45,161 nt of DNA from Candidatus Parcubacteria bacterium. GTDB taxonomy: Bacteria; Patescibacteriota; Saccharimonadia; UBA4664; JAHWKN01. The position numbers were made by a program, and so were the translations under genes. The notes under the pieces were generated by a model. The model was not told the origin of the DNA and did no database searches. It saw only the letters and a program-made list of their open reading frames with translations. The stretch covers positions 1 to 45,161 of the forward strand of contig JAHWKN010000003.1 in NCBI GenBank assembly GCA_019347875.1, given 5' to 3'. Numbering within the stretch: position 1 is the stretch's first letter; each line of letters starts with the position of its first letter. Of the stretch, positions 1 to 45,161 are shown piece by piece.

Positions 1-235
1 AAGTAACCGGCCGAGGACTGTTTGAGGACGACCACAGGGAGGACGAGTTCCGCAGGCCTACAGCTTAACGGTAGCTGGAGGTGTTTCTAGCTGATGAGCC
101 GGCTTGGCAGTTTTTGGGTTACTTTTTGCTGCCAAAAAGTAACGAGAGAGGCGGTAGATAGGAGGATTAGGAGGGGGAAGGGTAGGACCGCTGGGGAGAG
201 GAGGATAGGCGGAGGCCACTTTTAGGCTTCCAGGC
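1..235. repeat. Dispersed inverted-repeat element, partial copy A (one arm)
   Basis: This gene-free start of the window is one arm of a repeat seen again at 9.1-9.6 kb and 44.8-45.2 kb. It holds the shared boxes CCGAGGACTGTTTGAG (about 10-25) and CGAGTTCCGCAGGCC (44-58). About 33 consecutive bases (24-56) match the copy at 9487-9519. The arm ends in a perfect 11-bp hairpin with a CTGC loop (118-143), followed by a purine-rich GGAGG tract to about 235 that is also present beside the other copies. The other arm lies outside the window. No coding region is visible. Confidence 0.8.
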
Positions 236-248
236 TGGGAAGAAAGAT

Positions 249-1634
249 TTAGCGCTTAATCTCTGCCGAGATGATATCAAACCCTTGACCCCCTCTCGCC
301 GGCGGGCGCAGCGCCACCACAAACCGGTGGTCGTTAGTCGAGTAAGCCGGCCCGGCGGCCGCGCTGATCTCGGTCATGTTGGCCCCATCAAACTCCGCCA
401 AATGCAGCCGTCCCTGGCGGTTCAGCAGCACATGGAACCCGTCGTACCAGGTTAGATCGGTCAGGTTAGAGGTGGCGGTCGCCGCGATGACGTCTTTTTC
501 GGTGTCGTAGGTGCCGAACGTGTCACCGGAGTAGAAGGCCAGGAACCGGCCGTCTTCGCTAAACTTAATGTGCTGGGCAGACTTTGACACCACCTTGACG
601 GTCGGGGTAGCCGAGAAGATATCGATGTAGACGCTGGCGGTAGTGGCTTTATGCGGCAAGACGGCTAAGTAATCCTTACCCCGGACGTTAACGTAGGCCA
701 TCTCGTAACTGTCACTTTCGGCCAGCGACTCGATCAAGCGCTTGGGGTCCCGGCCCGACCGGTCCATACTCCAAACGGTTTTGCCCAGCGGTGTGGTCTG
801 AACGTACAAAATGCGGTCGCCGGCAAAGGTGAAGGCACTAACCTTATCGGCCAGCACCGCAGAAACGGTCCTAGCCTCCGCGTCCAGCCGGCGCAGCCCC
901 TCCGGACTCATCCAGTACAGCTCCCGTGAGTTGTTGGGGCTAAAGGCCAGACCGCTAAAATCGAACCGGAACAGCTCCGTCAGGTTAAGAGCTGTGGCGC
1001 CGCCGTTGGTGCCGACCAGCGTATAGACAGGGGCGGCCCCGACTAAAGACTTAACCAACAAACGGGAACCGTCATCGGCCCAGGTGACGCTCTCGATCAC
1101 CTCCGCCGGTCTCCCCAGGGCGGGATCGGCGGGCCGGGGAGTGTAGCGCTTAGTGCCTTCGCGGCGGTCGAAGTTGAGCGTCCAAACGCCGGGATCGCTG
1201 CCGGTAGTAACGTAGGCGAAGTGGCGGCGGTCGGGGGTAGCGCTCAGCTGGCTGGCCGCGCGGCCGCCGATTAAGGTGTTTGTCTTGATTTCGGTCGGCA
1301 GTAGCAGGCTATAGGGGACGAAGGTGACCTCCGAGGGGTTGACAACCAGGCGTTTTTGCCAGGTTCGAAAGCCGTCTTTACGCACCTCGATCCGGTAAGA
1401 GCCGGCCTCCAGAGTGGCGCGGTAAGGAGTCTTGCGCCTGATTGGGGCGCCGTCAAACAAAATCGTCGCGCCTTGGGGGGTCGAGTTTAGTACCAGTAGC
1501 CCTTTCAGGCTAATCCGGCCGGTCTTGACATCGTAGCTGTAGCCTTTGGCGATCGCCACCAACACAACGGTCGCTACCACCACCAAGATGGCCACCAGCA
1601 GGTAAGATAGAACTGTCAGTAAACGTTTCACCAT
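249..1634 (-). CDS. PEGA-domain membrane protein with C-terminal propeller-like region
   Basis: A 461-aa protein starting with one hydrophobic membrane segment (about residues 7-30), so most of it is probably outside the membrane. Residues about 42-112 form a PEGA domain: the stretch from LLVLNSTPQGATILFDG through GSYRIEVRKDGF is typical of this surface-associated beta domain. The rest (130-461) has repeating aromatic and Asp/Gly motifs such as ATPDRRHFAYV, FSPNNSRELYW and FSEDGRFLAFY, which look like WD40/TolB-type propeller blades. It is divergent from mreB with 108 bp between them, suggesting a cell-envelope role. The ATG at 1634 is preceded by a TACAAT -10 only 7 nt away. Substrate and partner are unknown. 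Confidence 0.8.
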   Translation of the reverse strand: MVKRLLTVLSYLLVAILVVVATVVLVAIAKGYSYDVKTGRISLKGLLVLNSTPQGATILFDGAPIRRKTPYRATLEAGSYRIEVRKDGFRTWQKRLVVNPSEVTFVPYSLLLPTEIKTNTLIGGRAASQLSATPDRRHFAYVTTGSDPGVWTLNFDRREGTKRYTPRPADPALGRPAEVIESVTWADDGSRLLVKSLVGAAPVYTLVGTNGGATALNLTELFRFDFSGLAFSPNNSRELYWMSPEGLRRLDAEARTVSAVLADKVSAFTFAGDRILYVQTTPLGKTVWSMDRSGRDPKRLIESLAESDSYEMAYVNVRGKDYLAVLPHKATTASVYIDIFSATPTVKVVSKSAQHIKFSEDGRFLAFYSGDTFGTYDTEKDVIAATATSNLTDLTWYDGFHVLLNRQGRLHLAEFDGANMTEISAAAGPAYSTNDHRFVVALRPPARGGQGFDIISAEIKR

Positions 1635-1641
1635 TAGCTTT

Positions 1642-1647
1642 ATTGTA
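1642..1647 (-). promoter_or_regulatory. -10 element of the PEGA gene, near-leaderless
   Basis: On the minus strand TACAAT is followed by 7 nt and the ATG, which would put the transcript start at or next to the start codon. No clear -35 box was found. Confidence 0.5.
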
Positions 1648-1730
1648 CCTCAAATCCGACCCAAGCAAACCGTAATCGTGTACCGGGGAGCGCACCGACG
1701 GTAGCGGTAGCGCCGCGGCTACTTACTGGT

Positions 1731-1736
1731 TATACT
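1731..1736 (+). promoter_or_regulatory. -10 element of mreB, leaderless geometry
   Basis: TATACT followed by TGTGGT and ATG. The 6-nt spacer leaves no space for a Shine-Dalgarno site. The same geometry recurs before at least seven other genes in the window. Confidence 0.6.
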
Positions 1737-1742
1737 TGTGGT

Positions 1743-2750
1743 ATGTTTTCAAAACGCATCGCCATCGATCTAGGCACCGCTAACGTTTTAGTGTACCTGC
1801 CTAAGCGTGGAATCGTGGTTAATGAACCGAGCGTGGTGGCCATTAGCGTGGAGGACAACCGGATCGTTGCCATTGGGGCCGATGCCAAAGAAATGCTGGG
1901 ACGCACACCCGACTCGATTACGGCCTCAAAGCCGCTGCGCGACGGGGTAATCGCCGACTACCGCATCACCCAAGCCATGATCCGCCACTACATCGCCAAG
2001 GTTTCGGGGGGCTGGCGCTTGAGCAGGCCTGACGTCATGGTCTGCGTGCCGGCCGGAGCGACTTCGACCGAACGGCGGGCCGTCATCGATGCCACGCTGG
2101 CGGCCGGGGCTAGGGCGGCGTACATCATTAAAGAGCCGGTGGCCGCGGCGATCGGCGCCGGCATCCCGATCGCCTCAGCCGCCGGCAACATGGTGGTCGA
2201 CATCGGCGGCGGCACCACCGAGATCGCCATCCTGTCGCTGGGCGGCGTGGTGGCCGAAAACAGTATCCGGGTGGGGGGCAACAAGATCGATTCTGCCATC
2301 GCCGAGTACATCCGCCGGCGCTACAGCCTGGCTATCGGTGACCGCACCGCTGAACAGATTAAGCAGCAGCTGGGCAGCGCGCTGGTGTTGGCCAAAGACG
2401 TGCCCATGGAGATCCGTGGACGCGACATCGTGGCCGGCCTGCCCAAGACTATCACCATTCACTCCAATGAGATCACCACCGCCATCGCCGATGAGCTGGA
2501 GAAGATCATCCAGGCCATCAGGGCGGTGCTGGAGCAAACGCCGCCGGAGCTATCGAGCGACATTATCGACCGCGGCATGATCCTCACCGGCGGCGGCGCT
2601 TTGCTGAAAAACCTTGATAAAATGCTAACCAACGTCACCGGCGTACCCTGCGTAGTGGCTGAAGACGCCTTGCTGTGCGTCGCCCGCGGCACCGGCATCG
2701 CCCTGGATAACCTGGATGAGTACAAACGCAGCCTGGCGGGAGTTAAGTAG
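1743..2750 (+). CDS. mreB: Rod shape-determining protein MreB
   Basis: A 335-aa actin-fold ATPase of the MreB/Mbl family, of normal length. The phosphate-1 motif IAIDLGTANVLVY lies at the N terminus, the family signature GIVVNEPSVVA follows, phosphate-2 appears as DIGGGTTEIAIL, and the adenosine motif as LTGGGALL. It polymerises under the membrane and organises wall synthesis. The next gene, an O-antigen-ligase-like protein, begins 5 bp after the stop and a WecG/TagA glycosyltransferase follows, so the three probably form one transcript linking shape to surface polymer assembly. The start is fixed by the MFSKRIAIDLGT beginning and by a -10 box 6 nt upstream. Confidence 0.95.
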   Translation: MFSKRIAIDLGTANVLVYLPKRGIVVNEPSVVAISVEDNRIVAIGADAKEMLGRTPDSITASKPLRDGVIADYRITQAMIRHYIAKVSGGWRLSRPDVMVCVPAGATSTERRAVIDATLAAGARAAYIIKEPVAAAIGAGIPIASAAGNMVVDIGGGTTEIAILSLGGVVAENSIRVGGNKIDSAIAEYIRRRYSLAIGDRTAEQIKQQLGSALVLAKDVPMEIRGRDIVAGLPKTITIHSNEITTAIADELEKIIQAIRAVLEQTPPELSSDIIDRGMILTGGGALLKNLDKMLTNVTGVPCVVAEDALLCVARGTGIALDNLDEYKRSLAGVK

Positions 2751-2755
2751 CGGTA

Positions 2756-4129
2756 GTGAGCAGACAGGAGTCTTCCGCACGCCACGCCGCCGCCGGGCTC
2801 CCCATTAGCCGTTTCTTAAGCGGCGGCGTTCAAGCCTTGACCGCCCTGATGCCCTTTCACGCCTTTTTAGCGGTCTACCTCGGCTCCGTCTTTGGCCGGC
2901 AGGAGGTGTTCCAGGCTTGGAAGGAACTCTTAATCCTAATGATGGCGGCGGCTGTGGCTGTGCCGCGTCACTACCCCCGGCTGCTGGAAATCGCCAAGCG
3001 GCCGCTTAACTTGCTGGTGATTGCCTACGGCGCGCTTAGTCTACTGGTCAGCCTGGCTAACGGGAACGTCACAACCGCTAGTTTCTGGTTCGGAGTCAAA
3101 ACCAACCTGGAGTTTTTGATCTTGTTTTTGCTGGCCCAAACGGTGGCCTCCCAGTGGCTGGAACGGCGGCTGGCGGCCATCATCATCGCCACCACCACCG
3201 TTGTGGCCGGGTTCGGGTTTTTACAGGTAGTAGCCCTGCCGCCGGACTGGCTAATTAACTTCGGATATGGGCCCGGTACCATTGAGCCGTTCCGGCTGGT
3301 CGATCCGGCCGTTAACGCCGTCCGCATCCTGTCGACGCTCGGCGGCCCCAACCAGCTGGGTAGTTTTTTGATCCTGCCGATTGCCGCCATGATCTGGTTA
3401 CTAATCAAGAACCGCCGGTGGATCCTACTGGTGCCGCTGGCACTTAGTGTCTTTACGCTGATTCATACTTACGCCCGCGCCGCTTGGGCTGGAGCGGTAG
3501 TGGCGGTAGCTATCGTCATCCTGGCCAGCCTGCCGCGCAAACTGGCGCTGGGAGTAGCTGCCGCCGGGCTGGTGATTGGAGTGATGGGCGGACAGTGGGC
3601 TGTCGGACAGATCAATCAAAGAAGCCAGCTGCAGTTCTATCTGCTGCACGGCCAGGTGCTGGACGGCGTTGTCCGGGGATCGGATGACGGGCGGCTGGTG
3701 GCGCTGGAACGGGGCTTAAACGAGGCCCTATCACGCCCGCTGGGCCAGGGCTTGGGCGCCGCCGGCCCGGCCTCTTTCCGGTCCGGTGACGCCCTGGTGA
3801 CCGAAAACTACTACTTGCAGCTGGCGATCGAAACGGGCCTTGCCGGTCTGCTGCTGTTTGTCGCCCTGTCGGTCCTGCTGGCGGTTGAGCTGTACCGACG
3901 TCGCGACTCGGTTCTGGCCGTCCCGCTACTGGCGGCCCTAGCCGGGATCAGCCTTATCAACCTGGTGCTGCACGGTTGGGCCGACAGCTCAACCGCCCTG
4001 GTGTTCTGGGCGGCGGCCGGAGTGGTTATTAGAAATCCACGGACAAGGGCCGCTAAAGGGCCCGGCCAAAGCCAGCGGCAAAACCTCGTAAACGAAGCTA
4101 ATAATCGTGTCGCAGCAAACCAAGTTTAA
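2756..4129 (+). CDS. O-antigen ligase / Wzy-like polytopic membrane protein
   Basis: A 457-aa protein made mostly of hydrophobic helices, about ten or more membrane segments. The LIHTYARAAWAG stretch near residue 240 is the characteristic motif of the Wzy_C/O-antigen ligase family, followed by a larger extracytoplasmic loop (residues about 280-350) and further helices. In this family the protein ligates or polymerises lipid-linked glycans at the outer membrane face. The start is a GTG 5 bp after the mreB stop, without a strong Shine-Dalgarno site. Its 3' end overlaps the next gene by 23 bp, indicating translational coupling. Whether it is a ligase or a polymerase cannot be told from sequence alone. 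Confidence 0.82.
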   Translation: MSRQESSARHAAAGLPISRFLSGGVQALTALMPFHAFLAVYLGSVFGRQEVFQAWKELLILMMAAAVAVPRHYPRLLEIAKRPLNLLVIAYGALSLLVSLANGNVTTASFWFGVKTNLEFLILFLLAQTVASQWLERRLAAIIIATTTVVAGFGFLQVVALPPDWLINFGYGPGTIEPFRLVDPAVNAVRILSTLGGPNQLGSFLILPIAAMIWLLIKNRRWILLVPLALSVFTLIHTYARAAWAGAVVAVAIVILASLPRKLALGVAAAGLVIGVMGGQWAVGQINQRSQLQFYLLHGQVLDGVVRGSDDGRLVALERGLNEALSRPLGQGLGAAGPASFRSGDALVTENYYLQLAIETGLAGLLLFVALSVLLAVELYRRRDSVLAVPLLAALAGISLINLVLHGWADSSTALVFWAAAGVVIRNPRTRAAKGPGQSQRQNLVNEANNRVAANQV

Positions 4130-4994
4130 AAAGTACCGACTACTGGGGGTGGAGGTAGACGCCGCTACCACCGCGCAGGCTATCGATTACATAGCCGCTG
4201 TGGCAGCCAACCCCCAGTCGCCGGCCTGCTACGTCACCAAACCGTACGTCGAGTTTCTAGACCAGGCCTATGCAGATCGCGAGATTCGCCAGCTGCTGAA
4301 CCAATCCGAACTGAGCATGGCCGACGGCGTGGCGCTGAGCTGGGCGGCCTACTACCTTTACGGCGGGGCGCACAACGTCGGGCGTCTGTTTTACACTTTA
4401 GCTCAAATTGTGTTGCAGCCTGATGCGCTACGTAAGATTTTGCCTGAGCGGGCCGCCGGCACCAACTTTACCTGGCCGCTGCTTGAGCGCTGCCAGTCAC
4501 AACGTCTATCTGTTTTTCTGATCGGCTCGCCCAAACATAACGCAATTACCTATACCGCCGCCGCCATCAAGCGGCGTCTGCCGGATCTGCAAATCGTCGG
4601 TACGGCGGCCGGTGAAGTTGCCGGCCAGCAACACGCCCAGCTACAGACGGCGCTCAGGACCGGGCATCCGGAAAGGGAGTTGGCCGAGACGCTGATGCTC
4701 GCTAAGCCGGACGTCATCCTGGTCGGCATGGGTTTCCCCCTGCAAGAGCAGCTGATGGCGCGGCTGGTACAACATCTGCCGCACGGGGTGCTGATCGGCG
4801 AGGGGGGAACCTTCGATTACCGCTCCTTCGGCGGGCAGCGGCCAAAAGCCCCGCGACTGATGCAGGCAACAGGCCTGGAGTGGCTGTGGCGGTTGATGCT
4901 TGAGCCCCGGCGCCTGCGCCGGCAGCTGGCCATCCCGCGCTTTATCTGGCGGGTGTGGCGGGAAGGTAAAAAGGGTCTTGGTGCTAACACATAG
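4107..4994 (+). CDS. WecG/TagA/CpsF family glycosyltransferase
   Basis: A 295-aa GT26-family enzyme, longer than the usual roughly 245 aa. The diagnostic SMADGVALSWAA motif (family Asp in ADG) lies near residue 72, the nucleotide-sugar region has VILVGMGFPLQEQ, and the C-terminal hallmark GLEWLWRLMLEPRR is present. Known members add N-acetylmannosamine or N-acetylmannosaminuronic acid to an undecaprenyl-linked acceptor for teichoic acid or polysaccharide synthesis. The C-terminal basic/aromatic helix fits peripheral membrane attachment. The GTG start lies inside the upstream membrane-protein gene (23-bp overlap), so the two are co-expressed. The donor sugar is not predictable. Confidence 0.88.
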   Translation: MSQQTKFKKYRLLGVEVDAATTAQAIDYIAAVAANPQSPACYVTKPYVEFLDQAYADREIRQLLNQSELSMADGVALSWAAYYLYGGAHNVGRLFYTLAQIVLQPDALRKILPERAAGTNFTWPLLERCQSQRLSVFLIGSPKHNAITYTAAAIKRRLPDLQIVGTAAGEVAGQQHAQLQTALRTGHPERELAETLMLAKPDVILVGMGFPLQEQLMARLVQHLPHGVLIGEGGTFDYRSFGGQRPKAPRLMQATGLEWLWRLMLEPRRLRRQLAIPRFIWRVWREGKKGLGANT

Positions 4995-5059
4995 GGCCCA
5001 CCGGCCGCATTCCTCATGCGCTACTCAGCACCGCCTGCCCGCCGGCAACACAAAGACTA

Positions 5060-5088
5060 TTGATTATGCTTGGGCCGAGTAGTAATAT
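5060..5088 (+). promoter_or_regulatory. Sigma-70-type promoter of the zinc-ribbon protein gene
   Basis: TTGATT, 17 nt, TAATAT. It gives a leader of about 25 nt containing the GAGGG Shine-Dalgarno site 6 nt before the GTG at 5120. A second possible -10, TATAAG, lies at 5101. Confidence 0.5.
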
Positions 5089-5119
5089 AAGCATAAGATT
5101 TATAAGCCGAGGGTAAAAA

Positions 5120-6712
5120 GTGCAGTGTCAACGCTGCGGTAAAAGCGACAAGGTCACCATCGGGGAGCGAAACTACTGTACGCACTGCGGCACGGTCATG
5201 GATCAGGCCGCACCCGTCAACCCGCCGGCCGCCGTCACCACCGGCTACACCGCTGCGCCCAGCGCAGGCCCGCGGACCCGTATGAACGACATCGCCCTAC
5301 CTAAGCCCGCACCAGCACCGGCAGCGGCTCCGGCCGGCTCAGCCACAGCTCCCGTTAGCCCGACAGCTCCGGTCGGTCCGGCTAAGGCTCCGGTCGGTTC
5401 GACTACGGCTCCGGTCAGTTCAACTCCGGTCGGTTCGACTTCGGCTCCGGCCAGTTCGGCCCTCGCTAATCAAAACAACAGCGTTGGACCCAATCCCGCC
5501 CAGAGATTCCACGCCGCTCCCACGCCCGGATCGCCAAAGGTGCTTGATTTAAGCCGGGCGCCGGTTACCGGCTTAGCCGTACCGGCGCAACCGTCCACAG
5601 CCGCCAACACACCAGCCAAACCGCCGGTACCACCATCTGAAACGGCCGTGAGGGTGGCTGCCGGTGCTACTAACCGGCCGGCTGCGGCGAGCCCCGCCCC
5701 GTCCGCACCAGTAGCGCCCCCTCCCGCGATGGCATACCCGGTACCGGCCAAACCGGTGGTTACGCCTCCTGCCGCCGCGGCCCCGGCCAGCCCAGCCTCA
5801 ACCGCGGTTGCCGCGACAGACCGCAAAGAAGCCCGTTTAGCTCGCGCCGCCACAATTGGTAAGAGTGAAATGGTCCAGAAGTTCGTTAAACCTACCCAAG
5901 TAACTGAGGCGAAAACCGTCTCCGCCACGCCTCAACCGCGGCCGACCGCTCAGCCTGCAGCGCCCCCGGCCGCTCTGGCCCCCCGGGTGCCGATGCCGCC
6001 TGCTCCCCAGGCCGTTCCCGCGCCGGTAGCGGCCCGCCCTGCGCCCCCAAGCGCCCCGACATCGCCGCCACCTCGCCCTGCGCCCCCAAGCATTACGACC
6101 GCGTTGCCGGCAACCCGCCTCGCGCCCGCTCCGGCAACCCCGCCTACTCCACCCCGGCTGCCCAATGAAGTAGCCACCCAGATCGCCGCCATGCAGGGGC
6201 TGATCCCGCCGGTTAAACCTGCCCAGCCCGCCGCCGCACCGGTTAACCCAAGCGCCGGTCCCAGCCCGGCCGGCCTGATGGCCGCCATTGCCGCCATCGC
6301 CATTATTGGCGGAGTGATTTGGCAAAACAACTATCCCAACATCGCCCTACAGTCGGCCGCCCAAAAAGCCGGCATTCAGGCCAACCTGCCCAGCTACGTC
6401 CCCTCCAGCTACCGCCTCGACCAGCAGATCACCTACGGGCCCGGGCAGCTGTCGCTGCGGTTTAGCGCGCCCGGCGACTCCGAACCGCTGACCATTACAC
6501 AGCGTAAAACCAACTGGAACTCCACAGCCCTGCTGGAGTACTACATCGCTCCCAAAACCAAGCACTACATCAGTGTGCAAAGCCAGGGACTGACGATCTA
6601 CCTGTACAACAACCACGATGCCAGCTGGGTCAATAAGGGCATGCAGTACGTCATCGAGGGCAACACCCGGCTCAACCGCGACCAAATCATCAAGATTGCC
6701 GAAAGCCTGTAA
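5120..6712 (+). CDS. Zinc-ribbon, Pro/Ala-rich linker, single-pass membrane protein
   Basis: A 530-aa protein with three parts. Residues 3-23 are a four-Cys zinc ribbon (CQRC, 13 residues, CTHC). Residues about 30-380 are a low-complexity Pro/Ala/Ser/Val linker with imperfect repeats such as SATAPVSPTAPVGPAKAPVG. One membrane helix (LMAAIAAIAIIGGVIW, about 384-400) precedes a folded domain of about 115 aa (NLPSYVPSSYRLDQQITYGP to the end) resembling DUF4367-like domains of anti-sigma or envelope proteins. The ribbon and linker would be cytoplasmic and the C-terminal domain outside. The GTG start is supported by a Shine-Dalgarno site and by the Cys pair right after it. Specific function is unknown. 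Confidence 0.75.
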   Translation: MQCQRCGKSDKVTIGERNYCTHCGTVMDQAAPVNPPAAVTTGYTAAPSAGPRTRMNDIALPKPAPAPAAAPAGSATAPVSPTAPVGPAKAPVGSTTAPVSSTPVGSTSAPASSALANQNNSVGPNPAQRFHAAPTPGSPKVLDLSRAPVTGLAVPAQPSTAANTPAKPPVPPSETAVRVAAGATNRPAAASPAPSAPVAPPPAMAYPVPAKPVVTPPAAAAPASPASTAVAATDRKEARLARAATIGKSEMVQKFVKPTQVTEAKTVSATPQPRPTAQPAAPPAALAPRVPMPPAPQAVPAPVAARPAPPSAPTSPPPRPAPPSITTALPATRLAPAPATPPTPPRLPNEVATQIAAMQGLIPPVKPAQPAAAPVNPSAGPSPAGLMAAIAAIAIIGGVIWQNNYPNIALQSAAQKAGIQANLPSYVPSSYRLDQQITYGPGQLSLRFSAPGDSEPLTITQRKTNWNSTALLEYYIAPKTKHYISVQSQGLTIYLYNNHDASWVNKGMQYVIEGNTRLNRDQIIKIAESL

Positions 6713-6730
6713 CCCGCGCCATTAGACTTG

Positions 6731-6786
6731 TGACGTTTGACCGGTGAGATTTGACTTACAAGTTAAGGGTTAATTGTCAAACGTCA
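6731..6786. repeat. 11-bp inverted repeat between genes
   Basis: TGACGTTTGAC (6731-6741) and its exact reverse complement GTCAAACGTCA (6776-6786) are separated by 34 nt and lie just after the zinc-ribbon gene and before the next promoter. There is no T tract. A related sequence, GTCAAACGTTAACTGTTA, occurs between atpE and atpF at 17500-17517. Confidence 0.55.
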
Positions 6787-6796
6787 AATGTTACCC

Positions 6797-6802
6797 CATA
6801 CT
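6797..6802 (+). promoter_or_regulatory. -10 element, leaderless geometry
   Basis: CATACT, then GGTGGT (6 nt), then ATG at 6809. This favours the internal ATG over the ORF-track start at 6788, which would lie upstream of the transcript. Confidence 0.5.
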
Positions 6803-6808
6803 GGTGGT

Positions 6809-7144
6809 ATGGACGACAGAGGCTGGGACAAGATCATCGATGCCATCGACGCCAAGTTCGGTATCTCCAGCCACGGCCGCCGCAAAGAGCCGTTGGCCGA
6901 TAAACCGGAACTAGAGCAGGCGGTGTCATACATTTGCTTTGCAAAGGGCGGACGCGAGTACAAGTTGGAACGCGTAGCCGCTCCCGCCATCATCGACCGC
7001 AAAAGCCACTACAGTAAAACCGCCGGCTCGGGAGTGCGGTTCGAAAACATCTACGACCCGGCGGAGCTGTCTTATAAAACCAACTTTTACTTAAAAGAGG
7101 CGGGGGAGTGGACCCCGATCGATCCGTCCGAGCTGTCTCTATAG
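6809..7144 (+). CDS. Conserved small protein of unknown function
   Basis: A 111-aa soluble protein beginning MDDRGWDKIIDAIDAKFGI. It is rich in charged residues and has the motifs REYKLERVAAPAIIDRK and FENIYDPAELSYKTNFYLKE. The general pattern (an N-terminal helix, then a beta-rich part with conserved Tyr/Leu/Glu/Arg) resembles uncharacterised proteins I associate with CPR and Chloroflexi, but I cannot name a family. The ORF track adds seven residues upstream; the start chosen here is the ATG 6 nt after a -10 box, as in neighbouring genes. gltX follows after 19 bp with its own possible -10. No function is assigned. Confidence 0.7.
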   Translation: MDDRGWDKIIDAIDAKFGISSHGRRKEPLADKPELEQAVSYICFAKGGREYKLERVAAPAIIDRKSHYSKTAGSGVRFENIYDPAELSYKTNFYLKEAGEWTPIDPSELSL

Positions 7145-7163
7145 GTGTGCTAAGCTAGCTGGT

Positions 7164-8603
7164 ATGAAACAACCGGTACGAGTCCGCTTTGCGCCCAGCC
7201 CGACAGGATCACTGCATCTGGGGGGTATTCGCTCAGCCTTGTTCAACTGGCTGTACAGCCGCAAATCCGGCGGACGTCTTGTTCTCCGCATAGAAGATAC
7301 CGACCGTGAGCGCTACGTGCCAGAAGCGGTCAATCAGATCCAAGAAAGTTTGGCTTGGCTGGGGCTAGAACCCGATGAGGGCGGAAAGGCCGGCGGCCAG
7401 TTCGGTCCTTATGCTCAATCCGAACGTTTGCCCTTGTATAAAACCGCGGCTGAAAAACTGGTAGCGGATGGGTGGCTGTACCCCTGCTGGTGCAGCTCCG
7501 AGCGCCTCACTCAACTGCGCCAAGCGGCCCAGGCCAACCACACCGCCTTTAAATACGACCGCTACTGCCTAAAACACCCCCAAGACAAAGGCGGACCCCA
7601 TGTACTGCGCTTTAAAGTACCCGATGAACCGGCCACAGTCCGGTGGGATGACGCGGTTAAGGGGATGCTAGAGTTTCAAACCAAAGAGCAGGACGACTTC
7701 GTGGCGGTCAAAAGCGACGGCTACCCCACCTACAACTTCGCCAACGTGGTGGACGACCACGCCATGCAGATCAGCCACGTTTTACGGGCGGAGGAGTTTA
7801 TACCCAGCACCCCGAAGCATATTTTACTGTACCAAGCTTATGGCTGGGAAACGCCGGTCTTTGCGCACCTGCCGCAGGTCCTAGGAAGTGATAAGAGCAA
7901 ACTAAGCAAGCGCCACGGCGCCAAATCGGTACTGGAGTATCGCGATGAGGGTTACTTGCCCGAGGCGGTGATCAACTTTTTAGCCGGGCTGGGCTGGAAC
8001 GCCGGTGAGGGTTCGACCAAGGAGATTTATACCCGCGAGGAGCTGACAAACGCGTTTAGTCTGGAGCGCGTCCAATCCAGCCCGGCGGTGTTCGACCCCG
8101 AGCGGCTCAACTGGCTAAACGGCGTCTACATCCGCTCGCTGCCGCTGGACCGGCTGGCTGAGGCCTGTGCAGGTTTTTGGCCTGCGGTAGCCGCTAAAGC
8201 CAAGGCCGACCATAAAAAAGCGGTGCTGGCACTGGTACAGGAGCGCTTAAAGTACCTAGCCGAGCTGCCGGAGCTGACCCGGTTCTTCTTTACCGATCCA
8301 GCCAGCCTGCCCTTCGATCAGCTAAAGACCGACCCGGCCGCCGCCAAAACCTACCTCCAGGCCAGCCTGGAGGGGCTGGAGGCCGCTAACTTTACCCATG
8401 CGGAGCTGGAAGCGACCCTGCGCGGGCTGGCCGAGCGGCTGGAGGTTAAACCGGGAGCGTTGTTTGGCGTCGTGCGCGTTGCCATCACCGGCCAGACGGC
8501 CGCTCCCGGTTTATTTGAGACCATGCTGGTGTTAGGACGCGAAGCGGTGCTTAGGAGACTGAAAACCGCCCGGGATAGGCTGGCAGAGACGGCAAAAAGT
8601 TGA
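7164..8603 (+). CDS. gltX: Glutamyl-tRNA synthetase
   Basis: A 479-aa class I aminoacyl-tRNA synthetase that loads glutamate (and possibly glutamine, if an amidotransferase exists) onto tRNA. The HIGH-type signature is FAPSPTGSLHLGGIRSALFN near residue 9, the KMSKR-type loop is SKLSKRHGA near residue 249, and RIEDTDRERY marks the family. Cysteines in the WCSS...YCLK region (about residues 111-133) resemble the zinc-binding insertion of many GluRS. The C-terminal anticodon-binding domain is complete. A TAAGCT hexamer 7 nt before the ATG may be its -10. A tRNA-Glu(CUC), a likely substrate, is in the same window. Confidence 0.96.
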   Translation: MKQPVRVRFAPSPTGSLHLGGIRSALFNWLYSRKSGGRLVLRIEDTDRERYVPEAVNQIQESLAWLGLEPDEGGKAGGQFGPYAQSERLPLYKTAAEKLVADGWLYPCWCSSERLTQLRQAAQANHTAFKYDRYCLKHPQDKGGPHVLRFKVPDEPATVRWDDAVKGMLEFQTKEQDDFVAVKSDGYPTYNFANVVDDHAMQISHVLRAEEFIPSTPKHILLYQAYGWETPVFAHLPQVLGSDKSKLSKRHGAKSVLEYRDEGYLPEAVINFLAGLGWNAGEGSTKEIYTREELTNAFSLERVQSSPAVFDPERLNWLNGVYIRSLPLDRLAEACAGFWPAVAAKAKADHKKAVLALVQERLKYLAELPELTRFFFTDPASLPFDQLKTDPAAAKTYLQASLEGLEAANFTHAELEATLRGLAERLEVKPGALFGVVRVAITGQTAAPGLFETMLVLGREAVLRRLKTARDRLAETAKS

Positions 8604-8607
8604 ATTA

Positions 8608-8625
8608 CAGGCTAAATAGAGCCTG
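8608..8625 (+). terminator. Weak hairpin after gltX
   Basis: CAGGCT, loop AAATAG, AGCCTG just after the gltX stop. The stem is only 6 bp and a T tract is lacking, so it is at best a weak terminator. Confidence 0.3.
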
Positions 8626-8673
8626 CTTACTGCCGCCTGCTTAGTTTTAACCAATGCCGCCCCCCTGATTTGT

Positions 8674-8702
8674 TTGACAGCTTAGGTTAAAAGCCCTATA
8701 GT
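8674..8702 (+). promoter_or_regulatory. Near-consensus sigma-70 promoter
   Basis: TTGACA, 17 nt, TATAGT: the strongest promoter match seen in the window. It lies 25 bp upstream of the 67-aa gene at 8728. Confidence 0.85.
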
Positions 8703-8727
8703 GCAAGCACTTAAGTATGAGGTATGA

Positions 8728-8931
8728 ATGAGCGTCCAATTTTACGACGTCAAGTCGCGTCAAGCCGTCGAAGTTCCTGAAAGCGATGTCACAAAGGTCA
8801 AGTACGAGCGCACCACCAGCACCGGGAAGAACCAGGTTCGCTACGCGCTGCGGGGCAACTACGACGGACGCAAGGTGACCAAGTTCGTCAACCAGGCTAC
8901 CTGGGAGGCCACCGACGCCGCAGAAGAGTAG
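8728..8931 (+). CDS. Small basic/acidic protein of unknown function, monocistronic
   Basis: A 67-aa soluble protein (MSVQFYDVKSRQAVEVPES...). It begins with a beta-strand-like stretch, has a central basic part (KNQVRYALRGNYDGRKVTKFVN) and ends in an acidic tail. It sits alone between a near-consensus promoter and a strong terminator, with GAGGT 4 nt before the ATG, which suggests high, independent expression. Size and charge pattern would fit a small nucleic-acid-binding or ribosome-associated protein, but that is only a guess; no known domain is recognised. Confidence 0.75.
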   Translation: MSVQFYDVKSRQAVEVPESDVTKVKYERTTSTGKNQVRYALRGNYDGRKVTKFVNQATWEATDAAEE

Positions 8932-8951
8932 AAACGCTGCTTGCGTATCAA

Positions 8952-8980
8952 AAAAGAGAGCCCACCTAGGGCTCTCTTTT
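8952..8980 (+). terminator. Rho-independent terminator
   Basis: A perfect 12-bp stem, AAAAGAGAGCCC with GGGCTCTCTTTT, around a 5-nt loop, with A and T tracts on both sides. It ends the 67-aa gene and could work in both directions. Confidence 0.9.
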
Positions 8981-8995
8981 GATTAGCCTGTGCGC

Positions 8996-9020
8996 TACTC
9001 TCGTTACTTTTTGACAGCTT
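8996..9020. repeat. Possible remnant of a repeat-element end
   Basis: CTCTCGTTACTTTTTG matches the reverse complement of the outer end of copy A (positions 128-147), but the second half of the hairpin is missing. It may be a decayed end of another copy, placed about 100 bp outside the complete element at 9121. Confidence 0.45.
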
Positions 9021-9120
9021 TTCGGACTCGCTCAGAGTCTTCGACGGTTCATCACCTCCCACCCCTCTTCGCAGTGGTCTCACATATACTCCTCCTAATC
9101 TCCCCGTAACCCGCTCTTTC

Positions 9121-9602
9121 GTCACTTTTGCTCCGTCAAAAGTAACCAAAACCGGCCGAGTAGGTCACTAACTCCAAGCCATCCAGCCCGCAAAAGGCCG
9201 GGCCTGCGGAACTCGCTCCGATTGCATCGGGGCTCAAACAGTCCTCGGCCTAATTCGGCCTTTTCCGGTCTGGCTGTTTGGGGTTAGCTCCAATACTCGG
9301 GGTTGGTAGGAGGGATTGGAGGATTAGAGATTGAAGACCAGGATAAAACATTGTCCTAAAATCCTAGTTTCCCTTAATCTTAGGCCTGTGAATCCTCGAG
9401 CTTTGGCAAAACCGGCAGTGAAGAGCGACAGTAGCTTTATCTATGTATTTTAACTACCGCTCGAGGACTTCCGGCAGCTGCCGGATGAGGACGACCACAG
9501 GGAGGACGAGTTCCGCAGGGCCCCAAGCTAATGGCGTGATGAGCAGACCGCGTTTTGACACCAGCTCGGCAGTTTTGGCTACCTTTTGCTGACAAAAGGT
9601 AG
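9121..9602. repeat. Dispersed inverted-repeat element, complete copy B
   Basis: Most of the roughly 800-bp gene-free stretch 8932-9737 is this element. The left arm (9121-9303) is about 180 bp and closely matches the left arm of copy C at 44811-44983. It contains GGCCTGCGGAACTCG (9201-9215) and the CAAACAGTCCTCGGCC box. The right arm (about 9454-9602) carries the inverse, CGAGTTCCGCAGG (9507-9519), and ends in the hairpin CTACCTTTTG-CTGA-CAAAAGGTAG (9579-9602). The left end has a similar, slightly mismatched hairpin. The centre (9304-9453) is unrelated to the centre of copy C. Purine-rich sequence follows to about 9700. No plausible gene lies inside. Confidence 0.8.
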
Positions 9603-9725
9603 AAGAGGAGGATCTAGGGGGAGGCTAGGAGGGTAGGCGGTAGGCCCGCTGCGACGAGGGTTGAGGGGGCGGGGTAACCTTGAGACTTTAGGCCGAGGCG
9701 GGTTTAACCATAAGCGTAAAAGTGA

Positions 9726-9731
9726 TATAGT
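9726..9731 (+). promoter_or_regulatory. -10 element of the DUF3048 gene, leaderless geometry
   Basis: TATAGT, then CGTCAC (6 nt), then ATG at 9738. No Shine-Dalgarno site is possible in the spacer. Confidence 0.6.
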
Positions 9732-9737
9732 CGTCAC

Positions 9738-10991
9738 ATGGACCCAAACACCAACGCCAGCCCCCGTCCAGGGGCGGTCGTCAAGCCGCAATCCGGCACC
9801 ACTCCACCCCCCATCAAACCCATTCAATTCGGCCCCTCCGCTCAGCCTAATCCGATCTTGCCTGCTGGCGCGCCCATACCCGGGCAGCAGCCAGGTGCCA
9901 CCCGTCGCCAGCGCCTACTAGCTTGGATTAAAGCCCACCCCCGCCGCAGCGCCGCTATAGCTGCCATCAGCCTGCTGGTTGTATCCGCCGCTGGTTATGC
10001 CACATTCAAGTATCTAACCAAGCAGCCCCCGGCTCCTCCCGCCGAGACTACCGCGCCCGCGCCTCCGCCCGCGCCTCCCAAACCGGCCACCAAGCCCTCT
10101 CCGCTGACCGGCGTAGAGCTGGAACCGGCGCTGGCCGAGCGGCCGGTTAGCGCCGTTATCATCGAAAACCACCCTAATGCGCGTCCGCAGTCGGGCCTCG
10201 GCCAGGCCGGTGTGGTGTATGAGGCGTTGGCCGAAGGGGGCATTACCCGCTTTATGGCGCTTTATTTGGAGCAGCGGGCCCCGGCTCTGGGACCTATCCG
10301 CAGCGTCAGGACCTATTTTGTCGACTGGGCGCTGGAGTTCGACGCTCCGGTAGCCCACGTGGGCGGTAACGCCGACGCGCTCGACCTGGTCGCGCCGCTG
10401 GGCTTAAAAAGTCTCACCCAGTTCGCCCATCCCGGTTCATACTACCGCAGCCGTGACCGCTTCGCCCCCCACAACGCCTACACCTCGAGCGACCTGCTAG
10501 ACCAGCTGCTAGCCAAACTGGGCTTCAATCAGCCGGCCAAGTTCAAGCCGTCGCCGCGCAAGCCCGACTCACCTCCGGCGGCCGGGACGGCCGCCACCGC
10601 CCCCACCATCGGTATCAACTACTCCTACCGCGGCTTCCAGGTCGAGTACCGCTACGACGCGGCCACCAACTCCTACGCCCGCTTCATGGCCGGGGCGCCG
10701 CACGTCGACCGTAACGACGGCAAGCAGATCATGGCCAAAAACGTTGTGGTTCAGTACATGCCCACCAGATACGGAGTCACCCGCATCGGCGAAGCCACCG
10801 TCATTATGGGCACACCCGGCAGCGGCCAGGCGGTGGTGTTTCGCGATGGGGGAGCCGTCACCGGCACCTGGAGTAAAGCCTCACACCGGGAGCGCACGGT
10901 CCTGAAAGACACCACCGGCGCCGAGATACCTCTAAACGCCGGCAACACCTGGTACTCGATTGTACCGGTCGGGCGGTCGGTCTCGTACTAG
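9738..10991 (+). CDS. DUF3048 (YerB-like) membrane-anchored protein
   Basis: A 417-aa protein. A Pro-rich cytoplasmic N terminus (1-60) leads to one membrane helix (about 67-88, AAIAAISLLVVSAAGYATF), then a Pro/Ala spacer, then the two-part DUF3048 domain. The N-terminal half (about 118-255) has the family features RPVSAVIIENHPNARPQSGL, ADVVYE-like AGVVYEALAEGGITR and GPIRSVRTYFVDWA. The C-terminal half (about 290-417) includes VVVQYMPTRYG and TWYSIVPVG. Family members such as YerB are extracellular lipoproteins or anchored proteins of unknown biochemical role. The start is fixed by the -10 box 6 nt upstream. Confidence 0.88.
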   Translation: MDPNTNASPRPGAVVKPQSGTTPPPIKPIQFGPSAQPNPILPAGAPIPGQQPGATRRQRLLAWIKAHPRRSAAIAAISLLVVSAAGYATFKYLTKQPPAPPAETTAPAPPPAPPKPATKPSPLTGVELEPALAERPVSAVIIENHPNARPQSGLGQAGVVYEALAEGGITRFMALYLEQRAPALGPIRSVRTYFVDWALEFDAPVAHVGGNADALDLVAPLGLKSLTQFAHPGSYYRSRDRFAPHNAYTSSDLLDQLLAKLGFNQPAKFKPSPRKPDSPPAAGTAATAPTIGINYSYRGFQVEYRYDAATNSYARFMAGAPHVDRNDGKQIMAKNVVVQYMPTRYGVTRIGEATVIMGTPGSGQAVVFRDGGAVTGTWSKASHRERTVLKDTTGAEIPLNAGNTWYSIVPVGRSVSY

Positions 10992-11032
10992 TCCGGCAAG
11001 CTACGACTTTACCGGTTTAACCATGCAGCTTA

Positions 11033-11041
11033 TGTTATACT
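11033..11041 (+). promoter_or_regulatory. Extended -10 promoter of the RlpA-like gene
   Basis: TGTTATACT (TGn followed by TATACT) lies 17 nt before the ATG at 11059, giving a short leader of about 10 nt. Confidence 0.5.
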
Positions 11042-11058
11042 AAAACTAGGTTTTTAAA

Positions 11059-11691
11059 ATGAAAACCAAAACCAAAAAGAAAATCAAGCGGGCGGCCCAC
11101 GTCGTCACCAAGAAGAAGATCCTCAAAAAGAAGGCCTCCAGGCGGCTGGCGCGGGGGGTGTTTATCTTGATAGCCAGCGTCTGTACCGGATCGCTGGCCT
11201 TTGCCATAGCTACCACCCAGCCGCCACCGGTGACCGCCACCGTCGGCACCACCATCAGGCAGGTGCCGCCGATACTTAACGTTCCGGCAGAACCGCCGCC
11301 GGCCCAGGTCGGCCAGGCCTCCTGGTACGCTCTCGGCCTGCGCTACCCCGACGCCTTAACCTGCGCCTCCACCAAGTTCCCCCGCGGCACCTACCTACAG
11401 GTTAAGAACCTGCGCAACGGCAGAACCGTCACCTGCCTGGTCAACGATTACGGCCCCGAGGCCTGGACCAACCGGGTGATCGACCTGTCGCGCGGCAGCT
11501 TTACCGCCATCGACAGCCTCTCCAGCGGCGTCACCCGGGTGGAGGTGCGGGTCGTGCCGCCGCCCCCGGCCAGCCTCAATCTGCTCTTGCCGCAGGTGTT
11601 TAGTCAGGTTACCGGTTACCGGCGCTGCATCCAAACGCAACCGATCAGCTGGTGCGACGCCAACCGGCAGTCATCTCAGAAGTTAAAGTAA
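11059..11691 (+). CDS. RlpA-like double-psi beta-barrel protein
   Basis: A 210-aa protein with a strongly basic N terminus (KTKTKKKIKRAA...), one membrane helix (about residues 33-52) and a double-psi beta-barrel domain (about 84-168). The RlpA signatures are present: GQASWYALGLRYPDALTCA, FPRGTYLQVKNLRNGRTVTC, NDYGPEAWTNRVIDLS and the Val-rich last strand. In Gram-negative RlpA this domain cleaves naked glycan strands; the catalytic Asp and His positions are not both obvious here, since the stretch after SWY lacks a His. The protein may therefore bind peptidoglycan rather than cut it. It is convergent with the carbonic-anhydrase-like gene. Confidence 0.85.
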   Translation: MKTKTKKKIKRAAHVVTKKKILKKKASRRLARGVFILIASVCTGSLAFAIATTQPPPVTATVGTTIRQVPPILNVPAEPPPAQVGQASWYALGLRYPDALTCASTKFPRGTYLQVKNLRNGRTVTCLVNDYGPEAWTNRVIDLSRGSFTAIDSLSSGVTRVEVRVVPPPPASLNLLLPQVFSQVTGYRRCIQTQPISWCDANRQSSQKLK

Positions 11692-11714
11692 ACCAACTCT
11701 TCGCTGCCGAGCGG

Positions 11715-12098
11715 CTAGAGTGTGCCGCCGGAATCTATTAAATGAACCTTCACCGACAGGTCGGGGAAGTGCTCGGCAACCTTCCGCTTGGCGGCTTCCA
11801 GCTGATCTCGATGCATACTAACCTCAGCCTGCTTTTGATCAAACTTACCTGAGCCGCCGTAAGCGCCGCAGTCGATGTGATCCATAATGTGAACCGATTT
11901 GATCTGATGCAAGCGTAAGGCGATATCGATCTGCTTAAGTACTGCGGTCTGAGTGCCGTCATCCAGGATAGCCTTAGAGGCCCCCGCCATGGCCACCAGA
12001 CCGCTTTGGCCGTTTAAGTTCTGTTTAATCCAGTCGGCGACTTGAGCGCGAGACCGCCAGTCGATACAGCTAATGGTTAAATTATCGACGGTATACAT
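11715..12098 (-). CDS. Small beta-carbonic-anhydrase-like protein
   Basis: A 127-aa protein, much shorter than ordinary beta-carbonic anhydrases (about 200 aa). It keeps the metal and active-site pattern: ISCIDWR gives C11, D13 and R15, and DHIDCGAYGG gives H74 and C77, matching the Cys-His-Cys zinc site and the Asp-Arg dyad. If active it would interconvert CO2 and bicarbonate. It has a good AGGAG site 9 nt before the ATG and lies 39 bp downstream of atpC on the same strand, so it may be read as the last gene of the ATP synthase operon. The short length means it could instead be a non-catalytic relative. Confidence 0.75.
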   Translation of the reverse strand: MYTVDNLTISCIDWRSRAQVADWIKQNLNGQSGLVAMAGASKAILDDGTQTAVLKQIDIALRLHQIKSVHIMDHIDCGAYGGSGKFDQKQAEVSMHRDQLEAAKRKVAEHFPDLSVKVHLIDSGGTL

Positions 12099-12137
12099 GC
12101 TTAACTGCTCCTAATGAGGGTTTATATAAATCAATTG

Positions 12138-12566
12138 CTACATGCGATTATGGCGCCGCTTGATTTCCGTCACCTTCAGCCGCGCCAGGTTGCGCTCGAT
12201 TAAAGCGGTGGCGTCGGCCAGCGCGACGTGGTCCTCGGCGGTCTGCTGCAGCTCCTGGGCGCGCTCCAGCGCCTCTTTGGCCCGCAGCTCGTCGATGTCC
12301 TCGGCGTGCTCGGCGGTGTCGGCCAGCAGGCGCAGCCGCTTGCCGTCCACCTCGACAAACCCGCCGCCGGTGGCAAAGTGCTCGATCCGGCTGTCCGGAT
12401 CATCGGCGCGGCGGCGGATACCGATCACCCCCGGCACCGCCAGCGTCACTAGCGGCATGTGATGCGGCAGGATGCCGATCTGCCCGTTGGGGGTCGGCAG
12501 CAGCACCTCGTAGGCCTCCTCGGTAAACTTGACCCCCTCGGGCGTCACCAGTTCAAAAGTCAGCAC
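12138..12566 (-). CDS. atpC: ATP synthase F1 subunit epsilon
   Basis: A 142-aa epsilon subunit: an N-terminal beta sandwich (LTFELVTPEGVKF, NGQIGILPHHMPLVT, FATGGGFVEVDGKRLRLLADTAEHAEDID) followed by a two-helix C-terminal domain. It links the rotor to F1 and can inhibit ATP hydrolysis. The ORF track starts six bases earlier at TTG, but the GGAGGAG Shine-Dalgarno site is 7 nt before the GTG at 12566, which also gives the usual short N terminus. It is the last ATP synthase gene, 18 bp after atpD. Confidence 0.93.
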   Translation of the reverse strand: MLTFELVTPEGVKFTEEAYEVLLPTPNGQIGILPHHMPLVTLAVPGVIGIRRRADDPDSRIEHFATGGGFVEVDGKRLRLLADTAEHAEDIDELRAKEALERAQELQQTAEDHVALADATALIERNLARLKVTEIKRRHNRM

Positions 12567-12584
12567 TCTCAAGCTCCTCCCGAG

Positions 12585-14042
<1,458 letters not shown>

Positions 14043-14055
14043 CTACCGGCCGCCA

Positions 14056-14949
14056 TCACGAAATGGCCTCGGCACCGGCCGTGATCTCGGCCAGCTCTTG
14101 GGTAATCCCGGCCTGGCGCGCCCCGTTGTACGTCAAGGTCAGGTCTTCGATCAGCTCGCTGGCGTTGTCGGAGGCGTTTTTCATCGCCATCATGCGCATC
14201 GACTGCTCCGAAGCTACCGCCTCCAAAGTGGCCTGAAACAGCTGGGCCTCAATCATCCGGGGGACCACCGCCTTCATCACGGACTCAGGGGAAGGCTCAA
14301 AGGTCGCCTCTTCCAGCCCCATAACACCCCGTTTCAGCTCGTGCTCCAGACCCGGCTGCAAGGGCAGCAGCGCCGGCAGTAACGGCTCAAAAATAGCTTC
14401 TTGGCGGATGGTGGAGATAAAGTTGGTGTAAATGACCTCCACGGCGTCAACCAGGCGGTCGGCAAACAAGCGAATGGCGGTGTGGGAGATCGGCCGGATG
14501 TCGGCCGCGGTGGGTTCGCTGGGCCAGTCGGGGTAGGTACCGACTAGGTCAACGCCGTCCAGCCGGGCGGCCAGACGGGCACCCTGGGCACCAATCACTA
14601 TGGCGCTGGTGGCGGTGCCGCGCGCCTGGTCGGCCTGGATGTTTTCGATAAACAGCCGGGCCAAGTTAGCGTTATAGGCTCCGGCCAGACCCCGATCGCT
14701 GGTAATGAGGATGATCAGCCGCCTGGCCACCGCCTCCCGGCGCTCAAACAGGGGATAGTTGGCGGCCGGGGTCAGCTGGTTAAGGCGCGCCAGCACCTCT
14801 TTGGCGCTGTTGGTGTAAGTGCGCGACCTGAGCGCCGCCTCCTGCGCGCGGCGCATTTTAGAGGCCGCCACCATCTCCATCGCCTTGGTGATCTGGCGGG
14901 TGTTGTTAACCGAGCGCATGCGGCGTTTAATTAACTGAATCTGGGCCAT
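14056..14949 (-). CDS. atpG: ATP synthase F1 subunit gamma
   Basis: A 297-aa central-stalk subunit. The N terminus MAQIQLIKRRMRSVNNTRQITKAMEMVAASKM and the C terminus ASDNASELIEDLTLTYNGARQAGITQELAEI are the two conserved coiled-coil parts that form the rotor shaft. The ORF track begins 29 codons earlier, but the GGAG Shine-Dalgarno site 9 nt before the ATG at 14949 and the family N terminus decide for this start. It follows atpA by 13 bp and precedes atpD. Confidence 0.96.
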   Translation of the reverse strand: MAQIQLIKRRMRSVNNTRQITKAMEMVAASKMRRAQEAALRSRTYTNSAKEVLARLNQLTPAANYPLFERREAVARRLIILITSDRGLAGAYNANLARLFIENIQADQARGTATSAIVIGAQGARLAARLDGVDLVGTYPDWPSEPTAADIRPISHTAIRLFADRLVDAVEVIYTNFISTIRQEAIFEPLLPALLPLQPGLEHELKRGVMGLEEATFEPSPESVMKAVVPRMIEAQLFQATLEAVASEQSMRMMAMKNASDNASELIEDLTLTYNGARQAGITQELAEITAGAEAIS

Positions 14950-14962
14950 TATAACTTTCTCC

Positions 14963-16495
<1,533 letters not shown>

Positions 16496-16498
16496 CCG

Positions 16499-16882
16499 TT
16501 ACACCTCCAACCTTGATAATTGCTTTTTAACCGACAGGTCGATCTCTAGCTCCGGCGTGCGGGCCACCAACCCGCCCAGCAAACTCTCGTCCCGGGCGGT
16601 GTTTAGGCGCACGGTCTTGGCCCCGGTAGCGTCTTCGAGCAGGCGCTTCACCTGGTTCATGACCGCCTCGCCCAGGGGCCGGGCGGTCACCACCTCGGCC
16701 TCCAAGTAGCCCTTCTGGGCCAACAGCTCGTGCTGTATGTCGTTTAGCAGCAGGTCGGTCTCGGCCGCCAGACCGCAGCGCCGGACTTCGTCCGCCAACG
16801 CCTGGATCAACCGAGGCAGCGGATGACGGCCCAACAAAGCCACAAACGTCCGCGCTAGTTGCCGGCGGGAACCGCGCCTCAC
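16499..16882 (-). CDS. atpH: ATP synthase F1 subunit delta, short form
   Basis: At 127 aa this is clearly shorter than the usual roughly 175-180 aa. The C-terminal part is well conserved: EAEVVTARPLGEAVMNQV and DESLLGGLVARTPELEIDLSVKKQL match the delta/OSCP end. The N-terminal helical bundle that binds the top of F1 is reduced to about 60 residues. The GTG start overlaps the atpF stop as GTGA, so the reading frame is coupled and the shortness does not look like a sequencing frameshift. Delta joins the b stalk to F1, so the peripheral stalk contact may be simplified. Confidence 0.85.
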   Translation of the reverse strand: MRRGSRRQLARTFVALLGRHPLPRLIQALADEVRRCGLAAETDLLLNDIQHELLAQKGYLEAEVVTARPLGEAVMNQVKRLLEDATGAKTVRLNTARDESLLGGLVARTPELEIDLSVKKQLSRLEV

Positions 16883-17436
16883 GATCTTTCCGCCCGCTGC
16901 AGCGCTTTTTGCACCAGCGCGGCGTCTTTGCGCTCATCGAGCTTTTCGTCGATCAGCACCGCTGTCGCGGCCACCACCAGTCCGGCCAGCTCCTTCCTTA
17001 AGCCGGCTTTGGCCTCGGCCACCTCCTGGGCGACGCGCTGGTGGGCGGTCTCCAGCAACTGCTCGGTCTGGGTGCGGGCCCGCGACTCGGCCTGCGCCAG
17101 CAGCTTGGCGGCCTCTTCGCGGCTGCGCGCCAGCATGGCGTCGGCCTCCCGCCGCGCCTCGGCCAAGAGGGCGGCTTGGCGGGCGGCCGTTTGGCGGCTG
17201 GTTTCCTCGATCTGACGCGCCGTCGCCTCGCTTTCTTCGATGCGGCGGCGGCGGTCTTCCAGCACCCCCAGGATAGGCTGGTAGGCCACCTTTTTCAGCA
17301 GCCAAAACAGCAAGGCAAAGTTCACCAGCTGGAACACCAGCGCCCGCCAATCCAGACCGATAGAGCCAAGACCGCCGGCGGTGTTCTCGGCAGCCGCCTC
17401 CGTTGCCGCCAGTAATATGTGGTTTAAAACTGCCAT
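16879..17436 (-). CDS. atpF: ATP synthase F0 subunit b
   Basis: A 185-aa peripheral-stalk subunit. One membrane helix (WRALVFQLVNFALLFWLLKKV, about 29-50) is followed by a long charged coiled coil with many Ala/Glu/Arg heptads (RRRRIEESEATARQIEE and onward). Only one b gene is present, so it would act as a homodimer. The stop overlaps the GTG start of atpH. It is separated from atpE by 78 bp, which contain a GTCAAACGTTAACTGTTA motif related to the repeat near 6.78 kb. Confidence 0.93.
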   Translation of the reverse strand: MAVLNHILLAATEAAAENTAGGLGSIGLDWRALVFQLVNFALLFWLLKKVAYQPILGVLEDRRRRIEESEATARQIEETSRQTAARQAALLAEARREADAMLARSREEAAKLLAQAESRARTQTEQLLETAHQRVAQEVAEAKAGLRKELAGLVVAATAVLIDEKLDERKDAALVQKALQRAERS

Positions 17437-17514
17437 TTTTACGGTTACACCAGACCATTGACCTGTGACAACCTGACTAAGAAAGTCAAAGTGTCAGCCG
17501 TCAAACGTTAACTG

Positions 17515-17742
17515 TTAAACAAACTTAATGCTAAGTGCCACCACCAACGAGTAGATGGCGATAGCCTCGGCAAACGCCACCACCAAGATCAGGACCGTTT
17601 GCAGCTTGCCGGCGGCCTCCGGGTTGCGGCCGATGGCGTCCATGGCGCGTGCCCCCATCCAGCCAATGGCCAGCGCGGGAATGGTGCCGCCGATGGCGAT
17701 GGTCAGCCCGGCCATCAGGTTTTTCATTGCTTCTGCTTCCAC
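17515..17742 (-). CDS. atpE: ATP synthase F0 subunit c
   Basis: A 75-aa two-helix proteolipid. The polar loop is GRNPEA, and the ion-carrying Glu lies in helix 2 (VAFAEAIAIYSLVVAL). Helix 1 (IGGTIPALAIGWMG) lacks the Gln, and the residue after the Glu is Ala instead of Ser/Thr, so the Na+-binding signature is absent and proton coupling is likely. The GTG start at 17742 has GGAG 5 nt upstream; an ATG five codons later would also give a functional hairpin. Confidence 0.95.
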   Translation of the reverse strand: MEAEAMKNLMAGLTIAIGGTIPALAIGWMGARAMDAIGRNPEAAGKLQTVLILVVAFAEAIAIYSLVVALSIKFV

Positions 17743-17764
17743 TCAAACTCCTTTCGTTAGGTTA

Positions 17765-18571
17765 CTAAGTGTTACTGACAAGGGGATGTTTTGCCTTGGG
17801 TCCAAGCGAACCGAGCTGTCCGCCCGACTGATCGCCGGCGTGCTCCTCGCCGTGGCTGGACGAGGCGATTTCTAAGAATACCAGACTAAGCATGGTAAAC
17901 ACCAGCGCCTGGATCAAACCAACAAACAGCTCCAGCGCAAAGAAAGGCAGCGGACCGAGTAGCGGCACCAGGGCCGATATCACTATCAGCAGCACCTCGC
18001 CGGCAAAGATGTTGCCAAACAGCCGGAACGAAAACGAGATCATCTTCGAAAACTCCGAGATGATCTCCAGTAAACCGACAAAGCTCAGCACCGGGTTGCG
18101 GCTAAAGTATTTGCGTAAATGAGTCACAATCCCCAGCTCGCGCACAGCGTAAACCTGCGTCATGACCACCGAGATGATGGCCAGAGCCAGAGTGGTGTTC
18201 AGGTCGGCGTTGGCCCCGCGCAGCAGCGGCACCTCGCCCTCAGCCGTCGTAACCGTAATGGAGCCGACACCGGGCAGCAGCCCCAGCCAGTTGCTGATCA
18301 AAATAAAGATAAACAGCGTCATCAGCAGCGGGAAAAACCGCAGCGCCCGCCGGCGGTCGTGTGTCACCCCCTCGATCAGGTCGATGAGCAGCTCGCTGAG
18401 CGCCTCGATGCCCTGGGCCAGCCGGCTACTCGGGTTGTGTTTGACGCGGCGGGCGCCCAGCGCGAAGACGACGGCGATCAGCACGCTGCCGATGACGCCG
18501 GCCAGCAGCGAGTTGTTGACCGGCCAGGAGCCGATGTGAAACAGTGTTTCGGCTTTGAGGGAGATATGCAC
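17765..18571 (-). CDS. atpB: ATP synthase F0 subunit a
   Basis: A 268-aa membrane subunit with about five or six helices. The essential Arg is in SFSFRLFGNIFAGEVLL, and the last helices (FVGLIQALVFTMLSLVFLEIA) carry the Gln/Glu residues of the exit half-channel. It forms the proton path next to the c ring. The start is GTG (GTG CAT ATC). A hydrophilic 30-residue tail (SSSHGEEHAGDQSGGQLG...) ends the protein. atpE follows after 22 bp. Confidence 0.96.
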   Translation of the reverse strand: MHISLKAETLFHIGSWPVNNSLLAGVIGSVLIAVVFALGARRVKHNPSSRLAQGIEALSELLIDLIEGVTHDRRRALRFFPLLMTLFIFILISNWLGLLPGVGSITVTTAEGEVPLLRGANADLNTTLALAIISVVMTQVYAVRELGIVTHLRKYFSRNPVLSFVGLLEIISEFSKMISFSFRLFGNIFAGEVLLIVISALVPLLGPLPFFALELFVGLIQALVFTMLSLVFLEIASSSHGEEHAGDQSGGQLGSLGPKAKHPLVSNT

Positions 18572-18691
18572 TAGCAGGCGCCCCGCGGTGATCCGGGGAT
18601 GCAGCGTCTAGTCTCTAATTTCGAATGGCTGATATTCAACGGTTTGCGATCTTGCCAATTAGTTGATGATTGATACTGGAGAACTGCGTCG

Positions 18692-18937
18692 TCATTGGTC
18701 CTGGCGGTTAACCCGCCGGATCATGCGGGCGATCATCGTGATCGAGGCGGTCAAAGCCAGTGCGATGCCGATGAACGTAAACAGGGGAGTGGTGCCGTTG
18801 GCCTTGTCGAGCTTAATACCCCCCAGCATCAAAACCAGCAGGGGCAGCGCCAGCTTCAGACCGATCTCGCCGGATATCGCCCAGACACTCAGGTTCTTGA
18901 CCGGACCGCTCGGCTGGTCGTCGGTTTTGGCCGCCAT
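18692..18937 (-). CDS. AtpI/AtpZ-like F0F1 assembly protein
   Basis: An 81-aa protein with two membrane helices (IGLKLALPLLVLMLGGIKLD and LFTFIGIALALTASITMIARMI), the usual make-up of AtpI/AtpZ proteins encoded in front of atpB, which help c-ring assembly or cation supply. The ORF track begins 17 codons upstream; the ATG at 18937 has GGAG 6 nt before it. It opens the ATP synthase operon, 120 bp before atpB. Confidence 0.82.
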   Translation of the reverse strand: MAAKTDDQPSGPVKNLSVWAISGEIGLKLALPLLVLMLGGIKLDKANGTTPLFTFIGIALALTASITMIARMIRRVNRQDQ

Positions 18938-19014
18938 GTTGCACTCCCGTTGCTGAAGTATTGTACGGGTTTGGCCTATCTGGCGCAACCGGGCGGCTGG
19001 CCAAGATTAGGCGA

Positions 19015-19494
19015 TTAACGCGGAGCCGAGGTGCCGACGCTGCCCTGCAGCGCGTAAGCCGGCTGGCCGGGCTGGGCCACGGTGGCGGCAGCGGCCTTTT
19101 GCAGCTGGCCGGGCGCCGGCTGAAAGCTGGCGGAGGTGGCGGTATCCTGAAAACCGCGGTAGAGGTTGCTGGCGGCAGCGGCCCGGCGGGCCCGCGGGGC
19201 CAGCTGAGGGTCGGCGGCGGCCTCCAGCGGCACGCTTAGCGTGACCGTGCTGGGTACGTGCGTTACTAGCTCCGGTTTAGGCACCAGGTAGCCGGCCGCC
19301 CAGACGGTAGCAACAAACAGCAGCGCGGCGAACGCCAGTTCGGCGAAAGTAAACCCGAAGAGCGACGGTTTGTGGCGGCTATAGGCGGAGGCCGCTGGCA
19401 GCTCCAACGCCGGTGTTAAAGTCTCGCCAAAATCAATGGCCTCTTGGTTTTCGGAATGGAATGTTTTGGTTTTATTCACGCTTAAGCCCACCAA
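19015..19494 (-). CDS. Single-pass membrane protein of unknown function
   Basis: A protein of up to 159 aa with a hydrophilic N terminus, one membrane helix (about 49-72, FAELAFAALLFVATVWAAGYLV) and an Ala/Pro/Gln-rich outer part. No known domain is recognised. It lies just upstream of the AtpI-like gene on the same strand (77 bp). The start is unclear: TTG at 19494, GTG at 19491 or GTG at 19479. A TATAAG hexamer at 19510-19515 (minus) could be its -10. It may be transcribed with the ATP synthase genes, but the gap is enough for a separate promoter. Confidence 0.6.
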   Translation of the reverse strand: MVGLSVNKTKTFHSENQEAIDFGETLTPALELPAASAYSRHKPSLFGFTFAELAFAALLFVATVWAAGYLVPKPELVTHVPSTVTLSVPLEAAADPQLAPRARRAAAASNLYRGFQDTATSASFQPAPGQLQKAAAATVAQPGQPAYALQGSVGTSAPR

Positions 19495-19558
19495 TTAAAT
19501 TGATGCTTACTTATAGCACGAACAACCCGTTATAGCAATGTACGCTTTTCTAACTAAG

Positions 19559-19600
19559 CGAAAGGCCCGCAGCGCCGTCTCGGCCGGCCGCGGGCTTTCG
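19559..19600 (-). terminator. Hairpin terminator after the LysM protein gene
   Basis: Read on the minus strand, GAAAGCCCGC and GCGGGCCTTTC pair with one bulged base around a GC-rich loop just after the gene at 19617. The T tract is short. Confidence 0.55.
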
Positions 19601-19616
19601 ATGCTATGCGGCGGGG

Positions 19617-20222
19617 TTAGCCGCAGGTGTTGGGCCAGGGGCTGCAGCCGCGCTGGGCGTACAACAGCGCCGCCCGCTGATCCTGCTCGGCGGGGGAGGC
19701 GTTCGAGGGCAAACCGCTGCCGCCGACGCTGCGCCAGGTCTGCAGATCAAACTGGTAGGCGCCGTAGTAACCGTTACCGGTGTTGGTGGCGTAGTTACCG
19801 CCTGACTCCAGCTGGCGGATGCGGGCAAACAGTCCGCCGCTGCCGGCCGCGTAGTTGGCCGGCGTGCTCGAACGGCGGGTTACCGCTACCGGCGCGCTGT
19901 AGGCGGGCGCGGCCGCTACCGGCGCCGGTTCGGGCGGCAGGGGACGGTCTTCGGTCGGGCCTTCCGGCACAATCAAAGACGACCCCGCATGAATCACATC
20001 GGGATCGGTTAACTCTTTATTGACGTTCCACAGCGGCCGCCACGACTCCAGCTCGTACTGCTCGGCGATCAGCGTCAGGCTCTCGCCGGGCTTGACCTCG
20101 TGGCGTTTTTCTTGTTTTTCAGCTTGTTTTTCGGCCGGCTCAGCCGGTTCGGCGGCGAACGCCGGAGCGCCCACCAGTACCGCGGCGGCAACTAAAACCA
20201 ATGTTAATACTTGTTTACGCAT
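19617..20222 (-). CDS. Secreted LysM + transglycosylase-like (Rpf-type) protein
   Basis: A 201-aa exported protein. A signal peptide (MRKQVLTLVLVAAAVLVGAPAFA, cut near residue 23) is followed by an AEPAEPAEKQAEKQ spacer, a LysM domain (about 41-88, HEVKPGESLTLIAEQYELESW to GSSLIVP), a Pro/Ala spacer and a C-terminal transglycosylase-like domain (about 128-201). The catalytic Glu is in IRQLESGGNYATNTGNGYYGAYQFD, as in resuscitation-promoting factors, and the end with two Cys (RGCSPWPNTCG) is typical of that family. It should bind and cleave peptidoglycan outside the cell. GAGGAG lies just before the ATG. Confidence 0.9.
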   Translation of the reverse strand: MRKQVLTLVLVAAAVLVGAPAFAAEPAEPAEKQAEKQEKRHEVKPGESLTLIAEQYELESWRPLWNVNKELTDPDVIHAGSSLIVPEGPTEDRPLPPEPAPVAAAPAYSAPVAVTRRSSTPANYAAGSGGLFARIRQLESGGNYATNTGNGYYGAYQFDLQTWRSVGGSGLPSNASPAEQDQRAALLYAQRGCSPWPNTCG

Positions 20223-20427
20223 TGAACTCCTCTTATTAATAGGCGGCTGTCGGGAGCTCCCCCTTTGGATCTACCCACAACACACAAGGTGTAAGGTTAC
20301 TAAACCACCCACGCCGATGCAATGCATGTAACCACCAAGAAACACCACCTTTATGGCAGCTCGTTTTGTTAATTTTGTTATTTTGAGCGATAATGTTGGC
20401 GTAAAAAATACCGGACGAAAGTTCCGT

Positions 20428-20433
20428 TATAAT
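20428..20433 (+). promoter_or_regulatory. -10 element of the Nudix gene
   Basis: TATAAT lies 13 nt before the ATG at 20447 and only 1 nt before the TTG used by the ORF track, so the ATG is the likelier start. Confidence 0.6.
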
Positions 20434-20446
20434 TTTGAAAAGCAGG

Positions 20447-20998
20447 ATGGAATTAACGCGAAGGAACAGTTACTTGGACAACGCTGAAAAAGAAGAGCTG
20501 CTAGACCTAGTCGATAGCCAAGATCAGGTAATTGGAACGATAACCAGGAGTAAGTTTCAGGCAGTCATCGCTAATCCGCCGGGATATATTCGAGCATCCG
20601 AAGCTTTCATTATGAACCGGCAGGGACAGCTTTGGGTACCTCGCCGAACCGCCGATAAAACCATCGCCCCTAACGGCCTGGATTTTAGCTGCGCCGAACA
20701 CGTCCAGTCGGGAGAAACGTATCTGGAGGCGATGATGCGCGGATTCGCCGAAGAGCTGAATATGCTGATTCAAGCTGAGGACCTTGAGCTTAAACAGATA
20801 CTTAAACCAGAACCAAAGCAACCGATGTTTCGGGCCATATATGTCCACCGATCTGATAACGTCCCAAGTTACAACCCCGAGGATTTTACAGAGTATAGGT
20901 GGCTTCACCCTCAAGAGGCGGTCGAGCTGATCAAGGCCGGCGAGGCAGCCAAGCCAAACCTCGCCCCTGCTATTGAAGAGGTATTTCTGAATCTATAA
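20447..20998 (+). CDS. Nudix hydrolase, isopentenyl-diphosphate isomerase-like, with altered Nudix box
   Basis: A 183-aa Nudix-fold protein with the LVDSQDQVIG start and the order of strands seen in type I isopentenyl-diphosphate isomerase and YfcD-like hydrolases. The Nudix box reads EHVQSGETYLEAMMRGFAEELN: the first Gly is Glu and the RE pair is RG, while the two catalytic Glu (EEL) remain. This could lower or change metal-dependent activity. A substrate cannot be named; a true isomerase would need active-site Cys and Glu residues, and a Cys is present just before the box (DFSCAEH). The start is the ATG after TATAAT. Confidence 0.75.
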   Translation: MELTRRNSYLDNAEKEELLDLVDSQDQVIGTITRSKFQAVIANPPGYIRASEAFIMNRQGQLWVPRRTADKTIAPNGLDFSCAEHVQSGETYLEAMMRGFAEELNMLIQAEDLELKQILKPEPKQPMFRAIYVHRSDNVPSYNPEDFTEYRWLHPQEAVELIKAGEAAKPNLAPAIEEVFLNL

Positions 20999-21078
20999 GA
21001 ATACGCGGGAAACGCCGTGCGGTCATCTGATTAGTAGTATACTGAGCCTACACTTTGACAAAGGTAGGTGAATGAGCT

Positions 21079-21825
21079 TTGCTGATCACTCCCGAAGAGC
21101 TGCTTAAGGCCGTCCATGTGTTCGATCTGAGGCCGGCCGAGCCCCCTCCCGACGTTCCTAGCATTGCGGCCGCCGACCCATCCATTACGCCCCCTGAGCT
21201 GGCGAAAGTAATGCTGTCGCTGTGGCGCTGCTTCTGCGACCCGCTGCGTGGCTTTTTATACATTAGCGTGCCGATCACATCGGGGCGCCGCGAAGTCCGG
21301 CTGCTAAACCGGCTGAACTGCACCCGCACTGAACTGCGAACGCGGCACAAAAGGTACCGCTACGAGCTGATTATTCGGCCGAACGAAGCGGATGCCAAAC
21401 GGTTTGGCCGCAGCATTAAGCCCCTGTTGCGGGCCTGGCCGGCGATAAACCCAGCCGCTATCAGCGTCGCCGACTGGGGGCAAGAAGACTACATGGACCT
21501 TTGGCTGCCGGCGATTGTGTGCTACGTCACCGCCATGGTCGTGACTCCGGGATGGGCGTTTAGCGGCGGCAGCCGCTTGGAGGTCAATCTGGCTCTTCAG
21601 CTTGGCGCGCCCATATTCGACCACCTGGCACGCCTGCTATCGGTGAAAGACCTGGAGCTGCAAGACGCGTGGGCGCGGCAGACGCTGCGGCGGGAAGGGT
21701 GGAGCAACGCTCAAATCGACGACTACTTGCCGCCGATAACGTTCCAACAGCGCCCCTTTGTCAGCTTGATGGAGCGCCCCGAAGCCGGCTGGCCGTACCA
21801 TCCAGATCCCGCTGCATTCGTTTGA
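21079..21825 (+). CDS. Unknown protein, possibly nucleoside deoxyribosyltransferase-like
   Basis: A 248-aa soluble protein with no sure family. Two stretches recall the nucleoside 2'-deoxyribosyltransferase/DUF4406 fold: GFLYISVPITSGRREV (like the first strand and loop, ysGPIt) and VVTPGWAFSGGSRLEVNLALQLGAPIFD (like gWe.S.Ga..E...A...g.pi, with the Glu that acts as nucleophile in that family). A long insert, including an Arg/Lys-rich part, lies between them. The start is TTG at 21079 with a GGTAGGTG Shine-Dalgarno-like site upstream; a TATACT at 21038-21043 may be the -10. It follows the Nudix gene, which would suit a nucleotide-related role, but this is inference. Confidence 0.6.
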   Translation: MLITPEELLKAVHVFDLRPAEPPPDVPSIAAADPSITPPELAKVMLSLWRCFCDPLRGFLYISVPITSGRREVRLLNRLNCTRTELRTRHKRYRYELIIRPNEADAKRFGRSIKPLLRAWPAINPAAISVADWGQEDYMDLWLPAIVCYVTAMVVTPGWAFSGGSRLEVNLALQLGAPIFDHLARLLSVKDLELQDAWARQTLRREGWSNAQIDDYLPPITFQQRPFVSLMERPEAGWPYHPDPAAFV

Positions 21826-21906
21826 CCACGCGCCTCTTTGCTGAGCACCTGCCAGCAAGGAGGCGCTCAGTTTTTTGATATAAAGCATACGAGCAAGCTC
21901 GTGAGT

Positions 21907-21912
21907 TATAAT
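21907..21912 (+). promoter_or_regulatory. -10 element of cca, near-leaderless
   Basis: A consensus TATAAT lies 8 nt before the ATG at 21921, so transcription should begin at or beside the start codon. Confidence 0.6.
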
Positions 21913-21920
21913 CTGTTCCA

Positions 21921-23528
21921 ATGAACGAACGTGATGCGTCCGAACCAAAAAGCGGCGTTGCGGCTACCGATTACGAGGCGCTACATGCCGAGGCGCTGGC
22001 GCTAAACCACCAGACGTTTCTGGCGCGCGCTGAAACCGAGCCCAGTCACGAGTTTGCCGAAGACCTGCGATTTGCCGCTGAGGTGGCGTCACAAATAAGC
22101 GACAGCGGCGGCCTGGCGTTGGTAGTGGGCGGTTACGCGCGCGATGAAGCCATGGCGCGCGAAACCGGCCGGCCCCAAACCTCGAAAGACATCGACATGG
22201 AGGTCTACGGCCTCGAGTTTGAGGTTCTGGCCGCCAAGCTGCGAGACTTGGGGCAACTCGATCTGGTCGGGGCCAGTTTCGGTATCGCCAAGCTCAAAAA
22301 CCCGGCCACCGGCAGCGTGATGGACTTTTCGATTCCCCGCACCGATTCTAAGGTCGGAGCTGGTCATAAGGGCTTCCAGGTGAGCGGCGACCCGACTATG
22401 AGCATACGGGAGGCGGCCAGGCGGCGCGACCTGACCATAAACGCCTTAGCGCTCAACCCCTTAACCGGCGAAATGATCGATGAGTACGGCGGGCTGCAAG
22501 ACATTAAAGACGGCGTGTTGCGGGCAACCGACCCGGAGCTGTTCGGCGACGACCCGTTGAGGGCGCTGCGCGTCGTGCAGTTTGCCGGACGCTTTAACTT
22601 TGCGGTTGAACCGTCAACCGCCGAACTGTGCCGCGGCCTGGATCTGTCCGAACTGTCGCGCGAGCGGATCGGCGAAGAGTGGCTTAAGCTGATAACCAAG
22701 TCCGAACGGCCCAGCGTTGGCCTGGAGGTGGCCAAGAATTTGGGGATATTAGACAAGCTTCACCCCGAGCTGGCCGGACTGGACCAAATTGAACAAGAAC
22801 CGGAGTGGCACCCCGAGGGCAACGTCTGGAACCACACCAAAAACGCCGCCGATGCCGCCGCCCGCGTGGTGCGGGAGGAGGGCCTGGAAGGCGACGAGGC
22901 TTTGGTGGTGCTGTTTGGCGCCCTTTGTCACGATTTAGGGAAAGCAACCACCACCGAGCTGCGGGAAAAGAGGGGAGTCATGCGCATCACGGCCCACGGC
23001 CACGAAGCGGCCGGCGTCGAGCCTACCAAACAGTTTTTAGAGGGCATCAAGCTTGGCCGCGATGTCATCAACAAGGTCTTGCCGATTGTGCGCGAACACC
23101 TCTACCACGTGCACAACCCCGAACCCAGTGACAAGCAGCTGCAAAAGTTCGCCCAGCGGCTGCAACCGGCCAACATCCGCCTGTGGGACTTGGTTTCCCG
23201 CTGCGACTCGAACGGCCGGGGAGGCGAGTTCGTGCCGCAAACCGCGTCTTACAAACTGTACGAACGTTCACTCGAGCTAAAAGTGGCCGAACGCCCGGCC
23301 GCTCCAATCGTCAACGGGCGCGACTTGATTGCCGAGCTAGACATGGCCCCGGGCAGAGAGTTTACGCCGATTCTAAACTACCTTTACGACGCGCAGCTAG
23401 GCGGAGAGTTCACTACCGCCGAAGAGGGGATCGCCTACTACCGGCAACATAAGGAATCAATTGACAGCTTCGTGCAGGAACAGCTTGATCAAACATCCAA
23501 ACCAAAAGGCAAAACCAGGCGCCGGTAA
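21921..23528 (+). CDS. cca: tRNA nucleotidyltransferase (CCA-adding) / poly(A) polymerase family with HD domain
   Basis: A 535-aa class II nucleotidyltransferase fused to an HD domain. The head has VVGGYARDEAM (GGxxRD-type), the metal pair in KDIDMEVYG, the RRRDLTINALALN motif and DDPLRALRVVQFAGRF of the neck. The HD domain (about 290-420) has NVWNHTKNAADAA, LCHDLGK and HGHEAAG, supplying the His/Asp metal ligands. It should add or repair the 3' CCA of tRNAs, with the HD part giving phosphatase or phosphodiesterase activity. The tRNA-Glu gene in this window already encodes CCA, so repair is its likely role for that tRNA. The tail is Lys/Arg-rich. Confidence 0.9.
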   Translation: MNERDASEPKSGVAATDYEALHAEALALNHQTFLARAETEPSHEFAEDLRFAAEVASQISDSGGLALVVGGYARDEAMARETGRPQTSKDIDMEVYGLEFEVLAAKLRDLGQLDLVGASFGIAKLKNPATGSVMDFSIPRTDSKVGAGHKGFQVSGDPTMSIREAARRRDLTINALALNPLTGEMIDEYGGLQDIKDGVLRATDPELFGDDPLRALRVVQFAGRFNFAVEPSTAELCRGLDLSELSRERIGEEWLKLITKSERPSVGLEVAKNLGILDKLHPELAGLDQIEQEPEWHPEGNVWNHTKNAADAAARVVREEGLEGDEALVVLFGALCHDLGKATTTELREKRGVMRITAHGHEAAGVEPTKQFLEGIKLGRDVINKVLPIVREHLYHVHNPEPSDKQLQKFAQRLQPANIRLWDLVSRCDSNGRGGEFVPQTASYKLYERSLELKVAERPAAPIVNGRDLIAELDMAPGREFTPILNYLYDAQLGGEFTTAEEGIAYYRQHKESIDSFVQEQLDQTSKPKGKTRRR

Positions 23529-23587
23529 AGTAAAGACGCCCCTTGGGGCGCCCTCACTTGCTGAAGCGAAGAGCCGGCCGGGGCGTT

Positions 23588-24064
23588 CTATGGGTGTACC
23601 GCGGGACGCTGTGTCATCTGTCCTCTGTCCCAGCCTAAATCGTAAAAGCGCTTGAACTTAATGGCAGGCTCATACGCCCGTTGCCCGGGCTTTATACCGG
23701 GGCAGTGCCGGGAGTTGCTCATGCCATATTGCCAGACATTTAGGGCCGTTCTAAACTCGCTCTCAGCCGCCATCAAAGGACAGGCTTGCAGGTGATCCCC
23801 GTTGATACCGCACCAGGGGCAGGGAAGAACAGACCAAATCCGTTCCAGCTGCTCCGAGCCGAGAGCAGCTAACTCTGCAAAAAGCCGATCATCCGGGAGA
23901 AGCGGCAAGGCAGGCCTCCCTACAATCTCGCAGATAAGGGCAGCGTTCTCTGCCGCCCCCTGAATGACGTCACCTGGCCATAGATCCACTCTAAGGCCGA
24001 GGATATCGATCAGATCCAAGATCCGAGCGTCGCTGGTTACATCAAGATTTGGAGTAATTTGCAT
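23588..24064 (-). CDS. Hypothetical protein with a Cys-rich motif
   Basis: A 158-aa protein of unknown family. A helical N-terminal half (ILDLIDILGLRVDLWPGDV...) is followed by LPCPWCGINGDHLQACP, a CxxC plus downstream Cys/His that may bind zinc, then RTALNVWQYGMSNSRHCPG. A strong purine Shine-Dalgarno site (GAGGAAGG) precedes the ATG at 24064. It is convergent with cca and lies next to the AT-rich KAP region, although its own base composition is closer to the host. The function is not predictable. Confidence 0.65.
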   Translation of the reverse strand: MQITPNLDVTSDARILDLIDILGLRVDLWPGDVIQGAAENAALICEIVGRPALPLLPDDRLFAELAALGSEQLERIWSVLPCPWCGINGDHLQACPLMAAESEFRTALNVWQYGMSNSRHCPGIKPGQRAYEPAIKFKRFYDLGWDRGQMTQRPAVHP

Positions 24065-24293
24065 AACCTTCCTCTCTCGAGGGCCGAGTAATCGGTACTA
24101 GGCGTCAAAGAGCTCAAGAGATCTTCTCCTGAATTGTGTAAAATTAAACCACTAAGGTAGCTGGCGGTCAAACACGCGATACCAGGTAAGAGTAGAGGCG
24201 CCCGATGGAGAGTCATACTTACGCCTATATCAGAGTTACCAATTACAGATGAAGTAAGAGAATATTTGCATACATCCTATCCTAAAAGTACGC

Positions 24294-26501
24294 CTACTTG
24301 TCAGTAGAGCTATCTACCTTATTCTCTGCTTGAACACGTTGATGTATGTAAACAAATTGCTTTGCTAGAATTTGTTTAAATTCATCAGTGTTTTCATTTC
24401 CAACTTTACCTATACCGTTGCGCTCGTCATGCTCAAGGTCGGGATACTCATCAACTTCAATCAGTGTAGGGTCTTCTGTAATTGCTACTTGGTATAGTGA
24501 TTCAGGGTCTACAACTTTATTCACGTAATTGTAGGTTTCTCGGTTAAAGTTGCCACGATGACTACCATTGCCACCAGTCCAAACACCTAGCTGAGGTGTT
24601 AGAAAAGCAAGGATCTTCTCTAGTGAATCAAGCTTCTTGACTAAATAAGCATTCGTTTCTTCTTTAGAACCAAATTCAGCCCAGTAGCTATAAAGAAAAT
24701 GAGAAATATTTCCAGTCTTGTGCAGTATGCCCCTCTGAGCTTCCGTTCTTATTTTCGCTAACGCCGTTTGCTTGAATTGGTCAAGTTCTTTAGGTGATAG
24801 TATTGGCTCGCGCTTAGTTGGTTCAGAACCAAGTATCGCCTCGCGGATAATATAAGTTAACAGAATGATATTGTTGCACTCGTTAACCATCAGCTGATAG
24901 CCAACAAGTTTATCGCTAGCTTCATTCAATACATTCCGCATCAAATCAACAAAAGAATCCATAGGCGTATTTTCAAACATAGATACTTTTGTGTCCGAAA
25001 TACTATCAAACACTTGCATTAGTGTTCTTGCGAACTCAATAGGATTTCGTGCTGACTTGCGATAAGTTTCAAGCTTTCTAATTACGAGTTTCTGACGTTT
25101 TTCGCTGAATAGCCTTTCTAGCTCTTCGGCAATTTCAGGTGCAGTATCTTTGGCAATGGCTTCCAGTATAGCGGAGTCTGCGACATCCTGAGGGCTTAAG
25201 TCGTACATGAAGTACCTATTAAAATAGTCTTCTGATGAAACACGCTTTTCTTTCGTTAATTCTCTGCGTGAATAGCCGCTAGTGTGGCGCTTATATGCTT
25301 TCTTAATATCCGGGAATAGCTCTATAATTATCTCTTTGATATCGTAGTTATTTGCTCCCACTATCTTATCTATCAGGTCTCTCTTCTTTTTATCATCCGA
25401 ATCACTCTGAAGCCATATGTGGAATAGGGTACCAGTGAGTAGGGCTTTATTATCGCGTAGCCTAAGGTAAATGTTGGACTGCAGTAGGCGGACTCCTTCA
25501 ACAACCAAGAAGTCTGTTATATTCACCTCATTGGCCACGAGCGGAACGGTAAAATTTAATGAATTGAGGTAACGCTTGACCATTCGTGGCGTTTTTATAC
25601 GAGGGGCTAAGTACTCATCAAAAATACCTCTAAATCTGTTTACTTCGTCTTGGCTAATTTCTATCTTGTTTATATCTACCACCCCCTGGATACCCTGAAG
25701 TAACATATCGCTTAGTGACTCGCGTTCAATTAGTGGTAGATGAAGGGGTATTTGTATAATTTTTTCTATAAATTCCTGGCCGGCATTGCCGTCTTCCTGG
25801 CTCTGAGGAAAGCGCTTCGAGAGTGCCTCAGCAACCGCCTTATCGTCAAAAGCAACTATGTACGTAACACCTTTGAAATCAGCAATTACCTTTATAAGTT
25901 TAAAGAGTCGGAAGATTTCTTCTTCATCAAGCCGGTCAACGTCATCAACCATAATAACAATGCGCTTACCAGATTCCTCAATCTTATCTTCAATTCTTGC
26001 TTTAATCTTTTCATTTGTTGCACCGCCTAAAATATTGGCAGTTGTAGTGATGCCTTCTTCAAGCCGTCTATCGACTACACCCGCATAACCGCCATATCTA
26101 CTCATTAGCTCAACGGTTGATTCTTTAGCACTAAGAGCATTACCTTTAGTAAATTTGCGCCTAATACGTCTAAAAGTTTTAAGTTGCCCTGTATCCGGAG
26201 GTAGAGACTCATCAATCTTCACTGAGATATCAGTAAGCATTCCTCTAACTATTGCTCGTTCATCATCGAAACTCCAAGGATTGAATCTAATAACTATCGC
26301 ATCATCGCCCAGACTCTCTTCGAGCATATTAAGTGTTGATGTCTTACCATACCCCCAAGGTGAATACAGACCAATAACGTAGCTGTCTTCAATTTTTGAA
26401 CGCAGTATTACCGATGCAATTCGAGATGCGTAACTAGCACGAGAGAATAAGTCATTCTTTTTGCCATTCAAGGCTCTATCAGAAGAGTATAAGTCTTTCA
26501 T
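24294..26501 (-). CDS. KAP-family P-loop NTPase on an AT-rich island
   Basis: A 735-aa P-loop NTPase of the KAP family (KAP_NTPase). Walker A is GLYSPWGYGKTS (about residues 44-55), followed by the family FNPWSFDDE motif; Walker B is RIVIMVDDVDRLDEEE (about 185-200), then TYIVAFDD. No membrane segments lie between Walker A and B, unlike many KAP proteins, so it looks soluble. The C-terminal 400 residues are helical and of unknown role. Bacterial relatives, including PifA of plasmid F, act in phage exclusion, so a defence role is possible but not shown. The gene and its flanks are visibly AT-rich compared with every neighbour, a sign of transfer. The ORF track starts one codon earlier at TTG. 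Confidence 0.85.
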   Translation of the reverse strand: MKDLYSSDRALNGKKNDLFSRASYASRIASVILRSKIEDSYVIGLYSPWGYGKTSTLNMLEESLGDDAIVIRFNPWSFDDERAIVRGMLTDISVKIDESLPPDTGQLKTFRRIRRKFTKGNALSAKESTVELMSRYGGYAGVVDRRLEEGITTTANILGGATNEKIKARIEDKIEESGKRIVIMVDDVDRLDEEEIFRLFKLIKVIADFKGVTYIVAFDDKAVAEALSKRFPQSQEDGNAGQEFIEKIIQIPLHLPLIERESLSDMLLQGIQGVVDINKIEISQDEVNRFRGIFDEYLAPRIKTPRMVKRYLNSLNFTVPLVANEVNITDFLVVEGVRLLQSNIYLRLRDNKALLTGTLFHIWLQSDSDDKKKRDLIDKIVGANNYDIKEIIIELFPDIKKAYKRHTSGYSRRELTKEKRVSSEDYFNRYFMYDLSPQDVADSAILEAIAKDTAPEIAEELERLFSEKRQKLVIRKLETYRKSARNPIEFARTLMQVFDSISDTKVSMFENTPMDSFVDLMRNVLNEASDKLVGYQLMVNECNNIILLTYIIREAILGSEPTKREPILSPKELDQFKQTALAKIRTEAQRGILHKTGNISHFLYSYWAEFGSKEETNAYLVKKLDSLEKILAFLTPQLGVWTGGNGSHRGNFNRETYNYVNKVVDPESLYQVAITEDPTLIEVDEYPDLEHDERNGIGKVGNENTDEFKQILAKQFVYIHQRVQAENKVDSSTDK

Positions 26502-26509
26502 CAAAGCTC

Positions 26510-26515
26510 ATTATA
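26510..26515 (-). promoter_or_regulatory. -10 element of the KAP NTPase gene
   Basis: On the minus strand TATAAT, then GAGCTTTG (8 nt), then ATG. The geometry is close to that of host genes even though the region is AT-rich. The rest of 26516-26737 is AT-rich with no gene seen; it holds one hairpin (CATGGGAGGC...CCTCCATG, about 26558-26579). Confidence 0.5.
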
Positions 26516-26737
26516 TTGTCTTTTAGCAGTACTTCATAATCGACAGCTAGTGGGGCATGGGAGGCTACCCCTCCATGACTGATTAGTAAGCAAAAATATA
26601 TATAAAGTAGGGTCAATTACTTGCCATGCTAATATTCATGCATATTAATACTTGTACTCCCCAAAAGGATTTTTAGTGTCAAAGGATAAAAAAATTTACA
26701 TCCCGAAAATCAGTGACTTTTACAGATCGATAACAAT

Positions 26738-26758
26738 CAAAAAGGCTCCGAAGAGCCT
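26738..26758 (-). terminator. Terminator of tRNA-Glu
   Basis: Read on the minus strand, AGGCTC-TTCG-GAGCCT followed by a run of T: a UUCG-tetraloop terminator 13 nt after the CCA end of the tRNA. Confidence 0.85.
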
Positions 26759-26770
26759 CTGAATCGAATT

Positions 26771-26845
26771 TGGTGACCCCACGGGGATTCGAACCCCGGT
26801 TACCAGGATGAGAACCTGGCGTCCTGACCACTAGACGATGGGGCC
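26771..26845 (-). tRNA. tRNA-Glu (anticodon CUC), CCA encoded
   Basis: A full cloverleaf on the minus strand: acceptor GGCCCCA pairs with TGGGGTC (one G-T pair), the anticodon arm is CCAGG-TTCTCAT-CCTGG giving anticodon CUC for Glu, and the T arm is CCGGGG-TTCGAAT-CCCCG-like. The discriminator A and CCA are encoded. The 3' end faces the AT-rich island, the usual side for integration at a tRNA. Confidence 0.95.
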
Positions 26846-26850
26846 GCATC

Positions 26851-26880
26851 GAAATTACAAGCAACTTGGCTTGTAATTTC
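26851..26880. repeat. Perfect 12-bp hairpin 5 nt from the tRNA 5' end
   Basis: GAAATTACAAGC and GCTTGTAATTTC pair perfectly around a 6-nt loop. The hairpin would lie in the 5' leader of the tRNA precursor and also downstream of the HIT gene. No T tract follows, so it is not a typical terminator. Confidence 0.75.
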
Positions 26881-26950
26881 GTGTTCGGAACCTGATTACG
26901 ATAACATTTTGTGGGCTGTCAGTCTAGGACTAACAACCACACATCCTGCC

Positions 26951-27370
26951 TTACCTGTGAAACAAAAAGTACGGACGGCGGAGGTAGGCTACTAGCTTTT
27001 TTTGTTTGCGATCGAGCTTTATCAGGTGGGTGTGCTGGTGGGGGATGCTTTTGGTGGTGTTGGCGGCGGTGCGGGCGTAGATGTCGTAGCCTTTGGCTTC
27101 GTATTCACTCATGGTCTCGAAATAGGCCAGTTTGGCGGCGGGGGAGAGGGCGCTCAAGGTGTCGGTGTGCTGGCGGGGGACGATCATTAGGTGATCGGTA
27201 ACGTCGCTGCGGTCCCAGATAGCGTAGGGGAACAGGTTGCGCATAATGTAGACGTGTTCGCGCTCTGCTACCAGCTGATCGGTGAGATCCTGGCAAAACT
27301 CGCACTCAACCTGGCGGCGCAAGCTCAGATACTCCTGATACTGCATGGCGGCCTTACGCGACCTGTACAT
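26951..27370 (-). CDS. HIT-like family protein
   Basis: A histidine-triad protein of about 139 aa. The catalytic signature is SIPHQHTHLIKLD (HxHxH). Upstream it has the typical MRNLFPYAIWDRSDVTDHLMIVPRQH strand order and a CEFC pair near the N terminus. HIT proteins hydrolyse or transfer nucleotidyl groups. The start used here is the ATG at 27370, which has GAGGAG 9 nt upstream; an ATG at 27406 and the ORF-track start at 27454 are alternatives, the latter overlapping the divergent EEP gene. It is divergent from that gene. Confidence 0.82.
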   Translation of the reverse strand: MYRSRKAAMQYQEYLSLRRQVECEFCQDLTDQLVAEREHVYIMRNLFPYAIWDRSDVTDHLMIVPRQHTDTLSALSPAAKLAYFETMSEYEAKGYDIYARTAANTTKSIPHQHTHLIKLDRKQKKLVAYLRRPYFLFHR

Positions 27371-27427
27371 TATGTACGACTCCTCGCTGTCTTTACTTAT
27401 TGCCATTATGACACAAAGCGGTAATGG

Positions 27428-27433
27428 TAAACT
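27428..27433 (+). promoter_or_regulatory. -10 element of the EEP hydrolase gene, leaderless geometry
   Basis: TAAACT, then ACTGGT (6 nt), then ATG at 27440. Confidence 0.45.
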
Positions 27434-27439
27434 ACTGGT

Positions 27440-28399
27440 ATGGATCTGGTACAACTGTGGTTTTTTGGCTTGCTGCTTTACAGCCTCTGGCTGGGGCTGT
27501 CGCTGCGGGTGGCGTGGTTCGGGTTTGAGCTGGTTTTAAGCTTTATGCATTATCTGCTGCCGGTAAACGCCGTTATTCTGGCCGTCAGTCTGCTGCTGGC
27601 CCAGACTGCGTCTAACTACTGGGCGGTGGCGGTGTTCGCCCTGGCTAACCTGCCGTGGCTAGCGCACGTCGCCGGGTGGGCCTGGTCAAAACCGCCAGCC
27701 GGACAGGCGTCTTTTAACATCAAAGCCCGCATCGGCTTTATGAACGTACTTAAAAGCAACCGCCGCTACCACGACATCGGCCGGCGCATCAAACAGCTGG
27801 GGCTCGACGTGGTCGGCCTGGCCGAGATGAGTGTAGGTGCTTTCGAGGCGGTCAAAAGCGCCAGCGAGCTTGAGCATGGCTACGTCACCAGCGGCTGGAA
27901 CGCCGACAGCGGCGAAGAGCTGGCGATCTTGAGTCGCTGGCCGATTACCGAGGCTGGTGCACCCGGCAGCGAGCCGGGGCGGCCGCTGGCCGCCGCCGTG
28001 GCCACGCCCAATGGCCCGCTGCGGGTGATGGTGCTGCATCCGTATCCGCCGCTGGCGCCTTCTGCACTTAAGCGGCGCAACCAAGCGTTCGTCCGCGCGG
28101 CCGCCGCCGCCCGCGCCACGCCGGAGCCGGTCGTCATCATGGGCGACTTCAACACCGTGCCCTGGGCGCCGGCCTTACGCATGATGCAACAACAGCTGCC
28201 CGGACACTACCAGGCCGGTCGGGGCGGGGGAGTTTACCGCACCTGGGGCTGGGGACCGCTGCGGCTGCCGATCGACTACCTCTGGCTGCCGCTCGGCGCA
28301 AGCAGCAGCGGACTACGGCCCGACCGCTTTCTGGGCTCCGACCATCGGCTGATTTGGGCAGAAACCGGCGTAGACCCAGCCAGCAAGATTGAAAATTAG
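27440..28399 (+). CDS. Membrane-anchored endonuclease/exonuclease/phosphatase family protein
   Basis: A 319-aa protein. The first 80 residues form about three membrane helices, and the rest is an EEP domain (DNase I/synaptojanin fold). Active-site motifs are present: FMNVLKSNRRY (Asn), VVGLAEMSV (Glu, metal), VIMGDFNTVPWAP (Asp/Asn) and FLGSDHRLIWAE (Asp/His). Relatives with this make-up cleave phosphodiesters or phosphomonoesters outside the membrane; the substrate here is not known. It is divergent from the HIT gene and followed by the histidine kinase after 39 bp. Confidence 0.87.
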   Translation: MDLVQLWFFGLLLYSLWLGLSLRVAWFGFELVLSFMHYLLPVNAVILAVSLLLAQTASNYWAVAVFALANLPWLAHVAGWAWSKPPAGQASFNIKARIGFMNVLKSNRRYHDIGRRIKQLGLDVVGLAEMSVGAFEAVKSASELEHGYVTSGWNADSGEELAILSRWPITEAGAPGSEPGRPLAAAVATPNGPLRVMVLHPYPPLAPSALKRRNQAFVRAAAAARATPEPVVIMGDFNTVPWAPALRMMQQQLPGHYQAGRGGGVYRTWGWGPLRLPIDYLWLPLGASSSGLRPDRFLGSDHRLIWAETGVDPASKIEN

Positions 28400-28438
28400 C
28401 CTCTGATCGGTCATAATTAAGGAAACATAAGGGTTTTG

Positions 28439-30274
28439 GTGGAAGAACAACGCAGGTTTGCTATTTTGGCCGCCGTCCAAGCCGGTGTGGGCGGCTTAAC
28501 CGCGCTCGGCGTAGCCGCCCTGTACCTGCTCGCTCCCGCCACTTTGCAAAACAGCGGTTTCGCCCAGGTAATGGCGGCGCTGGGGCTCGTCACCGCCTTG
28601 TACTACCTGAGCGGGCACCAGTTCCTGAAGCGCCGCTACCTGCGCGCCTCTTTACTGGTGCTGTCGGGGCTGTCGGGGGTCAATCTGCTGATAGTGCTCG
28701 CCTCCACGGGGGGACTGGACTCGCCGTTTTACGGGTTTTGGCTGCTGGTGATCGCGGCCTCCGGGCTGTTCGGCGCCACCCCGCCCGCTGTGGCGCTAGG
28801 CGCCACCGGTCTGGGAGCCGGGCTGGCCTGGTGGGGGCAGGGGCTGTCTCTGCAGTACCTGAGCGCCCACGCCGGCCAGGCACTCGTCACCATCGCGGCC
28901 TGGGGGCTGGCCCAGTGGATCAACCTGGGGGCGCGCCGGACCAAGCAGGACAAGCAGGCGGTCAGCGCCCTGTCCGGGGAGCTGGGCGCCGAAAGGCTGA
29001 GAGCCCAGGTCTTAATGAGCAGTATCGCCGACGGCGTCATCGTCATCGACCGCAGCAATCAGATCCAGCTGCTTAACCGGGCCGCCCAGGAGATGACCGG
29101 CTGGGACGCCGAATCGGTCCAAAACGTCGATTACCACCTGGTACTGCCGCTGACGGCGGCGGACGGCAAACCGCTGGCGCCCGCGGACGATCCTTTTCAG
29201 CAGTCCTGGGCGGCCAACGCCAGTATCGTCCGCAACGACCTGGTCATGACCACCAGTGGCGGCAACCAGCGTACCCTGTCGATCTCGGTGTCGCCGATTT
29301 ACAACGGCGATCAAAGCATCGCCGGCGCCATCGCGGTGTTTCGCGACATCAGCAAAGACAAAGAGGTGGAACGCCAGCGCAGCGAGTTTGTCTCGACCGC
29401 CTCGCACGAGATGCGCACCCCCGTGGCGGCCATCGAGGGGTACATCTCGCTGGCGCTCAACCCGAAGGTGGCGACGGTGGATGACCGTGCCAAGGAGTAT
29501 TTGAACAAAGCCCATCAAAACACCCAGCATCTGGGCGAGCTGTTTCGCGACCTGTTGTCGGTCACCAAGGTAGAACAGGGCCAGCTGGCGCGCAACCTGG
29601 CCCCCGTCAATCTGGGCCAGCTGGTCGAGGACGTGGTGCGCGACATGCAGTTTAGCGCCGAGAAAAAGAAGCTGACCTTAACCTTCGCCCCGGCCGGAGC
29701 CGGCCTCGGCGGCGACAAGACCGTCATGCCGCTGTACTACGTCCGGGCCGACCAGGAGCGTATCCGGGAGGTGCTGATGAACTTAGTCGATAACGCCCTT
29801 AAATACACCCCCGAAGGCGGAGTAACGGTCGGGATTGTCGGTGATGAGCGTACCGTCAACGTCAGCGTCCGCGACACCGGCCCGGGTATCAGCCCCGAGA
29901 ACATTCCGCACTTGTTTCAAAAGTTTTACCGGGTGGATAGCTCGGCTACCCGCACCATCGGCGGCACCGGGTTGGGGCTGTACCTGTGCCGGGCGGTCAT
30001 CGAGCTGCACGGCGGCCGCATCTGGGCCGAAAGCACCCCCGGCCAAGGCTCTACCTTTTACTTTAACCTGCCGCGCCTTCCGGCCAGCCAAGCTGAACCG
30101 ACTCCCGCCGCCACCGTCGCCCCCGCTCAGCCGGTAGCGACACCGGCCGTCAACCCGGCTGCACCGGTCCCCGCGGCCGCACCGGCGCCGGCTCAGCCCA
30201 CCGCCGGCCCGGCCCAACCGGCCGCGGCCGCCGCCTATATAGCGCCGGCCATCCCGCCGGGTGGCGGAAAGTAG
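28439..30274 (+). CDS. Membrane sensor histidine kinase with PAS domain
   Basis: A 611-aa kinase. About five or six membrane helices (12-160) make an N-terminal sensor; a PAS domain (about 190-310, starting VLMSSIADGVIVIDRSNQI) follows; the HisKA domain has FVSTASHEMRTPVAAIEGY with the phospho-accepting His near residue 323; and the HATPase domain has the N box (LMNLVDNALKYTPEGG), G1 (RDTGPGI) and G2 (GGTGLGLYLCRAVIE). A roughly 60-residue Pro/Ala tail ends the protein, unusual for such kinases and similar in make-up to the linkers of other proteins here. The start is GTG at 28439; the ORF track adds one TTG codon. The response regulator follows after 74 bp. Confidence 0.92.
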   Translation: MEEQRRFAILAAVQAGVGGLTALGVAALYLLAPATLQNSGFAQVMAALGLVTALYYLSGHQFLKRRYLRASLLVLSGLSGVNLLIVLASTGGLDSPFYGFWLLVIAASGLFGATPPAVALGATGLGAGLAWWGQGLSLQYLSAHAGQALVTIAAWGLAQWINLGARRTKQDKQAVSALSGELGAERLRAQVLMSSIADGVIVIDRSNQIQLLNRAAQEMTGWDAESVQNVDYHLVLPLTAADGKPLAPADDPFQQSWAANASIVRNDLVMTTSGGNQRTLSISVSPIYNGDQSIAGAIAVFRDISKDKEVERQRSEFVSTASHEMRTPVAAIEGYISLALNPKVATVDDRAKEYLNKAHQNTQHLGELFRDLLSVTKVEQGQLARNLAPVNLGQLVEDVVRDMQFSAEKKKLTLTFAPAGAGLGGDKTVMPLYYVRADQERIREVLMNLVDNALKYTPEGGVTVGIVGDERTVNVSVRDTGPGISPENIPHLFQKFYRVDSSATRTIGGTGLGLYLCRAVIELHGGRIWAESTPGQGSTFYFNLPRLPASQAEPTPAATVAPAQPVATPAVNPAAPVPAAAPAPAQPTAGPAQPAAAAAYIAPAIPPGGGK

Positions 30275-30348
30275 CCACAAAGGCTGGCCGTTGGCAGATC
30301 AGCCGATTGTTGCTAAGATAAAACCACTAACGTTTAAAGAAAGACAGC

Positions 30349-30717
30349 ATGGCAAAAGTTCTGTTAGTCGAAGACGACATCAACCTGCGTGACATTTACT
30401 CGGCTCGTTTGGCGGCCGAACAGTACGACATACTAACCGCTTCCGACGGCGAAGAGGCGCTGGCTACGGCCGTCCGCGAGCGGCCGGACCTGATCATCCT
30501 CGACGTCATGATGCCCAAGATCAGCGGCTTTGATGTTTTAGACATACTGCGTTCAACGCCGGAGACCAAGGACACCAAAATCATCATGATGACAGCGCTC
30601 AGCCAGGACAGCGACAAACAGCGCGGCGAGAGTTTAGGCGTCAACAAGTACCTGATTAAGTCACAGGTAACGCTAGAAGACGTCGTCACCGCCGCCAAAG
30701 AGGCGCTGGCAGCCTAG
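30349..30717 (+). CDS. Single-domain response regulator
   Basis: A 122-aa receiver domain with no output domain. The acidic pocket is VEDD (residues 7-10), the phosphorylation site is D52 in LIILDVMMP, and Thr (MMTAL) and Lys (YLIKS) complete the site. It probably takes phosphate from the kinase just upstream and signals by protein contact, like CheY or Spo0F. scpA starts 9 bp after its stop, so the two are likely co-transcribed. Confidence 0.94.
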   Translation: MAKVLLVEDDINLRDIYSARLAAEQYDILTASDGEEALATAVRERPDLIILDVMMPKISGFDVLDILRSTPETKDTKIIMMTALSQDSDKQRGESLGVNKYLIKSQVTLEDVVTAAKEALAA

Positions 30718-30726
30718 GCCGCGAAC

Positions 30727-31446
30727 ATGCCGTATCAAGTTGCGCTGTTAAACTTCGAGGGCCCGCTCGATCTGCTGCTGCAGCTGATTGAGCGCTCCGA
30801 GCTGGAGATCACCCAAATCTCGCTGGCGGACGTTACCGAACAGTACCTGGAGTACATCGAACGGCTGAACCGGCTGGACCCGGAGGAGCTGAACCGTTTT
30901 CTGGAGCTGGCCTCAAGACTGGTCTACATCAAAAGCCTGGCGCTGCTGCCGGGAACGGCCGACCGGGTCGATGAAACCGAGATCAGCGAGCTGGCCGAAC
31001 AGCTGGCCGAGTACCGGCGGTACCAAAAAGCCACCGAGTATTTAAAGCGTCTTCTGGCCGAGGGGAGGCGCAGCTGGAGCCGGCCGCCCGAGGCCGCCGC
31101 CCGGGACGCCGTGGCGGCCGGTGAGCTGCCGGCGCCGCCCAATCTAGAGCTGGAGCCGCTGCGGCGGGCGTTCGCGGCCGCCCTGGCCAAGCTGCCGCCG
31201 GCCGCCACCGACGCTACGCTTGGGCGCACGGTCAGCCTGACGGAGATGACCGAGCGTATCCGGCGCTGGGCGCGGCCGGGCCGGGCGACCGGTCTCGGTC
31301 AGCTGCTGCGCACCGCCGCCGACCGCATGGAGGTGCTGGTGCTGTTTTTGGCGCTGCTGGAGCTGGTAAAATCCGGTCACATCCGGGTGTCGCAAAGCGG
31401 CCAGTTCGATGACATCCAGCTGCTGAGCGTGGCCCACACCAGCTGA
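30727..31446 (+). CDS. scpA: Segregation and condensation protein ScpA
   Basis: A 239-aa kleisin. The N terminus YQVALLNFEGPLDLLLQLIERSELEITQISLADVTEQYLEYI is the family signature, the middle is a helical and Pro/Ala-rich linker, and the C terminus (MEVLVLFLALLELVKSGHIRVSQSGQFDDIQL) is the winged helix that contacts the SMC head. With ScpB and SMC it condenses and segregates the chromosome. It follows the response regulator by 9 bp. Confidence 0.95.
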   Translation: MPYQVALLNFEGPLDLLLQLIERSELEITQISLADVTEQYLEYIERLNRLDPEELNRFLELASRLVYIKSLALLPGTADRVDETEISELAEQLAEYRRYQKATEYLKRLLAEGRRSWSRPPEAAARDAVAAGELPAPPNLELEPLRRAFAAALAKLPPAATDATLGRTVSLTEMTERIRRWARPGRATGLGQLLRTAADRMEVLVLFLALLELVKSGHIRVSQSGQFDDIQLLSVAHTS

Positions 31447-31490
31447 TATTAAAAGCGGCGAGCCGAAGGACCGGCAGGCTGCCAATCGTG

Positions 31491-31496
31491 TACAAT
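31491..31496 (+). promoter_or_regulatory. -10 element of scpB, leaderless geometry
   Basis: TACAAT, then ATGGTT (6 nt), then ATG at 31503. The box overlaps the start used by the ORF track (31488), so the later ATG is preferred. Confidence 0.55.
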
Positions 31497-31502
31497 ATGG
31501 TT

Positions 31503-32030
31503 ATGGATGAATTAGCAGCCAGCCTGGAAGCGGTCTTGTTTGCGGCCGGCGAACCGGTTACGCTCGCGCGGCTAGTGGCCGCTACCGAGGCGGACCAGAC
31601 GGCGGTCACCGGCGCCCTGGCCGGCCTAAAGACCCAGCTGCGGCACAGGGGCATCCGCTTGGTGACATCCGGCCGGCACTACAGCCTGGCCACCGCGCCG
31701 CAGGCCGCAGCCGCGGTCGGGCGCTACCTGGGCGGCGGCGCCCGGGCCGAGCTGTCCAAGCCGGCGCTGGAGACGCTGGCAATCGTCGCTTACCGCCAGC
31801 CGCTGACCAGAACCCAAATCGAGCAGATCCGGGGGGTGTCGTCCGACCAAACCATCAAGAACCTGCTGCTGCGGGGGCTGATCATCGAATCAGGGCGAGC
31901 GGACAGCCCCGGCAAGCCGCTGCTGTACGCCACCAGCGTCAAGTTTCTGGAGCACTTCGGGCTGTCCAGCCCCGCTGAGCTGCCGCCGCTCGACCAGCCG
32001 GCAGCCGGGAGGCGGTCATCGCCCGCTTGA
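31503..32030 (+). CDS. scpB: Segregation and condensation protein ScpB
   Basis: A 175-aa protein with the ScpB start MDELAASLEAVLFAAGEPVTLARL and two winged-helix domains; the hallmark second domain has LSKPALETLAIVAYRQPLTRTQIEQIRGV. It binds ScpA in the SMC complex. It seems to have its own promoter within the 56-bp gap after scpA. Its stop overlaps the rluB start in TTGA. Confidence 0.94.
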   Translation: MDELAASLEAVLFAAGEPVTLARLVAATEADQTAVTGALAGLKTQLRHRGIRLVTSGRHYSLATAPQAAAAVGRYLGGGARAELSKPALETLAIVAYRQPLTRTQIEQIRGVSSDQTIKNLLLRGLIIESGRADSPGKPLLYATSVKFLEHFGLSSPAELPPLDQPAAGRRSSPA

Positions 32031-32686
32031 ACCAAGTTATCGCCGCCTCCAGCGGGCTGTCCCGGCGGGCGGCCGACCAGGCGGTCACCGACGGCCGGGT
32101 ACAGGTCAACGGCCGGCCGGCCGTCGTGGGACAGCCGGTAACGCCCGCCGACCGGATCGAGCTGGATGGCCGAAAGCTGGCCGCTGCCGCCAAAACCTAT
32201 CTGGTACTAAACAAACCGACCGGCTACATCTGCAGCCGCCGCGCCCAAGGACCGGCCCCGACGGTGTACGCTTTGCTGCCCGAACGGTTGCACTCACTTA
32301 AACCGGTCGGCCGGCTCGACAAAGACTCATCCGGCTTACTGGTGCTGACCAACGACGGCCCCCTAGCTCAGGCTCTGACTCATCCCTCAAACGTCAAGCA
32401 AAAGCGCTACCAGATCAGACTGGATCACCCGTTCAAGGCAACCGATAAAACCAACATCGAGGCCGGCGTTGAGCTAGATGACGGAATCAGTAAGCTCCAA
32501 CTGCAAGGCCAAGGTGACAGATGGACCATCACCATGCACGAAGGCCGTAACCGCCAGATCAGACGCACGTTTGCCGCCCTCGGCTACCGAGTAACGCAGC
32601 TGCAGCGGATCCAGTTCGGCAAGCTTGCACTACGGGACCTGCCGCCGGGACGGTACCGCTTAGCGGGCCGGCAGGAGCTGGTATGA
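32027..32686 (+). CDS. rluB: 23S rRNA pseudouridine synthase, RluB family
   Basis: A 219-aa enzyme: an N-terminal S4 RNA-binding domain (NQVIAASSGLSRRAADQAVTDGRVQVNGRP) and an RsuA/RluB catalytic domain with the Asp in PVGRLDKDSSGLLVLTNDGPLA, plus the HEGRNRQIRRTFAALGY motif. It isomerises uridine to pseudouridine in 23S rRNA; RluB, RluE/F or RsuA specificity cannot be fully separated, but the scpA-scpB-rluB order is typical. The TTG start overlaps the scpB stop, and the stop overlaps the next start in ATGA. Confidence 0.92.
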   Translation: MNQVIAASSGLSRRAADQAVTDGRVQVNGRPAVVGQPVTPADRIELDGRKLAAAAKTYLVLNKPTGYICSRRAQGPAPTVYALLPERLHSLKPVGRLDKDSSGLLVLTNDGPLAQALTHPSNVKQKRYQIRLDHPFKATDKTNIEAGVELDDGISKLQLQGQGDRWTITMHEGRNRQIRRTFAALGYRVTQLQRIQFGKLALRDLPPGRYRLAGRQELV

Positions 32687-33591
32687 GTCTGGTTGCCGTC
32701 ATCATCTTAACGCTTGGCTACCTGGCCCACCTGCCGTTAGGCCAGCCGCTGCGGCAGGCTCTGCAAAACACCGTCATTGGCGAACCCTCCGGCACCCGCT
32801 TGAGCACTCCGTCGCCGCACCAACGGATAGCCGAGCCCATTAAAAGCGGCGCCGAAGAGCTGCGGCTAGGCGCCCGGGCGGCTTACGCGGTCGACCTAGA
32901 CACCGCCACGCCGCTGTACCAGCAAAACAGCGCCCAGCCCTTGCCGATCGCCTCGATCGCCAAAATCGTCACCGCCATGGTCATTATAAAATCCCATGAT
33001 CTCGAAGAGGTGGTGACGGTACCGACTTTACCGGCCTACCGGCCCGAGGACGCCAAGCTGGGACTGACCGCGGGCCAGCGCTTTAAGGTGAAAGACCTGC
33101 TGGCGGCCACGCTCATCCCGTCGGCCAGCGACGCGGCCGACGCCCTGGCCAGCGCCGATGCCGGCAGCAACGCGGCTTTCGCCGCCAAAATGAACCGCCT
33201 CAGCGAGCGGTGGGGGATTAAAGGGACCCGCTTTACCAATCCCAGCGGTCTGGGGGCCGAGGAAAACCTGGCCAGCGCTGAGGCTTTGGCCAGATTGGCC
33301 AAAATCGCTTTGGCCAATCAAACCTTCGCCCAGCTGGCGGCCGCCCCCACCGCCACCATCACCGACCAGGCCGGCCAAACCTATCCGCTCACCAGCACCA
33401 ACCGCCTGTTGGGCGACCCCCGCATCACCGGCCTCAAAACCGGCTACACACCGGCCGCCGGCCAGTCGTTCCTGGCGCTATCGACCGTTAACGGCCACCG
33501 CGTGCTGACGGTGGTCCTAAACAGCCCCGACCGCTTCGCCGAAACCGCCGCGCTAATCAACTGGATCGAGCGCAACTACCACTGGCGGTAG
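32683..33591 (+). CDS. dacA: D-alanyl-D-alanine carboxypeptidase (PBP5 family), SxN motif altered
   Basis: A 302-aa S11-family penicillin-binding protein with an N-terminal signal/anchor helix and one catalytic domain. SxxK is S91-IAK94 (PIASIAKIVTAMV) and KTG is in TGLKTGYTPAAG. The second motif, normally SxN, reads PSASDAADA, with Ser149 where Asn is expected. The C-terminal PBP5 sandwich domain is absent. The enzyme trims the last D-Ala of peptidoglycan side chains; the Asn change may alter activity. Translation is coupled to rluB by ATGA. Confidence 0.88.
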   Translation: MSLVAVIILTLGYLAHLPLGQPLRQALQNTVIGEPSGTRLSTPSPHQRIAEPIKSGAEELRLGARAAYAVDLDTATPLYQQNSAQPLPIASIAKIVTAMVIIKSHDLEEVVTVPTLPAYRPEDAKLGLTAGQRFKVKDLLAATLIPSASDAADALASADAGSNAAFAAKMNRLSERWGIKGTRFTNPSGLGAEENLASAEALARLAKIALANQTFAQLAAAPTATITDQAGQTYPLTSTNRLLGDPRITGLKTGYTPAAGQSFLALSTVNGHRVLTVVLNSPDRFAETAALINWIERNYHWR

Positions 33592-33641
33592 GACAAGAGG
33601 CCTAATCCCGCCGGCGGAAGTTCGCCTACACTCAATAAACA

Positions 33642-33650
33642 TGGTATAGT
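33642..33650 (+). promoter_or_regulatory. Extended -10 promoter
   Basis: TGGTATAGT (TGn plus TATAGT) lies 34 nt before the GTG at 33685. The transcript would have a leader of about 28 nt with a GAGGGGAG Shine-Dalgarno site. Confidence 0.5.
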
Positions 33651-33684
33651 TTTCCCACGTTCAGGCTCACGAGAGGGGAGAAAC

Positions 33685-34620
33685 GTGTTCCTTGCAATAG
33701 CGGTAACGATTGCTGTATTGACGATGGCGGCATTCGTCTGGAGAGGCAGACGAGCCAAGCTGGCCGAGGCCGAAAAGCAGGCCAGGGCCAGGGAACAAGC
33801 GATGTCCGAGGAAGAAATCCGGCAGGCGCAAGAGCAGGCTAGGCTAGAGGAACAAACCCGCCAACTACGACAGCTGATCGAGGAGGTTGAAGCGGGAGTC
33901 TCTAGAGCTTCATGGAGGCTCGCTTCCAACTATGACTGGGTATTGATTGCTCAGCAAAGCCAGGACCAGAACCTGGTATCAAGTGTCCACGAGGCTCGGC
34001 GAACAGCGCAAATTTTGACGGAATACTCCTCGAAACGCAACTGGATACAGGAACTCTTTAGCGCCTGGAGCGCAGCCCCCGACTCACTGGATCGCGTGAA
34101 AGGCTGGGTTGAGTTCGTCCGCATCTTTCATGAGATGTATGAAGAAAACCGCTCCCGCCTGGCTCAAGAATTGGACTACGATGACGAGGCGGCAAGGAGC
34201 CACTTTAAAGGCTTTATCGTCAAACGTTATAGCGAACTGCAGCGGCAAGCTCAAACGGACGCGTCGGCTTTCGGGCGGTTACGTGAATTGATCTTGAGGA
34301 CTCAGCGGGGACGGTTTACAGGAGACCTGGCTGGGCCGTTCCGCCCCTTAGAGTTCCCGCCCGACTGGAACGACCTGGTCGCCCGTCACGTGCAGAACCC
34401 TCATTTCGACGATTTTTTGGGGCTACGGCAACCGTGTGACCTGGCCATCGGCCAGTTCAGATTGATGGCCGCTGAAGCCCTCGATCACAACGATCTCACC
34501 CAAGCTCAGATCGTGCTGGCTTACTGCAACTACGGAGAGCAAGTGAGGGTCGAGGTCGGCGACTACCTGGCGGGTCAGGTCGCCAAACTGGTGGCGGCAC
34601 TCACCAACGCGCCCCGCTAA
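33685..34620 (+). CDS. Membrane-anchored coiled-coil protein of unknown function
   Basis: A 311-aa protein. One N-terminal membrane helix (about 2-19) is followed by a charged coiled coil (about 23-72, rich in Ala/Glu/Gln/Arg heptads) and a large, mostly helical soluble domain with many Trp, Phe and Arg residues. No known domain or catalytic motif is recognised. The GTG start has GAGGGGAG 5 nt upstream and an extended -10 promoter. It stands alone between dacA and the toxin-antitoxin pair and ends in a strong hairpin. Confidence 0.7.
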   Translation: MFLAIAVTIAVLTMAAFVWRGRRAKLAEAEKQARAREQAMSEEEIRQAQEQARLEEQTRQLRQLIEEVEAGVSRASWRLASNYDWVLIAQQSQDQNLVSSVHEARRTAQILTEYSSKRNWIQELFSAWSAAPDSLDRVKGWVEFVRIFHEMYEENRSRLAQELDYDDEAARSHFKGFIVKRYSELQRQAQTDASAFGRLRELILRTQRGRFTGDLAGPFRPLEFPPDWNDLVARHVQNPHFDDFLGLRQPCDLAIGQFRLMAAEALDHNDLTQAQIVLAYCNYGEQVRVEVGDYLAGQVAKLVAALTNAPR

Positions 34621-34622
34621 CG

Positions 34623-34665
34623 GGGCCCGAAGGAGATGGATCTTTGATCCGCGGCCTTCGGGCCC
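34623..34665 (+). terminator. Strong long hairpin after the coiled-coil gene
   Basis: GGGCCCGAAGG pairs perfectly with CCTTCGGGCCC, and an inner GGATC-TTT-GATCC hairpin stacks inside. The T tract is poor (TCCTTCG), so termination may be moderate. Confidence 0.65.
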
Positions 34666-34676
34666 TCCTTCGTGTA

Positions 34677-34711
34677 TGCATCTTGATGCATTGATGTTAA
34701 TGTGCTTAACT
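34677..34711 (+). promoter_or_regulatory. Palindromic operator and promoter of the toxin-antitoxin pair
   Basis: TGCATC-TT-GATGCA (34677-34690) is a perfect palindrome overlapping the -35 box TTGATG (34683-34688), which is 17 nt from TTAACT (34706-34711). TTGATG repeats at 34691. This is how RHH antitoxins usually autoregulate. Confidence 0.6.
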
Positions 34712-34730
34712 AATGGCAACAGGAGGTGAC

Positions 34731-34949
34731 ATGCGTACAACCGTTACTATTAACGACAAAGTTTACCAGGCGCTCAAGCTGCGAGCCGTTCAGAGTAACC
34801 AAACCGTCTCGGCTTTAGTAGAAGACGCTATCAAGTATCAGCTGCTGGAAGATATGGAGGACATCGAAGACGCCAAACGACGGGAGCAGGAGCCGACCGA
34901 GTCGTTTGACGAGCTAGTCAAGCAGTTTAGGGCCGAAGGTCTGCTGTAG
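34731..34949 (+). CDS. RHH-type antitoxin (RelB-like)
   Basis: A 72-aa protein. The N-terminal ribbon-helix-helix (MRTTVTINDKVYQALKLRAVQSNQTVSALVEDAIKYQLL) should dimerise and bind the upstream palindrome, and the acidic C-terminal half (EDMEDIEDAKRREQEPTESFDELVKQFRAEGLL) should wrap the toxin. The ORF track starts six codons upstream, but a perfect AGGAGGTGA Shine-Dalgarno site directly precedes the ATG at 34731. The toxin begins 4 bp later. Confidence 0.88.
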   Translation: MRTTVTINDKVYQALKLRAVQSNQTVSALVEDAIKYQLLEDMEDIEDAKRREQEPTESFDELVKQFRAEGLL

Positions 34950-34953
34950 CTGA

Positions 34954-35220
34954 ATGCAGTATGAGATAAGGTACCGCCGCTCGGTTAAGAAAGAACTCGA
35001 GAAACTCGATCACGCCAGTCGATTGGCGATCGTTAAGAAGATCATCAATCTGGCGGCACAGCCTCTCCCGGCTGGCTCGCGTAAACTGCGGGGAGTGGAT
35101 GATTTATACCGCATCAGGCACGGTGATTACCGGGTGATTTACCAGGTTCAAGATAAAGCATTGATAATCGTGATTATTAAGATTGGCCACCGTAAAGCAG
35201 TTTACCGAGGATTGCAGTAA
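34954..35220 (+). CDS. RelE/ParE-superfamily toxin
   Basis: An 88-aa protein with the RelE fold: MQYEIRYRRSVKKELEKLDHASRLAIVKKI forms the first strand and helices, and LYRIRHGDYRVIYQVQDKALIIVIIKIGHRKAVY the sheet with basic and Tyr/His residues typical of mRNA-cleaving RelE proteins. It should cut mRNA in the ribosome A site when free of its antitoxin; a ParE-like gyrase target is less likely given the R-x-G-D-Y-R pattern. The stop is only 4 bp before der. Confidence 0.9.
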   Translation: MQYEIRYRRSVKKELEKLDHASRLAIVKKIINLAAQPLPAGSRKLRGVDDLYRIRHGDYRVIYQVQDKALIIVIIKIGHRKAVYRGLQ

Positions 35221-35224
35221 GTTT

Positions 35225-36550
35225 ATGACCAACATTCCCATCGTCGCCATTATCGGCCGGGCCAACGTCGGCAAATCGAGTTTGTTTAACCGCCTGGTCG
35301 GTTCACGCCAAGCCGTGGTTGATGATGCCGCCGGTACCACCCGCGACCGCGTGCAGGCTGTGGCGCGGTGGGGCAAGCACGCGTTTTGGCTGGTCGACAC
35401 GGCCGGGCTGGGGCCGGCCGGAGGTCGCGACGAGCTGGAGACCGGCATTAGCGAGCAGATCAAGCAGGCGGCCGAGAGCGCCGACGCCATCATCCTGGTG
35501 GCCGATGCCGCCGTTATGATCACCAGCGAGGACCGCCAGGCGGCCAAGCTGGCGTTAAAGACCGGCAAGCCGGTCATTTTAGCGCTTAGTAAGATCGATA
35601 CCGTAGCGCGCGGGGCGGCCGATGATTTTATTAATTTAGGCATTAAAGACATCATCGAGGTCTCGGCCCTGCACGGCCGGGGAACCGGCGACCTGCTCGA
35701 CCAGGTGGTGCGGCACCTGCCGCCGGCCGAGGCGCCCGACCAATCGGACCGGCTGCGCCTGGCGTTGCTGGGCCGGCCCAACGTCGGTAAATCCAGCCTC
35801 TTAAACGCGCTGGCTGGCAAGCAGCAGGCGCTGGTGTCGGGCGTACCCGGCACCACCCGCGACGTCAACGCCATCACCGTCAAGTACCACGGCCGCGAAC
35901 TGGAGATCTCCGACACCGCCGGGCTGCGGCGGCGGGGCAAAATCGACCGGGGGGTAGAAAAGTTCAGCACGCTGCGCACGCTCGGCGCCGTTGCCTCCAG
36001 CGACATCGGCGTACTGTTAATCGACGCCGGCGAGCCGTCGGCCGCGCAGGACCAGCACATCGCCGGGCTGGTGGCCAACTCGGGCAAGGGGCTGATTTTA
36101 GTGGTGAACAAGTGGGACGCGGTCGACAAAGACGACAAGACCCAGGCCCGCTACCTGCGCCGCCTGCAAGCCAACTTTGCCTTTGTGCCCTGGGCACCGG
36201 TGGTGTTTACCTCGGCCGCGACCGGCCTGAACGTCACCAGGCTGTTTGAGCTGGCTACTCAGATCGACCAGCGCCGCCAGACCAAGATCCCGACGCCGGC
36301 GCTCAACAAGCTGATCGAGTCGCTGGTACTGAAGCAGCCGCCGGCCGGGCTGAAGAACCGCCGGCCCAAGATCAACTACGCGGCCCAAACCGGCACCAAC
36401 CCGCCGGCCTTCGCCTTGTTTGCCTCGCACCCCGAGTTCATTCACTTCTCCTACCGCCGCTACCTGGAAAATGGGCTGCGCCGGGCCTATGACTTTGCCG
36501 GCACCCCGGTTAAACTGGAGTATAGGGACAAGAGGAAAACTAAAGCATGA
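35225..36550 (+). CDS. der: Ribosome-associated GTPase Der (EngA)
   Basis: A 441-aa protein with two GTPase domains and a C-terminal KH-like domain. The first G domain has GRANVGKSSLFN (G1), DTAGL (G3) and LSKID (G4); the second has GRPNVGKSSLLN, DTAGLRRRG and NKWD. It is needed for 50S ribosome assembly. The ORF track start at 35183 lies inside the toxin gene; the ATG at 35225 gives the normal N terminus (MTNIPIVAIIGR). No good promoter was seen in the 4-bp gap, so der may be read from the toxin-antitoxin transcript. Confidence 0.96.
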   Translation: MTNIPIVAIIGRANVGKSSLFNRLVGSRQAVVDDAAGTTRDRVQAVARWGKHAFWLVDTAGLGPAGGRDELETGISEQIKQAAESADAIILVADAAVMITSEDRQAAKLALKTGKPVILALSKIDTVARGAADDFINLGIKDIIEVSALHGRGTGDLLDQVVRHLPPAEAPDQSDRLRLALLGRPNVGKSSLLNALAGKQQALVSGVPGTTRDVNAITVKYHGRELEISDTAGLRRRGKIDRGVEKFSTLRTLGAVASSDIGVLLIDAGEPSAAQDQHIAGLVANSGKGLILVVNKWDAVDKDDKTQARYLRRLQANFAFVPWAPVVFTSAATGLNVTRLFELATQIDQRRQTKIPTPALNKLIESLVLKQPPAGLKNRRPKINYAAQTGTNPPAFALFASHPEFIHFSYRRYLENGLRRAYDFAGTPVKLEYRDKRKTKA

Positions 36551-36578
36551 CCAGCGCCCAAAGGAGCCGGAAGCAACC

Positions 36579-37172
36579 ATGAAGCTGATAGCGGGTCTTG
36601 GCAACATCGGCGAGCGCTACGCCGGCACCCGCCATAATCTGGGATTTATGGTGATCGACCGGCTGATCGGAGAACGCGGTTTACCCGCCTGCACCCTCAA
36701 CGCCAAGTTCAAGGCCCGCATTACCGAAGGTAATGTGTCGGGGGAGAAGGTGCTGTTAGTCAAACCTGCCTCCATGATGAACTTGAGTGGTGAAAGCATT
36801 GGCAGTTTGGCTAAGTTCTACCGGCTGCCTTTGGAGGATCTGTGGATCATCCACGATGATGTCGACCTGCCGTTTGGCAGCCTGCGCATCAGGGGGGGAG
36901 GGGGTAGCGGCGGACACAACGGCATCAGCTCGATCATAGCGGCGCTGGGCCCAGAGTTCATCAGGTTCCGGCTGGGTGTGGCCACCCCCGAGCGCCCCGC
37001 CCAAATGGATACCGCCGACTTCGTCTTAAGCAACTTCACCAAACCCGAAAGCCAGCAGCTGCCGGTCATCCTCAGGCGGGCCGCGGCCATCCTCGAGGCC
37101 GCTATCGAGAAACCGGTCGGGGACAGTACCTATAACTTACTGAACGGAAGTAACACCGGGGGCCAAAAATAA
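36579..37172 (+). CDS. pth: Peptidyl-tRNA hydrolase
   Basis: A 197-aa enzyme with MKLIAGLGNIGERYAGTRHNLGFMVIDRL at the N terminus (conserved Asn and the catalytic His of TRHNLG), KPASMMNLSGESI, IHDDVDLPFG with the catalytic Asp, and GGGSGGHNGISSI. It releases peptides from dropped-off peptidyl-tRNA. The ORF track start at 36420 is within der; AAGGAG before the ATG at 36579 supports this start, although the spacing (12 nt) is long. It follows der by 28 bp and ends in a terminator that overlaps its stop. Confidence 0.95.
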   Translation: MKLIAGLGNIGERYAGTRHNLGFMVIDRLIGERGLPACTLNAKFKARITEGNVSGEKVLLVKPASMMNLSGESIGSLAKFYRLPLEDLWIIHDDVDLPFGSLRIRGGGGSGGHNGISSIIAALGPEFIRFRLGVATPERPAQMDTADFVLSNFTKPESQQLPVILRRAAAILEAAIEKPVGDSTYNLLNGSNTGGQK

Positions 37173-37216
37173 AAGCCCGAGGGGCAGGTGGTTACCACGC
37201 TCGGGCTTTTATTTGG
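37161..37216 (+). terminator. Strong terminator overlapping the pth stop codon
   Basis: AAATAAAAGCCCGAG pairs with CTCGGGCTTTTATTT (15 bp); the outer GGCC bases pair too, with a small bulge. The loop holds its own GTGG-TTA-CCAC hairpin. A and T tracts on both sides would let it work in both directions. Confidence 0.9.
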
Positions 37217-37328
37217 CCCTTTAATGCCGTCCGCAAAGGGCGGATTTTACGGTCTCATTAACATAGTAGACCGGGGATTAAAGGGGCTAAACTGCCTGTA
37301 CAAGACCTAAAGGAGGGTGCATTTAGGG

Positions 37329-37428
37329 TTGTGCCAGGCAGATTAGCTGTTAATTGCCGTATAGGGCTTGTGCCAGGTACGTTTATTAGGTATGATTGCC
37401 ATACTAACACAGTGCGTTATGATTGTCA
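37329..37428 (+). promoter_or_regulatory. Direct-repeat array upstream of dprA
   Basis: TTGTGCCAGG occurs twice (37329-37338 and 37368-37377, 39 nt apart), and TATGATTGCCA/TATGATTGTCA twice (37391 and 37418, 27 nt apart). The second TATGAT may be the -10 of dprA. A 23-nt stretch (37406-37428) recurs with two mismatches at 39615-39637. The repeats look like protein-binding sites. Confidence 0.55.
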
Positions 37429-37437
37429 ATACTTTTT

Positions 37438-38286
37438 ATGCAAATCTCTAGGCTTTCTCACAACCGGCCGGGCTACCCGGAACAGCTGCGCGAAATCAGC
37501 TCGCCGCCGCAAGGGCTGTTCGTGTTGGGGAATCTGCCAAAAGGGCCCTGCATCGCCATCGTCGGCACCCGCCGGCCAACCGAGTACGGCCGCCAGATGG
37601 CCTACCGGCTGGCCGGCGAGCTGGCCTCGGCCGGCGTGGTGATCGTCAGCGGGCTGGCCGTCGGCATAGACGCGGTGGCCCACCAGGCGGCGGTAGAGGC
37701 CGGAGGAGTAACGGTGGCGGTGCTGGCCTGCGGCCTAAACCAAATATACCCGGCCACCAACCGCTCGCTGGCGGTCAAAATTCTGCAGCGCGGCGCCATC
37801 ATCAGCGAGTATCCGGAAGGCACGCCGCCCCTGCGGCACCACTTTGTCGCCCGCAACCGTCTCATCTCGGGCCTCAGCTGCGCCGTCGTCATCCCGGAGG
37901 CCGACGCCTCCAGCGGCTCGCTGATTACCGCCAACTTCGCGCTGGAGCAAAACCGCAGCGTCATGGCGGTACCCGGCAACGTCACCAGCTTGCGCAGCGC
38001 CGGGCCAAACAACCTGATCAAGTCGGGCGCCACTCCCGTCACCGACACCAGCGACATTTTGGCCGCCCTGGATCTGGAAGCGCCGCAACTGGCCAAATCG
38101 GCCGTTACCGCCAAAAGCCGCGAGGAAGCGCAGATTCTGGAGCTGCTGTCGCGCGGGGTCAACACCAGCCAGGAGCTGATCACGCAAAGCCAAATGAGCG
38201 CCGGCCAGTTCGCCAACGTCATCACCCTGATGGAGATCACCGGCAAGGTTAGAAACCTGGGGGCCGGCAGCTGGATCGCCCGCTAA
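37438..38286 (+). CDS. dprA: DNA-processing protein DprA
   Basis: A 282-aa protein with the extended Rossmann domain of the DprA/Smf family: IAIVGTRRPTEYGRQMA, SGLAVGIDAVAHQAAVEAGG, ACGLNQIYPATNRSLA, PLRHHFVARNRLISGLS and VMAVPGNVTS. A C-terminal winged helix (EEAQILELLSRGVNTSQELI) is kept; the N-terminal SAM domain is short. It loads RecA onto single-stranded DNA taken up by transformation. The ATG at 37438 is used, as the ORF-track TTG lies in the promoter. No Shine-Dalgarno site is visible. Confidence 0.93.
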   Translation: MQISRLSHNRPGYPEQLREISSPPQGLFVLGNLPKGPCIAIVGTRRPTEYGRQMAYRLAGELASAGVVIVSGLAVGIDAVAHQAAVEAGGVTVAVLACGLNQIYPATNRSLAVKILQRGAIISEYPEGTPPLRHHFVARNRLISGLSCAVVIPEADASSGSLITANFALEQNRSVMAVPGNVTSLRSAGPNNLIKSGATPVTDTSDILAALDLEAPQLAKSAVTAKSREEAQILELLSRGVNTSQELITQSQMSAGQFANVITLMEITGKVRNLGAGSWIAR

Positions 38287-38324
38287 CCAGAGAGTACTTT
38301 AGCCTCGGTCATGCTTACGTTTGC

Positions 38325-38330
38325 TATACT
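38325..38330 (+). promoter_or_regulatory. -10 element of the NYN gene, leaderless geometry
   Basis: TATACT, then AGACCC (6 nt), then ATG at 38337. Confidence 0.6.
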
Positions 38331-38336
38331 AGACCC

Positions 38337-38870
38337 ATGAATAAAGCCAACAACTACGCCTTTATCGACAGCCAAAACCTTAACCTGTCCATTCGTGAGC
38401 TGGGCTGGCACGTCGATTGGCGCAAGTTCCGCACCTATCTGAAAGAAAAGTACGGCGTCAGCAAGGCCTACCTGTTTGTGGGCTTCGTAGAAGAAAACCA
38501 GGCCATGTACGACTCGCTGGCCCAAGCCGGTTTTGAGCTGGTGTTCAAGCCGATTATGACCAACAAAGACGGCCAGGTGAAGGGCAACATCGACGCCGAG
38601 CTGGTGCTACAGGCCATGATCGACTACGACACCTACGACCAGGCCGTGATCGTGACCGGCGACGGCGACTTCTACTGCCTGGTAAAGTATCTGCTGGAGC
38701 AAAACAAGCTGCTGAAGCTGATCATCCCGAACCGCTACAAGTACTCGTCTCTTTTAAAGGAGAAGACCGTCATTTCGGCCTCTCACATGATCTTTATGAA
38801 CGACCTGCGCAAACGGCTGCAGTACAAAAGAACCGCCCCGCGCGAAAGCGAGAAGCGGTCGGAGGAATAA
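38337..38870 (+). CDS. NYN-domain (LabA/DUF88-like) protein
   Basis: A 177-aa PIN-like protein. The acidic residues of the presumed nuclease site are in NYAFIDSQNLNLS, VKGNIDAELVLQAM and AVIVTGDGDFYCLVKYL. NYN domains belong to the PIN fold and are expected to cleave RNA with divalent metals. The C-terminal tail is basic and then acidic (RLQYKRTAPRESEKRSEE). The start is set by the -10 box 6 nt upstream. Confidence 0.9.
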   Translation: MNKANNYAFIDSQNLNLSIRELGWHVDWRKFRTYLKEKYGVSKAYLFVGFVEENQAMYDSLAQAGFELVFKPIMTNKDGQVKGNIDAELVLQAMIDYDTYDQAVIVTGDGDFYCLVKYLLEQNKLLKLIIPNRYKYSSLLKEKTVISASHMIFMNDLRKRLQYKRTAPRESEKRSEE

Positions 38871-38885
38871 GACCCGGGGGGTCTA

Positions 38886-38905
38886 CTTAATGACCAGCCA
38901 TTAAG
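38886..38905. terminator. Small hairpin after the NYN gene
   Basis: CTTAATG, loop ACCAGC, CATTAAG: a perfect 7-bp stem. No clear T tract follows, so it may be a weak terminator. Confidence 0.35.
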
Positions 38906-38954
38906 CGTGCCCTGCCCGTGGTGATCCTGCTTAAAATTTTAGCAACCTACCGGG

Positions 38955-38982
38955 TTGGCGTCAACCAGGCGGTTGCTATAAT
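38955..38982 (+). promoter_or_regulatory. Promoter of the isochorismatase-like gene, leaderless geometry
   Basis: TTGGCG, 16 nt, TATAAT, then TTAGGC (6 nt) and ATG at 38989. This is the best -35/-10 pair among the leaderless set. Confidence 0.7.
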
Positions 38983-38988
38983 TTAGGC

Positions 38989-39522
38989 ATGACTAAACGA
39001 AAATCGGCCTTGCTGGTGATCGACGTTCAAAACTACTTTGTTAATGATAAGAACTCGGTAGTACCGCACAGGATCGCCGACCACATTAAGGCCGGTAACT
39101 ACGACCACGTTTTGTTCAGCCAATTCGTCAACCGGCCCGGCTCTAACTTTGAGCGCATATTAGACTGGCACAAATGCACCGGTCCGCCGGACACCGACAT
39201 CCACGCCGCCCTGGTTGAGTTTACCAGCGAGCAGACGGTGTTTGCCAAGTCAACCAAGTCGGCCTTTAAGTCGGCTGGGCTGGTTGATTTTCTTAAAGAA
39301 CACTCTATTAATCGGATCGATCTGTGCGGCCTGGACATCGACGACTGCGTGCTGGCCTCGGCGTTTGAGGCGTTTGATCTTGGCTACGACTTTAAGGTGC
39401 TGGAGGAGCTGTGCGCGATCAGCCACGAGACCGGCGAGGTCCACGCCGCCGCGCTGCAGATCATCCGCAAAAACTTAAGTAGCGCGGATAGCGTGAGGCC
39501 GGGGGCTGACAGGCCGAACTGA
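38989..39522 (+). CDS. Isochorismatase-like cysteine hydrolase
   Basis: A 177-aa cysteine hydrolase. The triad is visible: Asp in ALLVIDVQNYF, Lys in VFAKSTKSAF and Cys in LCGLDIDDCVLASAFEAFDLGYD. The family includes nicotinamidase, isochorismatase and N-carbamoyl hydrolases; the metal-binding pattern of nicotinamidase (D-x-H-x-x-H) is not evident, so the substrate is open. It has its own promoter and is followed by about 320 bp without a gene. Confidence 0.88.
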   Translation: MTKRKSALLVIDVQNYFVNDKNSVVPHRIADHIKAGNYDHVLFSQFVNRPGSNFERILDWHKCTGPPDTDIHAALVEFTSEQTVFAKSTKSAFKSAGLVDFLKEHSINRIDLCGLDIDDCVLASAFEAFDLGYDFKVLEELCAISHETGEVHAAALQIIRKNLSSADSVRPGADRPN

Positions 39523-39841
39523 CTATAGCATCATCACCATCACAGCGGCTTATTGAAGGGTAGGGGCGCGGTCAAGACAGCCCATCGCCGCCGGAGTGGT
39601 TAAACGCCGGTCAGAACACAATGCGCTATGATTGTCATTTTACTAACTATCGATTACCAGCCTCTGCTGCAACTTTTAGTCTGAACGAAAAGCCCACTTC
39701 ACGCATAGACACTAATATTTTGTTTAGTCTGCTTTATCGCACCACCAAGCGAATGACATACGCCCCACGACGACAGACGGAACTGTGAGCTAGCAAAAAT
39801 CGTATTGCATTCGCACCGCCATGCTTTAGCATAAGAGCGGT
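39523..39841. other. Gene-free region upstream of topA
   Basis: No convincing ORF. It contains the 23-nt motif at 39615-39637 that matches 37406-37428 upstream of dprA, a TTGCAT box (39805-39810), and a 12-bp palindrome ATGCTTTAGCAT (39821-39832) just before topA. TAGCAT within the palindrome (9 nt from the ATG) or CATAAG (6 nt from it) could be the topA -10. The region is large enough for a small RNA, but none is recognised. Confidence 0.45.
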
Positions 39842-42160
39842 ATGAGTAAGAACGTCGTCATTGTGGAGTCGCCGGCTAAGGCCAAAACCATCGAGAAGTT
39901 TTTAGGTAAGGACTTCAAGGTGGTGGCCAGCTTCGGGCATGTACGTGACCTGCCGAAAAAGGGGGTGTCGGTTGATATCGAGCACGGCTTTACCCCCACT
40001 TACGAGATTTCGCCCGATAAGAAAAAGCACGTGGCCGAGCTGAAAAGGCTGGCCAAGACCGCCGATACCGTCTGGCTGGCCAGCGATGAAGACCGCGAGG
40101 GGGAGGCCATCGCCTGGCACCTGGTCGAGGCGCTCAAGTTAAAAGACGCCAACACCAAGCGCATCGTGTTTCACGAAATCACCAAGCCGGCCATCGAGCG
40201 GGCGGTGAAGAACCCGCGGGGGGTCGACAAGAACCTGGTCGACGCCCAGCAGGCCCGGCGGGTACTCGACCGCTTAGTCGGCTACGGGCTGTCGCCGGTA
40301 CTGTGGAAGAAGGTCCGCACCGGGCTGTCGGCCGGCCGGGTCCAGTCGGTCGCGGTGCGGCTGATCGTAGAGCGCGAGCGCGAGATCGAAAACTTTTCCG
40401 CCACCGCCAAGTTTAAGCTGACCGCCGAGTTTACGCTGGCAGGCGGGAAGGTTCTAAAAGCCGAACTGCCAAAGAAGTTTGACAGCGAGCCGGAGGCCCG
40501 ACGGTTCTTAGAGAGCCTGAAGGGGGCCGCGTACCAGGTAGCCGATCTGGTGACCAAGCCGGCCAAAAAGTCACCGCCACCGCCCTTTACCACCTCAACG
40601 CTGCAGCAGGAGGCCAGCCGCAAACTGGGCTTTTCGGTCAAACAAACCATGGTGGTGGCCCAAAAGCTGTACGAAGCCGGGCACATCAGCTACATGCGGA
40701 CCGACTCGGTCAACCTGTCGGACACCGCAGTGGCGGCCGCCGCCAAACAAATCACCCGGTTCTACGGAGCGGAGTTTGCCCAAACCCGCCGCTACGCCAC
40801 CAAGTCGGCCGGCGCCCAAGAGGCCCACGAGGCGATCCGCCCGACCGATTTCAGCCGGATGACGGCCGGCGCCGACTCCGGGCAGCAACGGCTGTACCAG
40901 CTGATCTGGCAGCGCACCATCGCCTCGCAAATGGCCGATGCCCGGCTGGAGAAAACCGAGGCGGCGATAGCCATCTCCACCCGTCCGGAAACGCTGGTGG
41001 CCAGCGGTGAGGTGGTGCGGTTTGAAGGCTTTTTAAAGGTTTATACGGAGTCGAGCGACCGCGACGACAGAGACAGCGACAGCTCCAAGATCCTGCCGCC
41101 GCTGGCGGCAGGGCAAAAGCTGGATCCAATTGCACTGCGAGCGACGCAAGTTTACGACCGGCCCAAGCCGCGCTACACCGAGGCTAGTCTGGTGAAAAAG
41201 CTGGAAGAGATGGGCATCGGCCGGCCCTCAACCTACGCCCCGACCATCTCAACCATTCAGGACCGCGGATACGTCGAGAAGGGGGACCTGGAGGGGCACG
41301 AGCGGCCCGTTAGCCTACTAACGCTTAAGGACGACCAGCTAACCAGCGAGCAGACCACCGAGATAACCGGCGCCGAACGGGCCAAACTGTTCCCGACCGC
41401 CATCGGCGGGGTTGTAACCGACTTTTTAGTCAAACACTTTCCCGACATCGTCGACTACCAATTTACCGCCAAGGTGGAAGCCGAGTTCGACGAGATCGCC
41501 CGCGGGCAACAGCCCTGGAACTCTATGATCTCCGACTTTTACGGCCCTTTCCGGCAAACCGTCGCGGCGTCTGAAAACGTTTCCCGGCAGGAGGCCTCCC
41601 AGGCCCGCGAGCTGGGCAGCGACCCCGCCACCGGCAAACCGGTGATCGCCCGGATGGGCCGCTACGGTCCGATGCTGCAGATCGGCCAGGCGGAGGACGA
41701 AGAGAAGCCCCGTTTTGCCCCGCTGCCGGCCGGCCGCAAAATCACTGACGTCACCCTGGCAGAGGCGCTGGAGCTGTTTAAGCTGCCGCGCTCACTCGGT
41801 ACGACGCCCGAAGGTGAGGAGATTACCGCCAACTTCGGCCGCTTCGGGCCCTACATTAAGTTTGGCGGTCTGTACGCCTCGATCACGCCGGACGATCCGT
41901 TTTCGATCACCCGCGAGCGGGCACTGGAGCTGGTGGCCGCCAAAAAAACCGCCGACGCCCAAAAGTACATCCGCACCTTTGACGGCTCACCGGTCAAGGT
42001 GGTCAACGGCCGCTTCGGTCCCTTCATCACCAACGGCACCAAAAACGCTAAAATTCCGGCCGGCCAGGATCCCGCCCGGCTGACCCAATCCGAGTGCGAA
42101 GCGCTGCTGGCCGCCGCCCCGACAAAGAAAAAGCGTAAACGGATAGTTAAAAAAGCCTAA
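39842..42160 (+). CDS. topA: DNA topoisomerase I
   Basis: A 772-aa type IA topoisomerase. The Toprim domain starts NVVIVESPAKAKTIEKFLG and contains ASDEDREGEAIAWHL with the metal-binding acidic residues; the catalytic Tyr is in HISYMRTDSVNLS near residue 280; GIGRPSTYAPTISTIQDRGYVE is conserved. The C terminus has two topoisomerase C-terminal repeats (RMGRYGPMLQIG, NFGRFGPYIKFGG, NGRFGPFITNGTKNAKIP) and a basic tail, but no four-Cys zinc fingers. It relaxes negative supercoils. The start is the only ATG near the N terminus of the family. Confidence 0.97.
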   Translation: MSKNVVIVESPAKAKTIEKFLGKDFKVVASFGHVRDLPKKGVSVDIEHGFTPTYEISPDKKKHVAELKRLAKTADTVWLASDEDREGEAIAWHLVEALKLKDANTKRIVFHEITKPAIERAVKNPRGVDKNLVDAQQARRVLDRLVGYGLSPVLWKKVRTGLSAGRVQSVAVRLIVEREREIENFSATAKFKLTAEFTLAGGKVLKAELPKKFDSEPEARRFLESLKGAAYQVADLVTKPAKKSPPPPFTTSTLQQEASRKLGFSVKQTMVVAQKLYEAGHISYMRTDSVNLSDTAVAAAAKQITRFYGAEFAQTRRYATKSAGAQEAHEAIRPTDFSRMTAGADSGQQRLYQLIWQRTIASQMADARLEKTEAAIAISTRPETLVASGEVVRFEGFLKVYTESSDRDDRDSDSSKILPPLAAGQKLDPIALRATQVYDRPKPRYTEASLVKKLEEMGIGRPSTYAPTISTIQDRGYVEKGDLEGHERPVSLLTLKDDQLTSEQTTEITGAERAKLFPTAIGGVVTDFLVKHFPDIVDYQFTAKVEAEFDEIARGQQPWNSMISDFYGPFRQTVAASENVSRQEASQARELGSDPATGKPVIARMGRYGPMLQIGQAEDEEKPRFAPLPAGRKITDVTLAEALELFKLPRSLGTTPEGEEITANFGRFGPYIKFGGLYASITPDDPFSITRERALELVAAKKTADAQKYIRTFDGSPVKVVNGRFGPFITNGTKNAKIPAGQDPARLTQSECEALLAAAPTKKKRKRIVKKA

Positions 42161-42198
42161 TTTTGGCCACCGCCGGGACGGCGCCGGTCGCGACACGT

Positions 42199-42227
42199 TT
42201 GTAATATTAACCAATGCGTGATATAAT
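42199..42227 (+). promoter_or_regulatory. Sigma-70-type promoter upstream of the PBP gene
   Basis: TTGTAA, 17 nt, TATAAT. It would give a leader of about 90 nt and may work beside the closer -10 at 42312. Confidence 0.55.
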
Positions 42228-42311
42228 AGTTAGTAATATTGACTAAAGTTGACGGCGGGGGAGGGCGGTTTTTGTCCGCTTTCGTCCTCAACACGTCCAG
42301 CCAAGCCAACC

Positions 42312-42317
42312 TATAAT
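42312..42317 (+). promoter_or_regulatory. -10 element of the PBP gene, leaderless geometry
   Basis: TATAAT, then AAAGCT (6 nt), then ATG at 42324. A TCAACA 18 nt upstream may be the -35. It argues against the ORF-track TTG start at 42249. Confidence 0.6.
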
Positions 42318-42323
42318 AAAGCT

Positions 42324-44696
42324 ATGCCTAAACCAGACAAGACCGACAAGCGAGAGTTTTACGAAGCCATCCCCGCGCCGGCGCGGTTAAACGACAACGA
42401 CGTCGGGCTGGACGATATCGGCCACGCCCTTGAAACGGCGGCGGCAAGGCTGCGCGCCGAGTGGCTCCGCATCAAGCCGCTGGCCCAAGCCGCCGTTTAT
42501 GACGGCGGCCAGTACGCCCTGGCGTTCGGGCGGGTCATGACCAGCCAAAGCGCCCGCCGTACCTACACCGCCGGGCTGACCCTGAGTTTGATCGCCGGGG
42601 CGGCGGTGGCGCTGCTGGTGGCTTCCAGTACCTACGCCATTTATGCCGGCGACCTGGCCAGCCCCGCGGCGCTGATGAACAAGAAGAACACCGGTACCAC
42701 CATTTTGGACCGCCACGGAGAGGTGCTGTACCGGGTGTACGGCGCCAGCAACCGCCAGCCGGTGAAGATGTCCGAGGTACCCGAAAACCTCATCCAAGCC
42801 ACCCTGGCCGCCGAAGACCCCAACTTTTACCAGCACGACGGGCTGTCGTGGCGGGGCACCTTGCGGGCGCTCTACCACGACGTCAAGACCGGCCGCAAGG
42901 CCCAGGGCGGCTCAACCATCACCCAGCAGTTGGTTAAAAACGCCCTGCTTGATCCAACCGACCGCTCCTTTGAGCGTAAGGCCCGCGAGGCCGTCTTGGC
43001 GGTTGAGCTGGAACGCCGCTACGACAAAGACCAGATCATGGAGATGTACCTAAACGGCATTTACTACGGCCAGGGGGCGCACGGGATCGGCTCGGCCGCC
43101 AAGACTTACTTTAACAAGCCGGTCAAGGACTTGAGTCTGGGCCAAAGCGCCCTGCTGGCGGGGTTGGTGCTGGCGCCCAGCCAGTGGGATCCGACCATCA
43201 ACCCCGAGGCTGCCCAGGGCCGGCGCAACTTTATATTGGAACGCATGCAGGAGCTGGAGTACATCACAGCGGCCGAGGCGGCGGCCGCCAAAGCCGAGCC
43301 GATCGAAGCCTCGGCCCGGCAAATCGAGATCAAGGCGCCCCACTTTGTGTTTTATGTCCTTAACCAGCTGCGGGCGACTTACGGCAGCGAGCTGGTTGAG
43401 CGCGGCGGCATCACCGTCCGCACCACGCTTGATCTGGGTAAGCAGCGAATCGGCGAAGACACCGTTAAGGCCCAACTCGCCAGCCTGCGCGGCCGCAACG
43501 CCACCAACGGAGCCTTGGTGTCGGTCGACCCGGCCACCGGTGACATATTAAGCATGGTCGGCAGCGTCGACTACTTTGCACCAGGCTACGGCAAGGTCAA
43601 CCTGGCGACGGCTTTGCGGCAGCCGGGATCGGCCATGAAGCCGATGGTTTACCTGTCGGCGTTCGAAAAGGGGTGGAACGGGGCCACCGTGGTGGAGGAT
43701 AAGCCCATCGCCATCCCGGATGGTGCCGGCAACGTTTACCGGCCGCAAAACTACGACCTCAAGTTCCACGGCCGCCAAACCCTGCGCAGCGCCTTAGCCA
43801 ACTCTTACAACATCCCGGCGGTCGAGGTGCTGCGCTTCGTCGGCGTACCGCCGGCCCTGGAGATGTCCCACCGGCTGGGCATTACCACGCTTAACGACCC
43901 CAGCCGCTACGGACTCAGCCTGGTGTTGGGCGGGGGAGAGGTGCGCATGATTGATATGGCGGCCGCTTACGGCACCCTGGCCAATCAAGGCACCCGGGTA
44001 ACTCCCGTGGCGATCAAGCAGGTCCAAAACCGCCTGGGCAAAGACATCACCAAGCCGGCCCAGCCCAAACCTAAAAAACCGGCTGTAGATCCCCGCCTGG
44101 TCTACATGCTCACCAGTATCTTAAGCGACAACGAGGCCCGCCGGCCGATGTTCGGCACCAACTCGCCGCTGAAGCTGTCACGGCCGGCGGCGGTCAAGAC
44201 CGGTACCACCAACGACTACAAAGACAACTGGACCGCCGGGTACACGCCGGATGTCGCCACGGTGGTGTGGGTCGGCAACAACGATGGCTCCCCAATGGTG
44301 AACGTCGACGGCGTGACCGGGGCGGCCCCGATCTGGAATCAGTACATGGAAGCGGTGCTGCGGGGAACGCCCGTAACCGACTTCGTCAAGCCGCCCGGCT
44401 TGGAGTCGGTCAGGGTATGTAAGTTTGACGGCGGCATCGCCAACCCGTGGGACGCCAGCGTGGAAGAGTTCTTCTTAGCCGAAGCCAAGCCGACCAAACG
44501 CTGCGGCACCAGCGCGCCGCGTCCCCGGGCGATACCGAGGCGGGAAGAGCCAGAAGAGGACGAGCGCAAACCCGACAAGGAAGAACGCCGCGGTCGCGAG
44601 GAGGAGAATGTAGGGGGCGGTGATTCAGAGGTACTGGTACCACCGACCGAGCCCAAACAGCCGGACCAGCCAGCCGACCCGTCGGACAGTGATTAA
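42324..44696 (+). CDS. Class A penicillin-binding protein (transglycosylase/transpeptidase)
   Basis: A 790-aa bifunctional peptidoglycan synthase. A cytoplasmic N terminus of about 80 residues precedes one membrane helix (AGLTLSLIAGAAVALLVASSTYAIYA). The GT51 domain has AAEDPNFYQHDGLSWRGTLRA (catalytic Glu), GGSTITQQLVKN and EMYLNGIYYGQGAHGIGSAA. The transpeptidase domain has SxxK (PGSAMKPM), SxN (SYN in LANSYNIPAVE) and KTG (KTGTTNDYKDNW). The acidic, Pro-rich tail (EEPEEDERKPDKEERRG...) is hydrophilic and lacks PASTA domains. It polymerises and cross-links glycan strands. The start is the ATG after TATAAT; the ORF track adds 25 residues upstream. Confidence 0.95.
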   Translation: MPKPDKTDKREFYEAIPAPARLNDNDVGLDDIGHALETAAARLRAEWLRIKPLAQAAVYDGGQYALAFGRVMTSQSARRTYTAGLTLSLIAGAAVALLVASSTYAIYAGDLASPAALMNKKNTGTTILDRHGEVLYRVYGASNRQPVKMSEVPENLIQATLAAEDPNFYQHDGLSWRGTLRALYHDVKTGRKAQGGSTITQQLVKNALLDPTDRSFERKAREAVLAVELERRYDKDQIMEMYLNGIYYGQGAHGIGSAAKTYFNKPVKDLSLGQSALLAGLVLAPSQWDPTINPEAAQGRRNFILERMQELEYITAAEAAAAKAEPIEASARQIEIKAPHFVFYVLNQLRATYGSELVERGGITVRTTLDLGKQRIGEDTVKAQLASLRGRNATNGALVSVDPATGDILSMVGSVDYFAPGYGKVNLATALRQPGSAMKPMVYLSAFEKGWNGATVVEDKPIAIPDGAGNVYRPQNYDLKFHGRQTLRSALANSYNIPAVEVLRFVGVPPALEMSHRLGITTLNDPSRYGLSLVLGGGEVRMIDMAAAYGTLANQGTRVTPVAIKQVQNRLGKDITKPAQPKPKKPAVDPRLVYMLTSILSDNEARRPMFGTNSPLKLSRPAAVKTGTTNDYKDNWTAGYTPDVATVVWVGNNDGSPMVNVDGVTGAAPIWNQYMEAVLRGTPVTDFVKPPGLESVRVCKFDGGIANPWDASVEEFFLAEAKPTKRCGTSAPRPRAIPRREEPEEDERKPDKEERRGREEENVGGGDSEVLVPPTEPKQPDQPADPSDSD

Positions 44697-44744
44697 AGCG
44701 ATACGAAAATACACATACTCATCTCGTCCGCCACGCCGCGTAGC

Positions 44745-45161
44745 GACGCCACCCCTACCGCAGCGGCCCTACCGTCTATCCTCCTAACCTCTCCCTAAAC
44801 CTCCCTCTTCTACCTTTTGTCAGCAAAAGGTAGCCAAAACTGCCGAGTAGGTCGCTAACTCCAAGCCAGCCAGCCCGTAAAAGGCCGGGCCTGCGGAACT
44901 CGTCCCTAGCGGTCCTCAAACAGTCCTCGGCCTTAATCGGCCTTTTCCGGTCTGGCTGTTTGGGGTTAGCTCCGATACTCGGGGATGTTGGGGCAGTCCC
45001 TGGTTTTAAAATCAAAAAAGATGGTTCTGCTTTCTCCTGCCAACCCCGAGCATTGGAGTGAGCCCCAAACAGCCGTACCGTCAGCGGCGGATAAAGCCGA
45101 GGACTGTTTGAGCCCCGATGCAATCGGAGCGAGTTCCGCAGGCCCGCCGGTGGCGGTTCGG
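44745..45161. repeat. Dispersed inverted-repeat element, partial copy C
   Basis: The gene-free end of the window. Pyrimidine-rich sequence (44750-44808, purine-rich on the other strand) leads to the end hairpin CTACCTTTTG-TCAG-CAAAAGGTAG (44811-44834) and a left arm (to 44983) that closely matches 9121-9303. A centre of about 60 bp follows, then the right arm from 45044, which is the inverted copy of the left: GCCGAGGACTGTTTGAG (45096-45111, nearly the same as 10-25) and CGAGTTCCGCAGGCC (45130-45144). The copy is cut by the window end. The ORF at 44776-45123 (minus) follows the repeat and is not taken as a gene. Confidence 0.8.

Follow-up and report, generated by a model that had tools for sequence, protein, structure and literature searches.

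The inverted repeats that we analyzed are copies of a small, dispersed DNA element built around an almost invariant core of about 25 letters, and this core, shared by many bacterial phyla, appears to have gone unnamed. The element has a defined hairpin structure, is present at a site where a relative lacks it, and in three genomes is oriented with replication. We regard it as probable, though far from certain, that it is a non-autonomous, replication-coupled element that acts as a hairpin of single-stranded DNA and is moved by a putative enzyme supplied in trans.

The window, that is, the whole stretch of 45,161 nucleotides, is the entire contig C33 of its genome (G000), whose assembly comprises 788,579 bp in 40 contigs and is 85% complete; relatives from the same class mostly have genomes of 0.5-1.3 Mb. 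The first-pass annotation had noticed three copies, here called A, B and C, and they are located where it placed them; however, it described the element as shorter than it is, since 55 outward flanks are conserved to about 107 nt beyond the terminal hairpin. Copy B is complete and runs on the plus strand from a left end to a right end of the gamma type (9048-9682, limits from the flank profile), between a glutamyl-tRNA synthetase gene (7164-8603) and a DUF3048 gene (9738-10991). Its left terminal hairpin, GTCACTTTTGCTCCGTCAAAAGTAAC, at 9121-9146 is followed by CAAAAC, and its left core on the plus strand, GCGGAACTC-GCTCCGATTGCATCGGGGC-TCAAACAGTCCTCG (9206-9247), has the stem1 arms AAAAGGCC and GGCCTTTT. 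The right core (9462-9519, minus strand), read directly, is a variant with the palindrome TCCGGCAGCTGCCGGA in place of GTTTGA, and the right terminal hairpin, TACCTTTTGCTGACAAAAGGTA, lies at 9580-9601. Copy A, a partial right-type end on the minus strand (1-230, outer limit from the flank profile), has a core read in the sequence as CGAGGACTGTTT-stem2-CGAGTTCCGC (12-55, minus strand) and a T-rich terminal hairpin, GTTACTTTTTGCTGCCAAAAAGTAAC, at 118-143. Copy C, also partial (44725-45161, plus strand, from repeat finding and the flank profile), lies directly downstream of a penicillin-binding-protein gene (42249-44696) and contains a left terminal hairpin, TACCTTTTGTCAGCAAAAGGTA (44811-44832; all terminal hairpins were placed from the sequence and a survey of ends), and a left core, GCGGAACTC-GTCCCTAGCGGTCC-TCAAACAGTCCTCG (44893-44929, plus strand). 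Its second core (45098-45139, minus strand) is inverted but of the left-arm type, with GCTCCGATTGCATCGGGGC as stem2 and ACCGGCGG/CCGCCGCTGG as stem1. C is therefore no simple pairing of a left with a right arm, as its two visible arms are both left-type. Repeat finding bears out the similarity and inversion of the arms: the left arms of B and C are 89-90% identical over 79 and 83 nt, A and the right arm of B are 86% identical over 49 nt, and B matches C in inverted orientation over 94 nt (88%) and over 59 nt (95%). About 110 bp to the left of B, at 8993-9018, the window also holds half a terminal hairpin (CGTTACTTTTTGACAGC) without a partner; similar halves lie outside copies on contigs C5, C17, C18, C32 and C40, as if they were remnants of earlier copies.

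When all 40 contigs of G000 were read as stretches in the element survey, 56 element ends were found (36 left or gamma, 20 beta), and the core pattern described below finds 32 exact cores. Outermost in each arm is a conserved pyrimidine-rich tract, CCTCCAACCCCTCTTCGCAGCGG...CCTCCTAACCTCCC; inside it lie a terminal hairpin, TACCTTTTGTCAGCAAAAGGTA or GTTACTTTTTGTCAGCAAAAAGTAAC, an A-rich stretch (CAAAA) and, further inward, the core between the two arms of the variable stem1. The core itself reads CTGCGGAACTC-stem2-TCAAACAGTCCTCG and is enclosed by stem1. Each element combines a left end with one of two types of right end, gamma or beta; two hairpin units face each other with the T-rich terminal hairpins as bounds. 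In the left arms, the 5' arm AAAAGGCC is found with the 3' arm GGCCTTTT 13 times and ACCGGCGG with CCGCCGCTGG eight times, and only one arm is mixed (Fisher p=2.8e-5). The hairpin segments that had seemed to be swapped within an arm are real: they correspond to the variable stem2 and this paired stem1 module, and represent compensatory stem replacement. Some ends are composite, with a beta end inside a gamma end in C31, exactly at the CTGCG/GAACTCG junction, and chimeric ends in C28 and at C35:23768. A lone divergent core at G000:C40:11806, with a 37-nt stem2 (CAGTCTGGGCGTCGGCGTTCGCCGCCACTCGGTGGG) and no terminal hairpin, has a layout nearer to that of elements in other taxa, which consist of a single hairpin.

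Both ends of the window break within the element, and 50 of the 80 contig ends in G000 have an element motif no more than 400 bp away, compared with only 6.6% of the genome that is this close to one. Copies A and C are therefore partial because the assembly breaks there, and the element explains the fragmentation of this assembly. Four contig ends, those of C21 (3'), C24, C29 and C36 (5'; L079:1-127), carry a perfect heptamer array, (AGTGAGG)n, with 18 copies in C36; these are probably the ends of one or more longer satellite arrays, which also break the assembly.

The three copies had been seen as a local feature, but their scope is far wider. The pattern GCGGAACTCG-N4-34-AAACAGTCCTCG, run on the GTDB contig collection with the genome of the window excluded, matches at least 115 stretches from at least 10 phyla among the matches listed. 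These include Pseudomonadota, Patescibacteria (Saccharibacteria and others among the carriers listed), Bacillota (Lachnospiraceae), Actinomycetota (Eggerthellaceae, Coriobacteriia), Bacteroidota, Myxococcota, Nitrospirota, Omnitrophota, Desulfobacterota and Cyanobacteriota/Gastranaerophilales. Across 16 genomes the number of exact copies ranges from 1 to 52, and the reversed control pattern gives no match in these 16 genomes or in 393 genomes of the class to which G000 belongs. The element occurs in 13 of those 393 genomes and in 6 of 380 drawn from the whole phylum; its distribution is therefore patchy. The core is invariant across phyla while the rest of the element diverges; the conservation quoted for the boxes is partly set by the exact-match search, and the variation seen despite it is small (CAGACAG for CAAACAG, single changes). 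The 52 exact copies are found in a genome from the Myxococcota (G406, L305-L324), where stem2, of the GACATCGAATTATCCAAC type, pairs poorly, unlike in other groups. A viral carrier was considered and rejected: the sole match in IMG/VR lacks stem1 and lies within apparent coding sequence, and is for these reasons taken as chance. A betaproteobacterial arm has no match in annotated phages, and a plasmid search returned one weak match of 49 nt. In the literature, whose coverage was thin for subscription journals, so that an earlier description is possible, the core sequences appear in no relevant paper, and work on repeats, MITEs, structured RNAs and stem-loop families offers analogies only.

The first-pass annotation had named a lack of further copies, or an origin from rRNA, tRNA or coding sequence, as what would speak against its reading. 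Its suggestion to search this and related genomes has yielded the many copies described above, and neither origin is borne out. Rfam identifies a single tRNA in the window, none at the element, and gives no match to the element even at loose thresholds. The statement that no copy encodes a protein is correct insofar as the copies contain no conserved gene, although chance open frames cross many of them; the open frames that recur are translations of the element itself, and a protein-coding origin was rejected.

The stems have changed in a way that preserves pairing. Across taxa, the two stem1 arms of an element match each other with a median score of 13, compared with 6 between arms of different elements. 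Because counts of G-T and A-C mismatches are by themselves ambiguous as to DNA or RNA, we used column-wise covariation in one Patescibacteria family (18 copies from G404 and two relatives, 34 pairs; the copies are kin and not independent). In this set 92.4% of the cells are paired, and 23 of the 34 pairs, amounting to 117 cells, have changed on both sides, a value reached in none of 500 shuffles and far above the at most 22 cells of slid structures; only 3 cells have changed on one side. A family from the Eggerthellaceae, analyzed with RNAalifold, has two-sided changes in 23 of 36 pairs. This ratio of 117 to 3 indicates that the stems behave as DNA inverted repeats rather than as RNA, because selection on an RNA would leave many G-U steps. 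Stem2 is 82% paired, compared with 51% when its halves are shuffled (maximum 57%), and 27 of the 49 fully paired stem2 sequences have TTC, TGC or TAC loops, which are C-GNA-G (GNA triloops) on the other strand. Mini-hairpins of the d(C-GNA-G) type are exceptionally stable in DNA, so that these loops also speak for DNA rather than RNA.

In each of the 20 distinct terminal motifs from proteobacterial elements, the hairpin precedes an exact mirror copy of its own purine arm (identity 1.000, shuffled maximum 0.966), as in AAGAAAAAG-TAACC-AAAAAGAA and AAAAGAAAG-TAGCC-AAAGAAAA. These ends have the form of an intrastrand triplex motif, and the window contains short A4-A5 mirrors only. From their sequence, the proteobacterial mirror repeats should be able to form intrastrand DNA triplexes; triplexes of the purine motif cannot be formed by RNA (PMC4666352).

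A comparison of two colinear relatives that are 78-87% identical (L104 and L205) illustrates the mobility of the element. Between genes that we named mreB and mreC from reading their translations, L104 has about 148 bp with a complete hairpin element, whereas L205 has 7 bp from stop to start; between mreC and murB, named likewise, the element is found in L205 and not in L104, which has an unrelated palindromic spacer there. This pattern, from a single pair and compatible with insertion as well as deletion, shows that an individual site can acquire or lose a copy. Together with the roughly 56 ends in G000 and the nested and chimeric copies, it upholds the earlier proposal of a mobile non-coding element. 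No clean target duplication is seen at this pair, nor by eye at two complete copies in G000. At L104:917-1062, where L205 has the element, there is a different palindromic repeat (CCCCTTTATTAAAGGGG ... CCCCCTTTGTTAAAGGGGG).

With replication direction inferred from GC skew over about 20 kb, mostly in draft genomes and with crude calling of open frames, the core points along the leading-strand direction in 21 of 21 copies in G404, 8 of 8 in G695 and 8 of 10 in G011, so that 37 of 39 copies in these three Patescibacteria genomes lie along the replication fork; for open frames the corresponding shares are 75%, 65% and 78%. In G000, 34 of 47 ends agree with replication (p=0.003, the ends of one element not being independent), and the bias is absent from the Lachnospiraceae (4/7) and the Eggerthellaceae (9/15). 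Copies between co-directional genes also tend to have the coding orientation (17 of 19 in G404 and five further Patescibacteria copies). However, where genes and fork disagree the core follows replication, namely in five copies for which both neighboring frames run against replication; replication is therefore the better explanation of the coding orientation. Dependence on the lagging-strand template is described for IS608-type elements and for attC sites (PMC6006769, PMC5371416). Stem mismatches in most groups are A-C more often than G-T, which suggests better folding of the other strand, the one that in Patescibacteria is located on the leading template; G000 has the opposite pattern. Because the mismatches favor folding of the complementary strand in most groups, the orientation bias may reflect survival, in that copies oriented with the better hairpin on the lagging template are lost, and not insertion.

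Neighboring inverted cores fall into two classes with no spacing in between: 24 listed pairs are 174-344 bp apart (a few listed twice under two locus ids), and six are 1.1-1.7 kb apart. Between the cores of the latter, which come from proteobacterial records as far as titles are known, there are one or two small genes (L161:3042-4760, L189, L169, L118, L116 and L124). The enclosed genes encode a DUF3800 protein (L189), an 8xMP protein (L118), a DUF2971 protein just under the cut-off (L161), and proteins with no Pfam match; none is a transposase and none matches a PADLOC defence model. The gene-enclosing pairs possibly represent a cassette-like cargo system. We also looked among the six long pairs for an autonomous copy with its transposase, and rejected this idea as no transposase is enclosed. 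Flanking the cargo element of L161, at 2860-2905 and 4890-4945, is another repeat in inverted orientation, GTAGGTTGGGTTAGC...GCGTAACCCAAC, which is REP-like and of the GTAG type.

No protein family recurs beside the elements at more than 100 loci, apart from the translations of the element itself. A Y1 transposase (Y1_Tnp, PF01797) of the RAYT kind was considered as partner. It occurs in 6 of 13 genomes with the element and in 78 of 380 others (Fisher p=0.038), but it is absent from G000, from 7 of 13 carriers in the class and from 8 of 16 carriers in other groups, and no core lies near it at 17 loci that were fetched. We rejected this candidate since the association is weak and there is no co-location with the core. 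Four Y1_Tnp loci that were checked have palindromes of their own: at L288-L290 and L292 the RAYT-like genes of G011, G404 and G407 lie beside palindromes of 15-28 nt, and REP/RAYT systems are thus also present in these genomes.

How such an element might move can be outlined as follows. The working unit would be a long imperfect DNA hairpin composed of stem1, CTGCGGAACTC, the variable stem2, TCAAACAGTCCTCG and the returning arm of stem1. At the replication fork, the strand with GCGGAACTC...CAGTCCTCG would serve as the lagging-strand template, become exposed as single strand, and fold. We infer that an enzyme acting in trans recognizes the invariant boxes close to the tip, which are unpaired or bulged, and that it cleaves and rejoins the DNA at this place. 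The stem arms would be kept complementary through fold-back copying or through selection for folding, which would explain why the stem sequence drifts and the boxes do not, and a passenger gene may ride between two units. Several points speak against this reading: no enzyme gene is linked to the element, the replication bias is missing from the Lachnospiraceae and Eggerthellaceae, the mismatch patterns allow the orientation to arise through loss, the one filled/empty pair shows no clean target duplication, and no transposition was observed.

The main rival, which we consider unlikely, is a passive palindrome without a dedicated enzyme that spreads through horizontal transfer, homologous recombination between copies and template switching during replication, and whose core is kept by the binding of a host protein. 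The lack of a partner gene agrees with it, the chimeric and nested ends (C28, C31, C35:23768) resemble recombination at short boxes, and fold-back copying could account for the two-sided stem changes. However, a core that stays invariant across phyla while all else diverges, and a clean difference of 148 bp between relatives, fit directed mobility better. Alternatively, the hairpins could be of the REP/RAYT type and mobilized by a Y1 (HUH) transposase of the IS200/TnpA_REP family. The hairpins themselves, the inverted doublets, the logic of mobilization in trans and the orientation with replication are similar, and the co-occurrence with Y1_Tnp points the same way; nevertheless, with PF01797 missing from G000 and about half of the other carriers, and with no core at the Y1_Tnp loci, we find this quite improbable, the more so as, according to PMC2817692, a RAYT gene always has its own REPs on its flanks.

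A multi-copy structured non-coding RNA, cis-regulatory or trans-acting, would be expected to covary as strongly as these stems do, and would fit the coding orientation of the copies in G404 and other Patescibacteria. The first-pass annotation had offered a large structured RNA as its second possibility, and this part of it has not stood up: the stems are exchanged by two-sided Watson-Crick changes with practically no G-U pairs, Rfam has no match, the proteobacterial ends carry purine triplex mirrors, the units form inverted doublets, and in Patescibacteria the orientation tracks replication and not transcription. We give an RNA very little credence. Less probable still is a MITE, the deletion derivative of an element with a DDE transposase. 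Small size, intergenic location, inverted arms and multiple copies would suit it, but the conserved part is at the tip of the hairpin and not at the ends, no target duplication was seen at the filled/empty pair or at two complete copies in G000, and no transposase was found with the element ends.

Returning to the enzyme-driven hairpin as the preferred explanation, we put forward, as a tentative possibility only, that it constitutes a separate class of mobile DNA: a single-stranded hairpin, invariant at its tip, that would insert at forks through a putative phylum-spanning enzyme and be able to pick up single genes between inverted units, cassette-like and without a linked integrase or transposase. 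If the preferred explanation is true, then a DNA-processing enzyme yet to be discovered, or a host function, recognizes the core across bacteria. The element also accounts for spurious open frames that recur in gene predictions, and provides a natural system for reading replication-strand use, DNA triplexes and fold-back repair from sequence.

The element resembles several known systems and differs from each of them. REP, BIME and REPIN sequences with their RAYT (TnpA_REP) genes are likewise dispersed intergenic DNA hairpins with inverted doublets and a patchy distribution, presumed to move in trans in single-stranded form, the same logic that we propose here (PMC2817692, PMC6006769). However, REPs measure 20-65 nt, have a GTAG-type foot and flank a RAYT gene, whereas the units of our element measure 90-650 bp and are invariant near the tip, with no GTAG or GTGG shared by their feet or flanks, and the genomes that carry it have no RAYT genes or have them with other palindromes. 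The CGTC-tagged palindromic repeats also occur in several phyla and were reported without a dedicated transposase, but these are short REPs whose CGTC tag is unpaired and which have a CCA tail, and their core differs (PMC3733652). BoxC/PIT/TM_ECO triplex repeats share the dispersed intergenic motif and the purine mirror as third strand; TM_ECO is a stand-alone, G/C-rich motif of 36 nt, whereas in our element an A/G-rich triplex motif makes up no more than the outer end (PMC4666352). MITEs are also small, non-coding and bounded by inverted repeats, but they keep the ends of their DDE transposon (PMC10969869); our element has no conserved terminal inverted repeats, its two ends in G000 are only partly alike, and its stem bases differ even within a genome while the tip is invariant. 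Integron attC sites are likewise hairpins of folded single strand in which some features are unpaired and the terminal structure varies, and they share with the element an orientation linked to the replication strand and, for some of its copies, single-gene cargo (PMC5371416, PMC8946536). The core boxes differ from those of attC (RYYYAAC ... GTTRRRY), no arrays were seen, and the GTTAAGC/GCTTAAC pair of the beta ends is in the reverse order. Moreover, attC conserves only 3 nt and a structure, whereas the element conserves about 25 nt and carries its cargo between inverted units (PMC5371416, PMC8946536).
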